A stretch of DNA of 64,000 nt from Dethiosulfovibrio peptidovorans DSM 11002 (GTDB lineage: Bacteria > Synergistota > Synergistia > Synergistales > Dethiosulfovibrionaceae): assembly GCF_000172975.1 (NCBI RefSeq), contig NZ_ABTR02000001.1, positions 1,960,501 to 2,024,500 of the forward strand. The letters are read 5' to 3'. Positions 1 to 64,000 of this stretch are shown piece by piece; position 1 is the first letter of the stretch; every line of letters starts with the position of its first letter. The notes under the pieces were generated by a model. The model had not been told where the DNA came from. It ran no database searches and saw only the letters and a list, made by a program, of their open reading frames with translations. Made by a program: the position numbers and the translations under genes.

Positions 1-2025
1 ATCGTCTCCTCCGATGTCGATGACGATGCCTCTGGACAGTCAAAGGAGGGTTTCTCCTCTCCTATCGATTTTATAAAAAAGAGCGAGGCTCCTGCACACT
101 CTATAGAAGAGATAGTCCCCGAGAATACTCTCGATTCCTTGGCTTCAGCGGTCTTTACAGACTTGGGGATCTCCGACTCGGTTGAAATCCCTCCGTCTCC
201 GTCCATGGGGAAGGTCGACGAAGAAACGGAACAATATCTTGAAGAAGAGCTCGCCGAACCTCAATTGTCCTCCTCTTCAGAGCCCCCCCCTCTTTCTCAC
301 ATGGAAGAAGGGGCTATAAGGGATATGGAGGATCGTATTCTTTTCGATGGGGAGCCTGCATTTATTCCCGAGGATATCTCCGGGGAGGAAGAGGATCCCG
401 AGGGCTCTAAGTCCAATTTGCCTAAAAAAGGGGAGAAGACTTCATCTCGCCGTAAGTATATTCTACTTTCATCCCTCGCTCTCGTCGGAGGGGCCGTACT
501 TTTGGTCTGGAATTCAATAGAAACTCCAACTAGAACACTCGAAGAGGCGGATCGGATGTATTCCTCAGGCGAGTTTGAAAAAGCTGTCTCTCTTTATGAA
601 GAAGTCGAGATGGAGAGATCTCTTCCTCTCCAGTCCCTGATAAAAAAGGGAGAGGCTCTTTTGACTGCCGAAAGATATGCAGAGGCTTTGGATTCCTTTT
701 ACGGTGCCTTGGCGTTATCCCCTGAAAGCCCGGATATTCACCGAAAAATAGGATCGATCTTGTCCCATCTTGGTTCATCCGCTCAAGCGGAGAAGAGCTA
801 CAGGGAGACGTTGCGGTTAGATCCTAGCGATAACGAAACACGTCTCGAATTGGCACGGGTGCTTTTGGAAAAATCTCAGCCGTTGGATGTCCTTCAATTA
901 ATCGAAGAAGCTCCAATCGAAATATCTGGAGACGAGGTAAACTCGCTCAGATCGGATGCGCTGGACCTTCTGTTACCGGTGGAGGATGTTATCTCTGAGG
1001 ATTTATCGGGAGATCTCTCGGTCTCTCCCGATGAGTTTGTCGCCGTGTCCATGGATGAAGTCTCCGAAGACTCGGCGGTCTTGACGGTAGAGGTTCCCAT
1101 AGAGATAGTCGATGAAAAAAGCTCGGAGGATCAAAAGGAAAAAACTCAACCGATTAAGGCTGAAAAGGTCGTCGAATACGAGGTTGCTTCGTCTCCTAAA
1201 GTCGTTCCTCCTAAAAAAACAGATAGGAAACAAGAGAGAAGAGACGTAAAAAGGGTTGCCCGAGAAGAAACAGACAAAACGGAGTTATCCGGTCCTAGTC
1301 TTGAAGAACGACACTTCCTGGTCCTGTTAAGTTCCTCCCGAAGGATAGGAGCCCAGGATTCGGATATGTTGAGACGACTCACCGATAAGCGCGATGTGTC
1401 ATCTCTCTTTCGGTTGGGGAAGGCCTATAATATGGCAGGCCGTTTCAGAGAGGCTTTGCTTTTCTTGGAGAAGGGGCTGCTTTTGAACGATAAAGACTCT
1501 CGTCTTTTACTGGAAGCCGCCTATAGCTGCTCATCCATAGGTAGAGATCAGGATGCTATGGCCATGGTGCAGCATGTCTTGACCAAGAAGAGCGGTGCAT
1601 CGTTGAAGGGAGACCCTCCTTCCGTCTTGGTCTACAGATCGAGGAATAACTGGAATATCGGATGGAACGACGGCGATGGCACTGTGAAGGATGCCACTCT
1701 TTATGCCGAGGACGAAGGAGTGTCCATTCCCGGTCTGATAGTACCTAAAATCGGTCTCGATATGTACGATCCTTTGAAAAAAGCCATAAAACTTAACCCT
1801 GGTGGGAAAGAGCTATACATAGATTTTATGGCTCTTACGGTCAAAATCACTCCGAGCCCCCCTTCGAGGATCCTTAAGGCCTCCGCTATAGCTATGGAAG
1901 CCCACAGTCTTTTTGTCTCCGGACGAAAGGACGAGGCCTTGATTTTGCTCGATACTGTTGAAGAATTAGCCCCTTCGGTGGTTTTTTGGAAAGAACTGAG
2001 GGACAGCTTTTCGACGAAGATATAA
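1..2025 (+). CDS. TPR-repeat membrane protein, 5' end outside window
   Basis: The frame is open from base 1, so the gene starts upstream of the window. The TTG at 139 is only an internal codon. The 674 visible residues begin with a long acidic, Ser/Pro-rich low-complexity region (about 1-150). One membrane segment of about 20 hydrophobic residues follows, just after a Lys/Arg-rich stretch (SRRKYILLSS...). The C-terminal two thirds carry TPR-like helical pairs, for example around FEKAVSLYEEVE, YAEALDSFYGALALSP and AEKSYRETLRLDP, with a second set near FREALLFLEKGLLLN. A charged, Lys/Glu-rich linker separates the two TPR blocks. The architecture (acidic cytoplasmic tail, single membrane span, TPR scaffold) suggests a protein-interaction platform. 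I do not recognise the family and assign no function. A candidate promoter for the next gene follows the stop, so this gene probably ends its own transcript. Confidence 0.75.
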   Translation: MVSSDVDDDASGQSKEGFSSPIDFIKKSEAPAHSIEEIVPENTLDSLASAVFTDLGISDSVEIPPSPSMGKVDEETEQYLEEELAEPQLSSSSEPPPLSHMEEGAIRDMEDRILFDGEPAFIPEDISGEEEDPEGSKSNLPKKGEKTSSRRKYILLSSLALVGGAVLLVWNSIETPTRTLEEADRMYSSGEFEKAVSLYEEVEMERSLPLQSLIKKGEALLTAERYAEALDSFYGALALSPESPDIHRKIGSILSHLGSSAQAEKSYRETLRLDPSDNETRLELARVLLEKSQPLDVLQLIEEAPIEISGDEVNSLRSDALDLLLPVEDVISEDLSGDLSVSPDEFVAVSMDEVSEDSAVLTVEVPIEIVDEKSSEDQKEKTQPIKAEKVVEYEVASSPKVVPPKKTDRKQERRDVKRVAREETDKTELSGPSLEERHFLVLLSSSRRIGAQDSDMLRRLTDKRDVSSLFRLGKAYNMAGRFREALLFLEKGLLLNDKDSRLLLEAAYSCSSIGRDQDAMAMVQHVLTKKSGASLKGDPPSVLVYRSRNNWNIGWNDGDGTVKDATLYAEDEGVSIPGLIVPKIGLDMYDPLKKAIKLNPGGKELYIDFMALTVKITPSPPSRILKASAIAMEAHSLFVSGRKDEALILLDTVEELAPSVVFWKELRDSFSTKI

Positions 2026-2033
2026 AAACGGCA

Positions 2034-2062
2034 TTTTCAATATACCCTTTTTCATCTATACT
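2034..2062 (+). promoter_or_regulatory. candidate sigma-70 promoter for the RelA/SpoT-like gene
   Basis: TTTTCA (2034-2039), a 17-base spacer, then TATACT (2057-2062). The -10 matches consensus at 5 of 6 bases and the -35 at 4 of 6. It lies in the AT-rich gap just after the preceding stop and about 65 bases before the ATG at 2129. Confidence 0.4.
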
Positions 2063-2128
2063 TTTTAAGGCGTTTTATTTTTTTACGTTAGTAACATATC
2101 GATATCAAGCACAGGTGGTGGTCGCAGA

Positions 2129-3223
2129 ATGCAGACTCAGAAGGTCGAGGAGTGGGGGTTTCAGTATATCCAGCGCTACTCCATGTACCAGGAATTCGTG
2201 AGGAGAATGAAAAATCTTCTCCAAGATTTAATCGAAAGGGAGCATGTAAAGGTATACGCTCTCGAGGGATGGGCTAAATCCCCGGAAAGTTTTATCCGTG
2301 ACCTTACGGAAAGCGGTAAGGCTCTTCCTGTCGATCCGTTTAAGGATATGCCCGACTTGGCTACGGTGAGGATTCTCCTCTATTTCCCCAGCGATGCTAT
2401 CGCGGTGGAGAAGACGATACAGGAAGAGTTCCTGATAGATCTTCCGAGATCCACTACCAGCAAGGATCTTGAGGATCCCGATATATTCGGCTATCGCTCC
2501 ATAGTTTATGACGTCTCTTTGAAGTCCGATCGGAGCAAGTTAAGAGAATGGGAGCGTTATCGAGACCTGAAGCTTCATCTTCAGGTCCGTACGATGTTAC
2601 AGGAAGCCTGGGCTACCATCAGCCCTGAAATTGCGGGAGCTACCGATGTAGTAACCAAAGGTAAACTGAAGAGGAAGCTTTCCAGGGTAAGTGCCCTTCT
2701 TGAGGAAGCAGATGAAGATTTCCACTATCTGAGAGAGGCCGCTAAGGGATTGGCCATACCTGTGACGCCCGATCGAGCCAAGCCCATAATCGATAACTCT
2801 CCTCCAGAGGAGAAAAAGCCTTTGGATAAGGAAGATTTACGTAAGCTTTTCGAGGAATCCGACGGAGCTCTCTACTCACGGTGGTCTGAGGCTGCTAGAG
2901 AGACGGGTTTCCCAGGATTTGTCCCGGACAGTTCCTATCTGGAGGATAGCCTTGATTATCTGTGCCGTATCTTTAAGGCGGCCGAGTTCAATTCAGTATC
3001 CGAGGTGAGAGATTTCCTCTCGTCTATGGAAAGAGACGGCACCGGCATAGAACAACTTAAGACGGTCCACTCCGCATTCGAGGAAGAGATCTCCTCCTGG
3101 AAAGTGGACGGTTATTCCGCAGTGTTCCTGCTAGTGTTGAACATGAAGTGGGATGTTCTTCAGAACAAAGATCTCGTGGGGTTGGGCATAAAGATGGGGT
3201 CGGATAGGATCAAAGGCGTTTGA
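2129..3223 (+). CDS. RelA/SpoT-fold protein with degenerate synthetase motifs
   Basis: The 364-residue protein has a RelA/SpoT nucleotidyltransferase fold at about residues 15-205 and a C-terminal region (about 210-364) I do not recognise. Recognisable motifs are KSPESFI (50-56), DLATVRI (76-82), GYRSIVY (121-127) and LQVRTMLQEAWATI (151-164). In (p)ppGpp synthetases the corresponding motifs are R-x-K, D-x-A-G-x-R, GYR-S/A-x-H and E-x-Q-x-R-T...WA-x-x-E/x-H. Here the R of R-x-K, the H after GYR, the catalytic Glu (His150 here) and the final His (Pro166) all appear replaced, while Asp76, Arg81 and the QVRT core remain. There is no HD hydrolase or TGS domain. It may have a non-synthetic or altered activity. 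The bona fide long Rel is encoded at 37903-40164. The start is the ATG after AGGTGGTGG; a strong terminator follows. Confidence 0.75.
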   Translation: MQTQKVEEWGFQYIQRYSMYQEFVRRMKNLLQDLIEREHVKVYALEGWAKSPESFIRDLTESGKALPVDPFKDMPDLATVRILLYFPSDAIAVEKTIQEEFLIDLPRSTTSKDLEDPDIFGYRSIVYDVSLKSDRSKLREWERYRDLKLHLQVRTMLQEAWATISPEIAGATDVVTKGKLKRKLSRVSALLEEADEDFHYLREAAKGLAIPVTPDRAKPIIDNSPPEEKKPLDKEDLRKLFEESDGALYSRWSEAARETGFPGFVPDSSYLEDSLDYLCRIFKAAEFNSVSEVRDFLSSMERDGTGIEQLKTVHSAFEEEISSWKVDGYSAVFLLVLNMKWDVLQNKDLVGLGIKMGSDRIKGV

Positions 3224-3254
3224 TCCCGTTTGGTGCGGCCTGTATTACCTGTGC

Positions 3255-3279
3255 AGGAGGGCGGAAGCCCTCCTTTTTT
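3255..3279 (+). terminator. intrinsic terminator
   Basis: Perfect 8-bp stem AGGAGGGC/GCCCTCCT (3255-3262 with 3267-3274), GGAA loop, followed by a run of T. It ends the RelA/SpoT-like transcript. Confidence 0.85.
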
Positions 3280-3314
3280 GAAATGTCCAGGCCCGGCAGT
3301 AAGGAGGGTGTCTT

Positions 3315-4058
3315 TTGATCTTTAAGGATTTTCTACGGGGCCTTTTGGTCATCGCGGTCGTCCTTTTGATTTCCGATTTCGCATTGGCAGAACCCTGTCT
3401 CTCGAAGGTCGGAGGTCAGGAGGTGACCGAGGACGACCTTATTTATCTTTTATCCAGACGGATGGACAGCAGCATGGATGTAGCGGCTTTGGCTTGGATG
3501 GGAATGGACTCCAAGCAGAGAAAAAACTTTATTTCCCACGTTGAGGACGTCCTGTTTCTCTCCGAGGCCTCCAGGTTAAGGGGACTGGGGTTGAATCAGG
3601 ACGTGGCGAGGAAGATCCGTTGGGACGGCATCAATACATTGGCTAAAGCTTACGTCGGCAGAATCGGTTTGACCTGGGATCTCTCCGAAGAAGCTCTTCG
3701 AAAGTACCACTCATCCAACGGTGAAAGGTATAGAGCTCCAGAGAGGGTTTTAGCCGAGGTTCGTCACTGTGGCGGTTCATACGACGGTAGTCTCGATACA
3801 GGAGAGCCACGGTGGTTCAGCTTGAAGGATGTCCCCGATGCCCTTAAGGATGTTTTTTTTCTCGATCTCAAGCTAGGAGACGTGCCTCCTGTACTTTCTT
3901 CCGATGGCGGTCTCTGGATAGCGAGGGTGTTGGAATTTCAGGGCAGTCGAGTCCTGCCTTTTGACGTAGTAAGGGACAGGGTTAGAGAGGACCTCAAGGG
4001 ATTCTACCTGGAAAAAGAGCTACGCAGACTGAGGGGTAGAATCCTTCCCGTAAACTGA
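3315..4058 (+). CDS. secreted SurA/PpiC-like peptidyl-prolyl isomerase or chaperone
   Basis: This 247-residue protein starts at a TTG (3315) about 8 bases after AAGGAGGG. It has a typical signal peptide: Lys/Arg-containing N-terminus, hydrophobic core LLVIAVVLLISDF, and a likely cleavage after ALA near residue 25. The mature N-terminus (SKVGGQEVTEDDLIYLLSRRM) resembles the start of SurA/PrsA parvulin chaperones. Residues about 140-225 look like a weak parvulin (PpiC) domain, with a W-F-S-L element, a 'LGDVPPVLSSDGGLWIARV' strand-turn and a C-terminal basic helix. Parvulin-family proteins of this kind help fold exported and outer-membrane proteins. The catalytic residues of the parvulin domain cannot be confirmed by eye, so it may be only a chaperone. 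It is monocistronic, between a terminator and a tRNA promoter. Confidence 0.7.
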   Translation: MIFKDFLRGLLVIAVVLLISDFALAEPCLSKVGGQEVTEDDLIYLLSRRMDSSMDVAALAWMGMDSKQRKNFISHVEDVLFLSEASRLRGLGLNQDVARKIRWDGINTLAKAYVGRIGLTWDLSEEALRKYHSSNGERYRAPERVLAEVRHCGGSYDGSLDTGEPRWFSLKDVPDALKDVFFLDLKLGDVPPVLSSDGGLWIARVLEFQGSRVLPFDVVRDRVREDLKGFYLEKELRRLRGRILPVN

Positions 4059-4069
4059 TACAAAAGGTG

Positions 4070-4098
4070 TTGACAGGATCGACCTCCTAACATATAAT
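4070..4098 (+). promoter_or_regulatory. consensus sigma-70 promoter of tRNA-Ala
   Basis: Perfect TTGACA (4070-4075), 17-base spacer and perfect TATAAT (4093-4098). It lies 37 bases ahead of the mature tRNA and starts 12 bases after the preceding stop codon. Confidence 0.92.
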
Positions 4099-4135
4099 TC
4101 TCCCTGTCGCCGCGAGGCGTCGATGTAAATTGATC

Positions 4136-4211
<76 letters not shown>

Positions 4212-4221
4212 TTGTTTTTTA

Positions 4222-4250
4222 GGTCCACTCTATAGAGTGGGCCTTTTTTT
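4222..4250 (+). terminator. intrinsic terminator of tRNA-Ala
   Basis: 9-bp stem GGTCCACTC/GAGTGGGCC with loop TATA (4231-4234), followed by seven T residues. It begins 11 bases after the tRNA CCA. The remaining bases to 4403 hold only leader sequence for the next gene. Confidence 0.93.
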
Positions 4251-4403
4251 GTTCCTTAGAATTCTTCTTAAAAGCGTCGATTTTATGTGTCCAGCCTTGT
4301 GGTTTTCTATGCCATGGCTCTTATTGCGTTATTGTTTATGGGCTTTTTAGAAGTGGTATAGTATAAGACATATCTAGACTCACGACTTTAAGGAGGGGTG
4401 GAT

Positions 4404-5807
4404 ATGAAAAACTATGATTTGATAGTGATCGGGATGGGGCCAGCCGGTATGGCGGTATCCGCGATGGGGGTCTCGATGGGATTTAACGTCCTATCGATAG
4501 AGAGGCGTAAAATCGGCGGAGAGTGCCTTAACTGTGGGTGTATCCCCAGTAAGGCGTTGTTGAAAGGGGCCGAGGCATTTCATGGGCTTAAGAGGCTCTC
4601 CTCCTACGGGATCGATATCGACGCCGATATCCTCAAGGTCTCCCCTATGTCGGTGGTTCGGGATAAAATAGACGCTATAAACAGCAAAAAAACGATGAAG
4701 ATGTTCGAGAAGGTCTCCCTGATATCCGGAGAGGCCGTTCTGGATGGACCTGATGCCGTAAGGGTGAACGGCCATACCTACAGGGGAAAGCGGATATTCA
4801 TAGCTACGGGGACAAGCCCCGCCATCCCTCCTATACCTGGATTGAAGGATCTCCCCGACATTTTGACGAATGAGAATCTCTTCCAGCTTGAGGAGATACC
4901 CAAATCTATGACTATCATAGGCGGAGGTGCCATAGGCAGCGAGATGGGACAGGCATTTGCTAGATTGGGAACTAATGTGACCATCGTGCATATGGACCCC
5001 CATCTAGTGCCGACAGGGGACGAAGCTGCGGGGCACCTGCTTGAAAAGGTTATGGTGGAAGAGGGCGTTACCGTACGAAACTCCGCTTCGATAGACAGAG
5101 TGGAGAAGATAGACGGCAGGGTTTTCCTCTACTCTGGAGATGACGTTTTTGAGTCCGAAAAGCTCCTCGTGGCGGCCGGAAGGGTCCCTCGTATATCCGG
5201 TTTGAGACTGGACGAGGTTGGGGTAAACCACGATAAAAAAGGGATCTCCGTGGATCAACGTATGAGGACCAGCGTCAAAAATATATACGCCGTAGGAGAT
5301 TGTAACGGGCAATATCTTCTATCCCACGCGGCTATGCACCAGGGTATGCTGGCTTTTATGGATGCCTTATCTCCGTTCAGTCTGCCTTGGACCCGCCGAG
5401 ATCGGTATGTGGTTCCCTGGGCGGTATTTACGGAGCCGGAAATAGCTCAGGTAGGAATCACGGAGAAAGAGGCTTCAAAAAGAGGGCTAAATTACGATGT
5501 TTGCGAGAAGAAGTACAGTTCATATGGCAGGACAGTAGCGGATGGTCACCCGGAGGGGTTCGTAAAGATTATAGTCGGGAAGTCTGGTAAAATCCTTGGA
5601 GCGACCGTTATAGGTGAAGGGGCGAGTGAGCTTATTCAGGAATGGACCGTGGCCATTCAGGACAGGCGTAGGATGACCCATATCATGATGACCCAACATC
5701 CTTTCCCTTCTGTCGGAACCATCAACAAGATGGTAGCGGAGGAATGGATGATGTCGAAAATGAGATCTCCTATCCTTTGGAAACTTGCCCGTTTTATTTT
5801 GAGATGA
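4404..5807 (+). CDS. FAD-dependent pyridine nucleotide-disulfide oxidoreductase (dihydrolipoamide/mercuric reductase-like)
   Basis: The 467-residue flavoprotein belongs to the class I disulfide reductases. It has an N-terminal FAD-binding Rossmann motif (IVIGMGPAGMA) and the redox-active disulfide region GGECLNCGCIPSKALL near residue 40. There is a second GxGxxG NAD(P)H-binding motif (IIGGGAIGSEMG) near 175, the FAD motif IYAVGDC near 300, and a C-terminal dimerisation domain. The C-terminal His-Glu dyad of lipoamide dehydrogenases (HPTLSE) reads HPFPSV, so the Glu is missing. A third Cys lies between the redox pair. True lipoamide dehydrogenase activity is therefore uncertain, and there is no 2-oxoacid dehydrogenase or glycine-cleavage gene next to it. 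The ATG at 4404 is preferred over the GTG at 4398, which lies inside the ribosome-binding site AAGGAGGGG. Confidence 0.85.
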   Translation: MKNYDLIVIGMGPAGMAVSAMGVSMGFNVLSIERRKIGGECLNCGCIPSKALLKGAEAFHGLKRLSSYGIDIDADILKVSPMSVVRDKIDAINSKKTMKMFEKVSLISGEAVLDGPDAVRVNGHTYRGKRIFIATGTSPAIPPIPGLKDLPDILTNENLFQLEEIPKSMTIIGGGAIGSEMGQAFARLGTNVTIVHMDPHLVPTGDEAAGHLLEKVMVEEGVTVRNSASIDRVEKIDGRVFLYSGDDVFESEKLLVAAGRVPRISGLRLDEVGVNHDKKGISVDQRMRTSVKNIYAVGDCNGQYLLSHAAMHQGMLAFMDALSPFSLPWTRRDRYVVPWAVFTEPEIAQVGITEKEASKRGLNYDVCEKKYSSYGRTVADGHPEGFVKIIVGKSGKILGATVIGEGASELIQEWTVAIQDRRRMTHIMMTQHPFPSVGTINKMVAEEWMMSKMRSPILWKLARFILR

Positions 5808-5867
5808 TCCGATAAGATCCGAATACCGGCTTGATCGTCGTAGGAAGGGTCTTGAAGGGGGATTACG

Positions 5868-6395
5868 ATGGTTGATCCTGGGAGGGAGTTCAGAAAACTC
5901 CCGATAGAGACTTTGACGGCATTAGTGCAGTCTTTTCAAAGAGGATTCTATCGCTTTAACGAATCCATGGGCATAGACGTCCACTTTCGGAGGAGGGAAA
6001 CCTCGCTTTCCTACTCGATCCCTTACGGCGTTATAATCGCCATGATAGGAGTGGTGGGAGACTGCAGAGGAGGACTTTCCGTAATACTGGATCAGGCCGG
6101 TTTTAGTCGTTACGTAGGGGCTTTGACTGGAGGCATTATCCGTCCTGACGTGGAGGACGCCATTGCCCTTAGTTCCATAGGGGAGATGTTGAATATGGTG
6201 GCAGGTAGGATGGCTCTCGAGATGAGCAAGGAGGGCTTCTCGGTAGATATAACTCCTCCTCAGACCTTTTGCGGCGAGAGGATCAGACAGGTGGAATCGG
6301 AAAGGACTGCTCATATAATATTGCCTTACCTTCTGAGTGAGGCAGACGGAGGGGATGGGGTGGCCCATCTGGTAATCAACAGCCCCAACCTATAG
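5868..6395 (+). CDS. CheX-like chemotaxis phosphatase-family protein
   Basis: The 175-residue protein matches the CheX/CheC-like fold. It has a GDCRGGLSVIL strand-turn, then helix SSIGEMLNMVAGRMALEM carrying the E-x-x-N signature (E-M-L-N) of CheY-P phosphatases. The ITPPQTFCGERI segment that usually follows is also present. CheX proteins dephosphorylate CheY-P or act as response-regulator-coupled modules. No other chemotaxis gene is in the window, so its partner is unknown. It starts at ATG 5868 after GAAGGGG and ends in a strong terminator, so it is probably transcribed alone or together with the upstream flavoprotein (60-bp gap, no terminator between). Confidence 0.8.
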   Translation: MVDPGREFRKLPIETLTALVQSFQRGFYRFNESMGIDVHFRRRETSLSYSIPYGVIIAMIGVVGDCRGGLSVILDQAGFSRYVGALTGGIIRPDVEDAIALSSIGEMLNMVAGRMALEMSKEGFSVDITPPQTFCGERIRQVESERTAHIILPYLLSEADGGDGVAHLVINSPNL

Positions 6396-6400
6396 ACTTA

Positions 6401-6432
6401 AAGGGAGTTTCCTTAAGGAAGCTCTCTTTTTT
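6401..6432 (+). terminator. intrinsic terminator
   Basis: 12-bp stem AAGGGAGTTTCC/GGAAGCTCTCTT with TTAA loop and a T tail, starting 5 bases after the CheX-like stop codon. Two G-T pairs. Confidence 0.9.
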
Positions 6433-6487
6433 AAATCTCTAGCGTGTTTAGTTGTAGCGAAAGCCTTTAAAATGACTATCAAGCCAT

Positions 6488-6516
6488 TTGATTTTATTGT
6501 CTCGATATGGTATAAA
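6488..6516 (+). promoter_or_regulatory. sigma-70 promoter of the marR-type gene
   Basis: TTGATT (6488-6493), 17-base spacer, TATAAA (6511-6516), about 40 bases upstream of the ATG. MarR proteins often repress their own promoter, but I see no convincing palindrome here. Confidence 0.65.
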
Positions 6517-6556
6517 TCTCGAGTCCGAGTTATTTGAAGGTGGGGTGTGTTAAAGA

Positions 6557-6988
6557 ATGATAGAGGTTAAGGACGAAAAAATAGAGGATATGACCGATCT
6601 TTTGGTGGAATTTTGTGAAAAATTTAGCGGGTGGGAAGGGGCCGTTGCCAAGTTGGGAAGGCTTTCTCCCGCTCAGATGAGGACCATCGGTGTTATCGGT
6701 CGTAATAGAAACCTAAGAATGAAGGATATCGCTGAAAAGATGGAACTTACGACTGGTACGGTAACGGTCATGGTCGATAGATTGCAGGAAATGGGCTTGG
6801 TCGAAAGATGTAGGAACGAGATGGATCGTCGTTCCTACAGAATAGTTCTCTCCTCCAAGGGAGAGGAGTACTTTCAGCGGCATAGTCAGAAACAGCGTGA
6901 GCTGGTAAAAAGGCTGGCTTTAAAGCTTAACGACGACGAACAAGATAACCTGATAGGTTTTTTAGGTCGATTTTTAGAAGCTCTATGA
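6557..6988 (+). CDS. MarR-family transcriptional regulator
   Basis: The 143-residue protein has the MarR winged helix-turn-helix. The recognition region is LRMKDIAEKMELTTGTVTVMVDRLQ (about 50-75) followed by the wing MGLVERCRNEMDRRSYRIVLSSKGE with the typical D-R-R-S-Y motif. N- and C-terminal helices form the dimer interface. MarR proteins usually sense small ligands or oxidants and repress an adjacent gene. Here the neighbours are the CheX-like gene upstream (separated by a terminator) and a convergent GntR gene downstream, so the target cannot be read from context. It has its own promoter and is monocistronic. The start is the ATG at 6557, with a rather distant GGTGGGG. Confidence 0.88.
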   Translation: MIEVKDEKIEDMTDLLVEFCEKFSGWEGAVAKLGRLSPAQMRTIGVIGRNRNLRMKDIAEKMELTTGTVTVMVDRLQEMGLVERCRNEMDRRSYRIVLSSKGEEYFQRHSQKQRELVKRLALKLNDDEQDNLIGFLGRFLEAL

Positions 6989-7018
6989 TAGTAATTAAAA
7001 CATAACACGTCTTATCGA

Positions 7019-7052
7019 TCTAGGGGGGAACGGTGTCTAACGCTGTTCCCCC
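7019..7052. terminator. GC-rich hairpin between convergent marR and gntR genes
   Basis: AGGGGGGAAC (7022-7031) can pair with GTTCCCCCCT (7045-7054 approximately), around a short loop that includes the gntR stop codon (7037-7039). There is no good T tract on either strand, so it may only block transcription weakly or stabilise 3' ends. Confidence 0.4.
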
Positions 7053-7702
7053 CTCGGCTTTGAGAGGAGTCCTTGACACGAGAGGTCCAGATGGTCTTTC
7101 ATCAGTTGGACGGACAGCTCCTCGTCGTGTCTGGACAGGGCGGATAATATGGCCCGATGCTCGTCGAGGCTAGGGTTATCGTGAAAATCAAAAAAATTCT
7201 CGTAGAAAACCATATAAACGTAGGTTCTGGATAACACGTTTTCTATGTACTCGGCAAGGACCACGTTGCCCGATCCCTCCGCTATTATGCTGTGGAACCT
7301 CTTGTTTATCTCCAAATAGCCCTCTAGATCCTTGTCCTCGAAGCTTTTTTCCTCTTTTTCTATCTGTTCCTCGAGTTTGCAGATCTGAAGCGGTGTTATA
7401 CGAGTTGCCGCTTTTTTTACGGACAGTCTTTCGAGGTATTCTCTTACCTCGTAGGTGCTCTCTATCTCCTCTTTCGTCGGGGCGGTCAGTCTGGCTCCCC
7501 CGTTAGGAATCAACTGCACTATTCCTTCGTTGGCTAGTTTTCTCAACGCCTCTCTTACCGGTGTGCGGCTTACGTCCAGCCGTTTGGCTATGGCTATCTC
7601 AGGAAGCCTCTGACCGGCTTTCAATTTTTTAGTCAATATCTGGCTTCTCAGTTCATGGTAGACGTAATCTGCGGTCGTAGTGTAAAAGACGTTATCTCTC
7701 AT
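7037..7702 (-). CDS. FCD-type GntR-family transcriptional regulator
   Basis: The 221-residue protein has an N-terminal winged helix (about 10-75: VYHELRSQILTKKLKAGQRLPE, then VSRTPVREALRKLANEGIV). A C-terminal all-helical FCD ligand-binding domain follows, with the metal-site pattern EVREYLE...NKRFHSIIAEGS...DEHRAILSAL (Asp/Glu and three His). FCD regulators respond to carboxylates and amino-acid derivatives. The gene is divergent from the SDR-GcvP-like operon, so it is the likely regulator of that operon. The start is chosen as the ATG ending at 7702, preceded by AGGGAGG at a good distance. An upstream in-frame ATG at 7726 lacks a binding site. Confidence 0.9.
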   Translation of the reverse strand: MRDNVFYTTTADYVYHELRSQILTKKLKAGQRLPEIAIAKRLDVSRTPVREALRKLANEGIVQLIPNGGARLTAPTKEEIESTYEVREYLERLSVKKAATRITPLQICKLEEQIEKEEKSFEDKDLEGYLEINKRFHSIIAEGSGNVVLAEYIENVLSRTYVYMVFYENFFDFHDNPSLDEHRAILSALSRHDEELSVQLMKDHLDLSCQGLLSKPRGEQR

Positions 7703-7731
7703 GCGGTTCCCTCCCTGTCTGAACAACGAAA

Positions 7732-7760
7732 ATCATACAAGAACCCCTCTGCATTTACAA
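7732..7760 (-). promoter_or_regulatory. candidate sigma-70 promoter of the gntR gene
   Basis: On the minus strand: TTGTAA (7760-7755), 17-base spacer, TATGAT (7737-7732). It is divergent from the SDR operon promoter, and their -35 boxes lie about 40 bases apart. Confidence 0.5.
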
Positions 7761-7799
7761 GCTTTCTGGTGCTAAATAATTCTAAATACAGAGAATGTG

Positions 7800-7828
7800 T
7801 TGACAAGATAGAGCGTCAGTGTTATATA
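7800..7828 (+). promoter_or_regulatory. sigma-70 promoter of the SDR-GcvP-like operon
   Basis: Perfect TTGACA (7800-7805), 17-base spacer, TATATA (7823-7828). The leader to the GTG at 7892 is only about 55 bases, too short for a glycine riboswitch. Confidence 0.8.
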
Positions 7829-7845
7829 CAAAGTGTCCAATGTAT
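7826..7845 (+). promoter_or_regulatory. candidate operator overlapping the operon promoter
   Basis: Inverted repeat ATACA-N10-TGTAT (7826-7830 and 7841-7845) covers the 3' part of the -10 box and the likely transcription start. A dimeric repressor bound here would block initiation. The divergent GntR protein is the obvious candidate, but the half-sites are short and the link is inference. Confidence 0.35.
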
Positions 7846-7891
7846 TCTATGTATACTTAAATTTTGTTATGACGATTGAGGAGGGGTAAGG

Positions 7892-8665
7892 GTGATCGAT
7901 CTTAACGAGTTTTTCGGTATGAAGGGCAAGGTGGCGTTAGTGACCGGATCGGCTTCAGGAATCGGTTTGGGGATATCTCGTTTTTTCGCAAATACCGGCG
8001 TGTCCGTTGCTATGTTCGATATAAATGGCGATGCCGGTCCGGCGAGGAGTGCCGAGATCGAAGGAGATTCTGAGTTTTTTCTGTGTGACGTGACCGATAG
8101 CGGTAGTTGTTCTTGCTGCATTGACGCTGCCTTGGAGAGGTTCGGGCGTATAGACGTATTGGTCAACTGCGCCGGTGTCGCGAGACGAAACGATGTGGTG
8201 GGGTTGAGCGAGAGCGATTGGGATCTGGCTCTCGGGGTGACGCTGAAAAGCGTATTCCTGATGTCTAAGTTCGTGGTTCCCCATATGAGGAGACAAGGCA
8301 GAGGTCGAATAGTCAACATAGGTTCTGGGTGGAGTTTCAAAGGAGGGCCTAAAGCCGTTTCATACTGTGCTGCCAAAGGAGGGGTTTGGAACATGACTAG
8401 GGCTATGGCCATAGATCTGGGACCGGACAACATAAACGTGAACTGCGTGTGTCCCGGAGATATCGATACCCCTATGTTAAAAAGCGAGTGCGAGCAGTTA
8501 GGTGGGGTGTACGACGAGAACTACAGAGAGGAGTGTTCTAAAAGGCCGATCAAAAGGCTGGGAACCCCGGAGGACGTGGCCAAATGTGTTTTCTTTCTAG
8601 CTAGCGACATGTCTCCTTGGGTGACCGGAAGTAGTTTGGTCGTCGATGGCGGCGGGATTGCATAG
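7892..8665 (+). CDS. short-chain dehydrogenase/reductase (SDR), probably NAD-dependent
   Basis: Classical SDR of 257 residues. It has the cofactor motif TGSASGIG near residue 18, NCAGVARR near 92, the catalytic Ser within NIGSGWS near 143, and the YxxxK motif SYCAAKGG near 155. CPGDIDTPM is the post-catalytic proline loop, and the C-terminus is the usual TGSSLVVDGGG. An Asp at the end of the second beta strand (MFDING) suggests NAD rather than NADP. It is the first gene of the operon, starting at a GTG after GAGGAGGGG. Family members oxidise alcohols, hydroxyacids or diols. The physiological substrate is unknown and would be linked to the GcvP-like proteins encoded next. Confidence 0.9.
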   Translation: MIDLNEFFGMKGKVALVTGSASGIGLGISRFFANTGVSVAMFDINGDAGPARSAEIEGDSEFFLCDVTDSGSCSCCIDAALERFGRIDVLVNCAGVARRNDVVGLSESDWDLALGVTLKSVFLMSKFVVPHMRRQGRGRIVNIGSGWSFKGGPKAVSYCAAKGGVWNMTRAMAIDLGPDNINVNCVCPGDIDTPMLKSECEQLGGVYDENYREECSKRPIKRLGTPEDVAKCVFFLASDMSPWVTGSSLVVDGGGIA

Positions 8666-8688
8666 ATTTTAACTTCAGGAGGTCTGTC

Positions 8689-10068
8689 ATGAAAAAAGTG
8701 TATCCCTATATACCGAACTCGGCACCGGAAGCACAGAAAGAGATGCTCGAGTATATAGGAGTCCAATCCATAGACGATTTGCTTGTCGACATACCGAAAG
8801 AACTTCGGATCAGAGGAGGTTTGAAGCTTCCCCGTCCATGTCTTTCGGAGGCGGAACTCCGTCGACATATGGACGGAATAATCGACAAAAACATCCCGGC
8901 AGGTAGGAGTATATCCTTTCTCGGAGCTGGTTGTTACAACCATCAGGTTCCGGCGGTGGTGGACGAGGTAGTCTCTTCAGCCGAGTTCCTGACAGCCTAT
9001 GCTGGCGAACCCTACGAGGATCACGGGCGTTTTCAGGCTCTCTTTGAATATCAGAGCATGATGGCCGAGCTTCTGGACGTGGATGTCTGTAACGTCCCGA
9101 CCTACGACGGAGCTCAGGCGGCTGCGACCTCGCTCAGAATGGCTTCCCGTGTTAGCGGTCGAAATGTGATCCTATTGGCTGGAGCTATCGATCCTGATCG
9201 CAGGGCGGTTATCGAAACGTATCTGGATCCGGTTCTTTCTGTCGAATATCTGGGTTACGACGAGAAAACAGGGCTGGTAAATCCAGCCGAACTGAAAGAG
9301 ATTTTGAACGATAAGGTCGCGGCGGTATACGTCGAGAATCCCTCCTTCCTGGGGTCGATTGAGGAAAGGGGAGCTTCTATAGCTCAAATTGCTCACGATG
9401 AGGGAGCGCTTTTCGTCGTATACGTCGATCCGAGTTCTCTGGGTGTTTTAACCCCTCCATCTCGATACGGGGCAGATATCTCCTGTGGAGATATCCAATC
9501 TTTGGGGATTCACATGAACTACGGTACCGGTGGCGGTTTTATAGCTACTAAAGACGATCCTCGGATAGTCGAGGAATATCCGTCAAGGCTGTTTAGTCTG
9601 GCTCCCACCTCCGGAGGGGAGTGGGGCTTCGGAGACGTCCTGTGGGAGAGGACCTCCTTCGCCAATAGGGAGACCGCTAAAGAATTCGTCGGAACCCACT
9701 CCGCCTTATGGGGAATCGGAGCTGGAGTATATCTGGCTACCATGGGACCTCGTGGAATGGAGGATCTCGGACGGGGCATAATGCAGCGTTCTCTCTATGC
9801 TAAAAAACGTCTTTCCGAAATTCCGGGGGTCTCTACCGATCGTTTCGGATCGGTGTCATTTAAGGAGTTCGTCGTCGATTTCAATCACACCGGGAAATGC
9901 GTGAAAGATATCAACGAGTATCTGTTGGGTAAGGGCATATTCGGAGGCAAAGATATCTCCTCGGATTTTAAAGAACTGGGGCAGTGTGCTCTCTTCTGCG
10001 TTACCGAGATGATAAGCGCCGAGGATATCGATTTTCTCGTGGAGACTCTACGGGATTGTCTAGGGTAA
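8689..10068 (+). CDS. GcvPA-like protein (glycine dehydrogenase alpha-subunit paralogue)
   Basis: The 459-residue protein aligns along its length with the alpha subunit of two-subunit glycine decarboxylase. It has an N-terminal YIPNSAPEAQKEMLEYIGVQSI, the SFLGAGCYNHQVPAVVDEVV stretch and the YDGAQAAATSLRMASR region, and keeps the PLP type I fold. The alpha subunit does not carry the PLP lysine. Two conserved stretches diverge. The canonical 'PYQPEISQG' after the TAY motif is replaced by AGEPYEDHG. The canonical 'QSLGLP-FGGP-GFFA' glycine-rich segment reads QSLGIHMNYGTGGGFIA. These sit near the active site in the known family, so substrate specificity may differ. It starts at ATG after CAGGAGGT, 23 bases after the SDR stop. 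'gcvPA' would be a family label, not a proven function. Confidence 0.82.
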   Translation: MKKVYPYIPNSAPEAQKEMLEYIGVQSIDDLLVDIPKELRIRGGLKLPRPCLSEAELRRHMDGIIDKNIPAGRSISFLGAGCYNHQVPAVVDEVVSSAEFLTAYAGEPYEDHGRFQALFEYQSMMAELLDVDVCNVPTYDGAQAAATSLRMASRVSGRNVILLAGAIDPDRRAVIETYLDPVLSVEYLGYDEKTGLVNPAELKEILNDKVAAVYVENPSFLGSIEERGASIAQIAHDEGALFVVYVDPSSLGVLTPPSRYGADISCGDIQSLGIHMNYGTGGGFIATKDDPRIVEEYPSRLFSLAPTSGGEWGFGDVLWERTSFANRETAKEFVGTHSALWGIGAGVYLATMGPRGMEDLGRGIMQRSLYAKKRLSEIPGVSTDRFGSVSFKEFVVDFNHTGKCVKDINEYLLGKGIFGGKDISSDFKELGQCALFCVTEMISAEDIDFLVETLRDCLG

Positions 10069-10084
10069 GCGGGGAGGTCTCGAT

Positions 10085-11656
10085 ATGAATAAAACCGCTA
10101 TGATCCGTAGATTTCACCAGGCGAGTTGGGATGAACCGATAATATTCGATCTCAGCGAACCAGGTCAGAGAGGGGTATTGGTGCCTGAGGCGGGGCCGAA
10201 GATAGAGGAATCCGTTGGAGATGGTCTCTCCGCCATCCCGGAATCCATGCGTCGCTCCGATATTCCGCTGTTGCCCGAGATGGGACAGCCTCAGGTGTTG
10301 CGACATTTCAACCATCTGGCCCAGGAGAACCTGGGAGCCGATTACAACGTCGACATAGGACAGGGGACCTGTACGATGAAGTACAGCCCTAAGGTCAACG
10401 AGATATTTGCAACTTCCTCTAAAATAGCCGATCTCCATCCCTATCAAGATGAATCAACCGTCCAAGGAGCTCTTGAGGTCATGTACCGCCTGGGGGAGTG
10501 TTTCAAGGAGATTTCCGGCCTGGACTGTTTCAGTCTTCAGCCTGGAGGTGGATCACACGGAGCTCTGGCGATGGCCACCGTAGTTCGTTCATATTTTAGG
10601 GATAGAGGCGAGGAGGATCGTAGAGACGAGGTGATAACCACTTTTTTCTCCCATCCCGCCGACGCGGCCGTTCCGATAGTGAAGGGGTTTAAGGTGGTCG
10701 TCCTTCCGCCCGATAAGGACGGTTTGCCCGATTTCGAAGCCTTTAAGGCCGCTTTATCCGATCGTACTGCCGCTATATTTTTCACCAATCCCGAGGACAC
10801 CGGTATATTCAACGGTCGTATAAAGGATTTCACCGGTTTGGCCAGGAAATTCGGTGCTCTATGTTGCTATGACCAGGCCAATGCCAACGGATTGCTCGGT
10901 ATCGCTCGGGCGAAAGAGGCCGATTTTGATCTCTCATTTTTCAATCTTCATAAGACTTTCTCATCCCCTCACGGATGTGGAGGTCCTGCAACAGGTCTGG
11001 TCGCTGCTAGGCAGTTCCTAGGGACTTACCTGCCCGCCCCTCTGGTCGTTAAAAAAGGAGACCGTTTTTCGCTGGACTGGGATATGCCTAAAAGCTGTGG
11101 GAAGATAAAGGCGTTTTACGGCACTCTTCCGGTTATCGTCAGGGCTTATGCCTGGATTATGAGCCTAGGAGCCGAAGGTCTGAACGAGGCCTCCAGGGTA
11201 GCCATTCTCAACAATAACTATGTTATGAAAAAGCTTCTCTCCATAAAGGGCTGTTCCATCTCCTTTCCCGATCATGCTCCGAGAATAGAACAAGCGAGGT
11301 ACAGCTGGAGAAAACTCAAAGAGGACACGGGGTTCGGCACCGAGGACGTTCAGCGTCGTATAGCTGACTTCGGAACCCATTACTGGTCCAGTCACGAACC
11401 CTGGGTTATCCCCGAACCCTTTACAGTCGAACCGAGCGAGTCCTATTCAAAGGCCGATCTCGACGAGTTCTGTGCCATATTGGAACGGATCTCCCAAGAG
11501 TGTTACGACGATCCCGATACTATACGACATGCTCCGCATAATAGCACCATACACCACGTGGATCACGACGTTTTGGACGATCCCGATCTTTGGGCCATAA
11601 CCTGGAGATCCTACAAAAAGAAATACGACGGCTATTTTGAGAGAAGGAAAGATTGA
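10085..11656 (+). CDS. GcvPB-like protein (PLP-binding glycine dehydrogenase beta-subunit paralogue)
   Basis: The 523-residue type I PLP protein has GcvPB hallmarks: GTCTMKYSPKVNE near 95, HPYQDESTVQGALEVMY near 118, LQPGGGSHGAL near 151, and the PLP-lysine motif NLHKTFSSPHG with Lys290. It departs from glycine decarboxylase at several otherwise conserved places. The 'AHGTNPASA' loop reads SHPADAA, 'PLGSCTMKYNP' reads IGQGTCTMKYSP, 'HGGGGPG' reads HGCGGPATG, the 'HEFV' motif is replaced near IEQARYSWRKL, and GFHPPT-YFP reads GTHYWSSHEPWVIPEP. It is longer than the usual 480-490 residues. Together with the GcvPA-like protein it would form an alpha2-beta2 enzyme, possibly a decarboxylase for another amino acid. 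No GcvH or GcvT acceptor is encoded nearby. A strong hairpin follows the stop. Confidence 0.82.
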   Translation: MNKTAMIRRFHQASWDEPIIFDLSEPGQRGVLVPEAGPKIEESVGDGLSAIPESMRRSDIPLLPEMGQPQVLRHFNHLAQENLGADYNVDIGQGTCTMKYSPKVNEIFATSSKIADLHPYQDESTVQGALEVMYRLGECFKEISGLDCFSLQPGGGSHGALAMATVVRSYFRDRGEEDRRDEVITTFFSHPADAAVPIVKGFKVVVLPPDKDGLPDFEAFKAALSDRTAAIFFTNPEDTGIFNGRIKDFTGLARKFGALCCYDQANANGLLGIARAKEADFDLSFFNLHKTFSSPHGCGGPATGLVAARQFLGTYLPAPLVVKKGDRFSLDWDMPKSCGKIKAFYGTLPVIVRAYAWIMSLGAEGLNEASRVAILNNNYVMKKLLSIKGCSISFPDHAPRIEQARYSWRKLKEDTGFGTEDVQRRIADFGTHYWSSHEPWVIPEPFTVEPSESYSKADLDEFCAILERISQECYDDPDTIRHAPHNSTIHHVDHDVLDDPDLWAITWRSYKKKYDGYFERRKD

Positions 11657-11660
11657 TTCT

Positions 11661-11708
11661 CGGCCTTTGGACGTGGGTTTCGGTTCACGTCCAAAGGCCG
11701 TTCTTCTT
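11661..11708 (+). terminator. intrinsic terminator or attenuator inside the operon
   Basis: 15-bp perfect stem CGGCCTTTGGACGTG/CACGTCCAAAGGCCG (11661-11675 with 11686-11700), 10-base loop, tail TTCTTCTTT. It begins 5 bases after the GcvPB-like stop and 29 bases before the next start. The tail is interrupted by C, so read-through to the AcoX-like gene is likely. Confidence 0.8.
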
Positions 11709-11728
11709 TAGAAAAGAGGAGTGATGCT

Positions 11729-12847
11729 TTGAAAACCGTCGGTTTTATAGTCAACCCCGTCGCAGGAATGGGAGGGGCGGTGGGACTAAAGGGAACCGAT
11801 GGCCCGGAGATCCTGGAGCGGGCCATCGCTTTGGGTGCTGTCCCTAAGGCGAAGGAAAGGGCGATCTCAGTCCTGAGAGGATTGATAGATCTCAATGGGG
11901 TTCGATGGATAACCTGTCCCGGTCCTATGGGTGAGGAGGCGTTTCTGTCTTTAGGCATGGATTTTGAGGTGTTAGGCGGCGATTTCGCAATTCCCACGAC
12001 CGGTCGAGATACCGCTTTCGCGATCGAAAAAATGATCGAGATGAACGTGGATCTTCTGAGTTTTGTCGGAGGGGACGGTACAGCCAGAGACGTAGCGTCC
12101 GTAATTGGAGATCGAATACCGGTCGTAGGGATTCCCGGCGGGGTTAAGTTGCACTCCGCGGTTTTCGCGAAGACTCCGCTGAAAGCGGGGGAAATACTCG
12201 AGAGATATATCAGGGGGAGGATAGACGACTTTCGTCTTGCCGAGGTGATGGACATAGATGAAAAAGCGTTCAGAGATGGGAGACTGTCCGCCAGCCTTTA
12301 CGGATATATGAGAGTCCCGGTATCACCGGAGGGCATGCAGTCTAAGAAGTCGGGAAGACACAGAGAGTCGTCGTCCTTCCGATTGAAGGAACTAGCCTGT
12401 TACGTCGCTTCTTCCATGGATGAAGACGTCATATATCTACTTGGGTCGGGGTCCACCGTTAAGGGGCTTTCAGACTATCTCGGTATCGACGGAACCTTGC
12501 TCGGCGTCGATGCCGTCATAGGAGGAAGGATGATCGGCAAGGATATGACCGAGGAAGAGATAAGGAAAGCGATCGAAGCTACCTCCCTCAGGGTAGCCAT
12601 GATTCTCTCTCCAATAGGAGGTCAGGGATTTCTGTTGGGAAGAGGAAACCAACAGCTTAGTCCCGATATCGTTCGTTCCGTAGGAAAGGAGGGGATATCG
12701 GTTATAGCAACCCCTGAAAAAATGGAGGCACTTTTCGGAAAACCTCTGCTGGTAGATACGGGGGACCGAGAGCTGGACGAAGATCTGAAGGGATTTGTGT
12801 CGGTTATAGTCGGAGACAGCAGAGAGCTTATATGGCCTTTGGAATGA
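11729..12847 (+). CDS. AcoX-type ATP-NAD kinase-family protein
   Basis: The 372-residue protein has the NAD kinase fold. It starts KTVGFIVNPVAGMGG and carries a KGTDGPEILERAIALG segment typical of the AcoX branch. It has the nucleotide-binding GGDGTARD motif near 114-121 and the IPGGVKLHSAVFAKTP stretch. The C-terminal half contains a second glycine-rich unit (SPIGGQGFLLGRGNQQLSP). AcoX proteins occur in acetoin-catabolic and amino-acid-reductase gene clusters. Their exact reaction is not well defined, and kinase activity on NAD is inferred from fold. It starts at a TTG with AAGAGGAG 7 bases upstream. Its place between the GcvP-like pair and the antiporter links it to the same pathway. Confidence 0.85.
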   Translation: MKTVGFIVNPVAGMGGAVGLKGTDGPEILERAIALGAVPKAKERAISVLRGLIDLNGVRWITCPGPMGEEAFLSLGMDFEVLGGDFAIPTTGRDTAFAIEKMIEMNVDLLSFVGGDGTARDVASVIGDRIPVVGIPGGVKLHSAVFAKTPLKAGEILERYIRGRIDDFRLAEVMDIDEKAFRDGRLSASLYGYMRVPVSPEGMQSKKSGRHRESSSFRLKELACYVASSMDEDVIYLLGSGSTVKGLSDYLGIDGTLLGVDAVIGGRMIGKDMTEEEIRKAIEATSLRVAMILSPIGGQGFLLGRGNQQLSPDIVRSVGKEGISVIATPEKMEALFGKPLLVDTGDRELDEDLKGFVSVIVGDSRELIWPLE

Positions 12848-12883
12848 TGGTTGAATGTGAACTTGGTTGGGAGGTATTTAAGG

Positions 12884-14440
12884 ATGGAATCTGTCGGATA
12901 CGGATTATGGGCGGTATTGCCGCCTTTGGTCGCCATAATACTGTGTTTCAGGACCAAGATGGTCCTTCCGTCGCTTTTTGCCGGGCTTTTTACCGGAGCG
13001 GTTATAGTATCGCACGGTAATGTCCTCGCAGGTATCGGATACTCTCTTGAGACGATCGTCGATAACATGGTGGATCCATGGAACGCGAGATTGCTGCTTT
13101 TTACTTTTTTCATGGGAGTAGGGATATCCTTCATATGGAGGCTGGGAGGCAGCTTTGCATTGGCGGATCAGGCCAAGAAGAGGATAAAGACCAGAAGATC
13201 GGTCTGTCTCGGTACCTGGCTTTTGGGAATGGGCACATCCATCAACGATTGTCTGGTCGCCGCCGTCGATGGCAACGTCTTCAGGGATATCTGCAAGGAG
13301 TACAGGGTCTCTTCCGAGAAATTTTCATACGTTCTAGATTCCACAGCCGCTCCGGCCGCCGCTCTCTTCATATCCGATTGGGTTGCCTACCAGATAGGGA
13401 TGATTCAACAGGGATTGGATATCGCCGGAATAACTACCATAAAACCTGTGGAGGCTTACGTTAAGACCATTCCGTTCAACCTCTATTCCATATTTACGTT
13501 GTTTTTCGTTGGAGTTCTTATGTATACGGGCAAGGACTATGGACCGATGTTAAAGGCGGAGATGAGGGCTATCTCTACGGGTAAGTTCAACCGGGATGGA
13601 GCCGTACCGATGTTGGACGTAGGGTCTGAGCTGGGAGAACCTATAAAGACCAACCCGATGATTATAACATTCGTACTGCCCCTTGTAGCGGCTTTCGTGG
13701 TTATTCTAGCGGGGCTTTACTGGACCGGAAGGAGCGGAACCTCTCTTATGGGGGTTTTGGAGAATTCGGATGCGTCGATAGCCTTGCTTTGGGGAGCCTT
13801 TGCTATGGCGGCGACGGGGGTAGCACTGGCTCTTACGACGAGAATAATGGACTTCAAGGACGCTATGGATACCTTCGTAGATGGTTTTAAACTGATGGTC
13901 TTGACCGCCTCCATATTGGTGATGGCATGGTCCCTTGGTGCGATAACGAAGGAGATGGGGTTGGCTCAATTCATAATAGAAAAAATCGGAATGGAGTTAC
14001 CCTTCGTGGTGCTTCCAGTGATTATCTTCTTGCTCTCTATATTAATAGCTTTTGCCACCGGGACATCTTGGGGAACCATGGCCATCATGACTCCCTTGGC
14101 TATTCCCCTCGCTTACAACATAACGGGGGATCCCTCGACATCGTCCGCCATTGCCGGTGTGGTTCTGTCCGGTGCTATATTCGGAGATCACTGTTCACCG
14201 ATATCCGATACAACCGTGATGTCTTCTATCTTTTCCGGAGCCGATCATATAGATCATGTAGCCACCCAGTTACCCTACGCCATTACCGTAGCTGTGGTGG
14301 TGTTGTCCATGTACATCTTATACGGGGCTTTCAGGATCTCTCCTGCGGTTTTAATACCTATAGGCATGGTCTTGCTATTGTTGCTGCAGAAACTCCTTCA
14401 CGTGGGGTACTTGAGAGGTTTGAGAATGAGTGAATCTTAG
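12884..14440 (+). CDS. NhaC-family Na+/H+ antiporter-type transporter
   Basis: The 518-residue polytopic membrane protein has about 11-12 hydrophobic segments. NhaC-superfamily hallmarks include FATGTSWGTMAIMTPLAIPLA near 395 and GDHCSPISDTTVMSS near 430, the most conserved block of the family. The family exchanges Na+ for H+ or, as in the malate/lactate type (MleN), couples Na+ to organic-acid movement. Since it ends a catabolic-looking operon, it may export an acidic product or import the substrate. The preferred start is ATG 12884 after GGGAGG; the TTG at 12851 would add 11 residues without a clear site. A terminator follows 18 bases after the stop. Confidence 0.88.
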   Translation: MESVGYGLWAVLPPLVAIILCFRTKMVLPSLFAGLFTGAVIVSHGNVLAGIGYSLETIVDNMVDPWNARLLLFTFFMGVGISFIWRLGGSFALADQAKKRIKTRRSVCLGTWLLGMGTSINDCLVAAVDGNVFRDICKEYRVSSEKFSYVLDSTAAPAAALFISDWVAYQIGMIQQGLDIAGITTIKPVEAYVKTIPFNLYSIFTLFFVGVLMYTGKDYGPMLKAEMRAISTGKFNRDGAVPMLDVGSELGEPIKTNPMIITFVLPLVAAFVVILAGLYWTGRSGTSLMGVLENSDASIALLWGAFAMAATGVALALTTRIMDFKDAMDTFVDGFKLMVLTASILVMAWSLGAITKEMGLAQFIIEKIGMELPFVVLPVIIFLLSILIAFATGTSWGTMAIMTPLAIPLAYNITGDPSTSSAIAGVVLSGAIFGDHCSPISDTTVMSSIFSGADHIDHVATQLPYAITVAVVVLSMYILYGAFRISPAVLIPIGMVLLLLLQKLLHVGYLRGLRMSES

Positions 14441-14457
14441 GATAACGATTTAAAACA

Positions 14458-14489
14458 AAAAGGCCCTCCATTTTTCATGGAAGGCCTTT
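14458..14489. terminator. bidirectional intrinsic terminator
   Basis: AAAAGGCC...GGCCTTT hairpin with an inner TCCAT/ATGGA stem around TTTTC. On the minus strand the tail reads TTTTTGTTTT, an excellent U tract for the tRNA-Gln/Glu transcript. On the plus strand a short TTT ends the NhaC-type transcript. Confidence 0.85.
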
Positions 14490-14495
14490 AACTTT

Positions 14496-14571
14496 TGGCA
14501 GTCCCTAGGGGGTTCGAACCCCTGTTACCGGGCTGAGAACCCGGCGTCCTAGACCACTAGACGAAGGGACC
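14496..14571 (-). tRNA. tRNA-Glu (anticodon CTC)
   Basis: 76-nt gene on the minus strand. The sequence begins GGTCCCTTCGTCTAG. The anticodon stem CCGGG/CCCGG encloses TTCTCAG with anticodon CTC; T arm is AGGGGTTCGAACCCCT; the CCA end is encoded. It lies 3 bases downstream of tRNA-Gln in the same transcript. Confidence 0.96.
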
Positions 14572-14574
14572 ATT

Positions 14575-14648
14575 TGGCTGGGGAACAGGGATTCGAACCC
14601 CGATTACCTGATCCAGAGTCAGGCGTCCTGCCGTTGGACGATTCCCCA
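14575..14648 (-). tRNA. tRNA-Gln (anticodon CTG)
   Basis: 74-nt gene on the minus strand. The acceptor strand starts TGGGGAA and pairs with TTCCCCA. The anticodon stem CCTGA/TCAGG encloses CTCTGGA with anticodon CTG; T arm is CGGGGTTCGAATCCCTG; CCA is encoded. It is first in the two-tRNA unit. Confidence 0.96.
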
Positions 14649-14682
14649 ATGGTCGACCGAGCTTCAGCCCGGTGCGAGAGGT

Positions 14683-14711
14683 ATAATACCATGGAGGTTG
14701 GATGTTCGCAA
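14683..14711 (-). promoter_or_regulatory. sigma-70 promoter of the tRNA-Gln/Glu unit
   Basis: On the minus strand: TTGCGA (14711-14706), 17-base spacer, TATTAT (14688-14683), 35 bases upstream of tRNA-Gln. Confidence 0.8.
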
Positions 14712-14761
14712 CCCCGGAATAAATATCAAAATAGTCTCTTTTTTGGACGTACTTCTCCTCT

Positions 14762-14789
14762 TTTACGAAAGCGGCTGTATGGCTATAAT
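14762..14789 (+). promoter_or_regulatory. candidate promoter of the aldolase-like gene
   Basis: TTTACG (14762-14767), 16-base spacer, perfect TATAAT (14784-14789). Transcription would begin near 14796. That makes the in-frame starts at 14698-14788 unusable and favours ATG 14869. Confidence 0.6.
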
Positions 14790-14868
14790 GTCAAAAGAGG
14801 AACGAAGTATTTGGAACGTCTATTTCAGCGTACCTCTAAAAACAAAAGTTCTCAGTGAGGTTGTCCCG

Positions 14869-16212
14869 ATGGATCTCGAATGGGAGGATCTCACGGAGGA
14901 AGAGGTCTTAGAGGTTCCGCCTAGACGTTATCGTGTTATCTTGAGGAGTGATAGTGTTATGGTATCTAACGAGAGTTCTTTTCTCGACAGACGTCCTCTA
15001 AACGTCAGAGCTAGATGGGGTTCCGAGGACGTGGCATTGGTCAGCGGACGGGATGTTTTCGGAGCTATGAAATACAAAGGAGCAATTGCCTTGGCTGCGA
15101 ACGCCAGACATCCCCTTACCGTAAAAGGTATTCTGAAAGCGGCAAAAAAACTTGACGCCGCGGTTGTGATAGAGATAGCGAAATCGGAGACCAACTATTG
15201 TGGAAGTAATTTCGATACTCTGCCGGAGGCTGCCGTTCGATATTCGTCCGAAATCGGTCACGGAGCTGTCTTTGCCCTTCACGTGGATCACTACGGTATA
15301 AAGGGTTACGACGACGTGATCAAGGCGGTCTCCGATTTAGGTAGGATAGTCAGAAATGGTTGGACCTCCGTCGCCATAGACGCCTCCCATCTTCCCGATT
15401 GGGAGAACCTTTGTGCTACCAGAGATGTCGCTATGCACGTGCCCCCTTATTTCGGTCTGGAGGTAGAGGTGGGCGAGATAAAAGGAGCCGGGGAACTTTC
15501 AACGGTCGAGGAGGCTCTGTACTTCGTAGGCGGATTGAATTCCTGGAGTATCTTTCCTGATCTTTTGGCCATCTCGAACGGGAGTTTGCACGGTACCTAC
15601 GATGCCTCGAAGGGGCAGGCGGAGGGGATTGATCTCAAGAGGACGAAGGAAATCGCCGAAGCCATTGCTCCCTACGGTGTATCCATAGCTCAACACGGCA
15701 TATCCGGTACCGCCATAGACAAGTGTGCTGAATTCTCAAAATACGGCATAAACAAGGGCAACGTGGCGACCTTATTCCAAAATGTGCTGTTCGGAATCAA
15801 GATGGACCAGGAGACCGGTAATGCCGTAATAGAAGGGGATAGCTACGTAAAAGAGCCGGATCGAGGGATACCGATGGATCTATGGAATGATCTGGTCTCT
15901 TGGTGTGACGATCAGGGCTATAGCCGTAAGGACGGTAACTATAAAAAAGCCAATCTTCCTTTCTGGGAGCGAATAGAGTCTCTTCCTTCGGAGCGTCTCG
16001 ACATGATAGTCGAGGAGACCCAGTGGTGGGCCGAGAGGTTCATAAAGGCCTTCAACGCGGAGGGAACCGCCGAAATAGTCAAGGAAAGGATGTCTTCCAG
16101 GGAAAACTGGAATCCGTTCCCCGACACTAAAGTCCAAGCCTCTCGAGGGGATTTTGGTGCGGACAAAGCTCCCAACGCAGCTAAGAAAGACGGCGAGGAT
16201 TACTCCGACTAG
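14869..16212 (+). CDS. class II (metal-dependent) fructose-bisphosphate aldolase-like protein
   Basis: The 447-residue TIM-barrel protein carries class II aldolase motifs: a metal-binding HVDHYG near 135, the AIDASH segment that carries an Asp near 167, EVEVGEIKGAGE near 205, SNGSLHGTYDASKGQ near 240, and a further His in AQHGISG near 278. These correspond to zinc and phosphate-binding positions in FbaA/GatY-type enzymes, which cleave or form ketose bisphosphates. The protein is longer than the 285-360 residues usual for the family, because of about 100 extra C-terminal residues rich in Trp and charge. The exact sugar substrate is not evident. The frame is open back to 14698, but a -10 box at 14784 and the GTGAGG before 14869 support the later start. 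Confidence 0.8.
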   Translation: MDLEWEDLTEEEVLEVPPRRYRVILRSDSVMVSNESSFLDRRPLNVRARWGSEDVALVSGRDVFGAMKYKGAIALAANARHPLTVKGILKAAKKLDAAVVIEIAKSETNYCGSNFDTLPEAAVRYSSEIGHGAVFALHVDHYGIKGYDDVIKAVSDLGRIVRNGWTSVAIDASHLPDWENLCATRDVAMHVPPYFGLEVEVGEIKGAGELSTVEEALYFVGGLNSWSIFPDLLAISNGSLHGTYDASKGQAEGIDLKRTKEIAEAIAPYGVSIAQHGISGTAIDKCAEFSKYGINKGNVATLFQNVLFGIKMDQETGNAVIEGDSYVKEPDRGIPMDLWNDLVSWCDDQGYSRKDGNYKKANLPFWERIESLPSERLDMIVEETQWWAERFIKAFNAEGTAEIVKERMSSRENWNPFPDTKVQASRGDFGADKAPNAAKKDGEDYSD

Positions 16213-16226
16213 AACATTTTGCCCAG

Positions 16227-16250
16227 AGGCCTCCTATTATGGAGGCCTTT
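16227..16250 (+). terminator. intrinsic terminator
   Basis: Perfect 8-bp stem AGGCCTCC/GGAGGCCT around TATTAT, with a short T tail (TT then A). It follows the aldolase-like gene by 14 bases. Confidence 0.65.
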
Positions 16251-16298
16251 ACTATATAATTTCAAGGCCGATGTTCGATTTTAAAGGGGGCCTGGAAA

Positions 16299-16718
16299 AT
16301 GCAGGATAGATCTATTCGCTTGGAGGATCACTTTCTGGATGTTCTGTCAGTGGAGATAGCCAACTATGAGAGGATAAGCCATCTACTTGACGATATGGAA
16401 GAAGCTCGTCTGGTCATAGATCCTGTCGTGGTGGACATCAGAAAACTGACATCCAGTTATATCAGACGCAATAGGGTGCCTTCTGGAGGGGGAACTCCGT
16501 TCGTAGTCTACTGTAGAATTCGCGGAGGAGGGGCTGCGAAAGAAGCCCTGGTAGAGGATTCCATAAGCAGATGGTACGGAGAGGAGATAATATTACGGGC
16601 GACGAAGAAAATCGTCGACAGGGGTTTTTTCTCTCGTTATCAGGTGGAAGATGCTGTGGGAAGAATCGGCTCCATGGGGTGGGTCCCTGCTGATTCCGAC
16701 GAGGACGGTCGTAGATGA
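16299..16718 (+). CDS. conserved-looking hypothetical protein upstream of lptA
   Basis: The 139-residue soluble protein has no signal peptide or membrane segment. It contains a helical N-terminus (RLEDHFLDVLSVEIANYERI), a Gly-rich GGGTPFVVYCRIRGGGAAKEAL centre and an acidic end. I do not recognise it. It is co-directional with lptA and its stop overlaps the lptA ATG (ATGA), so the two are translationally coupled. A role with envelope assembly is only a guess from position. It starts at ATG after AAGGGGGCC. Confidence 0.7.
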   Translation: MQDRSIRLEDHFLDVLSVEIANYERISHLLDDMEEARLVIDPVVVDIRKLTSSYIRRNRVPSGGGTPFVVYCRIRGGGAAKEALVEDSISRWYGEEIILRATKKIVDRGFFSRYQVEDAVGRIGSMGWVPADSDEDGRR

Positions 16719-17455
16719 GTCTATCCAAAACGGTTCTGGCGGTGCTGTTGCTTTCTTTATTTTCGGTATTTTCGTTTTCCTCCACTGGTCTTGCCAAGGT
16801 GAAGCTTACAGCCGACAACATGACTTTTGACACAGCTACGGGGCTTTTGGTCGGAGTGGGAAATGTCACGTTGATAAGGGAGGAACTCAAGGTTTTCTCC
16901 GACCGTTGCGAGGGCAGCTACAGGGAAAATACCGCCAGGATGTGGCAGAACGTTAGGGCCGAGGGAACCTGGAGTGGCGAGAATCTTTCGTTTCACTGCC
17001 AGGAACTTAGCGCGTCCTTCTCCAAACCGGAGAAAATATCCATGGTTGGCTCCGTCGACGGTCGTTTCGGAAGCCGTTCTTTGAGATGTTACGACGTTGA
17101 GATGATCGGAAATCGTTTTATAGCGACTAAGGTCACTCGTTTTAAGGACGACGACGAAGGCCTTTCCCTGTCCTGCGATAGGGTAAAAGGGGCGATCGGC
17201 GAAGGTATGCTTCTAGAGTTCGAGGCCGAGGGATCCGTTGAGATGGAGATAAAACACGCAAAAGACGGGACTGTGACGAGAATCTCCGGTGGTAAAGCGC
17301 TATACTCCAAGGATAGAGGATCGATCGTTATGAGCGGAGGAGCGGTGGCGGTACAGAGGGGTAGAAAGATAACCGCCAAAAACGTGGTCTTTTATCCGGC
17401 TACAAGCAAGATAGAGGCGAAGGGCAACCCCAAGATAACCTTCGACGTGGAATGA
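16715..17455 (+). CDS. lptA: LptA/OstA-family LPS transport protein
   Basis: The 246-residue protein has an N-terminal signal peptide (VLAVLLLSLFSVFSFSSTGLA). The OstA-like beta-jellyroll strands that follow have the pattern KLTADNMTFDTATGLLVGVGNVTL, repeated as KALYSKDRGSIVMSGGAVAVQRG and KNVVFYPATSKIEAKGNP. LptA bridges the periplasm and carries LPS from the inner-membrane ABC exporter to the outer membrane. The next gene encodes LptB, the matching ATPase, which supports the assignment and implies a diderm envelope. It may also include LptC-like strands, as it is longer than the E. coli protein (185 residues). The start overlaps the preceding stop. Confidence 0.85.
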   Translation: MSLSKTVLAVLLLSLFSVFSFSSTGLAKVKLTADNMTFDTATGLLVGVGNVTLIREELKVFSDRCEGSYRENTARMWQNVRAEGTWSGENLSFHCQELSASFSKPEKISMVGSVDGRFGSRSLRCYDVEMIGNRFIATKVTRFKDDDEGLSLSCDRVKGAIGEGMLLEFEAEGSVEMEIKHAKDGTVTRISGGKALYSKDRGSIVMSGGAVAVQRGRKITAKNVVFYPATSKIEAKGNPKITFDVE

Positions 17456-17468
17456 GGTTGTGTTAACT

Positions 17469-18206
17469 ATGACATCCCGAAATGGAGTTACTCTTTCTGC
17501 AGAGGGGTTGACGAAGAGTTACAGAAAACGGACTGTAGTTTCAGGGGTCGACCTGAAGATTCCTATGGGAAAGATCACCGGACTCTTGGGGCCTAACGGA
17601 GCTGGTAAAACCACCAGTTTTTACATGATAGTAGGGTTGATAAGACCCGACAGAGGTCGCGTCCTACTGGGAGACAGGGAGATAACCGGCCTTCCTGTCT
17701 ATAGGAGAGCCCGTATCGGAATAGGCTATCTGCCTCAGGAGAGCTCGGTATTTCGAAGTCTGACTGTTAGAGAAAATTTAGACCTTGTGTTGGAGGAGAG
17801 ACACGTCGCTAAAGCGGAGAGACGGGAGATCGCAGATCGTCTGATAGAAGATTTGGGGCTTCAGAGACTGGTGGACGTGTCGGGATACGCCTTGAGCGGT
17901 GGAGAGCGACGACGGCTCGAGATAGCTCGCTGCCTGGCTATAATGCCGGATTTTATCTTCTTGGACGAACCCTTCAGCGGGATAGATCCGATAGCGGTCT
18001 ACGATATACAGCAGATAATTCTGGGGCTCAGGGAAAAAGGATACGGAATAATGATAACCGATCATAACGTCAGGGATACCCTGGCCATAACCGATAAGAC
18101 CTATCTAATCCACAGAGGAGAGATAGTCATAGAGGGCAACCCTGATGAGGTAGCCAGGAGCGAGGTGGCCAGGAAGTTCTATCTCGGAGAGAGGTTTACC
18201 TGGTGA
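17469..18206 (+). CDS. lptB: LPS export ABC transporter ATPase LptB
   Basis: The 245-residue ABC ATPase has Walker A GPNGAGKTT near 37, Q-loop LPQESSVF near 85, signature LSGGERRRLEIARCLA near 140 and Walker B FIFLDEPFSGIDP near 160. The switch His is in ITDHNVRDT near 195. The GYLPQESSVFRSLTVRENL stretch and the length are typical of LptB, which drives LPS extraction together with LptFG. ATG 17469 is preferred; the GTG at 17460 touches the GAGG binding site. It converges with the following gene, leaving only 8 bases between stops and no terminator hairpin. Confidence 0.93.
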   Translation: MTSRNGVTLSAEGLTKSYRKRTVVSGVDLKIPMGKITGLLGPNGAGKTTSFYMIVGLIRPDRGRVLLGDREITGLPVYRRARIGIGYLPQESSVFRSLTVRENLDLVLEERHVAKAERREIADRLIEDLGLQRLVDVSGYALSGGERRRLEIARCLAIMPDFIFLDEPFSGIDPIAVYDIQQIILGLREKGYGIMITDHNVRDTLAITDKTYLIHRGEIVIEGNPDEVARSEVARKFYLGERFTW

Positions 18207-18214
18207 TTTTTTAA

Positions 18215-18658
18215 TCAAAGAGGTGCTATTTCGTCGGTCCCTTCTCTTCTAAGGATTCTCTCTACCTTTTCTGCTGCAGAGGCCACCTTGACGCTGAGGG
18301 GAGCTCCTAGAACGACTCTATCTGGCTGTATCCCGATTACGAACGTCTCCAGATCGAACTGGTTCAACATCAGGTTCAGGGGCATATCGTGATTTGTGAA
18401 AGAGACATCCGATATTCGCTCTATCGAAAAACGCCTGAAATCCCCGGGGATGAGCCCCATGTCGGAGGCGTCCACCAGGATCAACTTTTCTGGCCTCTCT
18501 CTCTTTATGGCATATACATAATTTCCGGGTACGGTATAACATGTGTATACCACCGTGTCGGCAGGAGGGGTTCTTTTTAATCTGTCGGATATTATCACCC
18601 CTACCGCGTCATCCCCGTAGAGCTCGTTTCCCAGACCCCATATCATCGTCTTGCTCAT
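18215..18658 (-). CDS. hydrogenase maturation protease-family protein (HycI/HyaD type)
   Basis: The 147-residue protein has the M52 peptidase signature WGLGNELYGDDAVG at the N-terminus, with Glu12. A D in LILVDASDMG and a His in FTNHDMPL follow. These correspond to the three nickel ligands (Glu, Asp, His) of HybD/HycI. Such proteases trim the C-terminus of the [NiFe]-hydrogenase large subunit after nickel insertion. No hydrogenase gene is in the window, so it is an orphan here. Translation from the ATG ending at 18658 has a GAGGTG site; the GTG at 18670 overlaps that site. It is divergent from murJ. Confidence 0.85.
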   Translation of the reverse strand: MSKTMIWGLGNELYGDDAVGVIISDRLKRTPPADTVVYTCYTVPGNYVYAIKRERPEKLILVDASDMGLIPGDFRRFSIERISDVSFTNHDMPLNLMLNQFDLETFVIGIQPDRVVLGAPLSVKVASAAEKVERILRREGTDEIAPL

Positions 18659-18700
18659 CTTATTATGCACCTCGATCTATCTTGAACTGGAGGAAGCTCT

Positions 18701-20287
18701 GTGTCGGTAATTCTCTCTCGTATGGTCAGAAATGCTCTTACAATGATGCTAGGAACCTTCGCTAGCCGCATACTTGGACTGGCTAGAGAGATCATAACCG
18801 CGGCCCTCTTCGGGGCCTCTCGTTCTCTCGACGCTTTCTATATAGCCTATACCCTTGCTAATCTGGCAAGACAGCTTCTGGCGGAAGGGGCACTCTCCGC
18901 AGCTTTCGTGCCGGTTTTCGCTCAGGTCCTCGAGAAGGACGGATGCGAGAGGGCCGAAAACCTGGCTAGGCAGGCTTCATCTGTGTTGCTTTTTTTGTGT
19001 GCCGTGGTAGTCGTCTTGGGTTATCTAATGTCTCCATTATTGGTCTCCTTGATGGCCCCGGGATTTGACGTCGAAAAGACCAACTTGGCTGTGTCTCTGA
19101 CAAGATGGATGTTCCCATATCTGATGATGGTATCTATGGCCGCACTGGCCATGGGAGTTTTAAACAGCATGGGCAGGTTTTTCGTGCCTGCCGTGGCTCC
19201 CGCCATGGCCAACGTAGCATATATTACGATCGTGCTCTTGTTTGCGTCAAGGAGCGGCGTATCCTGTCTGGTCTGGGCGGTCCTTCTAGGAGGGGTATTG
19301 CAGATGGGGATACAGCTTCTGGCGGTCTCCAGAGAAGGCGTCTCCCTCCTCCCGGCGATTCCTAGAAAAGGAGATCCCGAGCTCAGAAGGATGATGTTGC
19401 TCTTCCTTCCCTATGCGGCAGGTCTTTCTCTGAATCAGATAAACCCGATCATCAGCAGAGTATTGGGTTCTTTTCTTCAGGATGGGGCCATATCGGTATT
19501 GAACTATGCTAACAGAGTTATACAGCTTCCTCTCGGGCTCGTCGTGATAGCCATATCTCAAGCGGTGCTTCCCGAGCTCTCTAGGTGCCTGTTGGAGGGG
19601 GACAGGGTTTTCTCTGAGACCGTTCGGGATTCGGTGAGGTTTGCTCTTTTCGCCATACTGCCGATAACGGTGGCAGCCTGCATAGTCTCGGGGCCCGTGA
19701 TACACGTTCTTTTCTATAGAGGGGCTTTCGACGAATGGGCATGGAACGCGACCTCTTTGGCCATGTCTATGTACGCTTTGGGACTTCCGGGAATGGCCTG
19801 TTCTACTGTGATCATGAGAGCGCTCTACGCCAAGGGGCTTCCAAGGGCGGCCGTTGCAGTGACAGTCTCCAGCGTCGTCTCTAACCTGGTAATCAGCGTA
19901 TTGCTCCTGCGCCCTATGGGATTCAGTGGGCTGGCTTTGGCTACCTCGATAGCCTTTACTCTTTCCTCGTTTGTCGGGCTTTATCTTCTCAGTAGGAAGA
20001 CGACACATCGGATAGGTTTGTTCGACGTGTCATGGATCGTTAAAAATCTGGTAGCTCTATCGGCTCTGACCGTGGCACTGTACGGTCTCTCGGTTTGGTA
20101 TCCCTATCCCCAGAACGGTTCGATGGCCTGGAGATCACTGTGGATCCTTTTAGCCGCGATCTTAGGAGGTGCCTTCTACATAGGGGGAGCCGCCGTTATG
20201 GGGTCCGGTGAGCTTCGTTGGATAAAAGAGGCCGTCGTCTCTAAAAAAGGGAAAGGACAGAAAAACCGTGATAAATCGAATGATTAA
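18701..20287 (+). CDS. murJ: lipid II flippase MurJ (MviN family)
   Basis: The 528-residue protein has about 14 membrane segments of the MATE/MVF fold. The N-terminus VRNALTMMLGTFASRILGLAREIITAALFG matches MurJ, and the sequence later shows conserved YANRVIQLPLGLVVIAISQAVLPELS. MurJ moves lipid II across the inner membrane for peptidoglycan synthesis. It starts at GTG 18701 with GGAGG 7 bases upstream. The C-terminus ends in a Lys-rich cytoplasmic tail and overlaps the next gene by 20 bases. Confidence 0.95.
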   Translation: MSVILSRMVRNALTMMLGTFASRILGLAREIITAALFGASRSLDAFYIAYTLANLARQLLAEGALSAAFVPVFAQVLEKDGCERAENLARQASSVLLFLCAVVVVLGYLMSPLLVSLMAPGFDVEKTNLAVSLTRWMFPYLMMVSMAALAMGVLNSMGRFFVPAVAPAMANVAYITIVLLFASRSGVSCLVWAVLLGGVLQMGIQLLAVSREGVSLLPAIPRKGDPELRRMMLLFLPYAAGLSLNQINPIISRVLGSFLQDGAISVLNYANRVIQLPLGLVVIAISQAVLPELSRCLLEGDRVFSETVRDSVRFALFAILPITVAACIVSGPVIHVLFYRGAFDEWAWNATSLAMSMYALGLPGMACSTVIMRALYAKGLPRAAVAVTVSSVVSNLVISVLLLRPMGFSGLALATSIAFTLSSFVGLYLLSRKTTHRIGLFDVSWIVKNLVALSALTVALYGLSVWYPYPQNGSMAWRSLWILLAAILGGAFYIGGAAVMGSGELRWIKEAVVSKKGKGQKNRDKSND

Positions 20288-20813
20288 AATATTTAGCTTC
20301 TCGCTTGTTGTGTCGGTGCTTTTTGTCGTCGGCGCCCCCTGTTGGGGTTTGTCTTTTGATGATTTGGAGGTCGATCGCTCGTCGGTGGTGTGGGTCGAAG
20401 GTCAGGTTATGGGCGATATGGTTTTAGGAGCGAAAGCAAAATTGATCTTCCTGTTTATGGACAGGAGGTTATGTGATGTCGCCAGAGTGGATAGAGGAGA
20501 TTTGCCGGAATGGCTGACATGGAACCTTCAATATGAATCGGCCGCAAGAAGAGGGAAACGGGAGTTCTTCCTGTTGAGATACGAGGCGATAAAAAACTGG
20601 GAATTTGATCCCACCAAGATAAAGGTGGGGGGATATAAATTAAAGATGACTGACGTATTGTCCAGAAAGGACATGGTAAACGTCGGTCCCCTGTCTTCCG
20701 GCACGTTGGCTACGTTGGCATTCTCCGTCCCCAGATCTTTTCTGAAGCCGGGGCATTCTCTGGAGATTGTTTACGGTGACTGGGCGACAGATTGGATTGT
20801 CCCGAGGAGGTGA
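20268..20813 (+). CDS. secreted hypothetical protein
   Basis: The 181-residue protein has a clear signal peptide (KIFSFSLVVSVLFVVGAPCWG) and a mature part with predicted beta strands (SSVVWVEGQVMGDMVLGAKAKLIFLFMDRR; SLEIVYGDWATDWIVPRR). It has no membrane anchor. The family is not recognised. It overlaps the 3' end of murJ, so it is probably translated together with it. The start is the GTG at 20268, with AAAGGA upstream; the ATG at 20280 is an alternative that would still give a signal peptide. Confidence 0.7.
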   Translation: MINRMIKIFSFSLVVSVLFVVGAPCWGLSFDDLEVDRSSVVWVEGQVMGDMVLGAKAKLIFLFMDRRLCDVARVDRGDLPEWLTWNLQYESAARRGKREFFLLRYEAIKNWEFDPTKIKVGGYKLKMTDVLSRKDMVNVGPLSSGTLATLAFSVPRSFLKPGHSLEIVYGDWATDWIVPRR

Positions 20814-20818
20814 GGTTA

Positions 20819-20986
20819 GTGCACGTTTTTAAATGCGCGGCCTGCGAAAAGGAGTTCAAAAGCGAAAAGAGAGAGCTTAAATGTCCTTTCTGCGGCAGCA
20901 AGGTTCTGATTCACGTCAGTGGAGAGAAGTTCAACTCAAAAAGTTGCGGCGGTAACTGCAGTTGTTGCAACGGTTGCGGGAGTTAA
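20819..20986 (+). CDS. small FmdB-like zinc-ribbon protein
   Basis: 55-residue protein starting at GTG 20819 after GGAGGTGAGG. It has two CxxC pairs typical of a zinc ribbon (KCAACEKEF and KCPFCGSKV). A C-terminal Cys-rich tail (SCGGNCSCCNGCGS) could bind another metal. Comparable small proteins are annotated as putative regulatory or metal-binding proteins. It starts 5 bases after the preceding stop and ends 5 bases before the tsaD ATG, so it is part of the murJ-tsaD operon. Confidence 0.75.
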   Translation: MHVFKCAACEKEFKSEKRELKCPFCGSKVLIHVSGEKFNSKSCGGNCSCCNGCGS

Positions 20987-20990
20987 GTTT

Positions 20991-22001
20991 ATGGGGTTCC
21001 TGACATTGGCCATAGAAAGCAGCTGCGACGATACCGCCGTTGCCGTAATCGATGGCCAGAGAAATGTACTGTCCTCTACGATGTCCTCTCAGGTGGAGAG
21101 CCATGCTCCCTTTGGAGGGGTTGTTCCGGAATACGCCTCCAGGATGCACCTGGAGGCGATTCTTCCCTTGGTGGACAGGGCTTTAGCTGAAGCCGATGCA
21201 AAACCGTCGGACTTGGACCTCATCGCCGTGACCGCTGGACCGGGACTGATGGGGTCCTTGCTGGTAGGTGTCATGACGGCCAAGGGATTGGCCCAGGCCT
21301 GGGGAAAACCGATTCTAGGGGTAAACCATCTGGAGGGACACGTGTTCGCCAACGTGGTAAATCATCCCGACCTTGATCCTCCCTTCATAGCGATGATAGT
21401 CTCCGGCGGGCACACTGAAGTTGTCCTCGTAGAAGATCTGGGGTTTTACAGAATACTGGGAGGAACCAAAGACGACGCCGCAGGAGAAGCGTACGACAAG
21501 GTGGCTAAACTTCTAGGCCTCGCGTATCCGGGAGGCCCTATCGTGGACGAATTGGCGAAGGACGGTGATCCCCAGGCATTCGACTTTCCCGTTCCTTTGA
21601 AAAGATCGGATGAGATATCCTTCAGTTTCAGTGGTTTGAAGACAGCCGTACTCTGGCAGGTAGAACGCATAAAGAAAGAAGGAGCATCTCTCCCGGTGGA
21701 GGATATATGTGCTTCCTTTCAGAGAGCTGCCGTAGAGGCCCTGATATGTAAACTGGATCTGGCTGTCCAAAAGACCGGGGTTGAAAAGGTGGTGCTCTCG
21801 GGAGGTGTCGCCGCCAATAGCTGTCTCAGGGATCTGGTCCTCAATCGAGGGGACTGGAAGGGGTATGTTCCAGATATGTTCTATTGTACCGATAACGCCG
21901 TCATGATAGGTGCGGCAGGATACCACGGTTGGATGAGAGGACGTAGAAGCGGTTTGGACTTGGCTCCTTCTCCGTCGTGGAGCATCATGGACGGAGTTTG
22001 A
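20991..22001 (+). CDS. tsaD: tRNA N6-adenosine threonylcarbamoyltransferase TsaD
   Basis: The 336-residue Kae1/TsaD protein has N-terminal LAIESSCDDTAVAV, the metal-binding HxxxH region NHLEGHVFAN and VSGGHTEVVLV, plus the YDKVAKLLGLAYPGGP motif. The downstream SGGVAANSCLRD and DNAVMIGAAGY segments are also present. It transfers the threonylcarbamoyl group to A37 of ANN-decoding tRNAs. TsaC, which makes the threonylcarbamoyl-AMP, is encoded at 61735-62703. ATG 20991 is used; an in-frame start at 20919 would overlap the zinc-ribbon gene. Confidence 0.96.
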   Translation: MGFLTLAIESSCDDTAVAVIDGQRNVLSSTMSSQVESHAPFGGVVPEYASRMHLEAILPLVDRALAEADAKPSDLDLIAVTAGPGLMGSLLVGVMTAKGLAQAWGKPILGVNHLEGHVFANVVNHPDLDPPFIAMIVSGGHTEVVLVEDLGFYRILGGTKDDAAGEAYDKVAKLLGLAYPGGPIVDELAKDGDPQAFDFPVPLKRSDEISFSFSGLKTAVLWQVERIKKEGASLPVEDICASFQRAAVEALICKLDLAVQKTGVEKVVLSGGVAANSCLRDLVLNRGDWKGYVPDMFYCTDNAVMIGAAGYHGWMRGRRSGLDLAPSPSWSIMDGV

Positions 22002-22080
22002 CCAAATGTGATTTTAGAAGAAAAAAGACGATTTTAGCCCATAAAATGGATTATTTGCGTCACAATGCCTCTGATCTCTC

Positions 22081-22109
22081 TTGAGATTTAAAGAGGCTGC
22101 CTGTATTAT
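22081..22109 (+). promoter_or_regulatory. sigma-70 promoter of groES-groEL
   Basis: TTGAGA (22081-22086), 17-base spacer, TATTAT (22104-22109). The CIRCE operator begins 12 bases after the -10 box. Confidence 0.85.
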
Positions 22110-22121
22110 CAACAGCGTCGG

Positions 22122-22148
22122 TTAGCACTCACAAGGTTTGAGTGCTAA
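22122..22148 (+). promoter_or_regulatory. CIRCE operator (HrcA-binding site)
   Basis: Perfect consensus TTAGCACTC-N9-GAGTGCTAA (22122-22130 and 22140-22148). It sits just downstream of the groES promoter, so HrcA binding would repress groESL until heat shock. Confidence 0.97.
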
Positions 22149-22182
22149 TATCACCAAAGAAATTTTGAGGGAGGTATTTAGC

Positions 22183-22473
22183 GTGAATCTCAAACCCCTT
22201 GCGGATCGTATTGTAGTCAAGGTAGTTACCAGTGAAGAAAAGACAAAAGGTGGACTTTTCTTGCCCGACACTGCCAAGGAGAAGCCTCAGGAAGGCGAGG
22301 TAATGGCCGTAGGGTCCGGAAAAGTTCTGGAGAACGGTCAGAAGCTCCCCATTGAGCTTAAGGTCGGCGACAGGATCATCTTCAGTAAGTACGCCGGTAC
22401 GGAGGTAAAGATCGACGGAGACGAATATGTGATCTTCAGCGAGAGAGACGTTCTCGCCGTTATAGAGAAGTAG
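22183..22473 (+). CDS. groES: co-chaperonin GroES
   Basis: The 96-residue GroES ring subunit has [14 protein letters not shown] at the N-terminus, the mobile loop [12 protein letters not shown], and [23 protein letters not shown] at the end. It caps GroEL. The start is GTG 22183 after GGGAGG. The frame is open back to 22138, but that earlier start lies in the CIRCE element. Confidence 0.97.
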
Positions 22474-22490
22474 ACGTTTAAGAACGTTAG

Positions 22491-24170
<1,680 letters not shown>

Positions 24171-24193
24171 ATTCTGTCCTAGAGGATCTTTCC

Positions 24194-24228
24194 GGAACCC
24201 CCGGTTTTTCACCGGGGGTTCCTTTTTT
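24194..24228 (+). terminator. intrinsic terminator of groESL
   Basis: Perfect 12-bp stem GGAACCCCCGGT/ACCGGGGGTTCC with TTTTC loop and six T residues. Confidence 0.97.
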
Positions 24229-24328
24229 CGATTTTATAGCTTGAAAGATCACCAAGGCCTCCCTTTCTGGTATCATGAATGGAGCGACGGGAAGGTTCGT
24301 ATTTAAACGGGGGAGGAACTTTGAGATC

Positions 24329-25861
24329 ATGGAAAATATCGTGATTTTGGACTGCGGCTCTCAGTTTACCCAGCTGATAGCCAGGCGCATCAGGGAATTG
24401 AAAGTACACAGCGAGATAATGCCGTGGGACGCCACCTTGGAGGAGGTAGAAGCCAGATCTCCTATGGGTGTGGTTATATCCGGAGGTCCTAGGAGCGTTT
24501 TGGAAGAAGGTTCCCCCTGGATAGATCCTGCCATACTGAATATGTCGGTCCCTGTGATGGGACTATGTTATGGGATGCAGTACATCTGTAAGGCCATGGG
24601 AGGAAGGGTTCGGTCATCCACAAGTAGGGAATACGGTCGAGCTCACGTCACCATAGTGGATGACAAGGCGACGGTCTATGATGGAGTTCCCTCCAGGATC
24701 CAGGTTTGGATGAGTCACGGCGACGATGTCGAGGCCATCCCTGAGAACATGGTCTTGACTGCCAAGACCGACGACGGTGTTGTCGCCGGTTTTCGCAGCC
24801 TTGACGGACGGCTGGTGGCGTTTCAGTACCACCCTGAGGTCGCCCATACAGAACACGGAATGACAATGCTTTCTAATTTTTTGTTTAAGGTGTGTGGGTG
24901 TAACGGAGACTGGGATCTAGGAGACTGGGTGGAGAGTTCCGTGGCCTCCATCAGGTCTAAAGTAGGCGACGACCGGGTTATCTGCGGTCTCTCAGGAGGC
25001 GTGGATTCTTCCGTGGCCGCCGCTTTGGTGTCCAAGGCTATCGGGGACAGGCTTCAGTGTATCTTCGTGGACACCGGAATGCTCAGGGACAGGGAAGCCG
25101 AGGAGGTCTTGGAGAGCTACGAGGCCATGGATTTAAACGTCGTTCATGTGGATGCTTCGGAACGTTTTCTGACCGCATTGGAAGGTGTCACCGATCCAGA
25201 GAGAAAACGTAAGATTATCGGAGAGCTTTTCGTTAGAGTTTTTGAGGCCGAGTCGGCGAAGATATCCGATGCCAAGTGGCTTCTGCAGGGGACCCTCTAT
25301 CCGGATGTCATAGAAAGTGGCCATCAGGGGAAAAACGCTGCGGTAATAAAGAGCCATCACAACGTCGGAGGTCTTCCCGAGGACATGGATCTGAAGGTCC
25401 TAGAGCCACTCAGAGATCTCTTCAAGGACGAGGTAAGGGCTATCGGAAGGATACTTGATGTGCCTCAGGATATAGTCAATCGTCATCCTTTCCCCGGCCC
25501 AGGTTTGGCTGTCCGTTGCCTTGGAGATATCACCAAGGAAAAATTGGATGTCCTTAGGAAGGCCGATCGAATATATATCGACGAGATAAAAAGGGCCGGT
25601 CTGTACGATAGTATATGGCAGGCATTTGCGGTGTTACTCCCGGTCTACACCGTAGGGGTTATGGGTGACGACAGGACCTACGCCAGGGTTTTGGCCCTTC
25701 GAGCTATAACCTCCTCGGATGGAATGACCGCAGAATGGTTTCGTTTTCCAATGGAGGTTCTCGACAGGGTTTCCACCAGGATATGTAACGAGGTATCCGG
25801 AGTAAACAGGGTAGTTTACGACGTAACGAGCAAACCGCCTGCAACCATAGAATGGGAGTAG
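24329..25861 (+). CDS. guaA: GMP synthase (glutamine-hydrolysing)
   Basis: The 510-residue protein has a class I glutamine amidotransferase domain with catalytic Cys in MGLCYGMQYICK near 80 and His/Glu in FQYHPEVAHTEHG near 170. The ATP pyrophosphatase P-loop LSGGVDSSVAAAL lies near 225. The GMP synthetase C-terminal dimerisation domain ends DVTSKPPATIEWE. It converts XMP to GMP. ATG 24329 gives the family's usual N-terminus (ENIVILDCGSQFTQ). I found no purine riboswitch upstream. Confidence 0.97.
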   Translation: MENIVILDCGSQFTQLIARRIRELKVHSEIMPWDATLEEVEARSPMGVVISGGPRSVLEEGSPWIDPAILNMSVPVMGLCYGMQYICKAMGGRVRSSTSREYGRAHVTIVDDKATVYDGVPSRIQVWMSHGDDVEAIPENMVLTAKTDDGVVAGFRSLDGRLVAFQYHPEVAHTEHGMTMLSNFLFKVCGCNGDWDLGDWVESSVASIRSKVGDDRVICGLSGGVDSSVAAALVSKAIGDRLQCIFVDTGMLRDREAEEVLESYEAMDLNVVHVDASERFLTALEGVTDPERKRKIIGELFVRVFEAESAKISDAKWLLQGTLYPDVIESGHQGKNAAVIKSHHNVGGLPEDMDLKVLEPLRDLFKDEVRAIGRILDVPQDIVNRHPFPGPGLAVRCLGDITKEKLDVLRKADRIYIDEIKRAGLYDSIWQAFAVLLPVYTVGVMGDDRTYARVLALRAITSSDGMTAEWFRFPMEVLDRVSTRICNEVSGVNRVVYDVTSKPPATIEWE

Positions 25862-25880
25862 TTTCGGGCCGGACCTTTGC

Positions 25881-25909
25881 TTGTTTTTATCCTGTCCCTT
25901 TACTATAAT
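25881..25909 (+). promoter_or_regulatory. sigma-70 promoter of hppA
   Basis: TTGTTT (25881-25886), 17-base spacer, perfect TATAAT (25904-25909), leaving a leader of about 75 bases before the hppA start. Confidence 0.75.
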
Positions 25910-25938
25910 GTTGGAGCTTTGATGAGGTGATCCTCCTA

Positions 25939-26040
25939 ATGGGGGGCCTCGTTAACGGTGTGTTGTATCGAACACAGAGGAGGTCTGTTTTATGGGTCAA
26001 GTGTTTTTGCTTGTCGGTTTTTCCGGGATTCTGGCCCTGA
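25939..26040 (+). CDS. possible leader ORF overlapping the hppA start
   Basis: ATG 25939 to TGA 26038-26040 would encode 33 residues (starting [13 protein letters not shown]). It follows GAGGTGATCC (25924-25933), which is complementary to the 16S rRNA 3' end over ten bases. It overlaps hppA in another frame. Translation is unproven; its spacing from the binding site (about 11 bases) is long. Confidence 0.25.
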
Positions 26041-27950
26041 TCTATGCGATGATGGCTTATCGCAAGGTCAGTGGTTTCAGGGTCGATAACGAGAGGGTGG
26101 AGGAGCTTTCCAGCATCATCCATCGCGGTGCCATGGCTTTTTTGAACAGAGAATATCGTTGGCTTTTCCCCTTCGTGATCTTGGTCGCCGTGCTTTTAAC
26201 CTGGAAGCTCGGATTGCCCACAGCTCTGGCTTTTGTTCTCGGAGCCATGTGCAGCGCCGTTGCCGGATATATCGGCATGAACGTCGCGACCAAGTCCAAC
26301 GGGAAGACCGCCTATGCTGCCACGAGAGGGATGAATCCCGCTCTCAACGTGGCTTTCAAAGGCGGCAGTGTGATGGGCATGGCGGTTGTCGGGCTCGGTG
26401 TATTGGGAATACTCGTTTGCTATTTCCTGTATCGTGATCCCAGCGTCATAACCGGTTTCGGATTCGGTGCCAGCTCCATCGCCTTGTTTGCCCGTGTCGG
26501 TGGAGGAATCTATACCAAGGCTGCCGACGTCGGAGCAGACTTGGTTGGCAAGGTCGAGGCGGGGATTCCCGAGGACGATCCCCGAAATCCTGCTACCATC
26601 GCCGATAACGTCGGAGACAACGTCGGAGATATCGCCGGCATGGGAGCCGACCTTTTCGAGTCCTACGTGAACTCCATAATAGCCGCCATGGCTATAGGGG
26701 TCATAGTTGCCGGAGGTGTCGGTGTCGCATACCCTCTGGTGCTGGCCGGTATAGGGATAATTTCGTCGATCCTCGGTACTGTAGTCGTTAAGGTCAAAGA
26801 GGGAGGCAACGCACAGGCCGCTCTCAGAAAGGGAACCTTCCTTACCGGGGCTTTGATGATGGTAGGAGCTTTCCTGGCCACCAAGTTCATGATGGACGAT
26901 ATCGCCCTTTTCTGGAGCGTCCTCTCCGGGATCCTGGTCGGTGTCCTTATAGGCTGGGTTACCGAGATATACACCTCGGCAGACTACAAGCCGGTGAAAC
27001 AGATAGCCCAGGCTACCGAGACGGGTGCTGCCACGACGATCCTTTCCGGGATCGCGGTGGGAATGATCTCCACCGTAGTCCCCGTTATAATGATATGTGT
27101 AGCCACTCTGGTCAGCTATAAGTTCGGCGGCCTCTTCGGCATAGCCTGTTCCGCCGTTGGGATGCTCTCTATCACCGGCATGACCCTAAGCGTAGATGCC
27201 TATGGTCCCATCGCCGACAATGCTGGCGGTATCGCCGAAATGAGCAAGCTTCCTCCTGAGGTCAGGAAGATAACCGATAAACTTGATGCCGTTGGCAACA
27301 CCACTGCCGCTATGGGCAAGGGATTGGCTATAGGTTCAGCCGCTCTTACTGCTCTATCCCTGTTCGCCGCCTATGCTGCTGCGGTGAACCTCCAAGCCAT
27401 CGACCTCAGCAACCCGACCGTCATGGCCGGACTCTTTCTCGGTGGGATGCTTCCCTTCCTCTTCAGTGCCCTGACCATACAGGCTGTAGGAAGAGCTGCA
27501 GAGAAAATGATAGACGAGGTCAGACGTCAGTTCAGGGAGATTCCCGGCATCATGGAGGGAACGGCCCGTCCCGAATACGAAAAGTGCGTCGAGATTTCTA
27601 CCGGTGCGGCTCTCAAGGAAATGGTTTTGCCCGGTCTTTTGGCCATAGTATGTCCAGTTTTGGTCGGTATCTTCCTCGGTCCTGAAGCTCTCGGAGGACT
27701 GTTGGGAGGAGCCATAGTTACCGGTGTAATGTTGGCTATATTCATGTCAAATTCCGGAGGAGCCTGGGATAACGCCAAAAAGTATATCGAGGAGGGACAT
27801 CACGGAGGCAAGGGCACCGAGCAACACGCCGCCGCCGTGGTCGGAGACACCGTCGGAGATCCCTTTAAGGATACCTCCGGTCCGAGTCTCAACATTCTCA
27901 TCAAGCTGATGTCCGTCGTGGCCGTGGTTATGGCCCCTCTCTTCCTGTAG
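25992..27950 (+). CDS. hppA: membrane-bound K+-dependent pyrophosphatase (H+ or Na+ pumping)
   Basis: The 652-residue polytopic protein has about 16 membrane segments. The pyrophosphate-binding region [20 protein letters not shown] near 170 precedes [22 protein letters not shown] near 200. A second acidic loop is [17 protein letters not shown] near 620. The [10 protein letters not shown] segment has Ala where K+-independent enzymes have Lys, which indicates K+ dependence. The enzyme uses PPi hydrolysis to pump H+ or Na+ across the inner membrane; the ion cannot be decided by eye. The gene has its own promoter and ends before a terminator. Confidence 0.95.
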
Positions 27951-27996
27951 CAGGAGATATTTAAGCCTACGAATCGGATATCCGGTTTTACCATCT

Positions 27997-28030
27997 AAAG
28001 CGGGGAGAGCATATGCTCTCCCCGCTTTTT
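27997..28030 (+). terminator. intrinsic terminator of hppA
   Basis: 14-bp stem AAAGCGGGGAGAGC/GCTCTCCCCGCTTT with ATAT loop, then T residues. Confidence 0.95.
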
Positions 28031-28060
28031 GATAAACTTACCTTTTGAGGGGGTGAGATT

Positions 28061-29809
28061 GTGGGCGACGACGTGGATAGAATAAAATCCAGACTAGATG
28101 TCGTGGATATCGTCGGAGATTACGTAAAACTGACCAGGAGCGGGAGAAACTACAAAGGTCTATGCCCTTTTCACGAAGAGAAAACTCCTTCCTTTTACGT
28201 ATCCCAGGAGAGGCAGTCCTGGCATTGTTTCGGATGCGGGAAGGGCGGGGATATCTTCAGCTTTGTAATGGAAAAAGAGGGGCTTTCATTTCCTGAGGCT
28301 CTCTCCCTTCTGGCTCGCCGAGCAGGTATAGAGATCGAGTCATATCGACGAAGCGACGGATCCGGTAAAAAAACTCTTTTCGACATAATGGAGGAAGCTT
28401 GTTCCCTTTTTAGAACATGTATGAATGGGGATCAGGGGAGTGTTCCTCGAGGATATCTGGACCGTAGGATGATCCCTCCCCAGGTCCGGTCGTCGTTCGA
28501 ATTGGGGTGGTCTCCCCCCTCTTGGTCTTTTATGGTCCAATATATCAAGAAAAAAGGGATATCCTTAAAAGACGCGGAGAGGTGTGGGCTTGTCCTCAGA
28601 GGAAACCGAGGTCCTTACGATAGATTCCGAGGCAGGGTTATCTTCCCGATCAGGGATATCACCGGTCGTTTAGTGGCTTTTGGTGGACGTATCGTCGACG
28701 GTGACGGAGCGAAGTATCTCAACAGCCCTGAGACCGAGATCTACAGCAAAAGGAGAACCCTTTATCTGATAGACAAAGCTAAGGGGGCTATAAGAAACGG
28801 CGGACACTCGATAATAGTCGAGGGATATATGGATGCCTTGCGACTTCATATGGAGGGCTATCCTCAGACGGTAGCGACCTTAGGTACTGCTTTGACGGAG
28901 GACCAGGCGACCATATTAAAACGATTGGCTGATGAGGTCTTCATCTGTTACGATGCAGATCAGGCGGGACAGACTGCGGCGATAAGGGGGATGTACGTCC
29001 TTCAGCAAGCAGGATTATCTGTAAAGGTCGTCGCTCTTCCCGAGGGGAAGGATCCGGACGATCTCTTGAGGTCCGACGGTGGAAAGGCCCGTTTCAATGA
29101 TTGTCTGAAAGAGGCCTTGCCGCTGGTAGAACATCATATAAAATTGCTCTCTCCTGCCATCAAGGACGACAGGACCAGAAAGTCGGCGATTCACGATCTT
29201 TTAGAGGGCCTTTCAAACATAGACGTGACCGATGTATCTCCCTATCTTCCCTCTTTGGCCGCTTTGTTAGGTATAAGAGATTTCGAGGTTCTGGACGCAT
29301 TGGAGAGAGTCCGCTCCAAGCGCAGGAAGACCGATCGTTCTTTCGATACAGAAGAGATCCCTTCATCCCTTCCAGATGAAGGCCAGCAAAGCCAGGAAAT
29401 GCCTCCTTTGCCGGAGATAGCTCTGATCTCCTTGCTCTGGAGCGAATGCGATCTTCGTAGAAAATGCGATACCCGAGAGGTTGTGGAACTTCTCTCCGAT
29501 CCGAGACTTAAACTCATGGCCAGCTCCATAATGATGGGAGAATCCCCCTCATCTCTGGAAAAGCGATGGCTCGAGATGGGGGAGACCTTTCAGCTTCGCG
29601 TTTTAGCCAGAGGAGGAGCCTATCTGGACGAATTCACTCAAAATTCCGACTGGAAATGGCGACATTTTTGTCATCTTCTCTATCGCCAAAAGGGGCAGAT
29701 GAGGTATAATGAACTTCGTGTAAAAATGCTCAAAGGGGAAGCTACGACCCGGGAAATAAGGGAGATGGAGGACCTTCGACAGAAACTGGTATCCCAGAAA
29801 GGTTCCTGA
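28061..29809 (+). CDS. dnaG: DNA primase DnaG
   Basis: The 582-residue protein has an N-terminal CHC2-type zinc finger ([15 protein letters not shown]...[11 protein letters not shown], about 34-64) and the catalytic core with conserved RVIFPIRD and VAFGGRI. The TOPRIM domain follows ([13 protein letters not shown] near 250 and [11 protein letters not shown] near 295). The C-terminal helicase-binding part is more diverged. It makes RNA primers for replication. It starts at GTG after GAGGGGG, and rpoD begins 3 bases after its stop, the classic macromolecular-synthesis arrangement without rpsU. Confidence 0.96.
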
Positions 29810-29811
29810 TT

Positions 29812-30981
29812 GTGGAAGAGGACGGTGGTTGTGGTATGAAGCACATCGTTGACCAGCAGGAAGTAAGCGATGATCTAGATATAGGAGCGGATCATACCGA
29901 GATCGTTCTGGACCAGTACCTCGATAAGATAAAGGACATTCTTCTCGAGGGGCAGAGCAAGGGATTCGTTACCAAAGAGGACATCAAACGTCATATGACC
30001 CCTCAGACCCTGAACGAGGTGTTACTGGAGAAGATATACGATAATCTCCGAGCCTTGGGGATAGATATCCAAGGGATCGACGACGAGGATGAAAAAAAAG
30101 GCGACGATCCCTCTTCTCGCATTTCCGGAGAATCGGTCTCTTCCGACTCCGGAGGCGGTGGAGACCCTGTCAGGATGTACCTTCGGGAGATCGGTACCAT
30201 TCCTCTGCTGAATCAACCTCAAGAGGTGGAACTGGCGAAGAGGGTAGAGATGGGGGACGACGAGGCCAAGTCTCAGCTGATAGAGGCCAACCTCCGTCTG
30301 GTAGTCAGCATTGCCAAGAAGTATATGGGACGTGGGATGCTCTTTCTGGATCTGATACAGGAAGGTAATCTGGGGCTCATCAGGGCCGTCGAGAAGTTCG
30401 ATTACTCTAGAGGCTATAAATTCAGTACCTATGCCACCTGGTGGATCCGACAGGCCATCACCAGGGCAATAGCGGACCAGGCCAGGACCATAAGGATACC
30501 GGTCCATATGGTGGAGACTATCAACAAGGTGATGAGAGCCTCCCGCAATCTTGTTCAGAGCTTGGGAAGAGAGCCCACCGACGAGGAAATAGCCGCGGAG
30601 ATGGGCATAGAGCCAGCCAAGGTAGTCCAGATAAGGAAGGTAGCTCAGGAGCCCATATCCTTGGAATCCCCGGTAGGGGAGGAAGACGATAGCGAACTGG
30701 GAGACTTCATAGAGGATAAGGACATGATAAGTCCCGACGACTCCACCTCGATGGAGTTCCTGAGGGATCAGTTGGACGATGTCCTTGAGGGGCTTACCGA
30801 CAGGGAGAAGCAGGTTCTCCGACTTCGATTCGGTTTTGACGACGGTCAATGCTACACTCTGGAGGATGTCGGTCGTCGATTCGGAGTCACCAGAGAGAGG
30901 ATCCGTCAGATAGAAGCAAAGGCTTTGAGAAAACTTCGTCATCCCAGTCGGAGCGTTACTTTGAGAGACTACATGTCTTGA
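29812..30981 (+). CDS. rpoD: primary sigma factor RpoD (sigma-70/SigA)
   Basis: The 389-residue sigma factor has a region 1.1-like N-terminus. Region 1.2 is [16 protein letters not shown], and regions 2.1-2.4 run from [18 protein letters not shown] to [19 protein letters not shown]. Region 3 is [13 protein letters not shown], and region 4.2 helix-turn-helix is [29 protein letters not shown]. It directs RNA polymerase to promoters such as the TTGACA/TATAAT sites seen in this window. GTG 29812 (AAAGG upstream) and ATG 29836 are both possible starts. Confidence 0.97.
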
Positions 30982-30995
30982 TTCTTTAGGGGGCC

Positions 30996-31283
30996 ATGGC
31001 TATCAGATTGGATAAATTTTTAAAACTTGCCAGATTGGTTAAGAGAAGGACTGTAGCCCAGGAGATGGTGGAAGCTGGCGCAGTGAGGATAGACGGTAGA
31101 AAGGTTAAGCCATCGTCGGACGTGAAGGTCGGTTCCACCCTTGAGGTGGCCTTTCCTCGCAGGCTTCTGGTAGTGGAAGTCTTAGTGGACGAGGAGGCTG
31201 TCTTGAAGAGACGGGGCTGCGAGCCTTACAGGTTGATAGAGGACAAAAGGGTGAATCCAGAGACTAAGCTTTGGGATCGATAG
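30996..31283 (+). CDS. S4-domain RNA-binding protein (RqcP/Hsp15 type)
   Basis: 95-residue protein with an S4 domain over residues 2-60: [38 protein letters not shown]. The size and sequence style resemble RqcP (YabO) and Hsp15, which bind 50S subunits with stalled nascent chains. The charged C-terminal end is unfamiliar. It starts 14 bases after rpoD and 31 bases before eno. Confidence 0.85.
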
Positions 31284-31314
31284 CTCTTTACTTGCAGGAT
31301 TGGGAGGTAGTTGC

Positions 31315-32604
31315 ATGAGTACCATAGTTGGAATACACGGCAGAGAAATTCTCGATTCGAGGGGAAACCCTACGATAGAGGTGGAGGTTGCGCTGGAATG
31401 TGGCGTGATAGGCAGGGCTGCCGTTCCCTCGGGAGCTTCTACTGGAACCTTCGAGGCGGTGGAATTGAGAGACGGAGGCAGTCGCTACATGGGGAAGGGG
31501 GTCCTTAAGGCGGTCGAGAACGTCAACGAGAGGATCGCTTCGGAGATCGTCGGAATGGACGTCTCGGAACAGTCCTATATAGACGGGGCAATGATCGATC
31601 TGGATGGGACTCCCAACAAGGGCGATCTCGGAGCCAACGCTATCCTGGGAGTGTCTCTGGCGGTAGCTAGAGCCGCTTCCGATTACTACGACATGCCTCT
31701 TTGGGGCTATATCGGTGGGTTAGGCCCTTTCACCCTCCCTACCCCCATGATGAACGTCATAAACGGAGGTGCACACGCAGACAACAACCTGGACATTCAG
31801 GAATTCATGGTGATGCCTTACGGCGCATCGAGTTTTTCCGAGGCTCTCAGGATGAACGTAGAGATATACCACACCTTGAAGAAGATGCTCAAGGAAAAGG
31901 GCTACTCCACGTCACTGGGAGACGAGGGAGGCTTTGCTCCTAACCTGGGGAGCAACAGAGAAGGGTTCGATATACTGGTCGATGCGATAGGGAAGGCCGG
32001 ATATACTCCCGGCGACCAGGTAGGTATAGCTGTAGACGTAGCCGCCTCCGAGCTGTTCTCCGGCGGAGTATACTCGTTTAAGGGAGAGGGGAAGTCCTTT
32101 TCCGCCGAGGATCTCAACGGTTACTATGAAGGTCTGTGCAAGGATTACCCTATAGTCTCCATAGAGGACGGAATGGCAGAGGAAGACTGGGAGGGCTTTG
32201 CCCTGATGACCGAAACCTTGGGTGACAAGATCCAGATAGTGGGAGACGATCTTTTCGTCACCAATCGAGATCGCCTGAGCAAAGGCATAGAGATGAACTC
32301 CGCAAATTCCATATTGATAAAACTCAACCAGATAGGTACTCTGACCGAGACTCTTGAGGTCATAAGGACGGCTAAGAACGCCGGTTTCTCCACCGTTATA
32401 TCTCATCGTTCAGGTGAAACCTCGGACACGTTTATCTCCGACTTATCCGTTGCTGTGTCGGCGGGGCAGATAAAAACAGGCGCTCCTGCCAGAACCGACC
32501 GAGTCGCCAAGTACAATCAGCTTCTTCGTATAGAGGAAGCTATAGGCTGTTGCACCTCTTATGCCGGGCTCTCTTCGATAAAAGGGCTTAAGGTTCGTAG
32601 GTGA
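31315..32604 (+). CDS. eno: enolase
   Basis: The 429-residue protein has N-terminal [17 protein letters not shown] and [17 protein letters not shown] near 155. [12 protein letters not shown] near 200 carries the general-acid Glu region, and [11 protein letters not shown] and VGDDLFVTN supply Mg2+ ligands. The catalytic Lys region is [12 protein letters not shown] near 335. [12 protein letters not shown] follows near 365. It interconverts 2-phosphoglycerate and phosphoenolpyruvate. ATG 31315 is used, after GGGAGG; an earlier in-frame start at 31300 overlaps that site. Confidence 0.98.
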
Positions 32605-32609
32605 AGGTT

Positions 32610-32636
32610 GCATCCTCGATGGCGGATGAGGGATGC
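32610..32636 (+). promoter_or_regulatory. hairpin over the rex ribosome-binding site
   Basis: GCATCCTC (32610-32617) can pair with GAGGGATGC (32628-32636) with one bulged base and a 10-base loop. The GAGGG of the 3' arm is the probable ribosome-binding site of rex, so the fold could limit its translation. Confidence 0.4.
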
Positions 32637-32638
32637 GG

Positions 32639-33274
32639 ATGAAGGTCGCGGAACCTACGGTAGAGCGGTTGGTCCAGTATCGTAGACTTCTGGATCGTAT
32701 GGACAGAGACAAGGTACAGGTAATCTCCTCCAAGGAAATAGGGGATATGCTGGGTTTTAAGGCCAGCCAGGTGAGAAAGGACCTCTCCTACTTCGGAGAA
32801 ATAGGAAAACGAGGCGTCGGGTATAACGTCGATCGACTTTTGAAACACGTATCCGATATACTATCTCCTCCTAGAAAATGGAATGTAGGCCTGGTCGGAG
32901 TGGGAAGGCTTGGAGAGGCCCTGTTGGACCATAAGGCCTTTTTATCGGATAAATATGAGATCATAGCGCTTTTCGACGTCTCGGATGAAAAGGTAGGAGA
33001 GACTTTTTTCGGACGGCCATGTTTCCACGTCGACGATATGCCTGGAAAACTGGAAGAGATGGATATAGAGATACTCATACTGACGGTTCCTAAGGATGCC
33101 GCGCAAAGATGCGTGGATGCCGGTACGGAGAAAGGGCAGATAAAAGGAGTCCTGAACTTCTCCCCTTCTTCCGTCGTCGCTCCTCCAGGTATCATAGTGT
33201 ACTCCGTCGATATTTCGGTAGAGCTGGAGAAACTGCTCTTTTATCTAAAGCACGAGGGAACCGAAAGTATATAA
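32639..33274 (+). CDS. rex: redox-sensing transcriptional repressor Rex
   Basis: The 211-residue protein has an N-terminal winged helix (VQVISSKEIGDMLGFKASQVRKDLSYFGEIGKRGVGYNV). A Rossmann NAD(H)-binding domain follows, with the motif LVGVGRLGEALLDH near 92, then IIALFDVSDEKVG, and a C-terminal helix swapped between subunits. Rex senses the NADH/NAD+ ratio and represses fermentation and respiration genes when NADH is low. ATG 32639 is preferred over the ATG at 32633, which directly abuts GAGGG. Co-directional with eno, 34 bases downstream. Confidence 0.95.
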   Translation: MKVAEPTVERLVQYRRLLDRMDRDKVQVISSKEIGDMLGFKASQVRKDLSYFGEIGKRGVGYNVDRLLKHVSDILSPPRKWNVGLVGVGRLGEALLDHKAFLSDKYEIIALFDVSDEKVGETFFGRPCFHVDDMPGKLEEMDIEILILTVPKDAAQRCVDAGTEKGQIKGVLNFSPSSVVAPPGIIVYSVDISVELEKLLFYLKHEGTESI

Positions 33275-33346
33275 ACTTCCCGGTCCATGGTAGAATAGTT
33301 ATTCCTGGTCGTGGACAAGGGATATAAGATATAGGAGGCGGTATCG

Positions 33347-33724
33347 TTGAATCAAACTGGACAGGCGGGCGCGATGCAGATGTTTTTTCCTCTGGTGATA
33401 TTCGTCGTCATCTTCTACTTCTTCATCATAAGACCACAGAAGAAGCGTCAGAAGAAGCACGATGAACTTTTAGGGTCTCTAACCAGAGGGGACCGAGTAG
33501 TGACAGCCGGTGGATTCATCGGCATCGTGAGAGAAGTAAAGGACGATAGCCTGATCCTCGAGATAGCCGACGGCGTCAAGGTCAGAGTCCTTAAGGGGTC
33601 TGTTTCCAGCAAAATGGTTACTGAAACCCCTGATGCCAAGAAGTCGGTAAAGGACGAGACCACGTCCGAGCCCAAGAACGATAACACGGAGGATAAGGGC
33701 GAGAACTCAGACGAGGCGAAGTAG
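33347..33724 (+). CDS. yajC: preprotein translocase subunit YajC
   Basis: The 125-residue protein has one membrane segment (MFFPLVIFVVIFYFFIIRPQKKRQKK) and the conserved LTRGDRVVTAGGFIGIV domain. The acidic Lys/Glu/Asp-rich C-terminal tail is longer than usual. YajC associates with SecDF at the translocon. It starts at TTG after AGGAGG. A terminator separates it from secD, which may reduce rather than stop read-through. Confidence 0.93.
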   Translation: MNQTGQAGAMQMFFPLVIFVVIFYFFIIRPQKKRQKKHDELLGSLTRGDRVVTAGGFIGIVREVKDDSLILEIADGVKVRVLKGSVSSKMVTETPDAKKSVKDETTSEPKNDNTEDKGENSDEAK

Positions 33725-33742
33725 AGACCTTCGGTTTCGACC

Positions 33743-33776
33743 GGAGTGGGTGTCCTTTACGCATCCACTCCTTTTT
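33743..33776 (+). terminator. intrinsic terminator after yajC
   Basis: 10-bp stem GGAGTGGGTG/CATCCACTCC with a 9-base loop and TTTTT, followed by more T-rich sequence. secD starts 45 bases later. Confidence 0.85.
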
Positions 33777-33820
33777 CGTTTTTTTATTTTTTTATTTTTT
33801 TGAGGAGGTAGTGACGTTCT

Positions 33821-35215
33821 ATGCTGAGAAAAGATCGTTGGCGGCTCACGTTGGTAGCCGTCGTCGTTATCGCCGCCTTGGTGTCGGTTTTCCCAATAAA
33901 AGGGCGGATTCATCTCGGGCTCGACCTCAAGGGAGGAGCGCATATAGTTCTCCAGGCAAAGGGTACCGACGAGAATCCCTTGACCGGCGACAGCGTCGAA
34001 AGACTCCTTGCAGTCCTTAGAAACAGGGTCGACCAATATGGCGTATCCGAGCCTCTCATACAAAGGGAGGGGCAGGACAGGGTGATAGTGGACCTTCCCG
34101 GTGTGGAAAACCCTGAACAGGCTCTTGAACTGATAGGCAAAACCGCCCTTTTGGAGTTCAGACAGGTACTTCAGGCTACCTCTGCTCTACCTCCTAAAGC
34201 TCAGAGGGAGAACTACGATTCCGATGAGGAATACCAGGCCGCCGTTTCAAGATGGAACGAGGTAAAGGCCGACAGGGACGAACTTGAAAGCCGTTTGCGG
34301 TCGGAGGCTTCCTCCGAGTCCGGTGCGGTAGTGGGAAGCGATGAGGCCGGACGTATATACCTTCTCGGACCGGTGTATGTCGGAGGAAAAGACCTCAAGG
34401 ACGCCAAGGCGACCTACGATAACCTGGGAAGGCCTGTCGTAAGCCTGGAGTTCAACGACGATGGCGCAAAGCTCTTTGACTCGGCCACAGCCGAGAACGT
34501 CGGCAATCAGATAGCGATAGTGCTCGACGGAACTGTGGTGTCCGCCCCGGTTGTTCAGGAGCGGATCAGCGGAGGTGCAGCCCAGATCTCCGGTCGTTTC
34601 ACGCCGGAAGAAGCTCGCAACCTAGCTATTATGCTTCGTGCCGGAGCCTTGCCTGTTCCTGTCGATGTGCTTGAGAACCGTTCGGTAGGGCCTACTCTGG
34701 GAGCGGACTCTATCAATTCGGGGCTTAAGGCGGGGCTTATAGGGTGTGCCCTGGTCATCCTGTTTATGTTGCTCTACTACAGGATCTTGGGAATCGCCGC
34801 CGATATAGCCCTGTCGGTAACGATCTTGATCCTCTTCGCTTTGCTGATAAGCTTCAAGGCCACTCTGACCCTTCCCGGAATCGCCGGTATCATCCTTACC
34901 ATAGGAATGGCCGTCGACGGCAACATATTGATATTCGAACGTATCAAAGAGGAATACAGGGACGGCAAGACTCCTTTCGCTTCGCTGGATTCGGGGTTCA
35001 AGAAAGCTTTCAAGACGATTCTCGATGCCAACGTGACTACGTTGATAGCGGCAGCGGTCCTCTACTATTTCGGAAGTGGACCTATCAGGGGATTCGCCCT
35101 TACTCTGGCTTTCGGAATAGTGGCTAGTGTCTTCAGCGCAGTGTTGGTGACCCGTGTCCTCCTCCAGGTCATGGTCAGCCATAACAGCATACCTTCTCTG
35201 GCTCGTAGGAAGTAA
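33821..35215 (+). CDS. secD: protein translocase subunit SecD
   Basis: The 464-residue protein has an N-terminal membrane segment, the LGLDLKGGAHIVLQ motif near 28, a periplasmic P1-like domain and five C-terminal membrane segments. The conserved GIAGIILTIGMAVDGNILIFERIKEE lies near 365. SecDF uses the proton or sodium gradient to finish protein export. It starts at ATG after GAGGAGG. secF follows after 16 bases. Confidence 0.96.
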   Translation: MLRKDRWRLTLVAVVVIAALVSVFPIKGRIHLGLDLKGGAHIVLQAKGTDENPLTGDSVERLLAVLRNRVDQYGVSEPLIQREGQDRVIVDLPGVENPEQALELIGKTALLEFRQVLQATSALPPKAQRENYDSDEEYQAAVSRWNEVKADRDELESRLRSEASSESGAVVGSDEAGRIYLLGPVYVGGKDLKDAKATYDNLGRPVVSLEFNDDGAKLFDSATAENVGNQIAIVLDGTVVSAPVVQERISGGAAQISGRFTPEEARNLAIMLRAGALPVPVDVLENRSVGPTLGADSINSGLKAGLIGCALVILFMLLYYRILGIAADIALSVTILILFALLISFKATLTLPGIAGIILTIGMAVDGNILIFERIKEEYRDGKTPFASLDSGFKKAFKTILDANVTTLIAAAVLYYFGSGPIRGFALTLAFGIVASVFSAVLVTRVLLQVMVSHNSIPSLARRK

Positions 35216-35231
35216 CGGGAGGCCGGTCGAC

Positions 35232-36110
35232 ATGAATAAAACAGCGGAATATCGTTTTGATTTTATGGCTTTTCGTAAAAAAGCCATGGTTTTGAGCATG
35301 GTTTTACTGTTGGTGAGCTTGGGGTCTTTGTTTTCCAGAGGACTCAACCTAGGGATAGACTTCACCGGCGGCAATTTGGTCCAGTTGGAGTTCGGCTCTC
35401 CCGTAGAGGTTGGAGAGGTTCGAGATGTGTTGGCCGGGGTCGGTCAGGACAAGGCTGTTATACAGGCCTATAGCGATAAAGGGGTCATCATAAGGATGAA
35501 GGCCGACGAAGAGGATGCTCGACGAGATGTACTCAATGCTCTCAAGGCTAAATACGACTCGGTTCAAGTTCTACGATTCGAGAAGGTCGGACCGGTGGTA
35601 GGAGATCAGCTTCGTAAAGAGGCTTTCATAGCTCTCGGGCTCGCTCTGGTGGGGATCTTGATCTACATCACAGTTCGGTTTCAGTTTCGTTTTGCCGTGG
35701 TCAGTGTGCTGGCCCTGCTGCACGACTCGATAATAACCCTGGGTATCTTCAGCATCATGGGAAGGGAGATATCGGTCACCTTTATAGCGGCGATTCTGAC
35801 CATCGTGGGCTATTCCCTGAACGATACTATCGTGGTTCTCGACAGGGTGAGGGAGAACTGGAAACACCTAAGAGGTTGGGGAATCGACGGTCTTTTCAAC
35901 GTATCGGTAAACCAGACTTTGTCCAGGACGATAAATACCTCGCTTACCACGTTTCTTCCCGTTTTAGCCTTCTATATATGGGGAGGCCCGGTCCTGTCGA
36001 ACTTTTCATTTGCCCTCATGGTGGGGATTGTGGTGGGGACCTACAGTTCCATTTACGTGGCCAGCTCGATACTGGACGAGTGGTTCACCAAATCTCCGGT
36101 CAAACATTAG
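35232..36110 (+). CDS. secF: protein translocase subunit SecF
   Basis: 292 residues, with LNLGIDFTGGNLVQLEF near 40 and six membrane segments. The conserved VGYSLNDTIVVLDRVREN lies near 200 and NQTLSRTINTSLTTFLPVL near 230. It partners SecD. The ATG at 35232 has GGGAGG 9 bases upstream; the frame is open back into secD but that extension is not used. A terminator follows. Confidence 0.95.
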   Translation: MNKTAEYRFDFMAFRKKAMVLSMVLLLVSLGSLFSRGLNLGIDFTGGNLVQLEFGSPVEVGEVRDVLAGVGQDKAVIQAYSDKGVIIRMKADEEDARRDVLNALKAKYDSVQVLRFEKVGPVVGDQLRKEAFIALGLALVGILIYITVRFQFRFAVVSVLALLHDSIITLGIFSIMGREISVTFIAAILTIVGYSLNDTIVVLDRVRENWKHLRGWGIDGLFNVSVNQTLSRTINTSLTTFLPVLAFYIWGGPVLSNFSFALMVGIVVGTYSSIYVASSILDEWFTKSPVKH

Positions 36111-36125
36111 TTCGGACAGTTTTTC

Positions 36126-36161
36126 AGAGAGGAGGAAGCCTGGTGCTCCTCCTCTCTTTTT
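36126..36161 (+). terminator. intrinsic terminator after secF
   Basis: Perfect 11-bp stem AGAGAGGAGGA/TCCTCCTCTCT, 10-base loop, TTTTT tail. Confidence 0.93.
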
Positions 36162-36220
36162 ATTACAATGTCCGTCGGAGAGTTTTCGATGACCTTTCCC
36201 CGAAGGAGTTGTTTCGATAA

Positions 36221-37873
36221 GTGTTGCCTACCTGTACATTCGACGACATTAGACTTATATCCATCGACGACGAGATATTGAAGATAGCCGAAAAGATGAA
36301 CTGCTCGGATGTCGTAGCAGCTGTCTTGAGTTCCAGAGAAAAAGATGGCCTGATAAATATAGAGAACTTCCGTGTCGGAGGTATCGATGAATCTTTATCC
36401 TCTCTGGAGCTCGGTCCCGGAGTTTCAGAGGCTGTGGATACATGGAAAAGATCTGTCTCCGGTAGTTCCGTTCTGGTATACGGCGATTACGATGTAGACG
36501 GGATAGCCTCCACCGCCTTAGCGGTGGAATTGGCAGGAGTTTCCGGTGCCTCTTCGGTTCATTACTATCTTCCTCACAGACAGAAAGAAGGATACGGAGT
36601 ACATCTTCCCCTGATCAGAAGGGCTTTGGCTCAAGGGGTCCAGACCTTGATAATCACCGATTGTGGTTCCAAAGACGTGGAGCCCTTGAGGGAGGCGGTC
36701 GATGGCGGTATGGCCGTCATCGTCTTCGATCATCACTCGGTGGACGGAGATACGATCGACTTACCCGCCCTCGTCAATCCCCAAAGGGGCGGTTCTCAGG
36801 AGGCCAGAAATCTCTGTGCTACATCCGTTCTCTGGTGTTGGGCCGCTGTCTCGTCCATCGTTTCCAGAAGATGGCTGGAGGAGAGATTGGACCTTGTGGC
36901 CTTGGCTACCGTGGCCGATTGCGTGCCTATGGGCAAGCTCAACAGAGTCTTGGTCGACAGGGGACTTGAGATGCTCCGAAACACGAGACGATCGGGGATC
37001 AAGGAGCTTTATGCTCGCCTGGGAGTTTCGACCGCCGTATTGGACGAAGAGACCTTGGCGATGAAGGTTATTCCCTGTCTCAACGCCGCGGGGCGAATGG
37101 ACGTGGCCGATCTGGCCCTTTCTATCGTTCTCGGAACGGGAAACGTGGCAGGTGATGTTGATAGGCTGGATGCTTTGAATCGCAGGAGAAAAGACCTTTC
37201 CGCCGATATCTCGTCGGCGATCGCCGAAAAAATAAAGAGAGATATGGAGCACGTTCTCTATGATGATAGATGGCCGGTAGGGGTGTTGAGCGCCATAGCA
37301 AGTCGTCTCTGTCATTCCTACGATAAGGGGTTTGCTCTGGCGGCACCTTCGGGAAGCGGAATAAAGGGGACCTTGAGGGTTCCGGAGGGAGCCAACGCCG
37401 TCGGGATATTGTCAGAACTGGACGATATGCTCACCGCATGGGGCGGCCACCCATATGCAGCGGGTTTTTCCGTCGATCCCTCCAGATGGGGAAAGCTATC
37501 CTCTAGACTTTCGGAAAAACTCAGATCCATAGTCCCTGAACGGACCGTAGAGACCGTCATAGAATATGATCTTTCCCGTTTCGATATGGCATTGTGGAGG
37601 GACCTACGTACCATAGGACCTTTCGGGCAGTTAAACCCGTTCCCATGTTTTTTTATCCCTAGGCGGGGAGGGGAAAGACTTTTGCCTCTCGGAAAAGGGG
37701 AAATCCACTGTAAAATCGACGTGGGGTCAGGTTTTCTAATAGCTTTCAACGGAGCCGAACAACATCGAGAGATGGATAATATCGCTGGATGGCTATACAG
37801 ACCTCGACTCAATCAATGGAAGGGCAGAATAAATTTGCAGTTCTTGGTGGAGAAGATAGTCCTATCCTGCTAA
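36221..37873 (+). CDS. recJ: single-stranded-DNA exonuclease RecJ
   Basis: The 550-residue DHH phosphoesterase has VYGDYDVDGIASTALAVEL near 88 and ITDCGSKD near 147. The DHH motif is VFDHHSVDG near 168, and the DHHA1 Gly-rich motif GGHPYAAGFSVD near 408. It degrades single-stranded DNA 5'-3' in repair and recombination. It starts at GTG 36221 with AAGGAG about 12 bases upstream. The C-terminal OB-like domain is short compared with E. coli. The rel start codon lies 30 bases after its stop. Confidence 0.88.
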   Translation: MLPTCTFDDIRLISIDDEILKIAEKMNCSDVVAAVLSSREKDGLINIENFRVGGIDESLSSLELGPGVSEAVDTWKRSVSGSSVLVYGDYDVDGIASTALAVELAGVSGASSVHYYLPHRQKEGYGVHLPLIRRALAQGVQTLIITDCGSKDVEPLREAVDGGMAVIVFDHHSVDGDTIDLPALVNPQRGGSQEARNLCATSVLWCWAAVSSIVSRRWLEERLDLVALATVADCVPMGKLNRVLVDRGLEMLRNTRRSGIKELYARLGVSTAVLDEETLAMKVIPCLNAAGRMDVADLALSIVLGTGNVAGDVDRLDALNRRRKDLSADISSAIAEKIKRDMEHVLYDDRWPVGVLSAIASRLCHSYDKGFALAAPSGSGIKGTLRVPEGANAVGILSELDDMLTAWGGHPYAAGFSVDPSRWGKLSSRLSEKLRSIVPERTVETVIEYDLSRFDMALWRDLRTIGPFGQLNPFPCFFIPRRGGERLLPLGKGEIHCKIDVGSGFLIAFNGAEQHREMDNIAGWLYRPRLNQWKGRINLQFLVEKIVLSC

Positions 37874-37902
37874 ACTTGACGGTTACTCCGGAGGTGAGAA
37901 CC

Positions 37903-40164
37903 TTGACGAACGAAACCGATAAATCGCCCAGCAAGAGGGAGCTTATATCCCTTAGAGATAGTTTTATGGGGCGGATTCCCATGTCTCAAAGATCTGTAAC
38001 TGTAAAGTTTGCCTGGCAGGAGTTGTGGTCGAAGGTCTCCCATTATCTTTCCAAGGAAGAGCTTATGGAGCTCGGCGAGGCCTTGATATTCGCTGCCGAG
38101 GCTCACGGTGAGCAAAAGAGAGGGACCGGCGAACCCTATATAATTCATTGTGTCTATGTCGCATCGATACTTGCCGATATGAAGATGGACGTCAAAACCA
38201 TGGAGGCCGCCTTGTTGCACGACTGTATAGAGGATACCGTCGTCACCAAAGAAGCCCTGGCAGAACGGTTTGGCGAAGAGGTTGGAGTACTGGTCGACGG
38301 GGTAACCAAGCTGGGAAAACTTCCTTTCAAGTCTTTCGAGGACTACCAGGCAGAGAACCTCCGAAAGATGTTTCTGGTCATGGCCAAGGATATCAGGGTA
38401 GTTCTTATAAAACTGGCGGACAGGACCCATAACATGAGAACCCTAGGGGCCCTTCGGAAGGACAAGCAGCAGAGGATAGCCAAAGAGACCCTTGAGATAT
38501 ACGCACCTTTGGCCCATAGACTGGGAATATATCAGGTCAAGAGGACTCTGGAGGACCTGGCTTTCAAGTATTACGATCCCAATATGTATTATGAGATAAA
38601 GAAGAAGGTCCAGAAAAGGCTACCCGAGAGGGAGGCTACAATAAAGAAGGCCATAGATGTGCTGGAGGAAAAGCTCAACTCTCAGGGAATAGATGCCCTG
38701 ATAAAAGGACGAGCAAAACATTTCTATAGTATTCTCGAGAAAATGAACCGAAAGGGGCTTTCCGTCGACCAACTTTACGATCTTTTGGCGATGAGGATCA
38801 TAGTCGACGATATCACGACCTGTTACACGGTTCTCGGGATAGTCCACACCATATGGAAGCCCATACCGGGGCAGTTCGACGACTATATAGCCAACCCCAA
38901 GAACAACATGTATCAATCGCTTCACACTACGGTGGTAGGTCCTTCCGGCGAGCCTTTAGAGGTTCAGATAAGGACCTGGGAGATGCACTGGCTGGCTGAG
39001 TACGGCGTAGCTGCCCACTGGCGCTACAAAGAAGGTGCCGACAAGATGGACGACCTGGATGCCAAGCTGGAATGGATCAGGAAAGCCATAGAGGGCGGTC
39101 AGGAAACCCGTCCCGATGAATTTATGGAGAGGCTGAAGGACGATGTCCTTACCTCCGATGTCTTCGTCTTCACCCCTCAGGGAGACGTGAAATCGCTTCC
39201 TCGGGGGTCTACTCCGGTAGATTTTGCCTACGCCGTACATACCCAGGTTGGAAATCAATACGTAGGAGCGATGGTAAACAACCGGATAGTTCCCACCGAT
39301 TATGAACTTCAAAACGGTGATATCGTAAAGGTTCTTACCTCCTCCCAGGGGAAACCCTCCCGGGATTGGCTCAAGGTAGCGAAGAGCAGTAAGGCTAAAT
39401 CCAAGATCCGGACCTATTTTAAACATCTGGATTCGATAGCCAAAGCGGAGTCCCTACAGCGTGGCAGAGACCTGGTTGATAGAGAGTTGAAAAAACGCCT
39501 GTCCAGCAGTGAGGAGAGCTCCCATTCGCCGGAAGAGATCACCGCTGCTTTGAACAGGGTCGCCAGAGATATGGGTTACAATAACGGCGACGATGTTTTC
39601 TTCGCGGTGGGATCCAACAACCAGTCCGCAGGTCCGATCGCTGCTAGAATTTGTTCGATCTTATCCAGCCACGATGGTAAATCCGACCTGAGAGGCGATG
39701 GCAAAGGCGGTTTCGATAAAAAAGACAGCAACGCAGATATAGTCGTGGAGGGAGCCGATGGCGTATTGGTGTCTCTCGCTAATTGTTGTAGACCGGTGCC
39801 GGGAGACTCCATAGTTGGATTTGCGACCAGAGTTCGAGGGATAACCGTACATAAGGAAAACTGTCCCAACGTTTCGTCCGTCTCTTCCGATAGGTTGATC
39901 AGCGTCGCATGGGGAAATACCTTTAAAAAGAGATACGATGCCAGGATTTTGGTAGAAGGACTCGACCGTCCCGGACTTTTTTCAGACGTAGCTCAGGCGG
40001 TCACCAAGGCCGAGTCCAGTTTGTTATCCGTGAAAGCCAACCAGATAGGCGGAGGGCAGGCCAGAATGAAACTGGAGGTAACGGTCAGGAACCTGGAGCA
40101 TCTTTACGCCGTTATAGCCAGGATAAATACCGTTAAAAATGTCATAGACGTGTCCAGGGGGTAA
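37903..40164 (+). CDS. bifunctional (p)ppGpp synthetase/hydrolase (long Rel/SpoT)
   Basis: 753 residues starting at TTG 37903, chosen because a very strong GGAGGTGAG precedes it; the frame is open further upstream inside recJ. Domains in order are HD hydrolase (AALLHDCIEDT near 105) and synthetase. The synthetase motifs are GRAKHFYSI, LLAMRIIVDD, NMYQSLHTTVV and EVQIRTWEMHWLAEYGVAAHW. A TGS domain (VFVFTPQGDVKSLPRGSTPVDFA) and a zinc-finger/helical region with NCCRPVPGD follow, and a C-terminal ACT domain begins at ARILVEGLDRPGLF. Both catalytic domains look intact. It makes and degrades the alarmone (p)ppGpp. dtd follows after 6 bases. Confidence 0.95.
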   Translation: MTNETDKSPSKRELISLRDSFMGRIPMSQRSVTVKFAWQELWSKVSHYLSKEELMELGEALIFAAEAHGEQKRGTGEPYIIHCVYVASILADMKMDVKTMEAALLHDCIEDTVVTKEALAERFGEEVGVLVDGVTKLGKLPFKSFEDYQAENLRKMFLVMAKDIRVVLIKLADRTHNMRTLGALRKDKQQRIAKETLEIYAPLAHRLGIYQVKRTLEDLAFKYYDPNMYYEIKKKVQKRLPEREATIKKAIDVLEEKLNSQGIDALIKGRAKHFYSILEKMNRKGLSVDQLYDLLAMRIIVDDITTCYTVLGIVHTIWKPIPGQFDDYIANPKNNMYQSLHTTVVGPSGEPLEVQIRTWEMHWLAEYGVAAHWRYKEGADKMDDLDAKLEWIRKAIEGGQETRPDEFMERLKDDVLTSDVFVFTPQGDVKSLPRGSTPVDFAYAVHTQVGNQYVGAMVNNRIVPTDYELQNGDIVKVLTSSQGKPSRDWLKVAKSSKAKSKIRTYFKHLDSIAKAESLQRGRDLVDRELKKRLSSSEESSHSPEEITAALNRVARDMGYNNGDDVFFAVGSNNQSAGPIAARICSILSSHDGKSDLRGDGKGGFDKKDSNADIVVEGADGVLVSLANCCRPVPGDSIVGFATRVRGITVHKENCPNVSSVSSDRLISVAWGNTFKKRYDARILVEGLDRPGLFSDVAQAVTKAESSLLSVKANQIGGGQARMKLEVTVRNLEHLYAVIARINTVKNVIDVSRG

Positions 40165-40170
40165 TCTTCA

Positions 40171-40620
40171 ATGAGAGCAGTTATCCAGAGAGTATCCCGA
40201 GCTGCCGTATCGGTCGACGGAGTCGAGACCGGGAGTATCGACAGGGGATTTTGTGTTTTTCTTGCCGTAGGTCAAGGAGATGGGCAGAGACAGGTCCGTT
40301 GGTTATCGGATAAAATAGCCGGATTGAGAGTCTTCGAGGACGACTCTGGAAAAATGAACCTCTCCCTGAGCGAGGTGGGGGGAGAGGTTCTGCTGGTGTC
40401 CCAGTTCACCCTTTATGGAGACTGTCGTAAAGGACGTCGTCCCTCCTTCGTTAAATCGGCTCCTCCCGATATGGCGAAAAGTCTCTACGATGCGTTTGTC
40501 GAAGCTTTGAAGGAGAAAGGCCTGGTTGTGGAGACCGGAGTCTTTCAGGCCCACATGGTCGTTGATATCGTCAACGATGGGCCCGTTACTCTAATAGTGG
40601 ATACTCCGGAGGATATGTGA
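40171..40620 (+). CDS. dtd: D-aminoacyl-tRNA deacylase
   Basis: The 149-residue DTD protein has [15 protein letters not shown] at the N-terminus. [17 protein letters not shown] lies near 79-95, and the C-terminal NDGPVTLIV contains the Gly-cisPro motif. It removes D-amino acids (and glycine) mischarged on tRNAs. It starts at ATG after AGGGGG and is between rel and an MBL hydrolase gene, a common neighbourhood. Confidence 0.95.
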
Positions 40621-40621
40621 T

Positions 40622-41248
40622 ATGAAATGGAAGCGTTTTCCCTTGGGATCTCTTTGGACGAACGGTTATCTTCTCTGGGATGATGATGGAGTTGGCTTCT
40701 TCGTCGATCCCGGAGGTGACCCGACGGATGTGTTTGAATGGGTGGAGGATCATGGAATAGACGTCAAGGCTATACTGTTGACTCATGGACACGGAGATCA
40801 TATAGCCGGTGCCGCTGCGATGTCAGAACGGTTTGGTTCTGACGTATGGATTCACAGAGAGGACGAAGAAATGCTCTGCGATAGGGACAAAAACCTCTCT
40901 TCCAATCTGGGAACCGAGTGCCCTGCGGTCGTTGCCACGGGATATCTTGAGGAGGGGGGTCCCCTTTCCGTAGGACGGATGGATCTTCAGGTGATCCACA
41001 CTCCCGGACATACCAGAGGGAGCTGCTGCGTTGTCGTTCGAGACGGCGAGAACAAACTCCTCTTGGCGGGAGACACCCTTTTCGCCAGGAGCATAGGAAG
41101 GACCGATCTTCCGGGTAGCGTGCCGGAACTGATGTCCGGATCGCTGCAAAGGGTGGCATCGTTAGACGAAGATATGCTCGTGCTTCCCGGCCACGGTCCG
41201 GAAACTACCATAGGGACCGAGAGGCGGGAAAACCCGTTCCTGTCATGA
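40622..41248 (+). CDS. MBL-fold metallo-hydrolase
   Basis: The 208-residue metallo-beta-lactamase-fold protein has the HxHxDH motif THGHGDHIAGA near 58. Further metal ligands are in HTPGHTRGSCCVV near 125, a D in LLAGDTLFARSIGRTDLPG near 145, and the final His in LPGHGPETTIG near 190. The pattern matches the glyoxalase II-like (YcbL) group. It starts 2 bases after the dtd stop and overlaps radC by 4 bases (ATGA). The substrate is not known. Confidence 0.9.
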   Translation: MKWKRFPLGSLWTNGYLLWDDDGVGFFVDPGGDPTDVFEWVEDHGIDVKAILLTHGHGDHIAGAAAMSERFGSDVWIHREDEEMLCDRDKNLSSNLGTECPAVVATGYLEEGGPLSVGRMDLQVIHTPGHTRGSCCVVVRDGENKLLLAGDTLFARSIGRTDLPGSVPELMSGSLQRVASLDEDMLVLPGHGPETTIGTERRENPFLS

Positions 41249-41889
41249 CAGAGGATCAGCTTCCGAGAGAAAGGCTTTTCAGAAACGGAGCAACGGCTCT
41301 GAACGACGTCGAGTTGCTCGCCATATTGTTGAGGACTGGCGGAGGCGGGGAAGATGTCCTCGGTCTTTCCGAGTCCATATTGGATGGATTTGGAGGCTTG
41401 GGAGGTCTTACCAGAGCATCGGTAAAAGAGTATCTTTCCTTTAAGGGCATAGGGGGTGCAAAAGCGGCCAGTCTTGCGGCCGCCGTCGAGATAGGTAGGA
41501 GATTAGCTATCTATAACGGCCGTGATCCGTCCAGACCTCTCTCCTGGAGGGACGAGCTGAAGGATATCCAGGTACGTCTTTCCGACGAGCCCAGAGAGTT
41601 TATCGTGGCTATCTTCCTCGGAGATAGAGAGCGTTTCCTATCCAAGGAGATGATCTCCTTTGGTGGTCCTGACGGAGCTAGTTTGGATATCAGGCATTTC
41701 ATGAGGGTCGCAGTTCGTCTGGATGCCTACGGAGTGGTTCTGGTGCACAATCATCCCGACGGCTCTTTGGAAAGCAGCGCCGAAGACAGAACGCTTACCC
41801 GGATCGTTCGCGAAAGACTGGACGCCTTGGGTATTCGATTTCATGGTCACTATATAGTCTCCAGGCTGGGTATAGCTGCGGTGGAGTAA
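41245..41889 (+). CDS. radC: RadC-family JAB-domain protein
   Basis: The 214-residue protein has an N-terminal HhH-like helical part (LPRERLFRNGATALNDVELLAILLRTG, GIGGAKAASLAAAVEIGRR). A JAB/MPN metalloprotease-like domain follows, with VLVHNHPDGSLESSAED. The Pro of the usual PS-x-x-D is replaced by Ser, while the metal ligands are kept. Its biochemical role is unsettled. In Clostridia and Bacilli radC sits directly before mreB, as here. Confidence 0.9.
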   Translation: MTEDQLPRERLFRNGATALNDVELLAILLRTGGGGEDVLGLSESILDGFGGLGGLTRASVKEYLSFKGIGGAKAASLAAAVEIGRRLAIYNGRDPSRPLSWRDELKDIQVRLSDEPREFIVAIFLGDRERFLSKEMISFGGPDGASLDIRHFMRVAVRLDAYGVVLVHNHPDGSLESSAEDRTLTRIVRERLDALGIRFHGHYIVSRLGIAAVE

Positions 41890-41921
41890 TAGGGGCAAGG
41901 ATAAAGAGGAGGAACTTAAAG

Positions 41922-42971
41922 GTGGGCTTCTTTTCTGGTTTTTTGGGCAACGATATAGGTATCGATCTTGGAACGTCCAACGTCGTAGTCTATCAGTGTG
42001 GTGAGGGGATCGTTCTGGACGAGCCTTCCGCCGTGGCGGTTAGAAAAAGAAAAAGGGGCGGGCAGGCCGAGGTAATAGCCTTTGGGCATGAGGCCAAGGC
42101 TATGGCCGGAAAGACCCCTGCGGGAGTGTCCACGATAAGGCCCTTGAAGGACGGGGTAATAGCCAACTTCGATATGACCGAGGCCATAATACGTCATTTT
42201 CTCCAGCTTACCGGAGGGGCAGGCATAAAATCCAGACCCAGAGTAGTCATATCCGTTCCGGCAAAGGTAACAGAGGTGGAGAAAAAGGCCGTCATAGACG
42301 CGACCTTGGGTGCAGGAGCCAGAGAGGCCTACGTCGTCGACGAGCCGATCGCGGCTGCTTTGGGGGCGGGGCTTCCCATACAGGAACCCATAGGAAGTAT
42401 GATTCTAGACGTAGGAGGGGGGACCAGTGAGGTCGCTGTATTGTCCCTCGGAGGCATAGTGGTCAACAACTCCCTGAGGGTGGCCGGTGACGACATGGAC
42501 GATGCCATAATAGCCATGTTGAGGCAGAAGCACGCCATTTTGATAGGAGAGACCACAGCGGAGTCGGTGAAGATGGAAATCGGATCAGCTCTACCTACGG
42601 GAGAAGAGGTAGAGATAGAGGTAAAGGGCAGGGATCTAGCGGACGGCTTGCCTAAAGTAGCGACGGTCTCATCTGCCGAGATAAGGGAAGCCCTTGATCC
42701 TTTAGTGTCCAGAGTGGAGGACATGGTCAAGGTAGCTCTTGAGCAGACCCCTCCGGAACTATCGAAGGACATAGTCGATCAGGGGATCGTCTTGACCGGC
42801 GGGGTATGTCAGCTTCGTGGTTTGGATCAGCGTCTCTCGAGGGCTTTGAACGCTCCGGTTATCCTATGTGATGACCCGTTGCATTCCGTAGCTCAGGGAG
42901 TCGGCAAGATCCTTGAGGATCTGAACGCTATGAAAAAAGTCTTGATGTCCGTGGAAAAGGGGAGCCGTTGA
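41922..42971 (+). CDS. mreB: rod shape-determining protein MreB
   Basis: The 349-residue actin-family ATPase has phosphate-1 IGIDLGTSNVVVYQ near 12, phosphate-2 MILDVGGGTSEVAVLS near 160, and the adenosine motif GIVLTGGVCQLRGLD near 292. It forms membrane-associated filaments that guide lateral wall synthesis with MreC, MreD, PBP2 and RodA, all encoded next. It starts at GTG 41922 with GAGGAA upstream. Confidence 0.97.
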   Translation: MGFFSGFLGNDIGIDLGTSNVVVYQCGEGIVLDEPSAVAVRKRKRGGQAEVIAFGHEAKAMAGKTPAGVSTIRPLKDGVIANFDMTEAIIRHFLQLTGGAGIKSRPRVVISVPAKVTEVEKKAVIDATLGAGAREAYVVDEPIAAALGAGLPIQEPIGSMILDVGGGTSEVAVLSLGGIVVNNSLRVAGDDMDDAIIAMLRQKHAILIGETTAESVKMEIGSALPTGEEVEIEVKGRDLADGLPKVATVSSAEIREALDPLVSRVEDMVKVALEQTPPELSKDIVDQGIVLTGGVCQLRGLDQRLSRALNAPVILCDDPLHSVAQGVGKILEDLNAMKKVLMSVEKGSR

Positions 42972-42991
42972 TATAGATCTCGGAGGATGGC

Positions 42992-43774
42992 ATGACGGAG
43001 AATCGTCAGGGATACGTAATATCTGGACTATGTGCCGTGGCTCTAGGCCTGGTGTTGACTCTCGGTACCGGTAGTCCATTTACCGAGAAGGCCATGGGGG
43101 TTTGGACCGATTGTCTCGTCTGGCTGGAGCAGCCAGCGACGCATCTTCGAGGGCTTTACAGGACGGGACGTAAATGGGTCTTAGAGAGGCGCTTTCTCAT
43201 AGACAAAATGTCTAAAATGGAGGAGGAAAACGACGCTCTTTTTCTCTCTCTTCATCTCAAAGACGCTTTGGATTTGCGGGATACTCTTTTGAAATCAACC
43301 GTGAATGCAATGGTGGACCTAAGATTGCCTCTGAGCTGGTGGGAGGAGATAAGGATAAACCAAGGCGGCATGGATGGTATCTCCCCTGGAGATCCGGTTT
43401 TACAAAAAGGTTTTTTAATAGGCCGGGTGAACCGTGTGGACGGAAGCAAATCGTGGATTACCCTTTTGGCCTCCACGGAAGAGATGATACCGGTGGTGGT
43501 AAGGGAGACTAGAGATGTCGGCGTGGTAGTCGGAGACGGCATGGGAGGAATATGGCTTTGCTATATACCGTTGGATTCCGAGATCAAAGCGGGAATGAAC
43601 CTGGACACGGCATTGATCAGCGAGATAATCCCTCCGGGGATTCCAGTCGGAACTGTGACGGACGATATAAGGGAAAACGAACAGGGATATCGTGAATATC
43701 GGATTTCCTCCGGGGCCGACCTATCCAGACTTTACGACGTGAAGGTCTTTCGTAGAGGGGACATGTTGCCATGA
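42992..43774 (+). CDS. mreC: cell shape-determining protein MreC
   Basis: 260 residues, with an N-terminal membrane segment (VISGLCAVALGLVLTLG), a coiled-coil stretch (LIDKMSKMEEENDALFLSL) and a periplasmic beta-rich domain (DPVLQKGFLIGRVNRVDGSKSW, GIPVGTVTDDI). MreC links MreB to the wall synthases. It starts at ATG after GGAGG and overlaps mreD by 4 bases. Confidence 0.93.
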   Translation: MTENRQGYVISGLCAVALGLVLTLGTGSPFTEKAMGVWTDCLVWLEQPATHLRGLYRTGRKWVLERRFLIDKMSKMEEENDALFLSLHLKDALDLRDTLLKSTVNAMVDLRLPLSWWEEIRINQGGMDGISPGDPVLQKGFLIGRVNRVDGSKSWITLLASTEEMIPVVVRETRDVGVVVGDGMGGIWLCYIPLDSEIKAGMNLDTALISEIIPPGIPVGTVTDDIRENEQGYREYRISSGADLSRLYDVKVFRRGDMLP

Positions 43775-44235
43775 CGGTAGCCTTGATCTTTGCCTGGTGT
43801 CTGCAGGACTTTCTTCAGGCATTGTTTTTGGGGTGGACCAACTCTCCCGATATCTTCCTTATGACCTTGCTGACCGTGGGATTGATCGATGAAACGGCGG
43901 AGCACAGCTACATATGGATAGCTTTCATAGGAGGATTGCTCATAGATCTTCGATGGACCGGGGTGCCTGGAATGCACGGTGCCCTGTTTGGCGCCGCCTA
44001 CATGATTTCAAGCCTTTTTTGGTCCTTTGTTCCTAAGGAAGGCAGGATCCCTTATCTTTTCCTCTCTTTCATTGCTGTGAATTCGAGTTTAGTCGCCTTA
44101 TTTAGATGGGTGCTATCGAAGGCTGGTTTGCCTATAGGGACGGCCTCCCTTGGAGCCTGGGTGTTGCTTACCGTACCTTTCATTCTGATATCATGGCTCT
44201 ATTACTGCTGGTTTTACAGGAGAGAAAATGTTTAA
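43771..44235 (+). CDS. mreD: rod shape-determining protein MreD
   Basis: Short 154-residue membrane protein with about four to five hydrophobic segments. Sequence is poorly conserved in this family, so the call rests on length, topology and its place between mreC and PBP2. Start ATG overlaps the mreC stop (ATGA). The end overlaps the next gene by 8 bases. Confidence 0.85.
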   Translation: MTVALIFAWCLQDFLQALFLGWTNSPDIFLMTLLTVGLIDETAEHSYIWIAFIGGLLIDLRWTGVPGMHGALFGAAYMISSLFWSFVPKEGRIPYLFLSFIAVNSSLVALFRWVLSKAGLPIGTASLGAWVLLTVPFILISWLYYCWFYRRENV

Positions 44236-46000
44236 CGATAAGGTTTTGCTTAATTCTAGACTTCGTCTGATAAGGATAGCACTGATGCTCTCTATGTTGA
44301 TCCTGTTCAGCGGTTTGTTGTATTACCAGGTTTTTCGATCCGACAAGTACGTCAAATTAGCGACGTCCAATAAATTAAGGGTGGTCAGGCTTCCCGCAAG
44401 AAGAGGAAGAATTCTCGATTCCAACGGAGTGCTCCTGGCGAACAACGTTCTGACGTTCGACATAGTGGGGTATCCGTTAGACCTTAGAAAAGAGGGGATA
44501 CTGTCCGGTTTCGCCGATCTGTTGACCCGACATGGAATCCCCCTTTCCGAGGAAATCCTGGAGAAGAGGATAAAGAAACAGTACATCGTACCATATCGTT
44601 CCGTAGTTTTGCTCCGTAACTTGACCTTACCGCAGGTAACGGATCTGGTCGGGGATCCCGAGTTTCCTCCACAGCTTTTTCACCTTCCCGTCTGGAGAAG
44701 GACCTACCCGATAGGGTCTCTCGTCTGTCATGTCTTGGGCTACGTTGGGGAGATTTCGGAGCAGGAGCTCAAGGAATTGGGACAGGACGGCGAGACCTCT
44801 CGTTTTGTCGGTGGTGACGTGATAGGCAAGGGAGGAGTCGAGCACTTTTACGAGGACCGTCTACAGGGCTACCCGGGACACAAAGTCCTGGAGGTCGATG
44901 CGAGAGGGCGGTTCGTGAGGGTCCTGTCCGGCAGAAAGCCCGTTCCGGGAGAAGATCTGTCTTTAACCCTCGATCTGGGGGCGCAGAAGTTCGCTGCCGA
45001 TCTCCTGGGGGAGAGTCGAGGTGCCGTCATAGCTATGGACTTGAAGACTGGGGGGGTGAAGGTGCTTTACTCCAACCCTACCTTTGACCTAAATCCTCTC
45101 GCCTGGGGCGTTTCCTCCAAGGAATGGAAAGATCTCGTCTCCGACCCCCATCGGCCCATGATGAACAGAGCGATAAGCGGAACCTACTCTCCCGGATCGG
45201 TTTATAAGCCTGTCGTTGCCTATGCGGCACTAGCAGATGGTGTCGTAACGGAGAAGACGACTTTCTTCTGCTCCGGAAAGTTCGAGCTTGGGAATCAAAT
45301 ATTTCGTTGTCATAGACGTTGGGGGCACGGAAACGAGGACCTTGTCGGAGCCCTGAGAGATTCCTGCGATGTCTATTTTTACGAGGTCGGACAGAGAGTC
45401 GGAATAGATTCGTTGGTCCGATGGGGCAAGGTATTTGGGGTAGGATTAAAGACTGGGATCGATCTTCCCGGTGAATCCGAGGGGAATATCGCTGGTCGAG
45501 AGTGGAAAGAAAGACGTTTCGGAGATAGGTGGTACAAAGGTGATACTGTTAACTACTCGATAGGTCAGGGATTTCTTCTTATGACACCTATACAGATATT
45601 GAGACAGTTCGGAGCTGTTGCAACGGGGAAATTGCTGCGACCTCATTTATTCTGCGATGCGGCTTCTGCCCCGATTAATCTCGGCCTCTCGCCTAAATTT
45701 CTCAAAGTGGTTCAAAATGGAATGGCCGCTGTGGTCAAACCGAAAGGAACGGGACGGCGTGCCGGTATCTACGGAGTTTCTGTAGCCGGAAAGACCGGTA
45801 CAGTCCAAAATTCCGGAGAGGATCATGCGGTGTTTGGAGGATACGCTCCGGTGGAAAATCCACGCTATGCTGCCGTAGCTTTTGTAGAGGAAGGATTGCA
45901 TGGCAGCATCGCCGCAGCTCCCATAGTTGGTCAGCTTCTGGCGTATTTGGTCAAAAACGACGAAGGAGGTCCCGGCGGTGCTTCAGGAAAAGGCGAATGA
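44228..46000 (+). CDS. mrdA: penicillin-binding protein 2 (elongation transpeptidase)
   Basis: The 590-residue class B PBP has an N-terminal membrane anchor and dimerisation domain (RLPARRGRILDSNGVLLANN). The transpeptidase motifs are S-x-x-K (SPGSVYKPV near 322), SxN-type (RDSCDVYFYEVG near 380, with Asp in the Asn position, as in some PBP2 proteins) and KTGT (VAGKTGTVQN near 515). It cross-links peptidoglycan with RodA during elongation. minC starts inside its 3' end. Confidence 0.95.
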   Translation: MFNDKVLLNSRLRLIRIALMLSMLILFSGLLYYQVFRSDKYVKLATSNKLRVVRLPARRGRILDSNGVLLANNVLTFDIVGYPLDLRKEGILSGFADLLTRHGIPLSEEILEKRIKKQYIVPYRSVVLLRNLTLPQVTDLVGDPEFPPQLFHLPVWRRTYPIGSLVCHVLGYVGEISEQELKELGQDGETSRFVGGDVIGKGGVEHFYEDRLQGYPGHKVLEVDARGRFVRVLSGRKPVPGEDLSLTLDLGAQKFAADLLGESRGAVIAMDLKTGGVKVLYSNPTFDLNPLAWGVSSKEWKDLVSDPHRPMMNRAISGTYSPGSVYKPVVAYAALADGVVTEKTTFFCSGKFELGNQIFRCHRRWGHGNEDLVGALRDSCDVYFYEVGQRVGIDSLVRWGKVFGVGLKTGIDLPGESEGNIAGREWKERRFGDRWYKGDTVNYSIGQGFLLMTPIQILRQFGAVATGKLLRPHLFCDAASAPINLGLSPKFLKVVQNGMAAVVKPKGTGRRAGIYGVSVAGKTGTVQNSGEDHAVFGGYAPVENPRYAAVAFVEEGLHGSIAAAPIVGQLLAYLVKNDEGGPGGASGKGE

Positions 46001-46652
46001 GGATATGGTTATATTGAAAGGACAGGGCAGTCTACTGAGGTTGTTGCTGTCCGTAGATGGTCCTTTGGAGATCGTGTTATCTCAGGCTAGAAAAGCCCTG
46101 GAGAAGGCCTCTTCCATGATCGGCGATATAGGTATCGTCCTGGAGACCGATTCCAGACGTCTGGATGGGATATCGATCGTTCGGATTCTGGAGGATCTTA
46201 TATGGCCGATGTCCTTAAATGTGAAATATTGGAAGAGCGAGGATAGAGAATCGCTCCTTCTTCTTCGGAGATCGGGTTTTTCCTTAGAAGACGATACTTC
46301 CTCCGGCGAAAATATCTGTACCGGTGAGCCTTTGGTGGTGGACCGTTCTCTGAGATCGGGACAGAAAGTGGTTCACGACGGAGACGTCCTTATATTGGGA
46401 AGCGTTCACGATGGTTCCGAGGTTTTGGCGTCAGGGAATATCTGTGTTTTCGGAAAGCTCCAGGGCCTTGCTCATGCCGGTTCCCAAGGGGATGATAGAA
46501 GGTTCATCGCCGTCGATTCTTTTATGGCACGTCAGGTAAGGATAGGCTGTAGGGTCAGCAACGAGATGGCCCAATCGGAACAACACTGGTGGGGAAGGCC
46601 TGTTATAATTTCCATTGAAAGAGGGTCTTTTTTGGTTACCGAGCGGAAATAG
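45978..46652 (+). CDS. minC: septum site-determining protein MinC
   Basis: The 224-residue protein has an N-terminal domain (GQGSLLRLLLSVDGPLEIVLSQ) and a C-terminal beta-helix MinC_C domain. That domain contains VVDRSLRSGQKVVHDGDVLILG, NICVFGKLQGLAHAG and SFMARQVRIG. It inhibits FtsZ away from midcell with MinD. The GTG at 45978 has a perfect AAGGAGGT 7 bases upstream, and overlaps the PBP2 gene by 23 bases. The longer frame from 45927 lacks such a site. Confidence 0.93.
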   Translation: MLQEKANEDMVILKGQGSLLRLLLSVDGPLEIVLSQARKALEKASSMIGDIGIVLETDSRRLDGISIVRILEDLIWPMSLNVKYWKSEDRESLLLLRRSGFSLEDDTSSGENICTGEPLVVDRSLRSGQKVVHDGDVLILGSVHDGSEVLASGNICVFGKLQGLAHAGSQGDDRRFIAVDSFMARQVRIGCRVSNEMAQSEQHWWGRPVIISIERGSFLVTERK

Positions 46653-46695
46653 TTTGTTTTTTTATGTAGATTTTGCATAGATGGGGGTTTTTTAT

Positions 46696-47499
46696 GTGGA
46701 TGCACGGGTGATAGTTGTTACCTCGGGCAAGGGTGGAGTGGGAAAGACGACCACCACTGCCAACGTCTCAATGGCTCTTGCCAAGAGAGGCTACAAGGTC
46801 GTGGCCGTCGATGCGGATATAGGTCTCAGAAATCTCGACGTCATCCTAGGGCTCGAGAATAGAATAGTATACAATTTGGTGGACGTCATAGAGGGAAATT
46901 GCGGGCTTAGGCAGGCGATGGTAAGGGACAAAAGGGTGGAGGGGCTTTACCTTCTTCCTGCGGCTCAGACCAGGACCAAGGACGCAGTTTCTCCCGATCA
47001 GATGAAAGGTCTCTGTGATGAACTTAAGAAGGAATTCGATTTCGTCCTTCTGGACAGTCCTGCTGGTATCGAAGGTGGCTTCCAAAATGCAGCAATAGGA
47101 GCCAGAGAGGCGCTGGTAGTGACCACCCCCGATGTTTCCGCTGTAAGAGATGCCGACAGGATAATAGGAATGCTCGAGTCGATGGGGAAGATGCCCATAA
47201 AGCTCATAGTCAACAGAATAAGGCCTCAAATGGTAGATAAGGGAGAGATGTTGTCGGTCGACGATGTCCTGGAAATTCTTGCAGTCGACCTGGCTGGAAT
47301 AGTTCCCGAGGACGAATCGGTCGTAACCTCCTCTAACAGAGGCGAACCTCTCACCATGGGGAACGAATCCCCTGCCGCCAAGGCTTTCGCGAACATAGCC
47401 GGAAGGATAGTGGGAGAGGAAATAGACCTGCTGGACATGAAGTCGTCTCAAAATGAAGGTTTTTTGGATGGCTTTAAAAAGTTCTTTCTCCGCAAGTAG
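46696..47499 (+). CDS. minD: septum site-determining ATPase MinD
   Basis: The 267-residue deviant Walker-A ATPase has ARVIVVTSGKGGVGKTTTTANV at the start, VAVDADIGLRNLDVILGLE near 36 and LLDSPAGIEGGF near 117. A C-terminal amphipathic membrane-targeting helix ends the protein (LDGFKKFFLRK). It recruits MinC and MinE to the membrane. GTG 46696 is preferred, with GGGGG upstream and the family's usual N-terminus; the ATG at 46681 adds five residues and lacks a site. Confidence 0.96.
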   Translation: MDARVIVVTSGKGGVGKTTTTANVSMALAKRGYKVVAVDADIGLRNLDVILGLENRIVYNLVDVIEGNCGLRQAMVRDKRVEGLYLLPAAQTRTKDAVSPDQMKGLCDELKKEFDFVLLDSPAGIEGGFQNAAIGAREALVVTTPDVSAVRDADRIIGMLESMGKMPIKLIVNRIRPQMVDKGEMLSVDDVLEILAVDLAGIVPEDESVVTSSNRGEPLTMGNESPAAKAFANIAGRIVGEEIDLLDMKSSQNEGFLDGFKKFFLRK

Positions 47500-47511
47500 A
47501 GAGGGACAGAT

Positions 47512-47787
47512 ATGAGTTTTCTGGACAAGATATTCAGCAAGAAAAAATCTCAGTCCGTCGCCAAGGAGAGGCTTCAGCTTGTATTGATTAACGATAGATC
47601 GGACATATCCCCTGAGGTATTGGAAAGGCTTCGTGAGGATTTAATCTCTGTGATATCCAGCTATATGGAGATAGATACGGAACACATAGAGATGGACTTC
47701 GATCGAGAGGGTAAAAAAGTAGCCTTGGTGGCGAACATCCCGGTGACCAATATCAGGAGGGGCCAGCGAGGCAACAGGGATGTCTGA
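47512..47787 (+). CDS. minE: cell division topological specificity factor MinE
   Basis: The 91-residue protein has an N-terminal amphipathic FLDKIFSKKK helix, the anti-MinCD helix (AKERLQLVLINDRSDISPEVLERLREDLI) and a C-terminal beta domain. MinE stimulates MinD ATPase and drives oscillation. Presence of MinE, not DivIVA, fits a Gram-negative-type Min system. It overlaps rodA by 8 bases. Confidence 0.95.
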   Translation: MSFLDKIFSKKKSQSVAKERLQLVLINDRSDISPEVLERLREDLISVISSYMEIDTEHIEMDFDREGKKVALVANIPVTNIRRGQRGNRDV

Positions 47788-48904
47788 GGAAAGGGCATAC
47801 TCCTTACGGAAATCGTTGAAGGGACTCGACCTTACGCTGTTTTTCTGTATCGTAGTTCTGTATTTCGTGGGAGTTGCCTTCATATACAGCGCAGCATCGG
47901 GGATAAACGTCAGCGGAATTGGTTTCGCTCGTCGCCAGCTGATATGGGGAGCCGTCTCGATACTGGCCTTCGGAGCGGTTCTGAAAATCGGCTACAGACG
48001 TTTTTTAAGTTGGGGCTACTGGATATACGGTGGAATTCTCTGTTGTCTCTTGCTAGTCCTGTTGACCGGAGTCGTGGCCAAGGGAGCTCAATCCTGGTTT
48101 TCCTTCGGTGGACTTCGGTTGCAGCCATCCGAGCTGGGTAAGATATCCCTGGCTTTATTGTTGGCCAAGCTTTCGCTATACGGTAAGTTGGAGACCCTTT
48201 CGGGCTTTTTGAAGGTGTGGGCACTGTCCGGGTGCAGTCTGGTCCTGGTCCTGCTCCAACCGGATCTGGGAAGTGCCCTGGTCTATGCGACCATGATCTT
48301 CGCCGCCCTATGGACATCAGGGTGCCGTAAACGCCATTTCTTCTCCCTGATAGGCCTAGGATTGGCCATGCTCCCAGTTGGGTGGCATTTTCTTAAGGAA
48401 TATCAGAAACAGAGGTTGCTGGTATTCGTGGATCCATCCCTCGACCCGTTAGGGGCGGGATATAACGTCATACAGTCCAGGATTGCCGTAGGATCCGGAT
48501 CGATCTGGGGTAAGGGATTTCTTCAAGGGACCCAGAGTAAGCTTCGTTTTTTGCCTGAACCTCACACGGATTTTATCTTTAGTGTTTTTTCCGAGGAATG
48601 TGGATTCATCGGAGGGGTCACCGTCCTGGCTATCTTTTCGTTGCTTTTCTGGAGAACGATCTCCATCGCGATCAAGACCAAGGATAAGCAGGCTAAAGTG
48701 ATGATAGCCGCCTTGACCGCCTGGTTATGGTTTCAGGTCTTCGAATGTGTCGGGATGAGCATGGGGCTTCTTCCCGTGACGGGGCTTCCTCTTCCTCTTC
48801 TGAGTTACGGAGGTAGTGCCTTGGTCGCTACATCCGCTGCCTTGGGACTGATAGCGAGCGTTGGTATGACCGACGAGATGGAGCGCCAGACTTTTGAGAG
48901 GTAA
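47780..48904 (+). CDS. rodA: peptidoglycan glycosyltransferase RodA
   Basis: The 374-residue SEDS protein has ten or so membrane segments. Conserved sequence includes AQSWFSFGGLRLQPSELGKI near 95 and LLQPDLGSALVY near 155. LPEPHTDFIFSVFSEECGFIGG lies near 258 and GLPLPLLSYGGSAL near 340. It polymerises lipid II during elongation with PBP2. It closes the mre-mrd-min operon. Confidence 0.95.
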   Translation: MSEERAYSLRKSLKGLDLTLFFCIVVLYFVGVAFIYSAASGINVSGIGFARRQLIWGAVSILAFGAVLKIGYRRFLSWGYWIYGGILCCLLLVLLTGVVAKGAQSWFSFGGLRLQPSELGKISLALLLAKLSLYGKLETLSGFLKVWALSGCSLVLVLLQPDLGSALVYATMIFAALWTSGCRKRHFFSLIGLGLAMLPVGWHFLKEYQKQRLLVFVDPSLDPLGAGYNVIQSRIAVGSGSIWGKGFLQGTQSKLRFLPEPHTDFIFSVFSEECGFIGGVTVLAIFSLLFWRTISIAIKTKDKQAKVMIAALTAWLWFQVFECVGMSMGLLPVTGLPLPLLSYGGSALVATSAALGLIASVGMTDEMERQTFER

Positions 48905-48939
48905 TCGTTTTTGTTTTTTTACTGACAGGGGAGCTATTT

Positions 48940-50772
48940 ATGTTTTTTGACGAGTGGAACGATCGACGATGGGAAGCTATGACCTCGGTCAAGCGTCCTT
49001 CGAGATACGCCGGAGGGGAATGGGGAGACATCTCCCCCAAGGTAGACCCTTCCTACAGGATATGTCTGTGCTTTCCCGATGTCTACGAGGTGGGTATGAG
49101 CTATCTCGGTTATCAGCTTCTGTATTCCATGATAAAGGGACTTGATCGAATAGACGTGGAGAGAGCTTACTGTCCTTGGATAGATATGGAAAAAGAGATG
49201 AGATCCAGGAACATTCTCCTGGGATCTCTGGAATCCGATCGACCTCTGTCCGATTTCGACGCCTTAGGATTCACGTTGCAATACGAGCTCTCGTTTACGA
49301 ATATACTGACCATGCTAGATCTGGGCGGAATCCCCCTTAAGGCATGTGAGAGAGATGACGATATCCCTCTCGTCATAGCGGGAGGCCCGGGAGCACTTGC
49401 TCCCGAACCTATCTCCGAGTTTTTCGACCTTATCTGTCTTGGGGATGGAGAGGAAATGCTTCCCTCTTTGCTCGAGTCATTGGCCGAATCTTCCGGAATG
49501 TCACGGGACGAGAGAATTCGTATGGCCTCCGATATCCCGGGAGTTTACGCTCCTTCCTCCATCGATTGGACCTATGGAGAGTATGGTGCCGTTCGTCTTA
49601 GGGCGGAACGCCCTTTTTCGAGGGTGATCTCTTCCGACATGGAGTCGATATGTCCCGATTCGGCTATAGTTCCGTCCGCCAGTATCCTGCACGATCGGAT
49701 CGCCGTAGAGGTCTTTCGTGGATGTTCCAGAGGATGTCGCTTCTGTCAGGCTGGAATGGTATATCGACCTATAAGGGAACGATCTCCAGAAAAGGTATTG
49801 GAGACGGTAAAGAAACTTGCCGAGGCCACCGGATGGGAGGAGGTCAGTCTCGTCTCCCTGGCGAGTTGCGACTATTCCAGGATCGGTGATGCCATCGAAA
49901 TACTGAAACCTTATCTGGATGCCAGGGGCATGAAGCTCAGCTTGCCCAGCCTTAGGATGGACAACTTCGCTCTTTCTTTGGCCGCAGGACTCGACGTCAT
50001 GAAGAAAAGCGGGTTGACCTTGGCGCCAGAGGCGGGATCTCAGAGGCTTAGGGACGTGATAAATAAAGGGGTCTCCGAGGAAGACGTGGAGACTACTCTG
50101 AAAGCGGCCTTCGAGCACGGATGGAATAGGATGAAACTTTATTTCATGATGGGACTTCCGACAGAGACGGAGGAGGATCTTGCCGGAATTCTCCGGATAG
50201 CCGATAGAGCTGCCAAGATCGGTCGTTCCATGAAGAAGAGAGGGCAGATCTCAGTATCGGTGGCAGGTTTCGTTCCGAAACCTCACACTCCTTTCCAATG
50301 GGAGGCACAGGATGGTATCGAAACCCTCAGGGAGAAGGGACGGTGGCTCAAGGGACGTGTAAGGGATAAGAAGATATCCCTCAGGTACCATGAGCCCGAA
50401 CAGACTTTTCTGGAAGGCGTTTTCGCAAGAGGAGACAGGAGATTGGGCGATGTCATAGAGCGGGCCTGGCGTCTAGGGGCCCGTTTCGACGGTTGGACGG
50501 AGACCTTCGATCTGTCTATATGGCTCAGGGCTTTCGAAGAATGTTCCGTCGACCCGGAATGGTACAACCAAAGGGAGAGATCCAGGGACGAGGGCTTCCC
50601 CTGGGATCATATTGACGTCGGAGTGACCAGAGAATTTCTCTGGAGGGAGAGATGCCGCTCCAGAGAGGGTCTTTTAACCCCCGACTGTCGTGGAGGCACT
50701 TGCTCTGTCTGTGGATGGCAGGGACGAGGATGCAGTTGGTCCGGGGGAGGTGTCGATCTTGCTCAGAATTAG
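48940..50772 (+). CDS. B12-binding-type radical SAM protein (TIGR03960-like)
   Basis: 610 residues. The N-terminal part resembles a cobalamin-binding-like domain (RICLCFPDVYEVGMSYLGYQLLY). The radical SAM core carries the CxxxCxxC cluster motif CSRGCRFCQAGMVYRP near 265, and a C-terminal part contains a CPDC-like Cys cluster (PDCRGGTCSVCGWQGRGC). The family is linked to tRNA or ribosome maturation only by neighbourhood (DUF2344 protein and rng). The gene overlaps the next by 14 bases. The exact reaction is unknown. Confidence 0.88.
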   Translation: MFFDEWNDRRWEAMTSVKRPSRYAGGEWGDISPKVDPSYRICLCFPDVYEVGMSYLGYQLLYSMIKGLDRIDVERAYCPWIDMEKEMRSRNILLGSLESDRPLSDFDALGFTLQYELSFTNILTMLDLGGIPLKACERDDDIPLVIAGGPGALAPEPISEFFDLICLGDGEEMLPSLLESLAESSGMSRDERIRMASDIPGVYAPSSIDWTYGEYGAVRLRAERPFSRVISSDMESICPDSAIVPSASILHDRIAVEVFRGCSRGCRFCQAGMVYRPIRERSPEKVLETVKKLAEATGWEEVSLVSLASCDYSRIGDAIEILKPYLDARGMKLSLPSLRMDNFALSLAAGLDVMKKSGLTLAPEAGSQRLRDVINKGVSEEDVETTLKAAFEHGWNRMKLYFMMGLPTETEEDLAGILRIADRAAKIGRSMKKRGQISVSVAGFVPKPHTPFQWEAQDGIETLREKGRWLKGRVRDKKISLRYHEPEQTFLEGVFARGDRRLGDVIERAWRLGARFDGWTETFDLSIWLRAFEECSVDPEWYNQRERSRDEGFPWDHIDVGVTREFLWRERCRSREGLLTPDCRGGTCSVCGWQGRGCSWSGGGVDLAQN

Positions 50773-51400
50773 AGTTCTTTTCTCTAAAAGAGGTCCTTTT
50801 TGTTTCATACGTCACGTCGAGTTACCCCAGATATTCTCCCGGGCTGCCGCCAGGGCGGGGTTGTCCATAGAGCTGACGGAGGGCTTCTCCCCCCATCCCA
50901 AGATCTCCCTAGGTCCTGCTCTGCCTGTCGGTGTGGTCGCTTGTGCCGAGCCGGCGGAGATCTGGTTCGACGACTGGCGGGATTCATATCTCGAAAGGTT
51001 CGACGATGCTCTTCCCGACGGCCTATCGGCGTTCGCAGCAGCGTTTGTCGAGGGAAAGTCGCTCAATAAACTCTGCGATGCTGGAGAGTATATCGTGCAT
51101 TTTCCCAGTGATGATACGAGAGAGAGCGTCCTGTCGCTATTGAGAGAGGGGAAACAGCCTTGGGAGGAAAACCTTCTCGACTGGGAGATAATCGGTCGCT
51201 CCATCCGTATGGTTATGTCGTCTCCCTCGCAGAAAGGCCCGGGGAATATAGTCAAAAAACTGGTCGAGATGAAGATAATCCAGGGATGGGCCGATATCAG
51301 ATTGGCTCGTCTTTCCGTAGGTACATGGAACAGCAAATCTAAAAAGGTGGTTCCTCTGGTCGAGAGCGCCTCTGGGACTCTTTCCGTCAGAGAGGGGTGA
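50759..51400 (+). CDS. DUF2344-family protein (TIGR03936-like)
   Basis: 213 residues starting at TTG 50759 with GGGGGAGG upstream. It begins LRIRVLFSKRGPFCFIRHVELPQIFSRAAARAGLSIELTEGFSPHPKISLGPALPVGV in outline, the signature of DUF2344, of which at most a short part is quoted here: GFSPHPKI. In many bacteria it is fused to or next to the TIGR03960 radical SAM protein. Its function is not known. Confidence 0.88.
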   Translation: MLRIRVLFSKRGPFCFIRHVELPQIFSRAAARAGLSIELTEGFSPHPKISLGPALPVGVVACAEPAEIWFDDWRDSYLERFDDALPDGLSAFAAAFVEGKSLNKLCDAGEYIVHFPSDDTRESVLSLLREGKQPWEENLLDWEIIGRSIRMVMSSPSQKGPGNIVKKLVEMKIIQGWADIRLARLSVGTWNSKSKKVVPLVESASGTLSVREG

Positions 51401-51404
51401 GACC

Positions 51405-52907
51405 ATGGCCGATCGGGACAGCGAGATCAGGATAATAGCCAACACAGTCGATCCCGAAGAGATGAGAGTAGCGATAATAGAGGGTGACAGACTCAGAGAG
51501 CTCTTCATAGAGCGGATGTGGGAGCGCCAAAAATCAGGTGAAATTTACAAGGCCAGGGTGGAAAGCGTCTTGCCGGGAATGAACGCCTCCTTCGTCAACC
51601 TGGGGGACGGTCGAAACGCCTTTCTCTACCTCAACGACGCCAAGGGTTACCATCTAAAGCCTGGGATGGACGTGGTCGTTCAGGTGGTCAAAACCGCCAG
51701 GAAAAATAAAGGTGCCAGGGTTACGACCAGACTGTCTTTGCCAGGACGTTTTCTCGTGATAGTCCCCGGAGGTCAGGACGTCGGGGTCTCAAAGAGGATC
51801 GTGGAAGATAAGGAACGTCTCAGACTCAGAGATGTAGCCAGACAACTCTCGAAAAGAGAGGATATCGGCATCATCATCAGGACCGCTGCCGAAGGTCAGG
51901 ATTCTGAAATTCTCGAAAACGATTTCGATAGCTTGATGCAACTTTGGCGTGAGGTCGCACACGAGGCCGATGTTCAGACAGCCCCATGCCTTCTCTATCG
52001 GGATCCGGGACTTACCGGCCGTGTCCTTCGAGACGAGTTCTCCGGAGACGTCTTCGAGATCGTGATCGACAACGAGGAAGAGAAAACCAAGGTGGAGGAA
52101 TGGCTGAGGACCTACGGGGGACAGGTTATGCCGTCGGTATCCCTTCACCGAAGCAACACCCCCGTCTTCGAGTTCTACGATATAGAGAAAGAGGTAGCGG
52201 CTGCGTTGGATCAGAAGGTATGGCTTCGTTCCGGAGCCTATATAGTGATCGAACAGACCGAGGCTATGACGGTAATAGACGTAAATACCGGTAAATTCGT
52301 AGGCGATACAGACCTGAGACACACTGTTTTACAGACCAACCTCGAGGCAGCAGACGAGATAGCCTGGCAGCTTCGTCTCAGGGCTATTGGTGGAATCGTC
52401 ATAGTGGATTTCATAGATATGGAATGCGAGGAAGATAAAACAACCCTGGTCCAGAGGATGGAACAGCTTTTGGCCGACGACAGGTGTCGTTCCAAGGTCT
52501 TCGGAGTTACCCATCTGGGATTGGTGGAGATAACCAGAAAAAGAGCCAGAACGGACGTGAGGTCCATACTCACGAGAAGCTGTCCTTTTTGCGGCACCAC
52601 TGCCAGGGTCTTGAAAGAAGACAGTGTCGCCGTTACCTTGAAACGATTCATCCGAAAAATCGTCAGGTCCAACAAGTCAGAGGCCATGTTGTTGGAGTGT
52701 AACTCCCGTATCGCCGGCTATATAGCGGAGACCTATCTCTCCGTATGGGAGGAAGCTTTCGAACGTGCCATAGCTCTATGTGCCGTTCCTTCGATGGATT
52801 GGGAGAAATTCAGGCTGGACTACCAGGGGAGCAGAGAAGGGCTTGAAAAGAGAGTCGCCCAGCGTCAGGAGGAGGCCCTAGTTGTATATAGCACGACTTC
52901 AGCTTAA
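51405..52907 (+). CDS. rng: ribonuclease E/G family protein
   Basis: The 500-residue protein has an S1-like RNA-binding domain (GEIYKARVESVLPGMNASFVNLGDGRNAFLYL, about 44-75). The catalytic DNase I-like domain carries the two Mg2+ aspartates in TVIDVNTGKFVGD near 293 and IVDFIDME near 336. A zinc-link CPFCGT lies near 395. Such enzymes cleave AU-rich single-stranded RNA and process rRNA. It lacks the long RNase E C-terminal scaffold, so RNase G is the likelier type. smc starts inside its last codons. Confidence 0.94.
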   Translation: MADRDSEIRIIANTVDPEEMRVAIIEGDRLRELFIERMWERQKSGEIYKARVESVLPGMNASFVNLGDGRNAFLYLNDAKGYHLKPGMDVVVQVVKTARKNKGARVTTRLSLPGRFLVIVPGGQDVGVSKRIVEDKERLRLRDVARQLSKREDIGIIIRTAAEGQDSEILENDFDSLMQLWREVAHEADVQTAPCLLYRDPGLTGRVLRDEFSGDVFEIVIDNEEEKTKVEEWLRTYGGQVMPSVSLHRSNTPVFEFYDIEKEVAAALDQKVWLRSGAYIVIEQTEAMTVIDVNTGKFVGDTDLRHTVLQTNLEAADEIAWQLRLRAIGGIVIVDFIDMECEEDKTTLVQRMEQLLADDRCRSKVFGVTHLGLVEITRKRARTDVRSILTRSCPFCGTTARVLKEDSVAVTLKRFIRKIVRSNKSEAMLLECNSRIAGYIAETYLSVWEEAFERAIALCAVPSMDWEKFRLDYQGSREGLEKRVAQRQEEALVVYSTTSA

Positions 52908-55900
52908 AAACTTCAAGAGTTTCGGTGGATCCCACGAACTGCCTCTCTCCGAGGGGTTTACCGCCATAGTCGGTCCGAACGGCAGCGGCAAGAGCAACAT
53001 ACTGGACGGACTCAGGTGGGGTCTTGGAGACAGCAACGGAGGGCGACTGAGGATCACCAGACAGTCCGATCTACTCTTTCAGGGAACTACCACCCGTCAA
53101 CCATCCAAGTCGACCGAGGTCGCCTTGGAGCTGAAGGATGGGGATACATCCACTGTTATACGCAGAAGATTCTCCGACGAGTCCGGGGCGGTTACCTTGG
53201 TCGACGGCGTGAAGCATCGATTGCAGGATCTCTCTGAGGTCAAACGTCGATGGCGATTGGACGGCGATAGATTCGCCTTTATAGGACAGGGCGACGTGAC
53301 CGATGCCATTACCCATCGTCCCATGCAGAGGAGAAATCACCTGGAGGAATTGTTCGGGATAGATACCTACCGAAAGAGACGGGACGACGCCTTGAACAAA
53401 ATCCTATCCGCCGAGGACGAACTGGGACGTCTAGAAGCTTTGATGGCAGAACTGGAGTCCAGGAGGCGTGAGATAGCCCCGGCGGTGGCCAAGGCGAAAA
53501 AGGCTAGGGATATAGAGACGGCCCTGGATGAATCCAGGGCCGATTGGTATCGGCTCAGACGTCGAGACATGGAACGCGAGATAGAGGATCTCTCCAGAAA
53601 ACTGGTCGAGGAGAGACGCCGTTTCGAGGATAGGCTGGGATGGAAGCTCATCTGGGATACCGCTTTGAACCGGCTCAAGGAAAAATCCGTCCAGGTGGAG
53701 AGACGTAGAATAGAGTCCAGACAGAGACTGTCCAACATAGACGGTGTACTCGAGACCTTGGGAAGAGAGGTCTTCGAGCTCGAGACGGCGCTCAGGGTAG
53801 AGGAAGACAGGTTTTCCCGTCTGGACATATCATCCATCGAGCTCAGGGAGAAGGAGAAGAAGATCTCCGGGGAACTCGAATCTGCAAAGGAGGACTTACT
53901 GTCGGTCGGTAAGGGATTCGACGATAGGCGAGCGGAGCTGACCGATCTCGAGGCGAAACAGGAGGATATCCTTCGAAAGATGGAGGCCCACCGTTCCAGG
54001 AGAGAGCAGTTGATCCTCCGGAAAGAGGAGCTGCTCGCGTCCATAGAGGCGGCTAAAGCTAGAAGCGGAGCTCTTTCGGGATCGGACAGAGAACGTCGGA
54101 CCGCATTGAAAAAGCTTTTCAGCGAGATCGTCGAACTGGAGAAGGCCATCGAAAAAGCCAAGCTCGTCGAGCGGGATCGCAGAAACGACTTAAAAGAACG
54201 TTCCTCCTCAAGATTGGAGGCTAACAGAAAGTGCAGCGAATTAGGCGCCACGGTTCAGACTATTCGCAAGGAGATTCTACGGTTGGAGAGGGAGCAGGAT
54301 TCCCTTTCATCTGCGGCAAACGATGGACTCTATCCGAGGCCGGTAAATCACCTTATCTCTGCGGCCGACCTCGGTCGCCTGACCGTGAGGCCCACTCCTG
54401 TGGTGGAGTCATTCCAGTGCCCTGAAGACCTTACAGTAGCCATGGACGCAGCTCTGGGAGGCCGTCAGTTCTGGTTGTTGGTCGAATCCATGGAGGACGC
54501 CAAAGAGGGCATAGAGGAACTCAAAAGGAGCAAGGCTGGAAGAGCCACCTATCTTCCTCTGGACAGGACGAGGCCGAGGACGGTCGGGAACGTCCATCTT
54601 CCCGAAAAAGGTATCGTAGGTTGGGCTATCGACCTCATGTCTGTCATGGAGGTCTGGAGGCCCGCCTTGGAGCATATATTCGGAGATCTTCTGATCGTGG
54701 AGGGCTACGAAGTCGGGGCGTCTCTCGTCTCCGGAGGATACCGTTTTCCGATCGTATCGGTCGCCGGAGAGGTGTTCTCTCCGGGAGGTACTATAAGCGG
54801 AGGTCAAAAGCGCAATTCCGGAGGGGCCTTGAAGATAAGAGGACGGCTCCACTCGGTCGAAATAAGTCTTGACGAAAGCAGAAAAAAACTTAGATCTCTG
54901 GAGAGATCTCTGGAGATGGCGGAAGTAGACGAGGCCAAGTGGGCAGAGGAGGAAAAGAAAGCCTCCGATCTCGTCGCAGAGGCGGAGACCGAGGTCCTCC
55001 GAGGCGAGAAGGTCCTGGCCGATCGAATCAGGGACAGGGAAATGTTGGAGAGCGAGGCGACCCAGACTGCCAAGAGGCTGGAATCCCTCGATAAAGAGAT
55101 CTCAGAGGCAGAGGCGGAGTTGCTCTCCGTCTCGGAGGAGATCTCCAGTCTGACCGCCCCGGAGGACGAGACCATAAGGGATCGACTGAACGAACTCCGT
55201 CCGGAACTGAAACTTTGGGAGGAACGCAAGACAGCTGCATCCTTACGGGTCGGAAAACTACAGTCCGATCTGGATGAGATCAAAGCAACTCTCTCCAAAA
55301 CCCTGTCGGAGTCCTTGGCCCTCAAGGAGGAGATGGACCGAAAGGGCCGAAGGCTGTCTCAATTGACATTGATGATGGATGCCAAAAAGAGAGAAAGAGC
55401 CGAGGAAAAAGCCGCTTTGGACGATGCCGAATCCGGTGGAGGTCGTCTGGGTGAGGCCCTGGACCGTTGTTATCTGAGATATCAGCTTGCCTTGGAAAGG
55501 TCGGACGACGGAGAGAAAACCGTATCGTGGCTGGAGCAGAAAAAAGACAGAGTCGCCAGTCGTCTGGAAGACCTTGTGGAATCCTGGGAATCCCGATACC
55601 CTTACCTTCTCGAGGGGGATATGGTCGAGGGCGATCTGGACGAGACGGAACGAAAGGTAAAGAGGCTGGAGAACGCCATGGCGGCTTTGGGAGACTTCGA
55701 TAGAGGGGCTCTGTCGGAGGACCAATCCCTGGAAGACCGGATAGAATACTATCGCGAACAGACCGAGGACGTTTCCTCCGGCATATCGGAACTTCGTTCC
55801 CTCGTGGAGACCACTGACCTTCAGGCGGGAGAGCTATTTGGAAACGCTCTGGAGAAAATAGACCTTCGGTTCAACGGTCTTTTTCAGCGGCTGTTCGGCG

Positions 55901-56289
55901 GAGGCGAGGCCCACCTTAGGCTTCAGGAGGATGTAGGACTTTGGGACTCCGGAGTCGATATAGTGGCCCGTCCCCCTGGAAAGGGATCTGCTTATCTGGC
56001 CCAGCTCTCAGGAGGAGAGCAGACCCTCACGGCCCTCTCGCTCCTTTTCGCCTCCATGGAGGTAGCCCATGTACCAATGGTAGTGCTGGACGAGGTGGAC
56101 GCCGCGTTGGATGAGGTGAACCTGGGGCGATTTGCCGGCATAGTCTCGGATTATGCGTCTTCCCTTCAGATACTGGCGATGACCCATCGTCGTCAGACCA
56201 TGGAGAGGGCCGACGTAATGTACGGCGTCACCATGTCCGAGCCCGGACTATCCCAGATAGTAGGGGTCAGACTGGAGGACTGGCTATGA
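52882..56289 (+). CDS. smc: chromosome segregation protein SMC
   Basis: The 1135-residue SMC ATPase has Walker A GPNGSGKSN near 33. Two long coiled-coil arms flank a hinge region around 500-640, with GGRQFWLLVESMEDA and SPGGTISGGQKR. The ABC signature is LSGGEQTLTALSLLFA near 1038 and Walker B MVVLDEVDAALDE near 1063. It starts at TTG 52882 with GGAGG, overlapping rng by 26 bases. It condenses and segregates the chromosome with ScpAB. Location directly after rng is not the usual site beside rnc or ftsY. Confidence 0.96.
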   Translation: MYIARLQLKNFKSFGGSHELPLSEGFTAIVGPNGSGKSNILDGLRWGLGDSNGGRLRITRQSDLLFQGTTTRQPSKSTEVALELKDGDTSTVIRRRFSDESGAVTLVDGVKHRLQDLSEVKRRWRLDGDRFAFIGQGDVTDAITHRPMQRRNHLEELFGIDTYRKRRDDALNKILSAEDELGRLEALMAELESRRREIAPAVAKAKKARDIETALDESRADWYRLRRRDMEREIEDLSRKLVEERRRFEDRLGWKLIWDTALNRLKEKSVQVERRRIESRQRLSNIDGVLETLGREVFELETALRVEEDRFSRLDISSIELREKEKKISGELESAKEDLLSVGKGFDDRRAELTDLEAKQEDILRKMEAHRSRREQLILRKEELLASIEAAKARSGALSGSDRERRTALKKLFSEIVELEKAIEKAKLVERDRRNDLKERSSSRLEANRKCSELGATVQTIRKEILRLEREQDSLSSAANDGLYPRPVNHLISAADLGRLTVRPTPVVESFQCPEDLTVAMDAALGGRQFWLLVESMEDAKEGIEELKRSKAGRATYLPLDRTRPRTVGNVHLPEKGIVGWAIDLMSVMEVWRPALEHIFGDLLIVEGYEVGASLVSGGYRFPIVSVAGEVFSPGGTISGGQKRNSGGALKIRGRLHSVEISLDESRKKLRSLERSLEMAEVDEAKWAEEEKKASDLVAEAETEVLRGEKVLADRIRDREMLESEATQTAKRLESLDKEISEAEAELLSVSEEISSLTAPEDETIRDRLNELRPELKLWEERKTAASLRVGKLQSDLDEIKATLSKTLSESLALKEEMDRKGRRLSQLTLMMDAKKRERAEEKAALDDAESGGGRLGEALDRCYLRYQLALERSDDGEKTVSWLEQKKDRVASRLEDLVESWESRYPYLLEGDMVEGDLDETERKVKRLENAMAALGDFDRGALSEDQSLEDRIEYYREQTEDVSSGISELRSLVETTDLQAGELFGNALEKIDLRFNGLFQRLFGGGEAHLRLQEDVGLWDSGVDIVARPPGKGSAYLAQLSGGEQTLTALSLLFASMEVAHVPMVVLDEVDAALDEVNLGRFAGIVSDYASSLQILAMTHRRQTMERADVMYGVTMSEPGLSQIVGVRLEDWL

Positions 56290-57032
56290 TAGACCTTAAG
56301 TCCATAAGCGAAGATTCCATAAACGGCGTGGACATAAAATTGCTGCAACCTTTAAAGGGTCCGAGGGTAAACGTCGATACGGTCCTTCTCGCTGGATTTT
56401 CGAAGGTTCGTAGAGGCGAGAGGATATGTGAACTAGGTTGCGCTCACGGTGCCGTCTCCCTAATTCTGGCTAAGAGAAAGGAAGTCTCCGTGGTCGGACT
56501 GGATATACAGGAAAACCTGGTCCACATGGCGGAGAAAAACCGGGAGCTCAACGAACTATCAGATAGGGTCTCCTTTATACACGGAGACCTACGAGAAATA
56601 CATAAAATCCTACCCCCTCAGGGATTCGACGTCGTAGTGGCCAACCCTCCGTACGGAGATCCGACCAGACACAGGACCGGCAACAGATCGGAAAACGTGC
56701 TGGCGAAACATGGGGTGGTCTGTTCCGTGGAGGACGTGGCGGAGGCCTGCCGGTATCTTTTGGGAGACAAGGGAAGGGCCTATTTCGTCTTTGCAGCTGA
56801 GAGGTTGGTGGACTTACTCTGTGCACTCAGATACCGTGGCGTGGAACCCAAAGCTTTGAGGGCCGTCCATCCCAGAGAGGGCAAGGATGCCTCCGTCTTT
56901 CTGGTGAAGGCCCTCCGGTCGGCCTCTCCAGGCATAAGGCTTCTTCCTCCTCTGAGGATAAACGACGACGGTGGTAGCTACACCGAGGATCTGCTGGAAT
57001 TCTACTCCCCGGAGGGATCGCCATGCCCCTGA
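56286..57032 (+). CDS. tRNA1(Val) (adenine37-N6)-methyltransferase-like protein (TrmN6/YfiC type)
   Basis: The 248-residue SAM-dependent methyltransferase has motif I VRRGERICELGCAHGAVSLIL near 45 and motif II VVGLDIQ near 65. The adenine-N6 motif NPPY is in VVVANPPYGDP near 115. The length and start fit the TrmN6 family, which methylates A37 of tRNA1(Val). Substrate cannot be proven from sequence. It overlaps the smc stop (ATGA) and rsmI by 10 bases. Confidence 0.85.
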   Translation: MIDLKSISEDSINGVDIKLLQPLKGPRVNVDTVLLAGFSKVRRGERICELGCAHGAVSLILAKRKEVSVVGLDIQENLVHMAEKNRELNELSDRVSFIHGDLREIHKILPPQGFDVVVANPPYGDPTRHRTGNRSENVLAKHGVVCSVEDVAEACRYLLGDKGRAYFVFAAERLVDLLCALRYRGVEPKALRAVHPREGKDASVFLVKALRSASPGIRLLPPLRINDDGGSYTEDLLEFYSPEGSPCP

Positions 57033-57847
57033 TAGTTATACCGACCCCGGTGGGCAACATGGACGACATAACCTTGCGAGCCCTGGAGGAACTTGAAAAG
57101 GCCGACGTCGTGGCCTGTGAGGATACCAGACACTCAGGGTTGCTCCTCAAACGTCACGGAATAGACGCCAGACTGCTCTCTTATCATAAACACAACGAAG
57201 CCGGCAGGTCGGAGGAGCTGTTGGACCTTTTAGCTCAGGGGAAAAGAGTGGCTCTTATCTCCGATGCGGGAACTCCCGGCATATCCGATCCGGGATACGA
57301 GATAGTAAGAAAAACCGTGGACGAAGGCTTCGAGATCGATGTCCTTCCCGGGGCTACCGCCTTCGTTCCGGCCCTGATTTTGTCGGGGCTCCCTCCCCAT
57401 CCCTGTCTGTTTTTCGGGTTCCTGTCCGACAGAGAAGGGGACAGAACCAGAGAGTTGGTAGGGCTCAAGGACATCCCCTGGACACTGGTCTTCTACGTGT
57501 CGCCGCACAAGGTCGTAAGACATCTCGAATCGATGATATCCGTATTCGGGGACAGAAAATCGGCTCTGGTAAGGGAGATCAGCAAGATCCATCAGGAAGC
57601 CTTGCGGGGATCCTTGACGACAGTTCTCCGAAAGGCCGAGTCGGGGTTAAAGGGTGAGATGGTCCTGATCGTGGAGGGTGCCTCCGTTGATTCCGAAGAC
57701 GAAGAGATCCGGTGGAAAGAGAGGGCCCTCGATATGGTCCGGAAAGGGATGTCCCTGAAGGACGTTGCCTCGACGCTTTCGGAGGAACTGAGAATCCCGA
57801 AAAACCCGATAAAAAAATGGCTCCTAGGACAAAAGGGGATAAAATAG
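57023..57847 (+). CDS. rsmI: 16S rRNA (cytidine1402-2'-O)-methyltransferase RsmI
   Basis: The 274-residue tetrapyrrole-methylase-fold protein has IVIPTPVGNMDDITLRAL at the start, DVVACEDTRHSG near 30 and VALISDAGTPGISDPGYE near 74. The SAM-binding VLPGATAFVPAL and GFLSDREGD segments follow. It 2'-O-methylates C1402 of 16S rRNA. It starts at ATG 57023 after CGGAGGG, inside the previous gene's end. Confidence 0.95.
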   Translation: MPLIVIPTPVGNMDDITLRALEELEKADVVACEDTRHSGLLLKRHGIDARLLSYHKHNEAGRSEELLDLLAQGKRVALISDAGTPGISDPGYEIVRKTVDEGFEIDVLPGATAFVPALILSGLPPHPCLFFGFLSDREGDRTRELVGLKDIPWTLVFYVSPHKVVRHLESMISVFGDRKSALVREISKIHQEALRGSLTTVLRKAESGLKGEMVLIVEGASVDSEDEEIRWKERALDMVRKGMSLKDVASTLSEELRIPKNPIKKWLLGQKGIK

Positions 57848-57879
57848 AGGGAGTTTTACTTTAGCAGGAGGTTGAGATC

Positions 57880-59820
57880 ATGTCAGATTCCAAGCACTTT
57901 TACATAACCACGCCGATCTATTACGTTAACGACGTGCCTCATATCGGTCACGCCTATACTACCATAGGGGCGGACGTTATGTCCCGTTACAAGAGGATGG
58001 ACGGCTATAAGGTGTTCTTTCTCACCGGAACGGACGAACATGGACAGAAGATCTACGAGAGCGCCAAGGCCAAGGGAATGACCGCCCAGGAACTCACGGA
58101 CGAGATGGCGGAGAACTTCAAGAGGCTTCTGCCCGTGTTGAATATATCCAACGACGACTTTATCAGAACCACCGAAAAGAGGCATGAACGGGTTGTCCAG
58201 TCCATATTCTCCAAGCTCATGGATCAGGGAGATATCTACAAGGGTACATATAAGGGACTATACTGCGTTCCCTGCGAGACCTACGTTCCGGAGAGCAGCA
58301 TGGGAGAGAACAACACCTGCCCCGACTGCGGTCGTCCTCTGGTCGAGATGGAGGAGGAAAGCTATTTCTTCAAGACCTCTCGCTATGCCGACAGACTTTT
58401 GAAGTATTATGAGGACAACCCGAAGGCTATAATGCCCAAGACCCGCTACAACGAGATAGTCAGCTTCATCAAAAGTGGTCTCAGGGATCAGTCGGTCTCT
58501 CGAACCTCCATATCTTGGGGCATTCCCGTTCCGGGGGACGAGAAACACGTGATATACGTGTGGTTCGACGCCCTGATAAACTATCTCACGGCCTGCGGTT
58601 ACGAGGACGACCCGGAAAAACTGGCGGCATTCTGGCCCAACGCTCATCATCTCATGGCGAAGGATATAATACGTTTCCACTGCGTAATCTGGCCCATCAT
58701 GGTTATGGCCCTGGGATTGAACCCTCCCGTTGGGGTCTTCTCCCACGGCTGGTGGACCATGGAGGGGGAGAAAATGTCCAAATCTAAGGGGAATGTGGTG
58801 GATCCCTTCGAGATGGTCGATCTCTACGGTGCCGACGCTTTCCGCTATTTCCTGTTGCGACAGGTGCCTTTCGGGATGGACGGAGACTTCTCCGAGGCGG
58901 CCATGGCACAGAGGATCAACTCCGATCTGGCCAACGACCTGGGCAACCTCCTCAGCCGGACCGTGTCTATGGTGTTGAAGTATAGGGACGGGATAGTGCC
59001 GAGTCCCTCCGATCTCTCCCCTCTCGATATAGAGCTTTCCGAGGTGGCGAGAAAGGCCCTCGATACCTACAGGGAGAAGATGGACGACTTTACCTTCGAC
59101 GAAGCCCTCAAAGCCGCCTGGGGTCTTATCGGAAGGGCCAATAAATACATAGACGAGACAATGCCTTGGAAATTAGGCAATGAAGGGTCTAAAGAGCCTC
59201 TGGACGCCGTGTTGTGGGGACTTGTGGAGAGCCTTAAGTTGGTATCCATGATGATATCTCCCTTCATGCCAGAGACCGGTCATAGGGTATGGTCTCAGCT
59301 GGGTTTCTGCGGCGACCCAGCCAACCTCCAGTGGGAACACTATCGCTGGGGAGAGCCCACCGCCGGCATGCTCTCGGTCTGCAGGAGCAAGGATGTGCTG
59401 TTCCCCAGGATAGACATGAAGGAATGGGAGGAATCCAAAAAGAAGAGGGATATCGCAAAAGGCAAGGTGGTCGATCCGGGGGAACACGAGCCTCAGATAA
59501 CCATAGACGACTTCGCCAAGATAGAGCTCAGGGTAGCCCAGATAGTGAAGGTGGAGGAGGTCCCACGGGCCAGAAGGCTCTACAAGCTTGAGATCGACCT
59601 GGGATACGAGAGGAGAACCATAGTCTCCAGTCTCAAGGAAGACTTCACCGCCGAAGAGCTTGAGGGACATAAGATAGTCGTCGTAGCCAACCTGAAGCCA
59701 GCCAAGATGTGCGGTGTCCAGAGCGACGGAATGCTTTTGGCCGCATCTCTGCCGGGGCACGACGGGCTGTCCCTACTGGCCCCCTTTGAGGACATTCCTC
59801 TGGGCAGCAGGGTTCACTAG
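57880..59820 (+). CDS. metG: methionyl-tRNA synthetase
   Basis: 646 residues of a class I synthetase. It has the HIGH motif (VPHIGHAYT near 21) and a zinc-binding knuckle (CVPCETYV...NTCPDCGRPL near 128-150). KMSKS is in EKMSKSKGNVVD near 300, and a C-terminal tRNA-binding OB domain contains FAKIELRVAQIVKVE. It charges tRNA-Met. I found no T-box leader in the 32-base gap upstream. It starts at ATG after GGAGG. Confidence 0.97.
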   Translation: MSDSKHFYITTPIYYVNDVPHIGHAYTTIGADVMSRYKRMDGYKVFFLTGTDEHGQKIYESAKAKGMTAQELTDEMAENFKRLLPVLNISNDDFIRTTEKRHERVVQSIFSKLMDQGDIYKGTYKGLYCVPCETYVPESSMGENNTCPDCGRPLVEMEEESYFFKTSRYADRLLKYYEDNPKAIMPKTRYNEIVSFIKSGLRDQSVSRTSISWGIPVPGDEKHVIYVWFDALINYLTACGYEDDPEKLAAFWPNAHHLMAKDIIRFHCVIWPIMVMALGLNPPVGVFSHGWWTMEGEKMSKSKGNVVDPFEMVDLYGADAFRYFLLRQVPFGMDGDFSEAAMAQRINSDLANDLGNLLSRTVSMVLKYRDGIVPSPSDLSPLDIELSEVARKALDTYREKMDDFTFDEALKAAWGLIGRANKYIDETMPWKLGNEGSKEPLDAVLWGLVESLKLVSMMISPFMPETGHRVWSQLGFCGDPANLQWEHYRWGEPTAGMLSVCRSKDVLFPRIDMKEWEESKKKRDIAKGKVVDPGEHEPQITIDDFAKIELRVAQIVKVEEVPRARRLYKLEIDLGYERRTIVSSLKEDFTAEELEGHKIVVVANLKPAKMCGVQSDGMLLAASLPGHDGLSLLAPFEDIPLGSRVH

Positions 59821-59834
59821 GTCGAATCTCCCAT

Positions 59835-60620
59835 ATGACGCCTTATATAGACGGACATTGCCATCTCAACTCGCCGGAGCTCAGGGGGGAACTCGATCGC
59901 CATATAGACGAAGCCCGTTCCGCCGGAGTACAGAGGATGTTGGTGGTGGGTACCGACCTTCGGACCAGCGAGGAAGCCATATCCATATCGAAGGGCTATT
60001 TCGACTCGGGAATCAGGGCATCGGTGGGGATACACCCCCACGATGCCTCGTCCGTAAGCTCCTCCTTGCCGGAGGAACTTACGGATCTGGCGAAAGACCC
60101 TGTCGTAGTTGCCATAGGGGAGATAGGGCTGGACTATCACTACGACTATTCGCCATGCAAGGTCCAGCGCGACGTCATGATATCCCAGATCCTATGGGCC
60201 GAGGAGGCGGATCTTCCGATCGTTTTCCACGTGAGGGAGGCGTTCGACGATTTTTTCTCCATATTGAGGGACTATCCTGTGGATCCCGAACGAGCGGTAG
60301 TTCACTGTTTCTCCGGTTCTTTGGAGGAGGCGAAGTCCTGTCTGGATCTGGGGTTCTATCTGGGATTCGGAGGAATGATAACCTTCAAGAAAGCCGACGG
60401 TATAAGGGAATGCCTGGCATCCTGTCCTATCGACAGAGTTATCCTCGAGACAGATTCTCCCTGGCTTGCGCCGGTTCCCTTCAGGGGAAAGATCAACAGT
60501 CCTCTCAACATGCCCTTGATATACAAGGCTGCGGCTGAGGTCTTGAAGGTTAGAGATTCCGTTATGGCCGACGCGGTGTGGACCAACGGTGTGAATTTCT
60601 ATCGATGGGAGAACGAATGA
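59835..60620 (+). CDS. tatD: TatD-family metal-dependent hydrolase
   Basis: The 261-residue TIM-barrel metallohydrolase has DGHCHLNSPE near 6 (HxH), AIGEIGLDYHYDY near 98 and FHVREAFDDFF near 135. HCFSGSLEEAKSCL lies near 158, and ETDSPWLAP near 205 carries the final Asp. It has 3'-5' exonuclease or DNase-like activity in the known family. It overlaps tgt by 4 bases (ATGA). Confidence 0.93.
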   Translation: MTPYIDGHCHLNSPELRGELDRHIDEARSAGVQRMLVVGTDLRTSEEAISISKGYFDSGIRASVGIHPHDASSVSSSLPEELTDLAKDPVVVAIGEIGLDYHYDYSPCKVQRDVMISQILWAEEADLPIVFHVREAFDDFFSILRDYPVDPERAVVHCFSGSLEEAKSCLDLGFYLGFGGMITFKKADGIRECLASCPIDRVILETDSPWLAPVPFRGKINSPLNMPLIYKAAAEVLKVRDSVMADAVWTNGVNFYRWENE

Positions 60621-61738
60621 TGTTCGAGTTCAGAGTCCAGGCGGTATGTCCCGAGACCGGAGCCAGAGCTGGAGAGCTCGTAACCCCTCACGGAATAATA
60701 GAGACGCCGGTGTTCATGCCGGTCGGAACCAGGGCGACGGTGAAGGCCATGTCTCCCAGGGAGATGGAGGAGATAGAGGCCCAGATAGTTCTCTCCAACA
60801 CCTACCATCTCTATCTCAGGCCGGGAGTGGAGCTGATAGAGAAAGCCGGTGGGCTCCATCGTTTCATGAACTGGCATCGTCCGATACTGACCGACAGCGG
60901 GGGGTTCCAGGTCTTTTCTCTTTCCGGAATAAACCGCATCAAAGAGGACGGAGTCGAGTTCTCCTCCCACCTGGACGGAAGCAGACACTTCATGACCCCC
61001 GAGTTGGCAACCAGGGTCCAGGAGGGTTTGGGCAGCGACATAGCTATGTGTTTCGATCAATGTGTAGAGTTGCCCTGCGACGAGGAAACGGCGAGAAAAA
61101 GCGTAGAGAGAACCCTGAGGTGGGCGAGACGATGCAAGGAAGTACACCGTAGGGACGACCAGGCACTTTTCGGAATAGTCCAGGGGGCCCTCTTCGACGA
61201 TCTGAGGAAAGACTGTGCCAGAGAGCTTATAGCGATGGATTTTCCAGGGTACTCTATCGGAGGACTTTCCGTTGGGGAAAGCCACGATGAAATGTACCGT
61301 ATTCTGGACCTATTGAATCCGATTTTGCCGCAGGAAAAGCCGAGGTATCTGATGGGAGTCGGTTTCCCCACCAACCTGGTGGAGGGAGTTGCGAGAGGGG
61401 TGGATATGTTCGACTGCGTCTTGCCCACCAGAAACGGTCGTAACGGCACGCTCCTGACATCCAGAGGCAAGTTCAACATCAAACACAGTCGCTTCGAGGA
61501 GGACTGGGGACCGATAGATCCTGACTGCGACTGTTACGCCTGTAGAGAGTTCTCCAAGGCCTATATCAGACATCTCTACAGGTCCGGCGAGATGCTCGGA
61601 GCCAGGCTGTGCAGCTGGCACAACCTCAGGTATCTGATATCTCTCATGAAGGGAGCCAGAGAGGCCATACTGGAAGGCCGTTTCCCCCAGTTTCGGGACC
61701 GTTTTCACGAGCTTTTCTCCACAGGTAAGGTTCTATGA
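60617..61738 (+). CDS. tgt: tRNA-guanine transglycosylase
   Basis: The 373-residue TIM-barrel enzyme has TDSGGFQVFSL near 92 and MCFDQCVELPC near 145. SIGGLSVGES lies near 215, and the nucleophile region is GVARGVDMFDCVLPTRNGRNGTL near 258. The C-terminal zinc site is CDCYACREFS...H. It inserts the queuosine precursor at G34. ATG 60617 is used, with GGGAG upstream; the frame is open to 60578 inside tatD. Confidence 0.96.
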   Translation: MMFEFRVQAVCPETGARAGELVTPHGIIETPVFMPVGTRATVKAMSPREMEEIEAQIVLSNTYHLYLRPGVELIEKAGGLHRFMNWHRPILTDSGGFQVFSLSGINRIKEDGVEFSSHLDGSRHFMTPELATRVQEGLGSDIAMCFDQCVELPCDEETARKSVERTLRWARRCKEVHRRDDQALFGIVQGALFDDLRKDCARELIAMDFPGYSIGGLSVGESHDEMYRILDLLNPILPQEKPRYLMGVGFPTNLVEGVARGVDMFDCVLPTRNGRNGTLLTSRGKFNIKHSRFEEDWGPIDPDCDCYACREFSKAYIRHLYRSGEMLGARLCSWHNLRYLISLMKGAREAILEGRFPQFRDRFHELFSTGKVL

Positions 61739-62703
61739 GGGTGCCGATAAAGGTCGATCGCTGGAACCCCGACAGGGAGGTCATCGATAGGGCAGTCTCC
61801 ATCCTCAAGTCGGGAGGGTTGGTTGGGTTCCCCACCGAGACGGTTTACGGACTGGGTGCCGACGGACTTGATGGAAAGGCCGTCTCAGGAATCTTCGAAG
61901 CCAAGGGCCGCCCGTCGGACAATCCTTTGATATTGCACGTCGGAGATCCAGAGTCGGTGAGAAAGATAGCCAAGGTGGACGATCGAGCTGATATGATCAT
62001 GAAAAACCTTTGGCCCGGGCCTCTCACACTGGTATTGCCCGCCTTGCCCATCGTGCCTCCAGAGGTTACCGCCGGTTTGGACACGGTGGGAGTCCGAATG
62101 CCCTCTCATCCTGTGGCATTGGCTCTTCTCCAGGCCTGCCCATTTCCCGTTGCCGCTCCCAGCGCCAACACCAGCGGGAGGCCCAGTCCTACGGACGCGG
62201 TGACGGTGGCTCGAGACCTTGACGATAGGGTAGATCTGATCATAGACGGGGGGGCTACCGAGGTTGGACTGGAGTCAACCGTATTGGACGTAACTGGAGA
62301 AGTTCCCGTTTTGCTTAGGCCCGGGGGGCTTTCGGTGGAGGTCCTGGCGGATCTTTTGGGCGAGATAGCTCTGCCGGTCGGGGAGCTGGAACTTAAGAGA
62401 TCTCCCGGTACCAGGTATCGTCATTACGCTCCGTCGGTTCCGCTTATACTATGGATACCTGAGGAGAGCGGCCACCCTGATTTCGGTGAAAGTTGTCGTT
62501 ATATAGGCATGGTCGAGCCGGTTTTTCCGGTGGATAAGTCGATAATCTTCGATTCCGTCGAGAGCTATGGAAGAGGTCTTTTTTCCGCACTGAGAGAGTT
62601 GGAACGAGAATGGGATGGAACTATAGTGGCTCAGTGGCCCGATTCTGACGGAATAGGACTGGCCCTAAGGGACAGACTTCGCAGAGCTTCCGGCGGTCGT
62701 TGA
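61735..62703 (+). CDS. L-threonylcarbamoyladenylate synthase (Sua5/YwlC type)
   Basis: 322 residues. The TsaC domain has GGLVGFPTETVYGLGADG near 27 and FEAKGRPSDNPLILHV near 60. A PSANTSGRPSPT segment near 142 and a SPGTRYRHYAP linker to a C-terminal Sua5 domain (about 220-322) follow. It makes threonylcarbamoyl-AMP for t6A, used by TsaD (encoded at 20991). It overlaps the tgt stop (ATGA). Confidence 0.94.
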   Translation: MRVPIKVDRWNPDREVIDRAVSILKSGGLVGFPTETVYGLGADGLDGKAVSGIFEAKGRPSDNPLILHVGDPESVRKIAKVDDRADMIMKNLWPGPLTLVLPALPIVPPEVTAGLDTVGVRMPSHPVALALLQACPFPVAAPSANTSGRPSPTDAVTVARDLDDRVDLIIDGGATEVGLESTVLDVTGEVPVLLRPGGLSVEVLADLLGEIALPVGELELKRSPGTRYRHYAPSVPLILWIPEESGHPDFGESCRYIGMVEPVFPVDKSIIFDSVESYGRGLFSALRELEREWDGTIVAQWPDSDGIGLALRDRLRRASGGR

Positions 62704-62734
62704 GATCCCTGACCTCGAAAAAACGATAAAGTGC

Positions 62735-62763
62735 TTGCAAATCGGAGGATCGGCTGATAAAAT
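62735..62763 (+). promoter_or_regulatory. sigma-70 promoter of tRNA-Leu
   Basis: TTGCAA (62735-62740), 17-base spacer, TAAAAT (62758-62763), 21 bases upstream of the tRNA. Confidence 0.8.
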
Positions 62764-62783
62764 ACATCTCGTTTCGAAGATAC

Positions 62784-62870
62784 GCCCGGGTGGCGGAATT
62801 GGTAGACGCGCTAGATTCAGGTTCTAGTGGGCATTTGCCTGTAGGAGTTCGAGTCTCCTCCCGGGCACCA
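62784..62870 (+). tRNA. tRNA-Leu (anticodon CAG)
   Basis: 87-nt class II tRNA. The acceptor GCCCGGG pairs with CCCGGGC. The anticodon stem CTAGA/TCTAG encloses TTCAGGT with anticodon CAG; a variable arm (TGGGCATTTGCCTGT region) is present. T arm is GGAGTTCGAGTCTCC, and CCA is encoded. Confidence 0.97.
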
Positions 62871-62914
62871 TCCAATAGGGGTGCTATGCACGATTGGATC
62901 GCCAAGTGTGTATC

Positions 62915-62960
62915 AGGTCGTATTGTGTCGTTGACATAATGCGACCTTTTTGTTATTTTT
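62915..62960 (+). terminator. intrinsic terminator of tRNA-Leu
   Basis: 13-bp stem AGGTCGTATTGTG/CATAATGCGACCT (two G-T pairs, 62915-62927 with 62935-62947), 7-base loop, tail TTTTTGTTATTTTT. Confidence 0.9.
62931..62959 (+). promoter_or_regulatory. candidate rpoB promoter overlapping the tRNA-Leu terminator
   Basis: Perfect TTGACA (62931-62936) inside the terminator loop and 3' arm, 17-base spacer, TATTTT (62954-62959, 4 of 6). It would give a leader of about 57 bases before the rpoB ATG. Confidence 0.4.
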
Positions 62961-63022
62961 ATTGTTCGTCAGCATGGAGAGTTTACCCTCACTTTTAGAG
63001 ACACAGGGAGGTCGTCAGCCTA

Positions 63023-64000
63023 ATGGCCGAATTCGTACCCGTGGGCAAAAAGCGCAGCCGCCTCACCTTTGGGCGTGTTCGAGATCTAGTAGAGATCCCG
63101 GACATGGTCGAGGTGCAGCGAGATTCCTACCGAAGCTTCTTTCAGGAGGATGTCGATCCCGACAAAAGGGACAGCGTAGGACTTCAGGAACTTCTCGACG
63201 AGATTTTTCCGATTGAAAGTTACGACGGCTCCTTTGCCCTGGAGTTCGTCCGATACTATCTGGACAGGCCAGCCACTACACAGGAGGAGTCCCAGCAGAA
63301 GGACTGTACCTGGCATCGTCCCGTACGAGCCACCATAAGACTCGTAAACAGAAAGAACCTGGAGATCAAGGAAGAGGAGATCTTTCTGGGCGACTTTCCG
63401 ATGATGACAGAGAGGGGAACCTTCATCATCAACGGAACCGAAAGAGTCGTCGTCAACCAGCTTACCCGCTCCGCGGGAATCTACTTCAAGGTAGACTATT
63501 CAGCCCCCGTGGCCGAGACCTTCACCGCCAAGATAATCCCCGACAGAGGAGCCTGGCTGGAGTTCGCCATGGGAAGCGGAGATGCCCTCTACGTCAACAT
63601 AGACAACCGCAAGAAACTTCCTGGAACCCTTCTTCTCAAGGCCTTCGGAGTCTCATCCAACGAGGAGATGCTTCGTCTTTTCGGAGGGGAGATAGAGGAG
63701 GTCGATATATCGGAGGAACTTCTGATAGGCAGGCTTCTCGGTGAGACTGTCCTGGACGAGGGCGGGAACGTCGTGGTCCGCAAGGAGGAACGTATAGGGA
63801 AGGAAGAGCTCGAACGACTTTGGGACATCGGCCGAACGAGGGTGAAGGTCTGGAACGTCAACCCCGTTTTCGCCGCTACGTTGGAGAAGGATTTCACCAA
63901 CAACAGAGACGAGGCTATGTTGGAGATATTCCGCAGGCTTCGTCCTAACGACCCGGCCAGAATAGAGAACGCCAGAGAGTACATAGACAGCCTGTTCTTC
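63023..64000 (+). CDS. rpoB: RNA polymerase beta subunit, 3' end outside window
   Basis: The frame runs open from ATG 63023 (GGGAGG upstream) to the window end, giving 326 codons of the N-terminus. It begins MAEFVPVGKKRSRLTFGRV. It contains IPDMVEVQRDSYRSFFQ and the conserved lobe segment GDFPMMTERGTFIINGTERVVVNQL..RSAG (residues about 130-165), diagnostic for the bacterial beta subunit. The rifampicin region lies beyond the window. Its upstream neighbour is tRNA-Leu rather than rplL, which is the usual gene before rpoB. Confidence 0.97.
   Translation, partial: MAEFVPVGKKRSRLTFGRVRDLVEIPDMVEVQRDSYRSFFQEDVDPDKRDSVGLQELLDEIFPIESYDGSFALEFVRYYLDRPATTQEESQQKDCTWHRPVRATIRLVNRKNLEIKEEEIFLGDFPMMTERGTFIINGTERVVVNQLTRSAGIYFKVDYSAPVAETFTAKIIPDRGAWLEFAMGSGDALYVNIDNRKKLPGTLLLKAFGVSSNEEMLRLFGGEIEEVDISEELLIGRLLGETVLDEGGNVVVRKEERIGKEELERLWDIGRTRVKVWNVNPVFAATLEKDFTNNRDEAMLEIFRRLRPNDPARIENAREYIDSLFF

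Follow-up and report, generated by a model that had tools for sequence, protein, structure and literature searches.

The locus at positions 7037-14440 raises the question of what two subunits resembling those of glycine decarboxylase (GcvPA and GcvPB) are doing beside a dehydrogenase and an AcoX-like protein. The window, which is the whole 64-kb stretch of DNA that was analysed (C1:1960501-2024500 of a 2.58 Mb genome), contains no gcvH, gcvT or lplA, as the preliminary description had stated, and the sole genome copies of these three genes map elsewhere on C1 (at C1:103426, C1:104139 and C1:524734, respectively). A complete canonical gcvT-H-PA-PB-lpd operon is present elsewhere in the same genome, so a second glycine decarboxylase would be redundant. 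The gene order given in that description is confirmed: six intact open reading frames of the families it named, with an FCD-GntR regulator gene divergent from five co-directional genes for a short-chain dehydrogenase (SDR), GcvPA-like, GcvPB-like, AcoX-like and NhaC-type proteins, the latter five separated by 23, 16, 72 and 3 bp. We favour the reading, at a probability of about 0.7, that the locus encodes an inducible, H-protein-independent GcvP-like alpha-beta PLP enzyme of amino-acid catabolism, acting with an NAD-type SDR and a kinase-fold AcoX protein.

Both subunits pass the equivalog cut-offs of the NCBIfam models. The GcvPA-like subunit (8689-10068, plus strand) scores 468.8 bits against GcvPA (cut-off 364) and also matches Pfam GDC-P, and the GcvPB-like subunit (10085-11656, plus strand) scores 518.5 bits against GcvPB (cut-off 441). 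In the trees, both form clades apart from canonical glycine decarboxylase with SH-aLRT values of 99-100; the PB tree has 63 divergent rows on one side of a single branch (SH-aLRT 100), and a second tree gives 99 for the divergent PA clade and 99 for the divergent PB clade. The PLP-pocket residues of PB (T97, M98, K99, H190, D263 and the PLP lysine, K290) are the same as in canonical PB, and K290, H190 and D263 are invariant. At 20 PB and 9 PA alignment columns the divergent and canonical families are each fixed, with different residues. The PLP core has been retained, the active-site and putative H-docking segments are rewritten and fixed in the divergent family, and the loops that surround glycine in the canonical enzymes are replaced. 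Judged from these sequence comparisons, the pair is a separate family and not a canonical glycine decarboxylase, and the earlier non-canonical reading is upheld by its position in the trees. The likeness to the two-subunit glycine cleavage P-protein (GcvPA/GcvPB; Thermus thermophilus 1WYT, 1WYU and 1WYV) lies in the two homologous subunits, the fold-type I PLP fold, the PLP lysine in an HK motif, the TMK motif and the H and D residues, whereas the differences are the separate clade, the switched segments, the SDR and AcoX partners, and a genome that often has no H, T or lipoyl partner. The predicted structure of PB is of moderate quality (pLDDT 71.8) and weak around the catalytic loops, probably because PA is absent from the model. 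The next nearest folds include that of S1P lyase.

The family was sampled by reading the best 80 of 576 candidate stretches. The divergent clade was found in Synergistota, Clostridium, Aminicenantes, Chloroflexota, Desulfobacterales, Bathyarchaeota and Asgard archaea, and within Clostridia it occurs in only 3 of 245 genomes. Among 40 non-redundant divergent loci, PA is present in 40, an SDR in 34, AcoX in 32 and GcvH and GcvT in none, while 20 canonical loci taken for comparison have no SDR or AcoX, with GcvH in 18 and GcvT in 14. This genomic survey shows that the SDR-PA-PB-AcoX module is conserved across bacteria and archaea, and the objection that the genes stand together only by chance fails. 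Of the five-gene order whose recurrence had been put forward as a check, the first four genes recur across phyla without GcvH or GcvT, but the NhaC-type gene of the window is adjacent only within the genus. The co-inheritance is also strict in 151 Synergistota genomes, where AcoX is found in 48, the pair in 47 and both in 46.

The SDR of the window (SDR-A, 7892-8665, plus strand; Pfam adh_short) is a classical short-chain dehydrogenase with the motifs TGSASGIG (TGxxxGxG) and YCAAK (YxxxK), of which YxxxK is kept in 138 of 138 module SDRs, and it belongs to an orthologous SDR-A clade that spans phyla. In this protein the second beta-strand is followed by an Asp (MFDING), which points to NAD(H) as the cofactor. 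The nearest SDR models and structures are generic, namely dihydroanticapsin, butanediol and glucose dehydrogenases and FabG. The AcoX-like protein (11729-12847, plus strand), a member of the NAD-kinase/DAG-kinase superfamily, matches Pfam NAD_kinase (72.4 bits) and NAD_kinase_C (55.7 bits), and its GGDGTAR motif is invariant in 35 sequences. Its predicted structure is good (pLDDT 90.2) and is weakly similar in fold to DgkB and yeast NADH kinase; sequence search gave no solved relative and fold search no close solved structure. In aco clusters an AcoX-type protein lies next to a dehydrogenase, a pairing that the module may share. Unlike the acetoin clusters, the module has no acetoin dehydrogenase E1/E2 among the neighbours annotated, and a PLP enzyme takes the catalytic role. 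The transporter gene (12851-14440, plus strand) begins 3 bp past AcoX. Its earlier assignment as NhaC-type holds as far as the Pfam Na_H_antiporter family, but the protein falls far below the cut-off of the NhaC equivalog TIGR00931 (41.7 vs 370 bits). Several Synergistota lineages have other Na_H_antiporter genes next to the module.

The intergenic region upstream of the SDR gene contains an exact TTGACA at 7800-7805, the perfect -35 element noticed previously, followed 17 bp on by TATATA. This candidate promoter (7800-7828, plus strand) was read from the sequence, and it went unscored in the consensus scan because TATATA fails the rule of the scan for the second hexamer. The operator-like inverted repeat of the preliminary description is likewise confirmed as an operator-like palindrome. 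A candidate operator, GTATTC-N3-GTATAC (7842-7856, plus strand), has two half-sites in 9-bp phase. It is the sole exact match in the genome, located at the SDR-operon promoter, and it is kept in 10 of 16 non-redundant GntR-SDR/PA intergenic regions of related genera vs 0.0 in shuffles. In two relatives a second copy of the site is found at a NhaC-family transporter gene of the cluster. The FCD-type regulator gene itself (7037-7726, minus strand; Pfam GntR and FCD) may in truth start at an ATG that lies some 24 bp further in than the listed TTG. Many Synergistota, as well as Atribacteria L101, have a regulator of the same family next to the module. The proposal of inducible control is supported by the conservation of this local regulator and of the predicted operator.

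It is tempting to outline how such a module might work. In the presence of a small carboxylate (an amino or hydroxy acid), the GntR regulator would release its operator, and the Na+-type transporter would carry that acid or a product. SDR-A with NAD+ would oxidise the hydroxyl beside the amino-bearing carbon to a 2-amino-3-oxo compound. Lys290 of PB would bind this compound as an aldimine, and PA-PB would break one of its C-alpha bonds, by decarboxylation or C-C cleavage. The carbanion would be protonated or trapped by a small acceptor and not by lipoyl-H, SDR-B, where present, would act on the next carbonyl, and AcoX might phosphorylate an intermediate or a nicotinamide cofactor. The specific beta-hydroxy-amino-acid chemistry in this scheme is tentative and of low probability. 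The threonine dehydrogenase - 2-amino-3-ketobutyrate CoA ligase (KBL) pathway would be analogous if the dehydrogenase and the PLP enzyme act on a beta-hydroxy amino acid, but the module has a classical SDR and a GcvP-like PLP enzyme, and no KBL is found among the module genes annotated. A TDH-like medium-chain dehydrogenase occurs in the sister-subfamily module only, and scores below the TDH cut-offs (232.9 vs 380 and 211.4 vs 458.35 bits).

The PLP core shared with canonical GcvP could also be taken to mean that PA-PB decarboxylates glycine or a close analogue and that a small electrophile (an aldehyde or acyl thioester), in place of lipoyl-H, takes up the aminomethyl carbanion, the SDR then reducing or oxidising the condensed product and AcoX phosphorylating it. 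Other fold-type I PLP enzymes perform decarboxylative or Claisen-type condensations, S1P lyase is close in fold, and a reductase together with a lipid-kinase-like protein would suit a condensed product. However, with the glycine loops replaced and a context of transport, hydrolase and regulator genes that looks catabolic, we regard such a condensation as rather unlikely.

The genes around the module bear on the substrate. Genes for amino-acid or carboxylate transport, deacylases, amidohydrolases, racemases and aminotransferases adjoin it in various lineages, and neighbours of limited lineages include APC permeases, a Glu/Asp-type ABC transporter with a racemase, TRAP transporters with an M20 deacylase, Amidohydro_3, lysine 2,3-aminomutase, aldehyde ferredoxin oxidoreductase and fucosidases. 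No common substrate emerges from them across the lineages annotated. Glycosidases adjoin some of the module loci in Aminicenantes and Bacteroidota, several of which have alpha-L-fucosidases, GH63-like hydrolases and a sulfatase, and an L-lactate permease with an enolase-superfamily protein and Amidohydro_2 genes are among the same loci. These genes, and the butanediol and glucose dehydrogenases among the SDR models, would fit the breakdown of sugar-derived hydroxy acids (for instance from deoxysugars), in which the SDRs would serve as sugar-acid dehydrogenases and an aminated intermediate would be the substrate of the PLP enzyme. Such a role is improbable, since the Synergistota loci annotated have no sugar genes beside the module and instead show genes for amino-acid, N-acyl and carboxylate transport or hydrolysis, and the glycosidase adjacency may be incidental.

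The H-protein independence of the favoured enzyme is suggested by whole genomes. Among the 47 pair-bearing Synergistota genomes, GcvH above cut-off is missing from 22 and GcvT from 24, and closed or one-contig genomes (G072 and G026) are among them. Of the 22 genomes without GcvH, 19 also have no above-cut-off match to the lipoate ligase LplA (TIGR00545), which is weak support because other lipoylation routes are reported in Synergistota (PMC10332631). In the PA of the window, W, F, A, N and T are aligned to Gln366, His371, Ile372, Arg373 and Lys376 of human GLDC, the putative H-docking residues of a docking model. That the pair is a second glycine decarboxylase borrowing GcvH and GcvT from elsewhere in the genome is thus highly improbable, although both subunits pass their equivalog cut-offs and such use is formally possible where, as in the genome of the window, both proteins are encoded; for the family as a whole, a canonical decarboxylase borrowing GcvH was rejected on the genomes without GcvH and GcvT.

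The presence of the pair in organisms without the other glycine cleavage parts therefore probably points to an undescribed amino-acid reaction, and no description of the family was found among the open-access papers searched. We consider it reasonably probable that SDR-GcvPA-like-GcvPB-like-AcoX represents an undescribed amino-acid pathway of bacteria and Asgard archaea, and that its central enzyme, which databases list as glycine dehydrogenase, is a sister of glycine decarboxylase that branches deeply and works without H-protein. Since the NCBIfam models name the pair GcvPA/GcvPB, misannotation is probably wide. Annotation and metabolic models take these two names as evidence of glycine cleavage, an inference that fails in part of Synergistota and is doubtful for every lineage with the divergent family, several archaeal and candidate-phylum ones among them. 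Such models would assign to genomes a glycine oxidation that these cannot carry out, and would overlook a different amino-acid reaction. An H-free enzyme of this kind, if real, would show how glycine-decarboxylase-like chemistry escapes the lipoyl carrier. The strict partnership also puts AcoX in a testable setting, and if the pathway is true AcoX gains a role outside acetoin clusters. An aldolase-like gene lies downstream of the transporter gene (14698-16212); it and a disulfide oxidoreductase gene (4398-5807) were placed outside the module because their recurrence with it is confined to close relatives.

The preliminary description had placed six genes here, and all are present and intact: a divergent FCD-GntR regulator gene (7037-7726, minus strand) and, on the plus strand, genes for an SDR (7892-8665), GcvPA-like (8689-10068) and GcvPB-like (10085-11656) subunits (PA and PB), an AcoX-like protein (11729-12847) and a transporter (12851-14440). 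The proposed family assignments were confirmed for all but the transporter, called NhaC-type, which belongs to the broad Na_H_antiporter family only and falls outside the NhaC equivalog. Profile matches located genome-wide also bore out that the window (contig 1, 1960501-2024500, in a 2.58 Mb genome with a completeness rating of 100%) holds no gcvH, gcvT or lplA. By the named relatives of the PB protein, the genome falls in the Synergistota, close to Dethiosulfovibrio and Pyramidobacter. The same genome carries a whole gcvT-gcvH-gcvPA-gcvPB-lpd operon at about 99.2-105.0 kb of contig 1, whose GcvPB is only 41% identical to that of the window. A dihydrolipoyl-dehydrogenase-like disulfide oxidoreductase (4398-5807), encoded 1.2 kb ahead of the regulator, scores 365.7 bits, under the lipoamide dehydrogenase cut-off of 408.8, and a true lpd stands in the canonical operon. 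Downstream of the module, in this genus only, lies a gene (14698-16212) for a 504-aa protein with a long N-terminal part and a class II fructose-bisphosphate-aldolase-like domain at residues ~119-364, which scores under every aldolase equivalog cut-off.

Full-length matches to the window PB in 151 Synergistota genomes form two sets, one at least 50% identical (the divergent family, 47 genomes) and one at most 41% identical (canonical). In a GcvPB tree of 92 rows, with canonical rows from Synergistota, Clostridium, Aminicenantes, Desulfobacterales, Chloroflexota, Asgard archaea and E. coli, one branch of length 1.36 (SH-aLRT 100) sets apart all 63 divergent rows. In a joint tree of both subunits, divergent PA and divergent PB are each a clade (99 for both), which indicates that the two diverged together; the trees place the junction with canonical GcvP only uncertainly, since the branch is long and the canonical groups are weakly supported (26 and 76).

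Within Synergistota the family is common (47/151 genomes), but in Clostridia rare (3/245). Scanning GTDB contigs turned up relatives 56-82% identical, among bacteria in Synergistota, Atribacteria, Bipolaricaulota, Aminicenantes, Desulfobacterales, Chloroflexota and Clostridium, and among archaea in Bathyarchaeota, Brockarchaeota, Heimdallarchaeota, Hodarchaeota and Lokiarchaeota (lineage names follow the deposited records, many of them MAGs). The order SDR(-SDR)-PA-PB-AcoX is repeated throughout these loci. Among 40 non-redundant divergent loci flanked by 4.5 kb or more on both sides, PA was nearby in all 40, an SDR in 34, AcoX in 32 and both SDR and AcoX in 28, while GcvH and GcvT were each found in none; 20 canonical control loci, some from these genomes and some from others, gave GcvH in 18, GcvT in 14, and SDR and AcoX in none. 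The SDRs are mainly of two orthologous families, SDR-A, that of the window, and SDR-B, which is encoded upstream in Asgard, Aminicenantes and Bacillota and for which the genome of the window offers no clear orthologue. In two Anaerolineae loci a CaiB-type CoA-transferase gene sits between PA and PB (L140:932-2131, L161:6651-7850), and in L140 AcoX is followed by an aldehyde ferredoxin oxidoreductase and a glutamine-synthetase-like gene. A sister Synergistota subfamily (L075-L085; PB ~50% identical) has different neighbours, other genes separating AcoX from PA in L075-L079.

Of the 47 Synergistota genomes that carry the divergent pair, 23 have GcvT, exactly those in which canonical GcvPB also occurs (Fisher 6e-14), and GcvH exceeds its cut-off in these 23 and two more (Fisher 2e-11). 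GcvH is absent or under the cut-off in the other 22, which include genomes assembled in one contig (G072, G026) or two (G020), so that assembly gaps are not the cause. LplA has no match above cut-off in 19 of these 22, a weak argument since Synergistota have other ways to lipoylate (PMC10332631). AcoX is present in 48/151 genomes, 46 of them with the pair (Fisher 4e-35, kinship ignored); the exceptions are a pair without AcoX (G127) and AcoX without the pair (G063, G087), and two genomes (G011, G099) have two divergent PB and two AcoX genes apiece.

Sequence models give GcvPA and GcvPB for the pair, and the PLP core is retained, with T97, M98, K99, H190, D263 and K290 of PB (window numbering) shared by the two families. 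Structure prediction gives PB a GcvPB-like fold (best matches 9a73_B and 1wyt_B, then S1P lyase and cysteine desulfurases). At twenty PB columns and nine PA columns, each family is almost fixed for one residue, but not the same one as the other family. From canonical to divergent PB, PLGS becomes GQGT, AHGT SHP(S/A), TNP(N/S)T TNPED, DGAN DQAN, HGGGGP HGCGGP and HE EQ, and a PA loop changes from YTPYQPE(I/V)SQG to YAG-EPYEDHG. Human Tyr164 has no counterpart in the alignment of the window PA. At Gln366, His371, Ile372, Arg373 and Lys376, the H-protein contacts of human GLDC in a docking study (PMC7259800; a modelled, not a solved, complex), the window PA has W, F, A, N and T. Built like glycine decarboxylase, the pair may share its chemistry at PLP, but three further P-protein features were sought and not found, namely partnership with H and T in the organism, the H-docking residues of that docking model and placement in the canonical clade, and on these grounds its filing as a glycine decarboxylase was rejected. 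We found no description of the family or module in the open-access literature; an earlier account may exist in subscription papers or preprints.

The AcoX-like protein contains both NAD_kinase domains (N and C) and matches DAGK_cat weakly, and GGDGTAR is invariant in 35 AcoX sequences. A sequence comparison with the PDB found no relative, and the predicted structure, although good (pLDDT 90.2), is only weakly similar in fold to DgkB and yeast NADH kinase.

A promoter-like TTGACA (7800-7805, plus strand), read from the sequence, is followed 17 bp further on by TATATA. Of the GntR-SDR/PA intergenic regions from 16 non-redundant loci, 14 contain GTATAC (0.94 on average and at most 5 after shuffling) and 10 contain the 9-bp-phased pair GTAT(A/T)C-N3-GTAT(A/T)C (0.0 after shuffling). 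The only occurrence of the phased pair in the whole genome of the window is a putative operator at 7842-7856, just 3' of the -10 region, a position from which a repressor, once bound, could prevent transcription. Most matches in 11 other genomes searched are likewise at the module. A second copy precedes a Na_H_antiporter-family gene of the cluster in one genome (G025) and lies at the beginning of its counterpart in another (G018), which makes this type of transporter part of the regulon in these relatives. Off-module GTATTC-N3-GTATTC sites (G073:C32:3715-3729, G095:C90:9827-9841) may mark other regulon members or be chance matches.

Taken at the level of sequence, the data support a module that is inducible, serves a small amino acid or one of its derivatives and has a PLP enzyme independent of GcvH, and we put the probability of such H-independent amino-acid catabolism at about 0.7. 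The specific chemistry of our working mechanism is doubtful: SDR-A would produce a 2-amino-3-oxo compound, PA-PB would decarboxylate or cleave it, and AcoX would phosphorylate a product. The amino-acid catabolic reading is supported by neighbouring genes, each in limited lineages: amino-acid permeases (Synergistota L053, Clostridium L112), Amidohydro_3 hydrolases and, in the Desulfobacterales locus L109, a Glu/Asp-type ABC transporter and an amino-acid racemase; the sister Synergistota subfamily combines TRAP-type carriers, an M20 deacylase and a TDH-like dehydrogenase. Counter to a simple story, some loci of Aminicenantes and Bacteroidota have fucosidase or other glycosidase genes next to the module. 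In L121, L122, L139 and L158 (Aminicenantes, Bacteroidota and unclassified), PA-PB has genes for alpha-L-fucosidase or a GH63-like glycosidase as immediate neighbours. In L080-L082 of the sister subfamily, the TDH-like dehydrogenase, M20 deacylase and TRAP genes are joined by DUF819. On the Desulfobacterales chromosome, the protein that follows the ABC transporter downstream of the module (L109:14213-15094) scores over the NCBIfam cut-off for cysteate racemase (CuyB).
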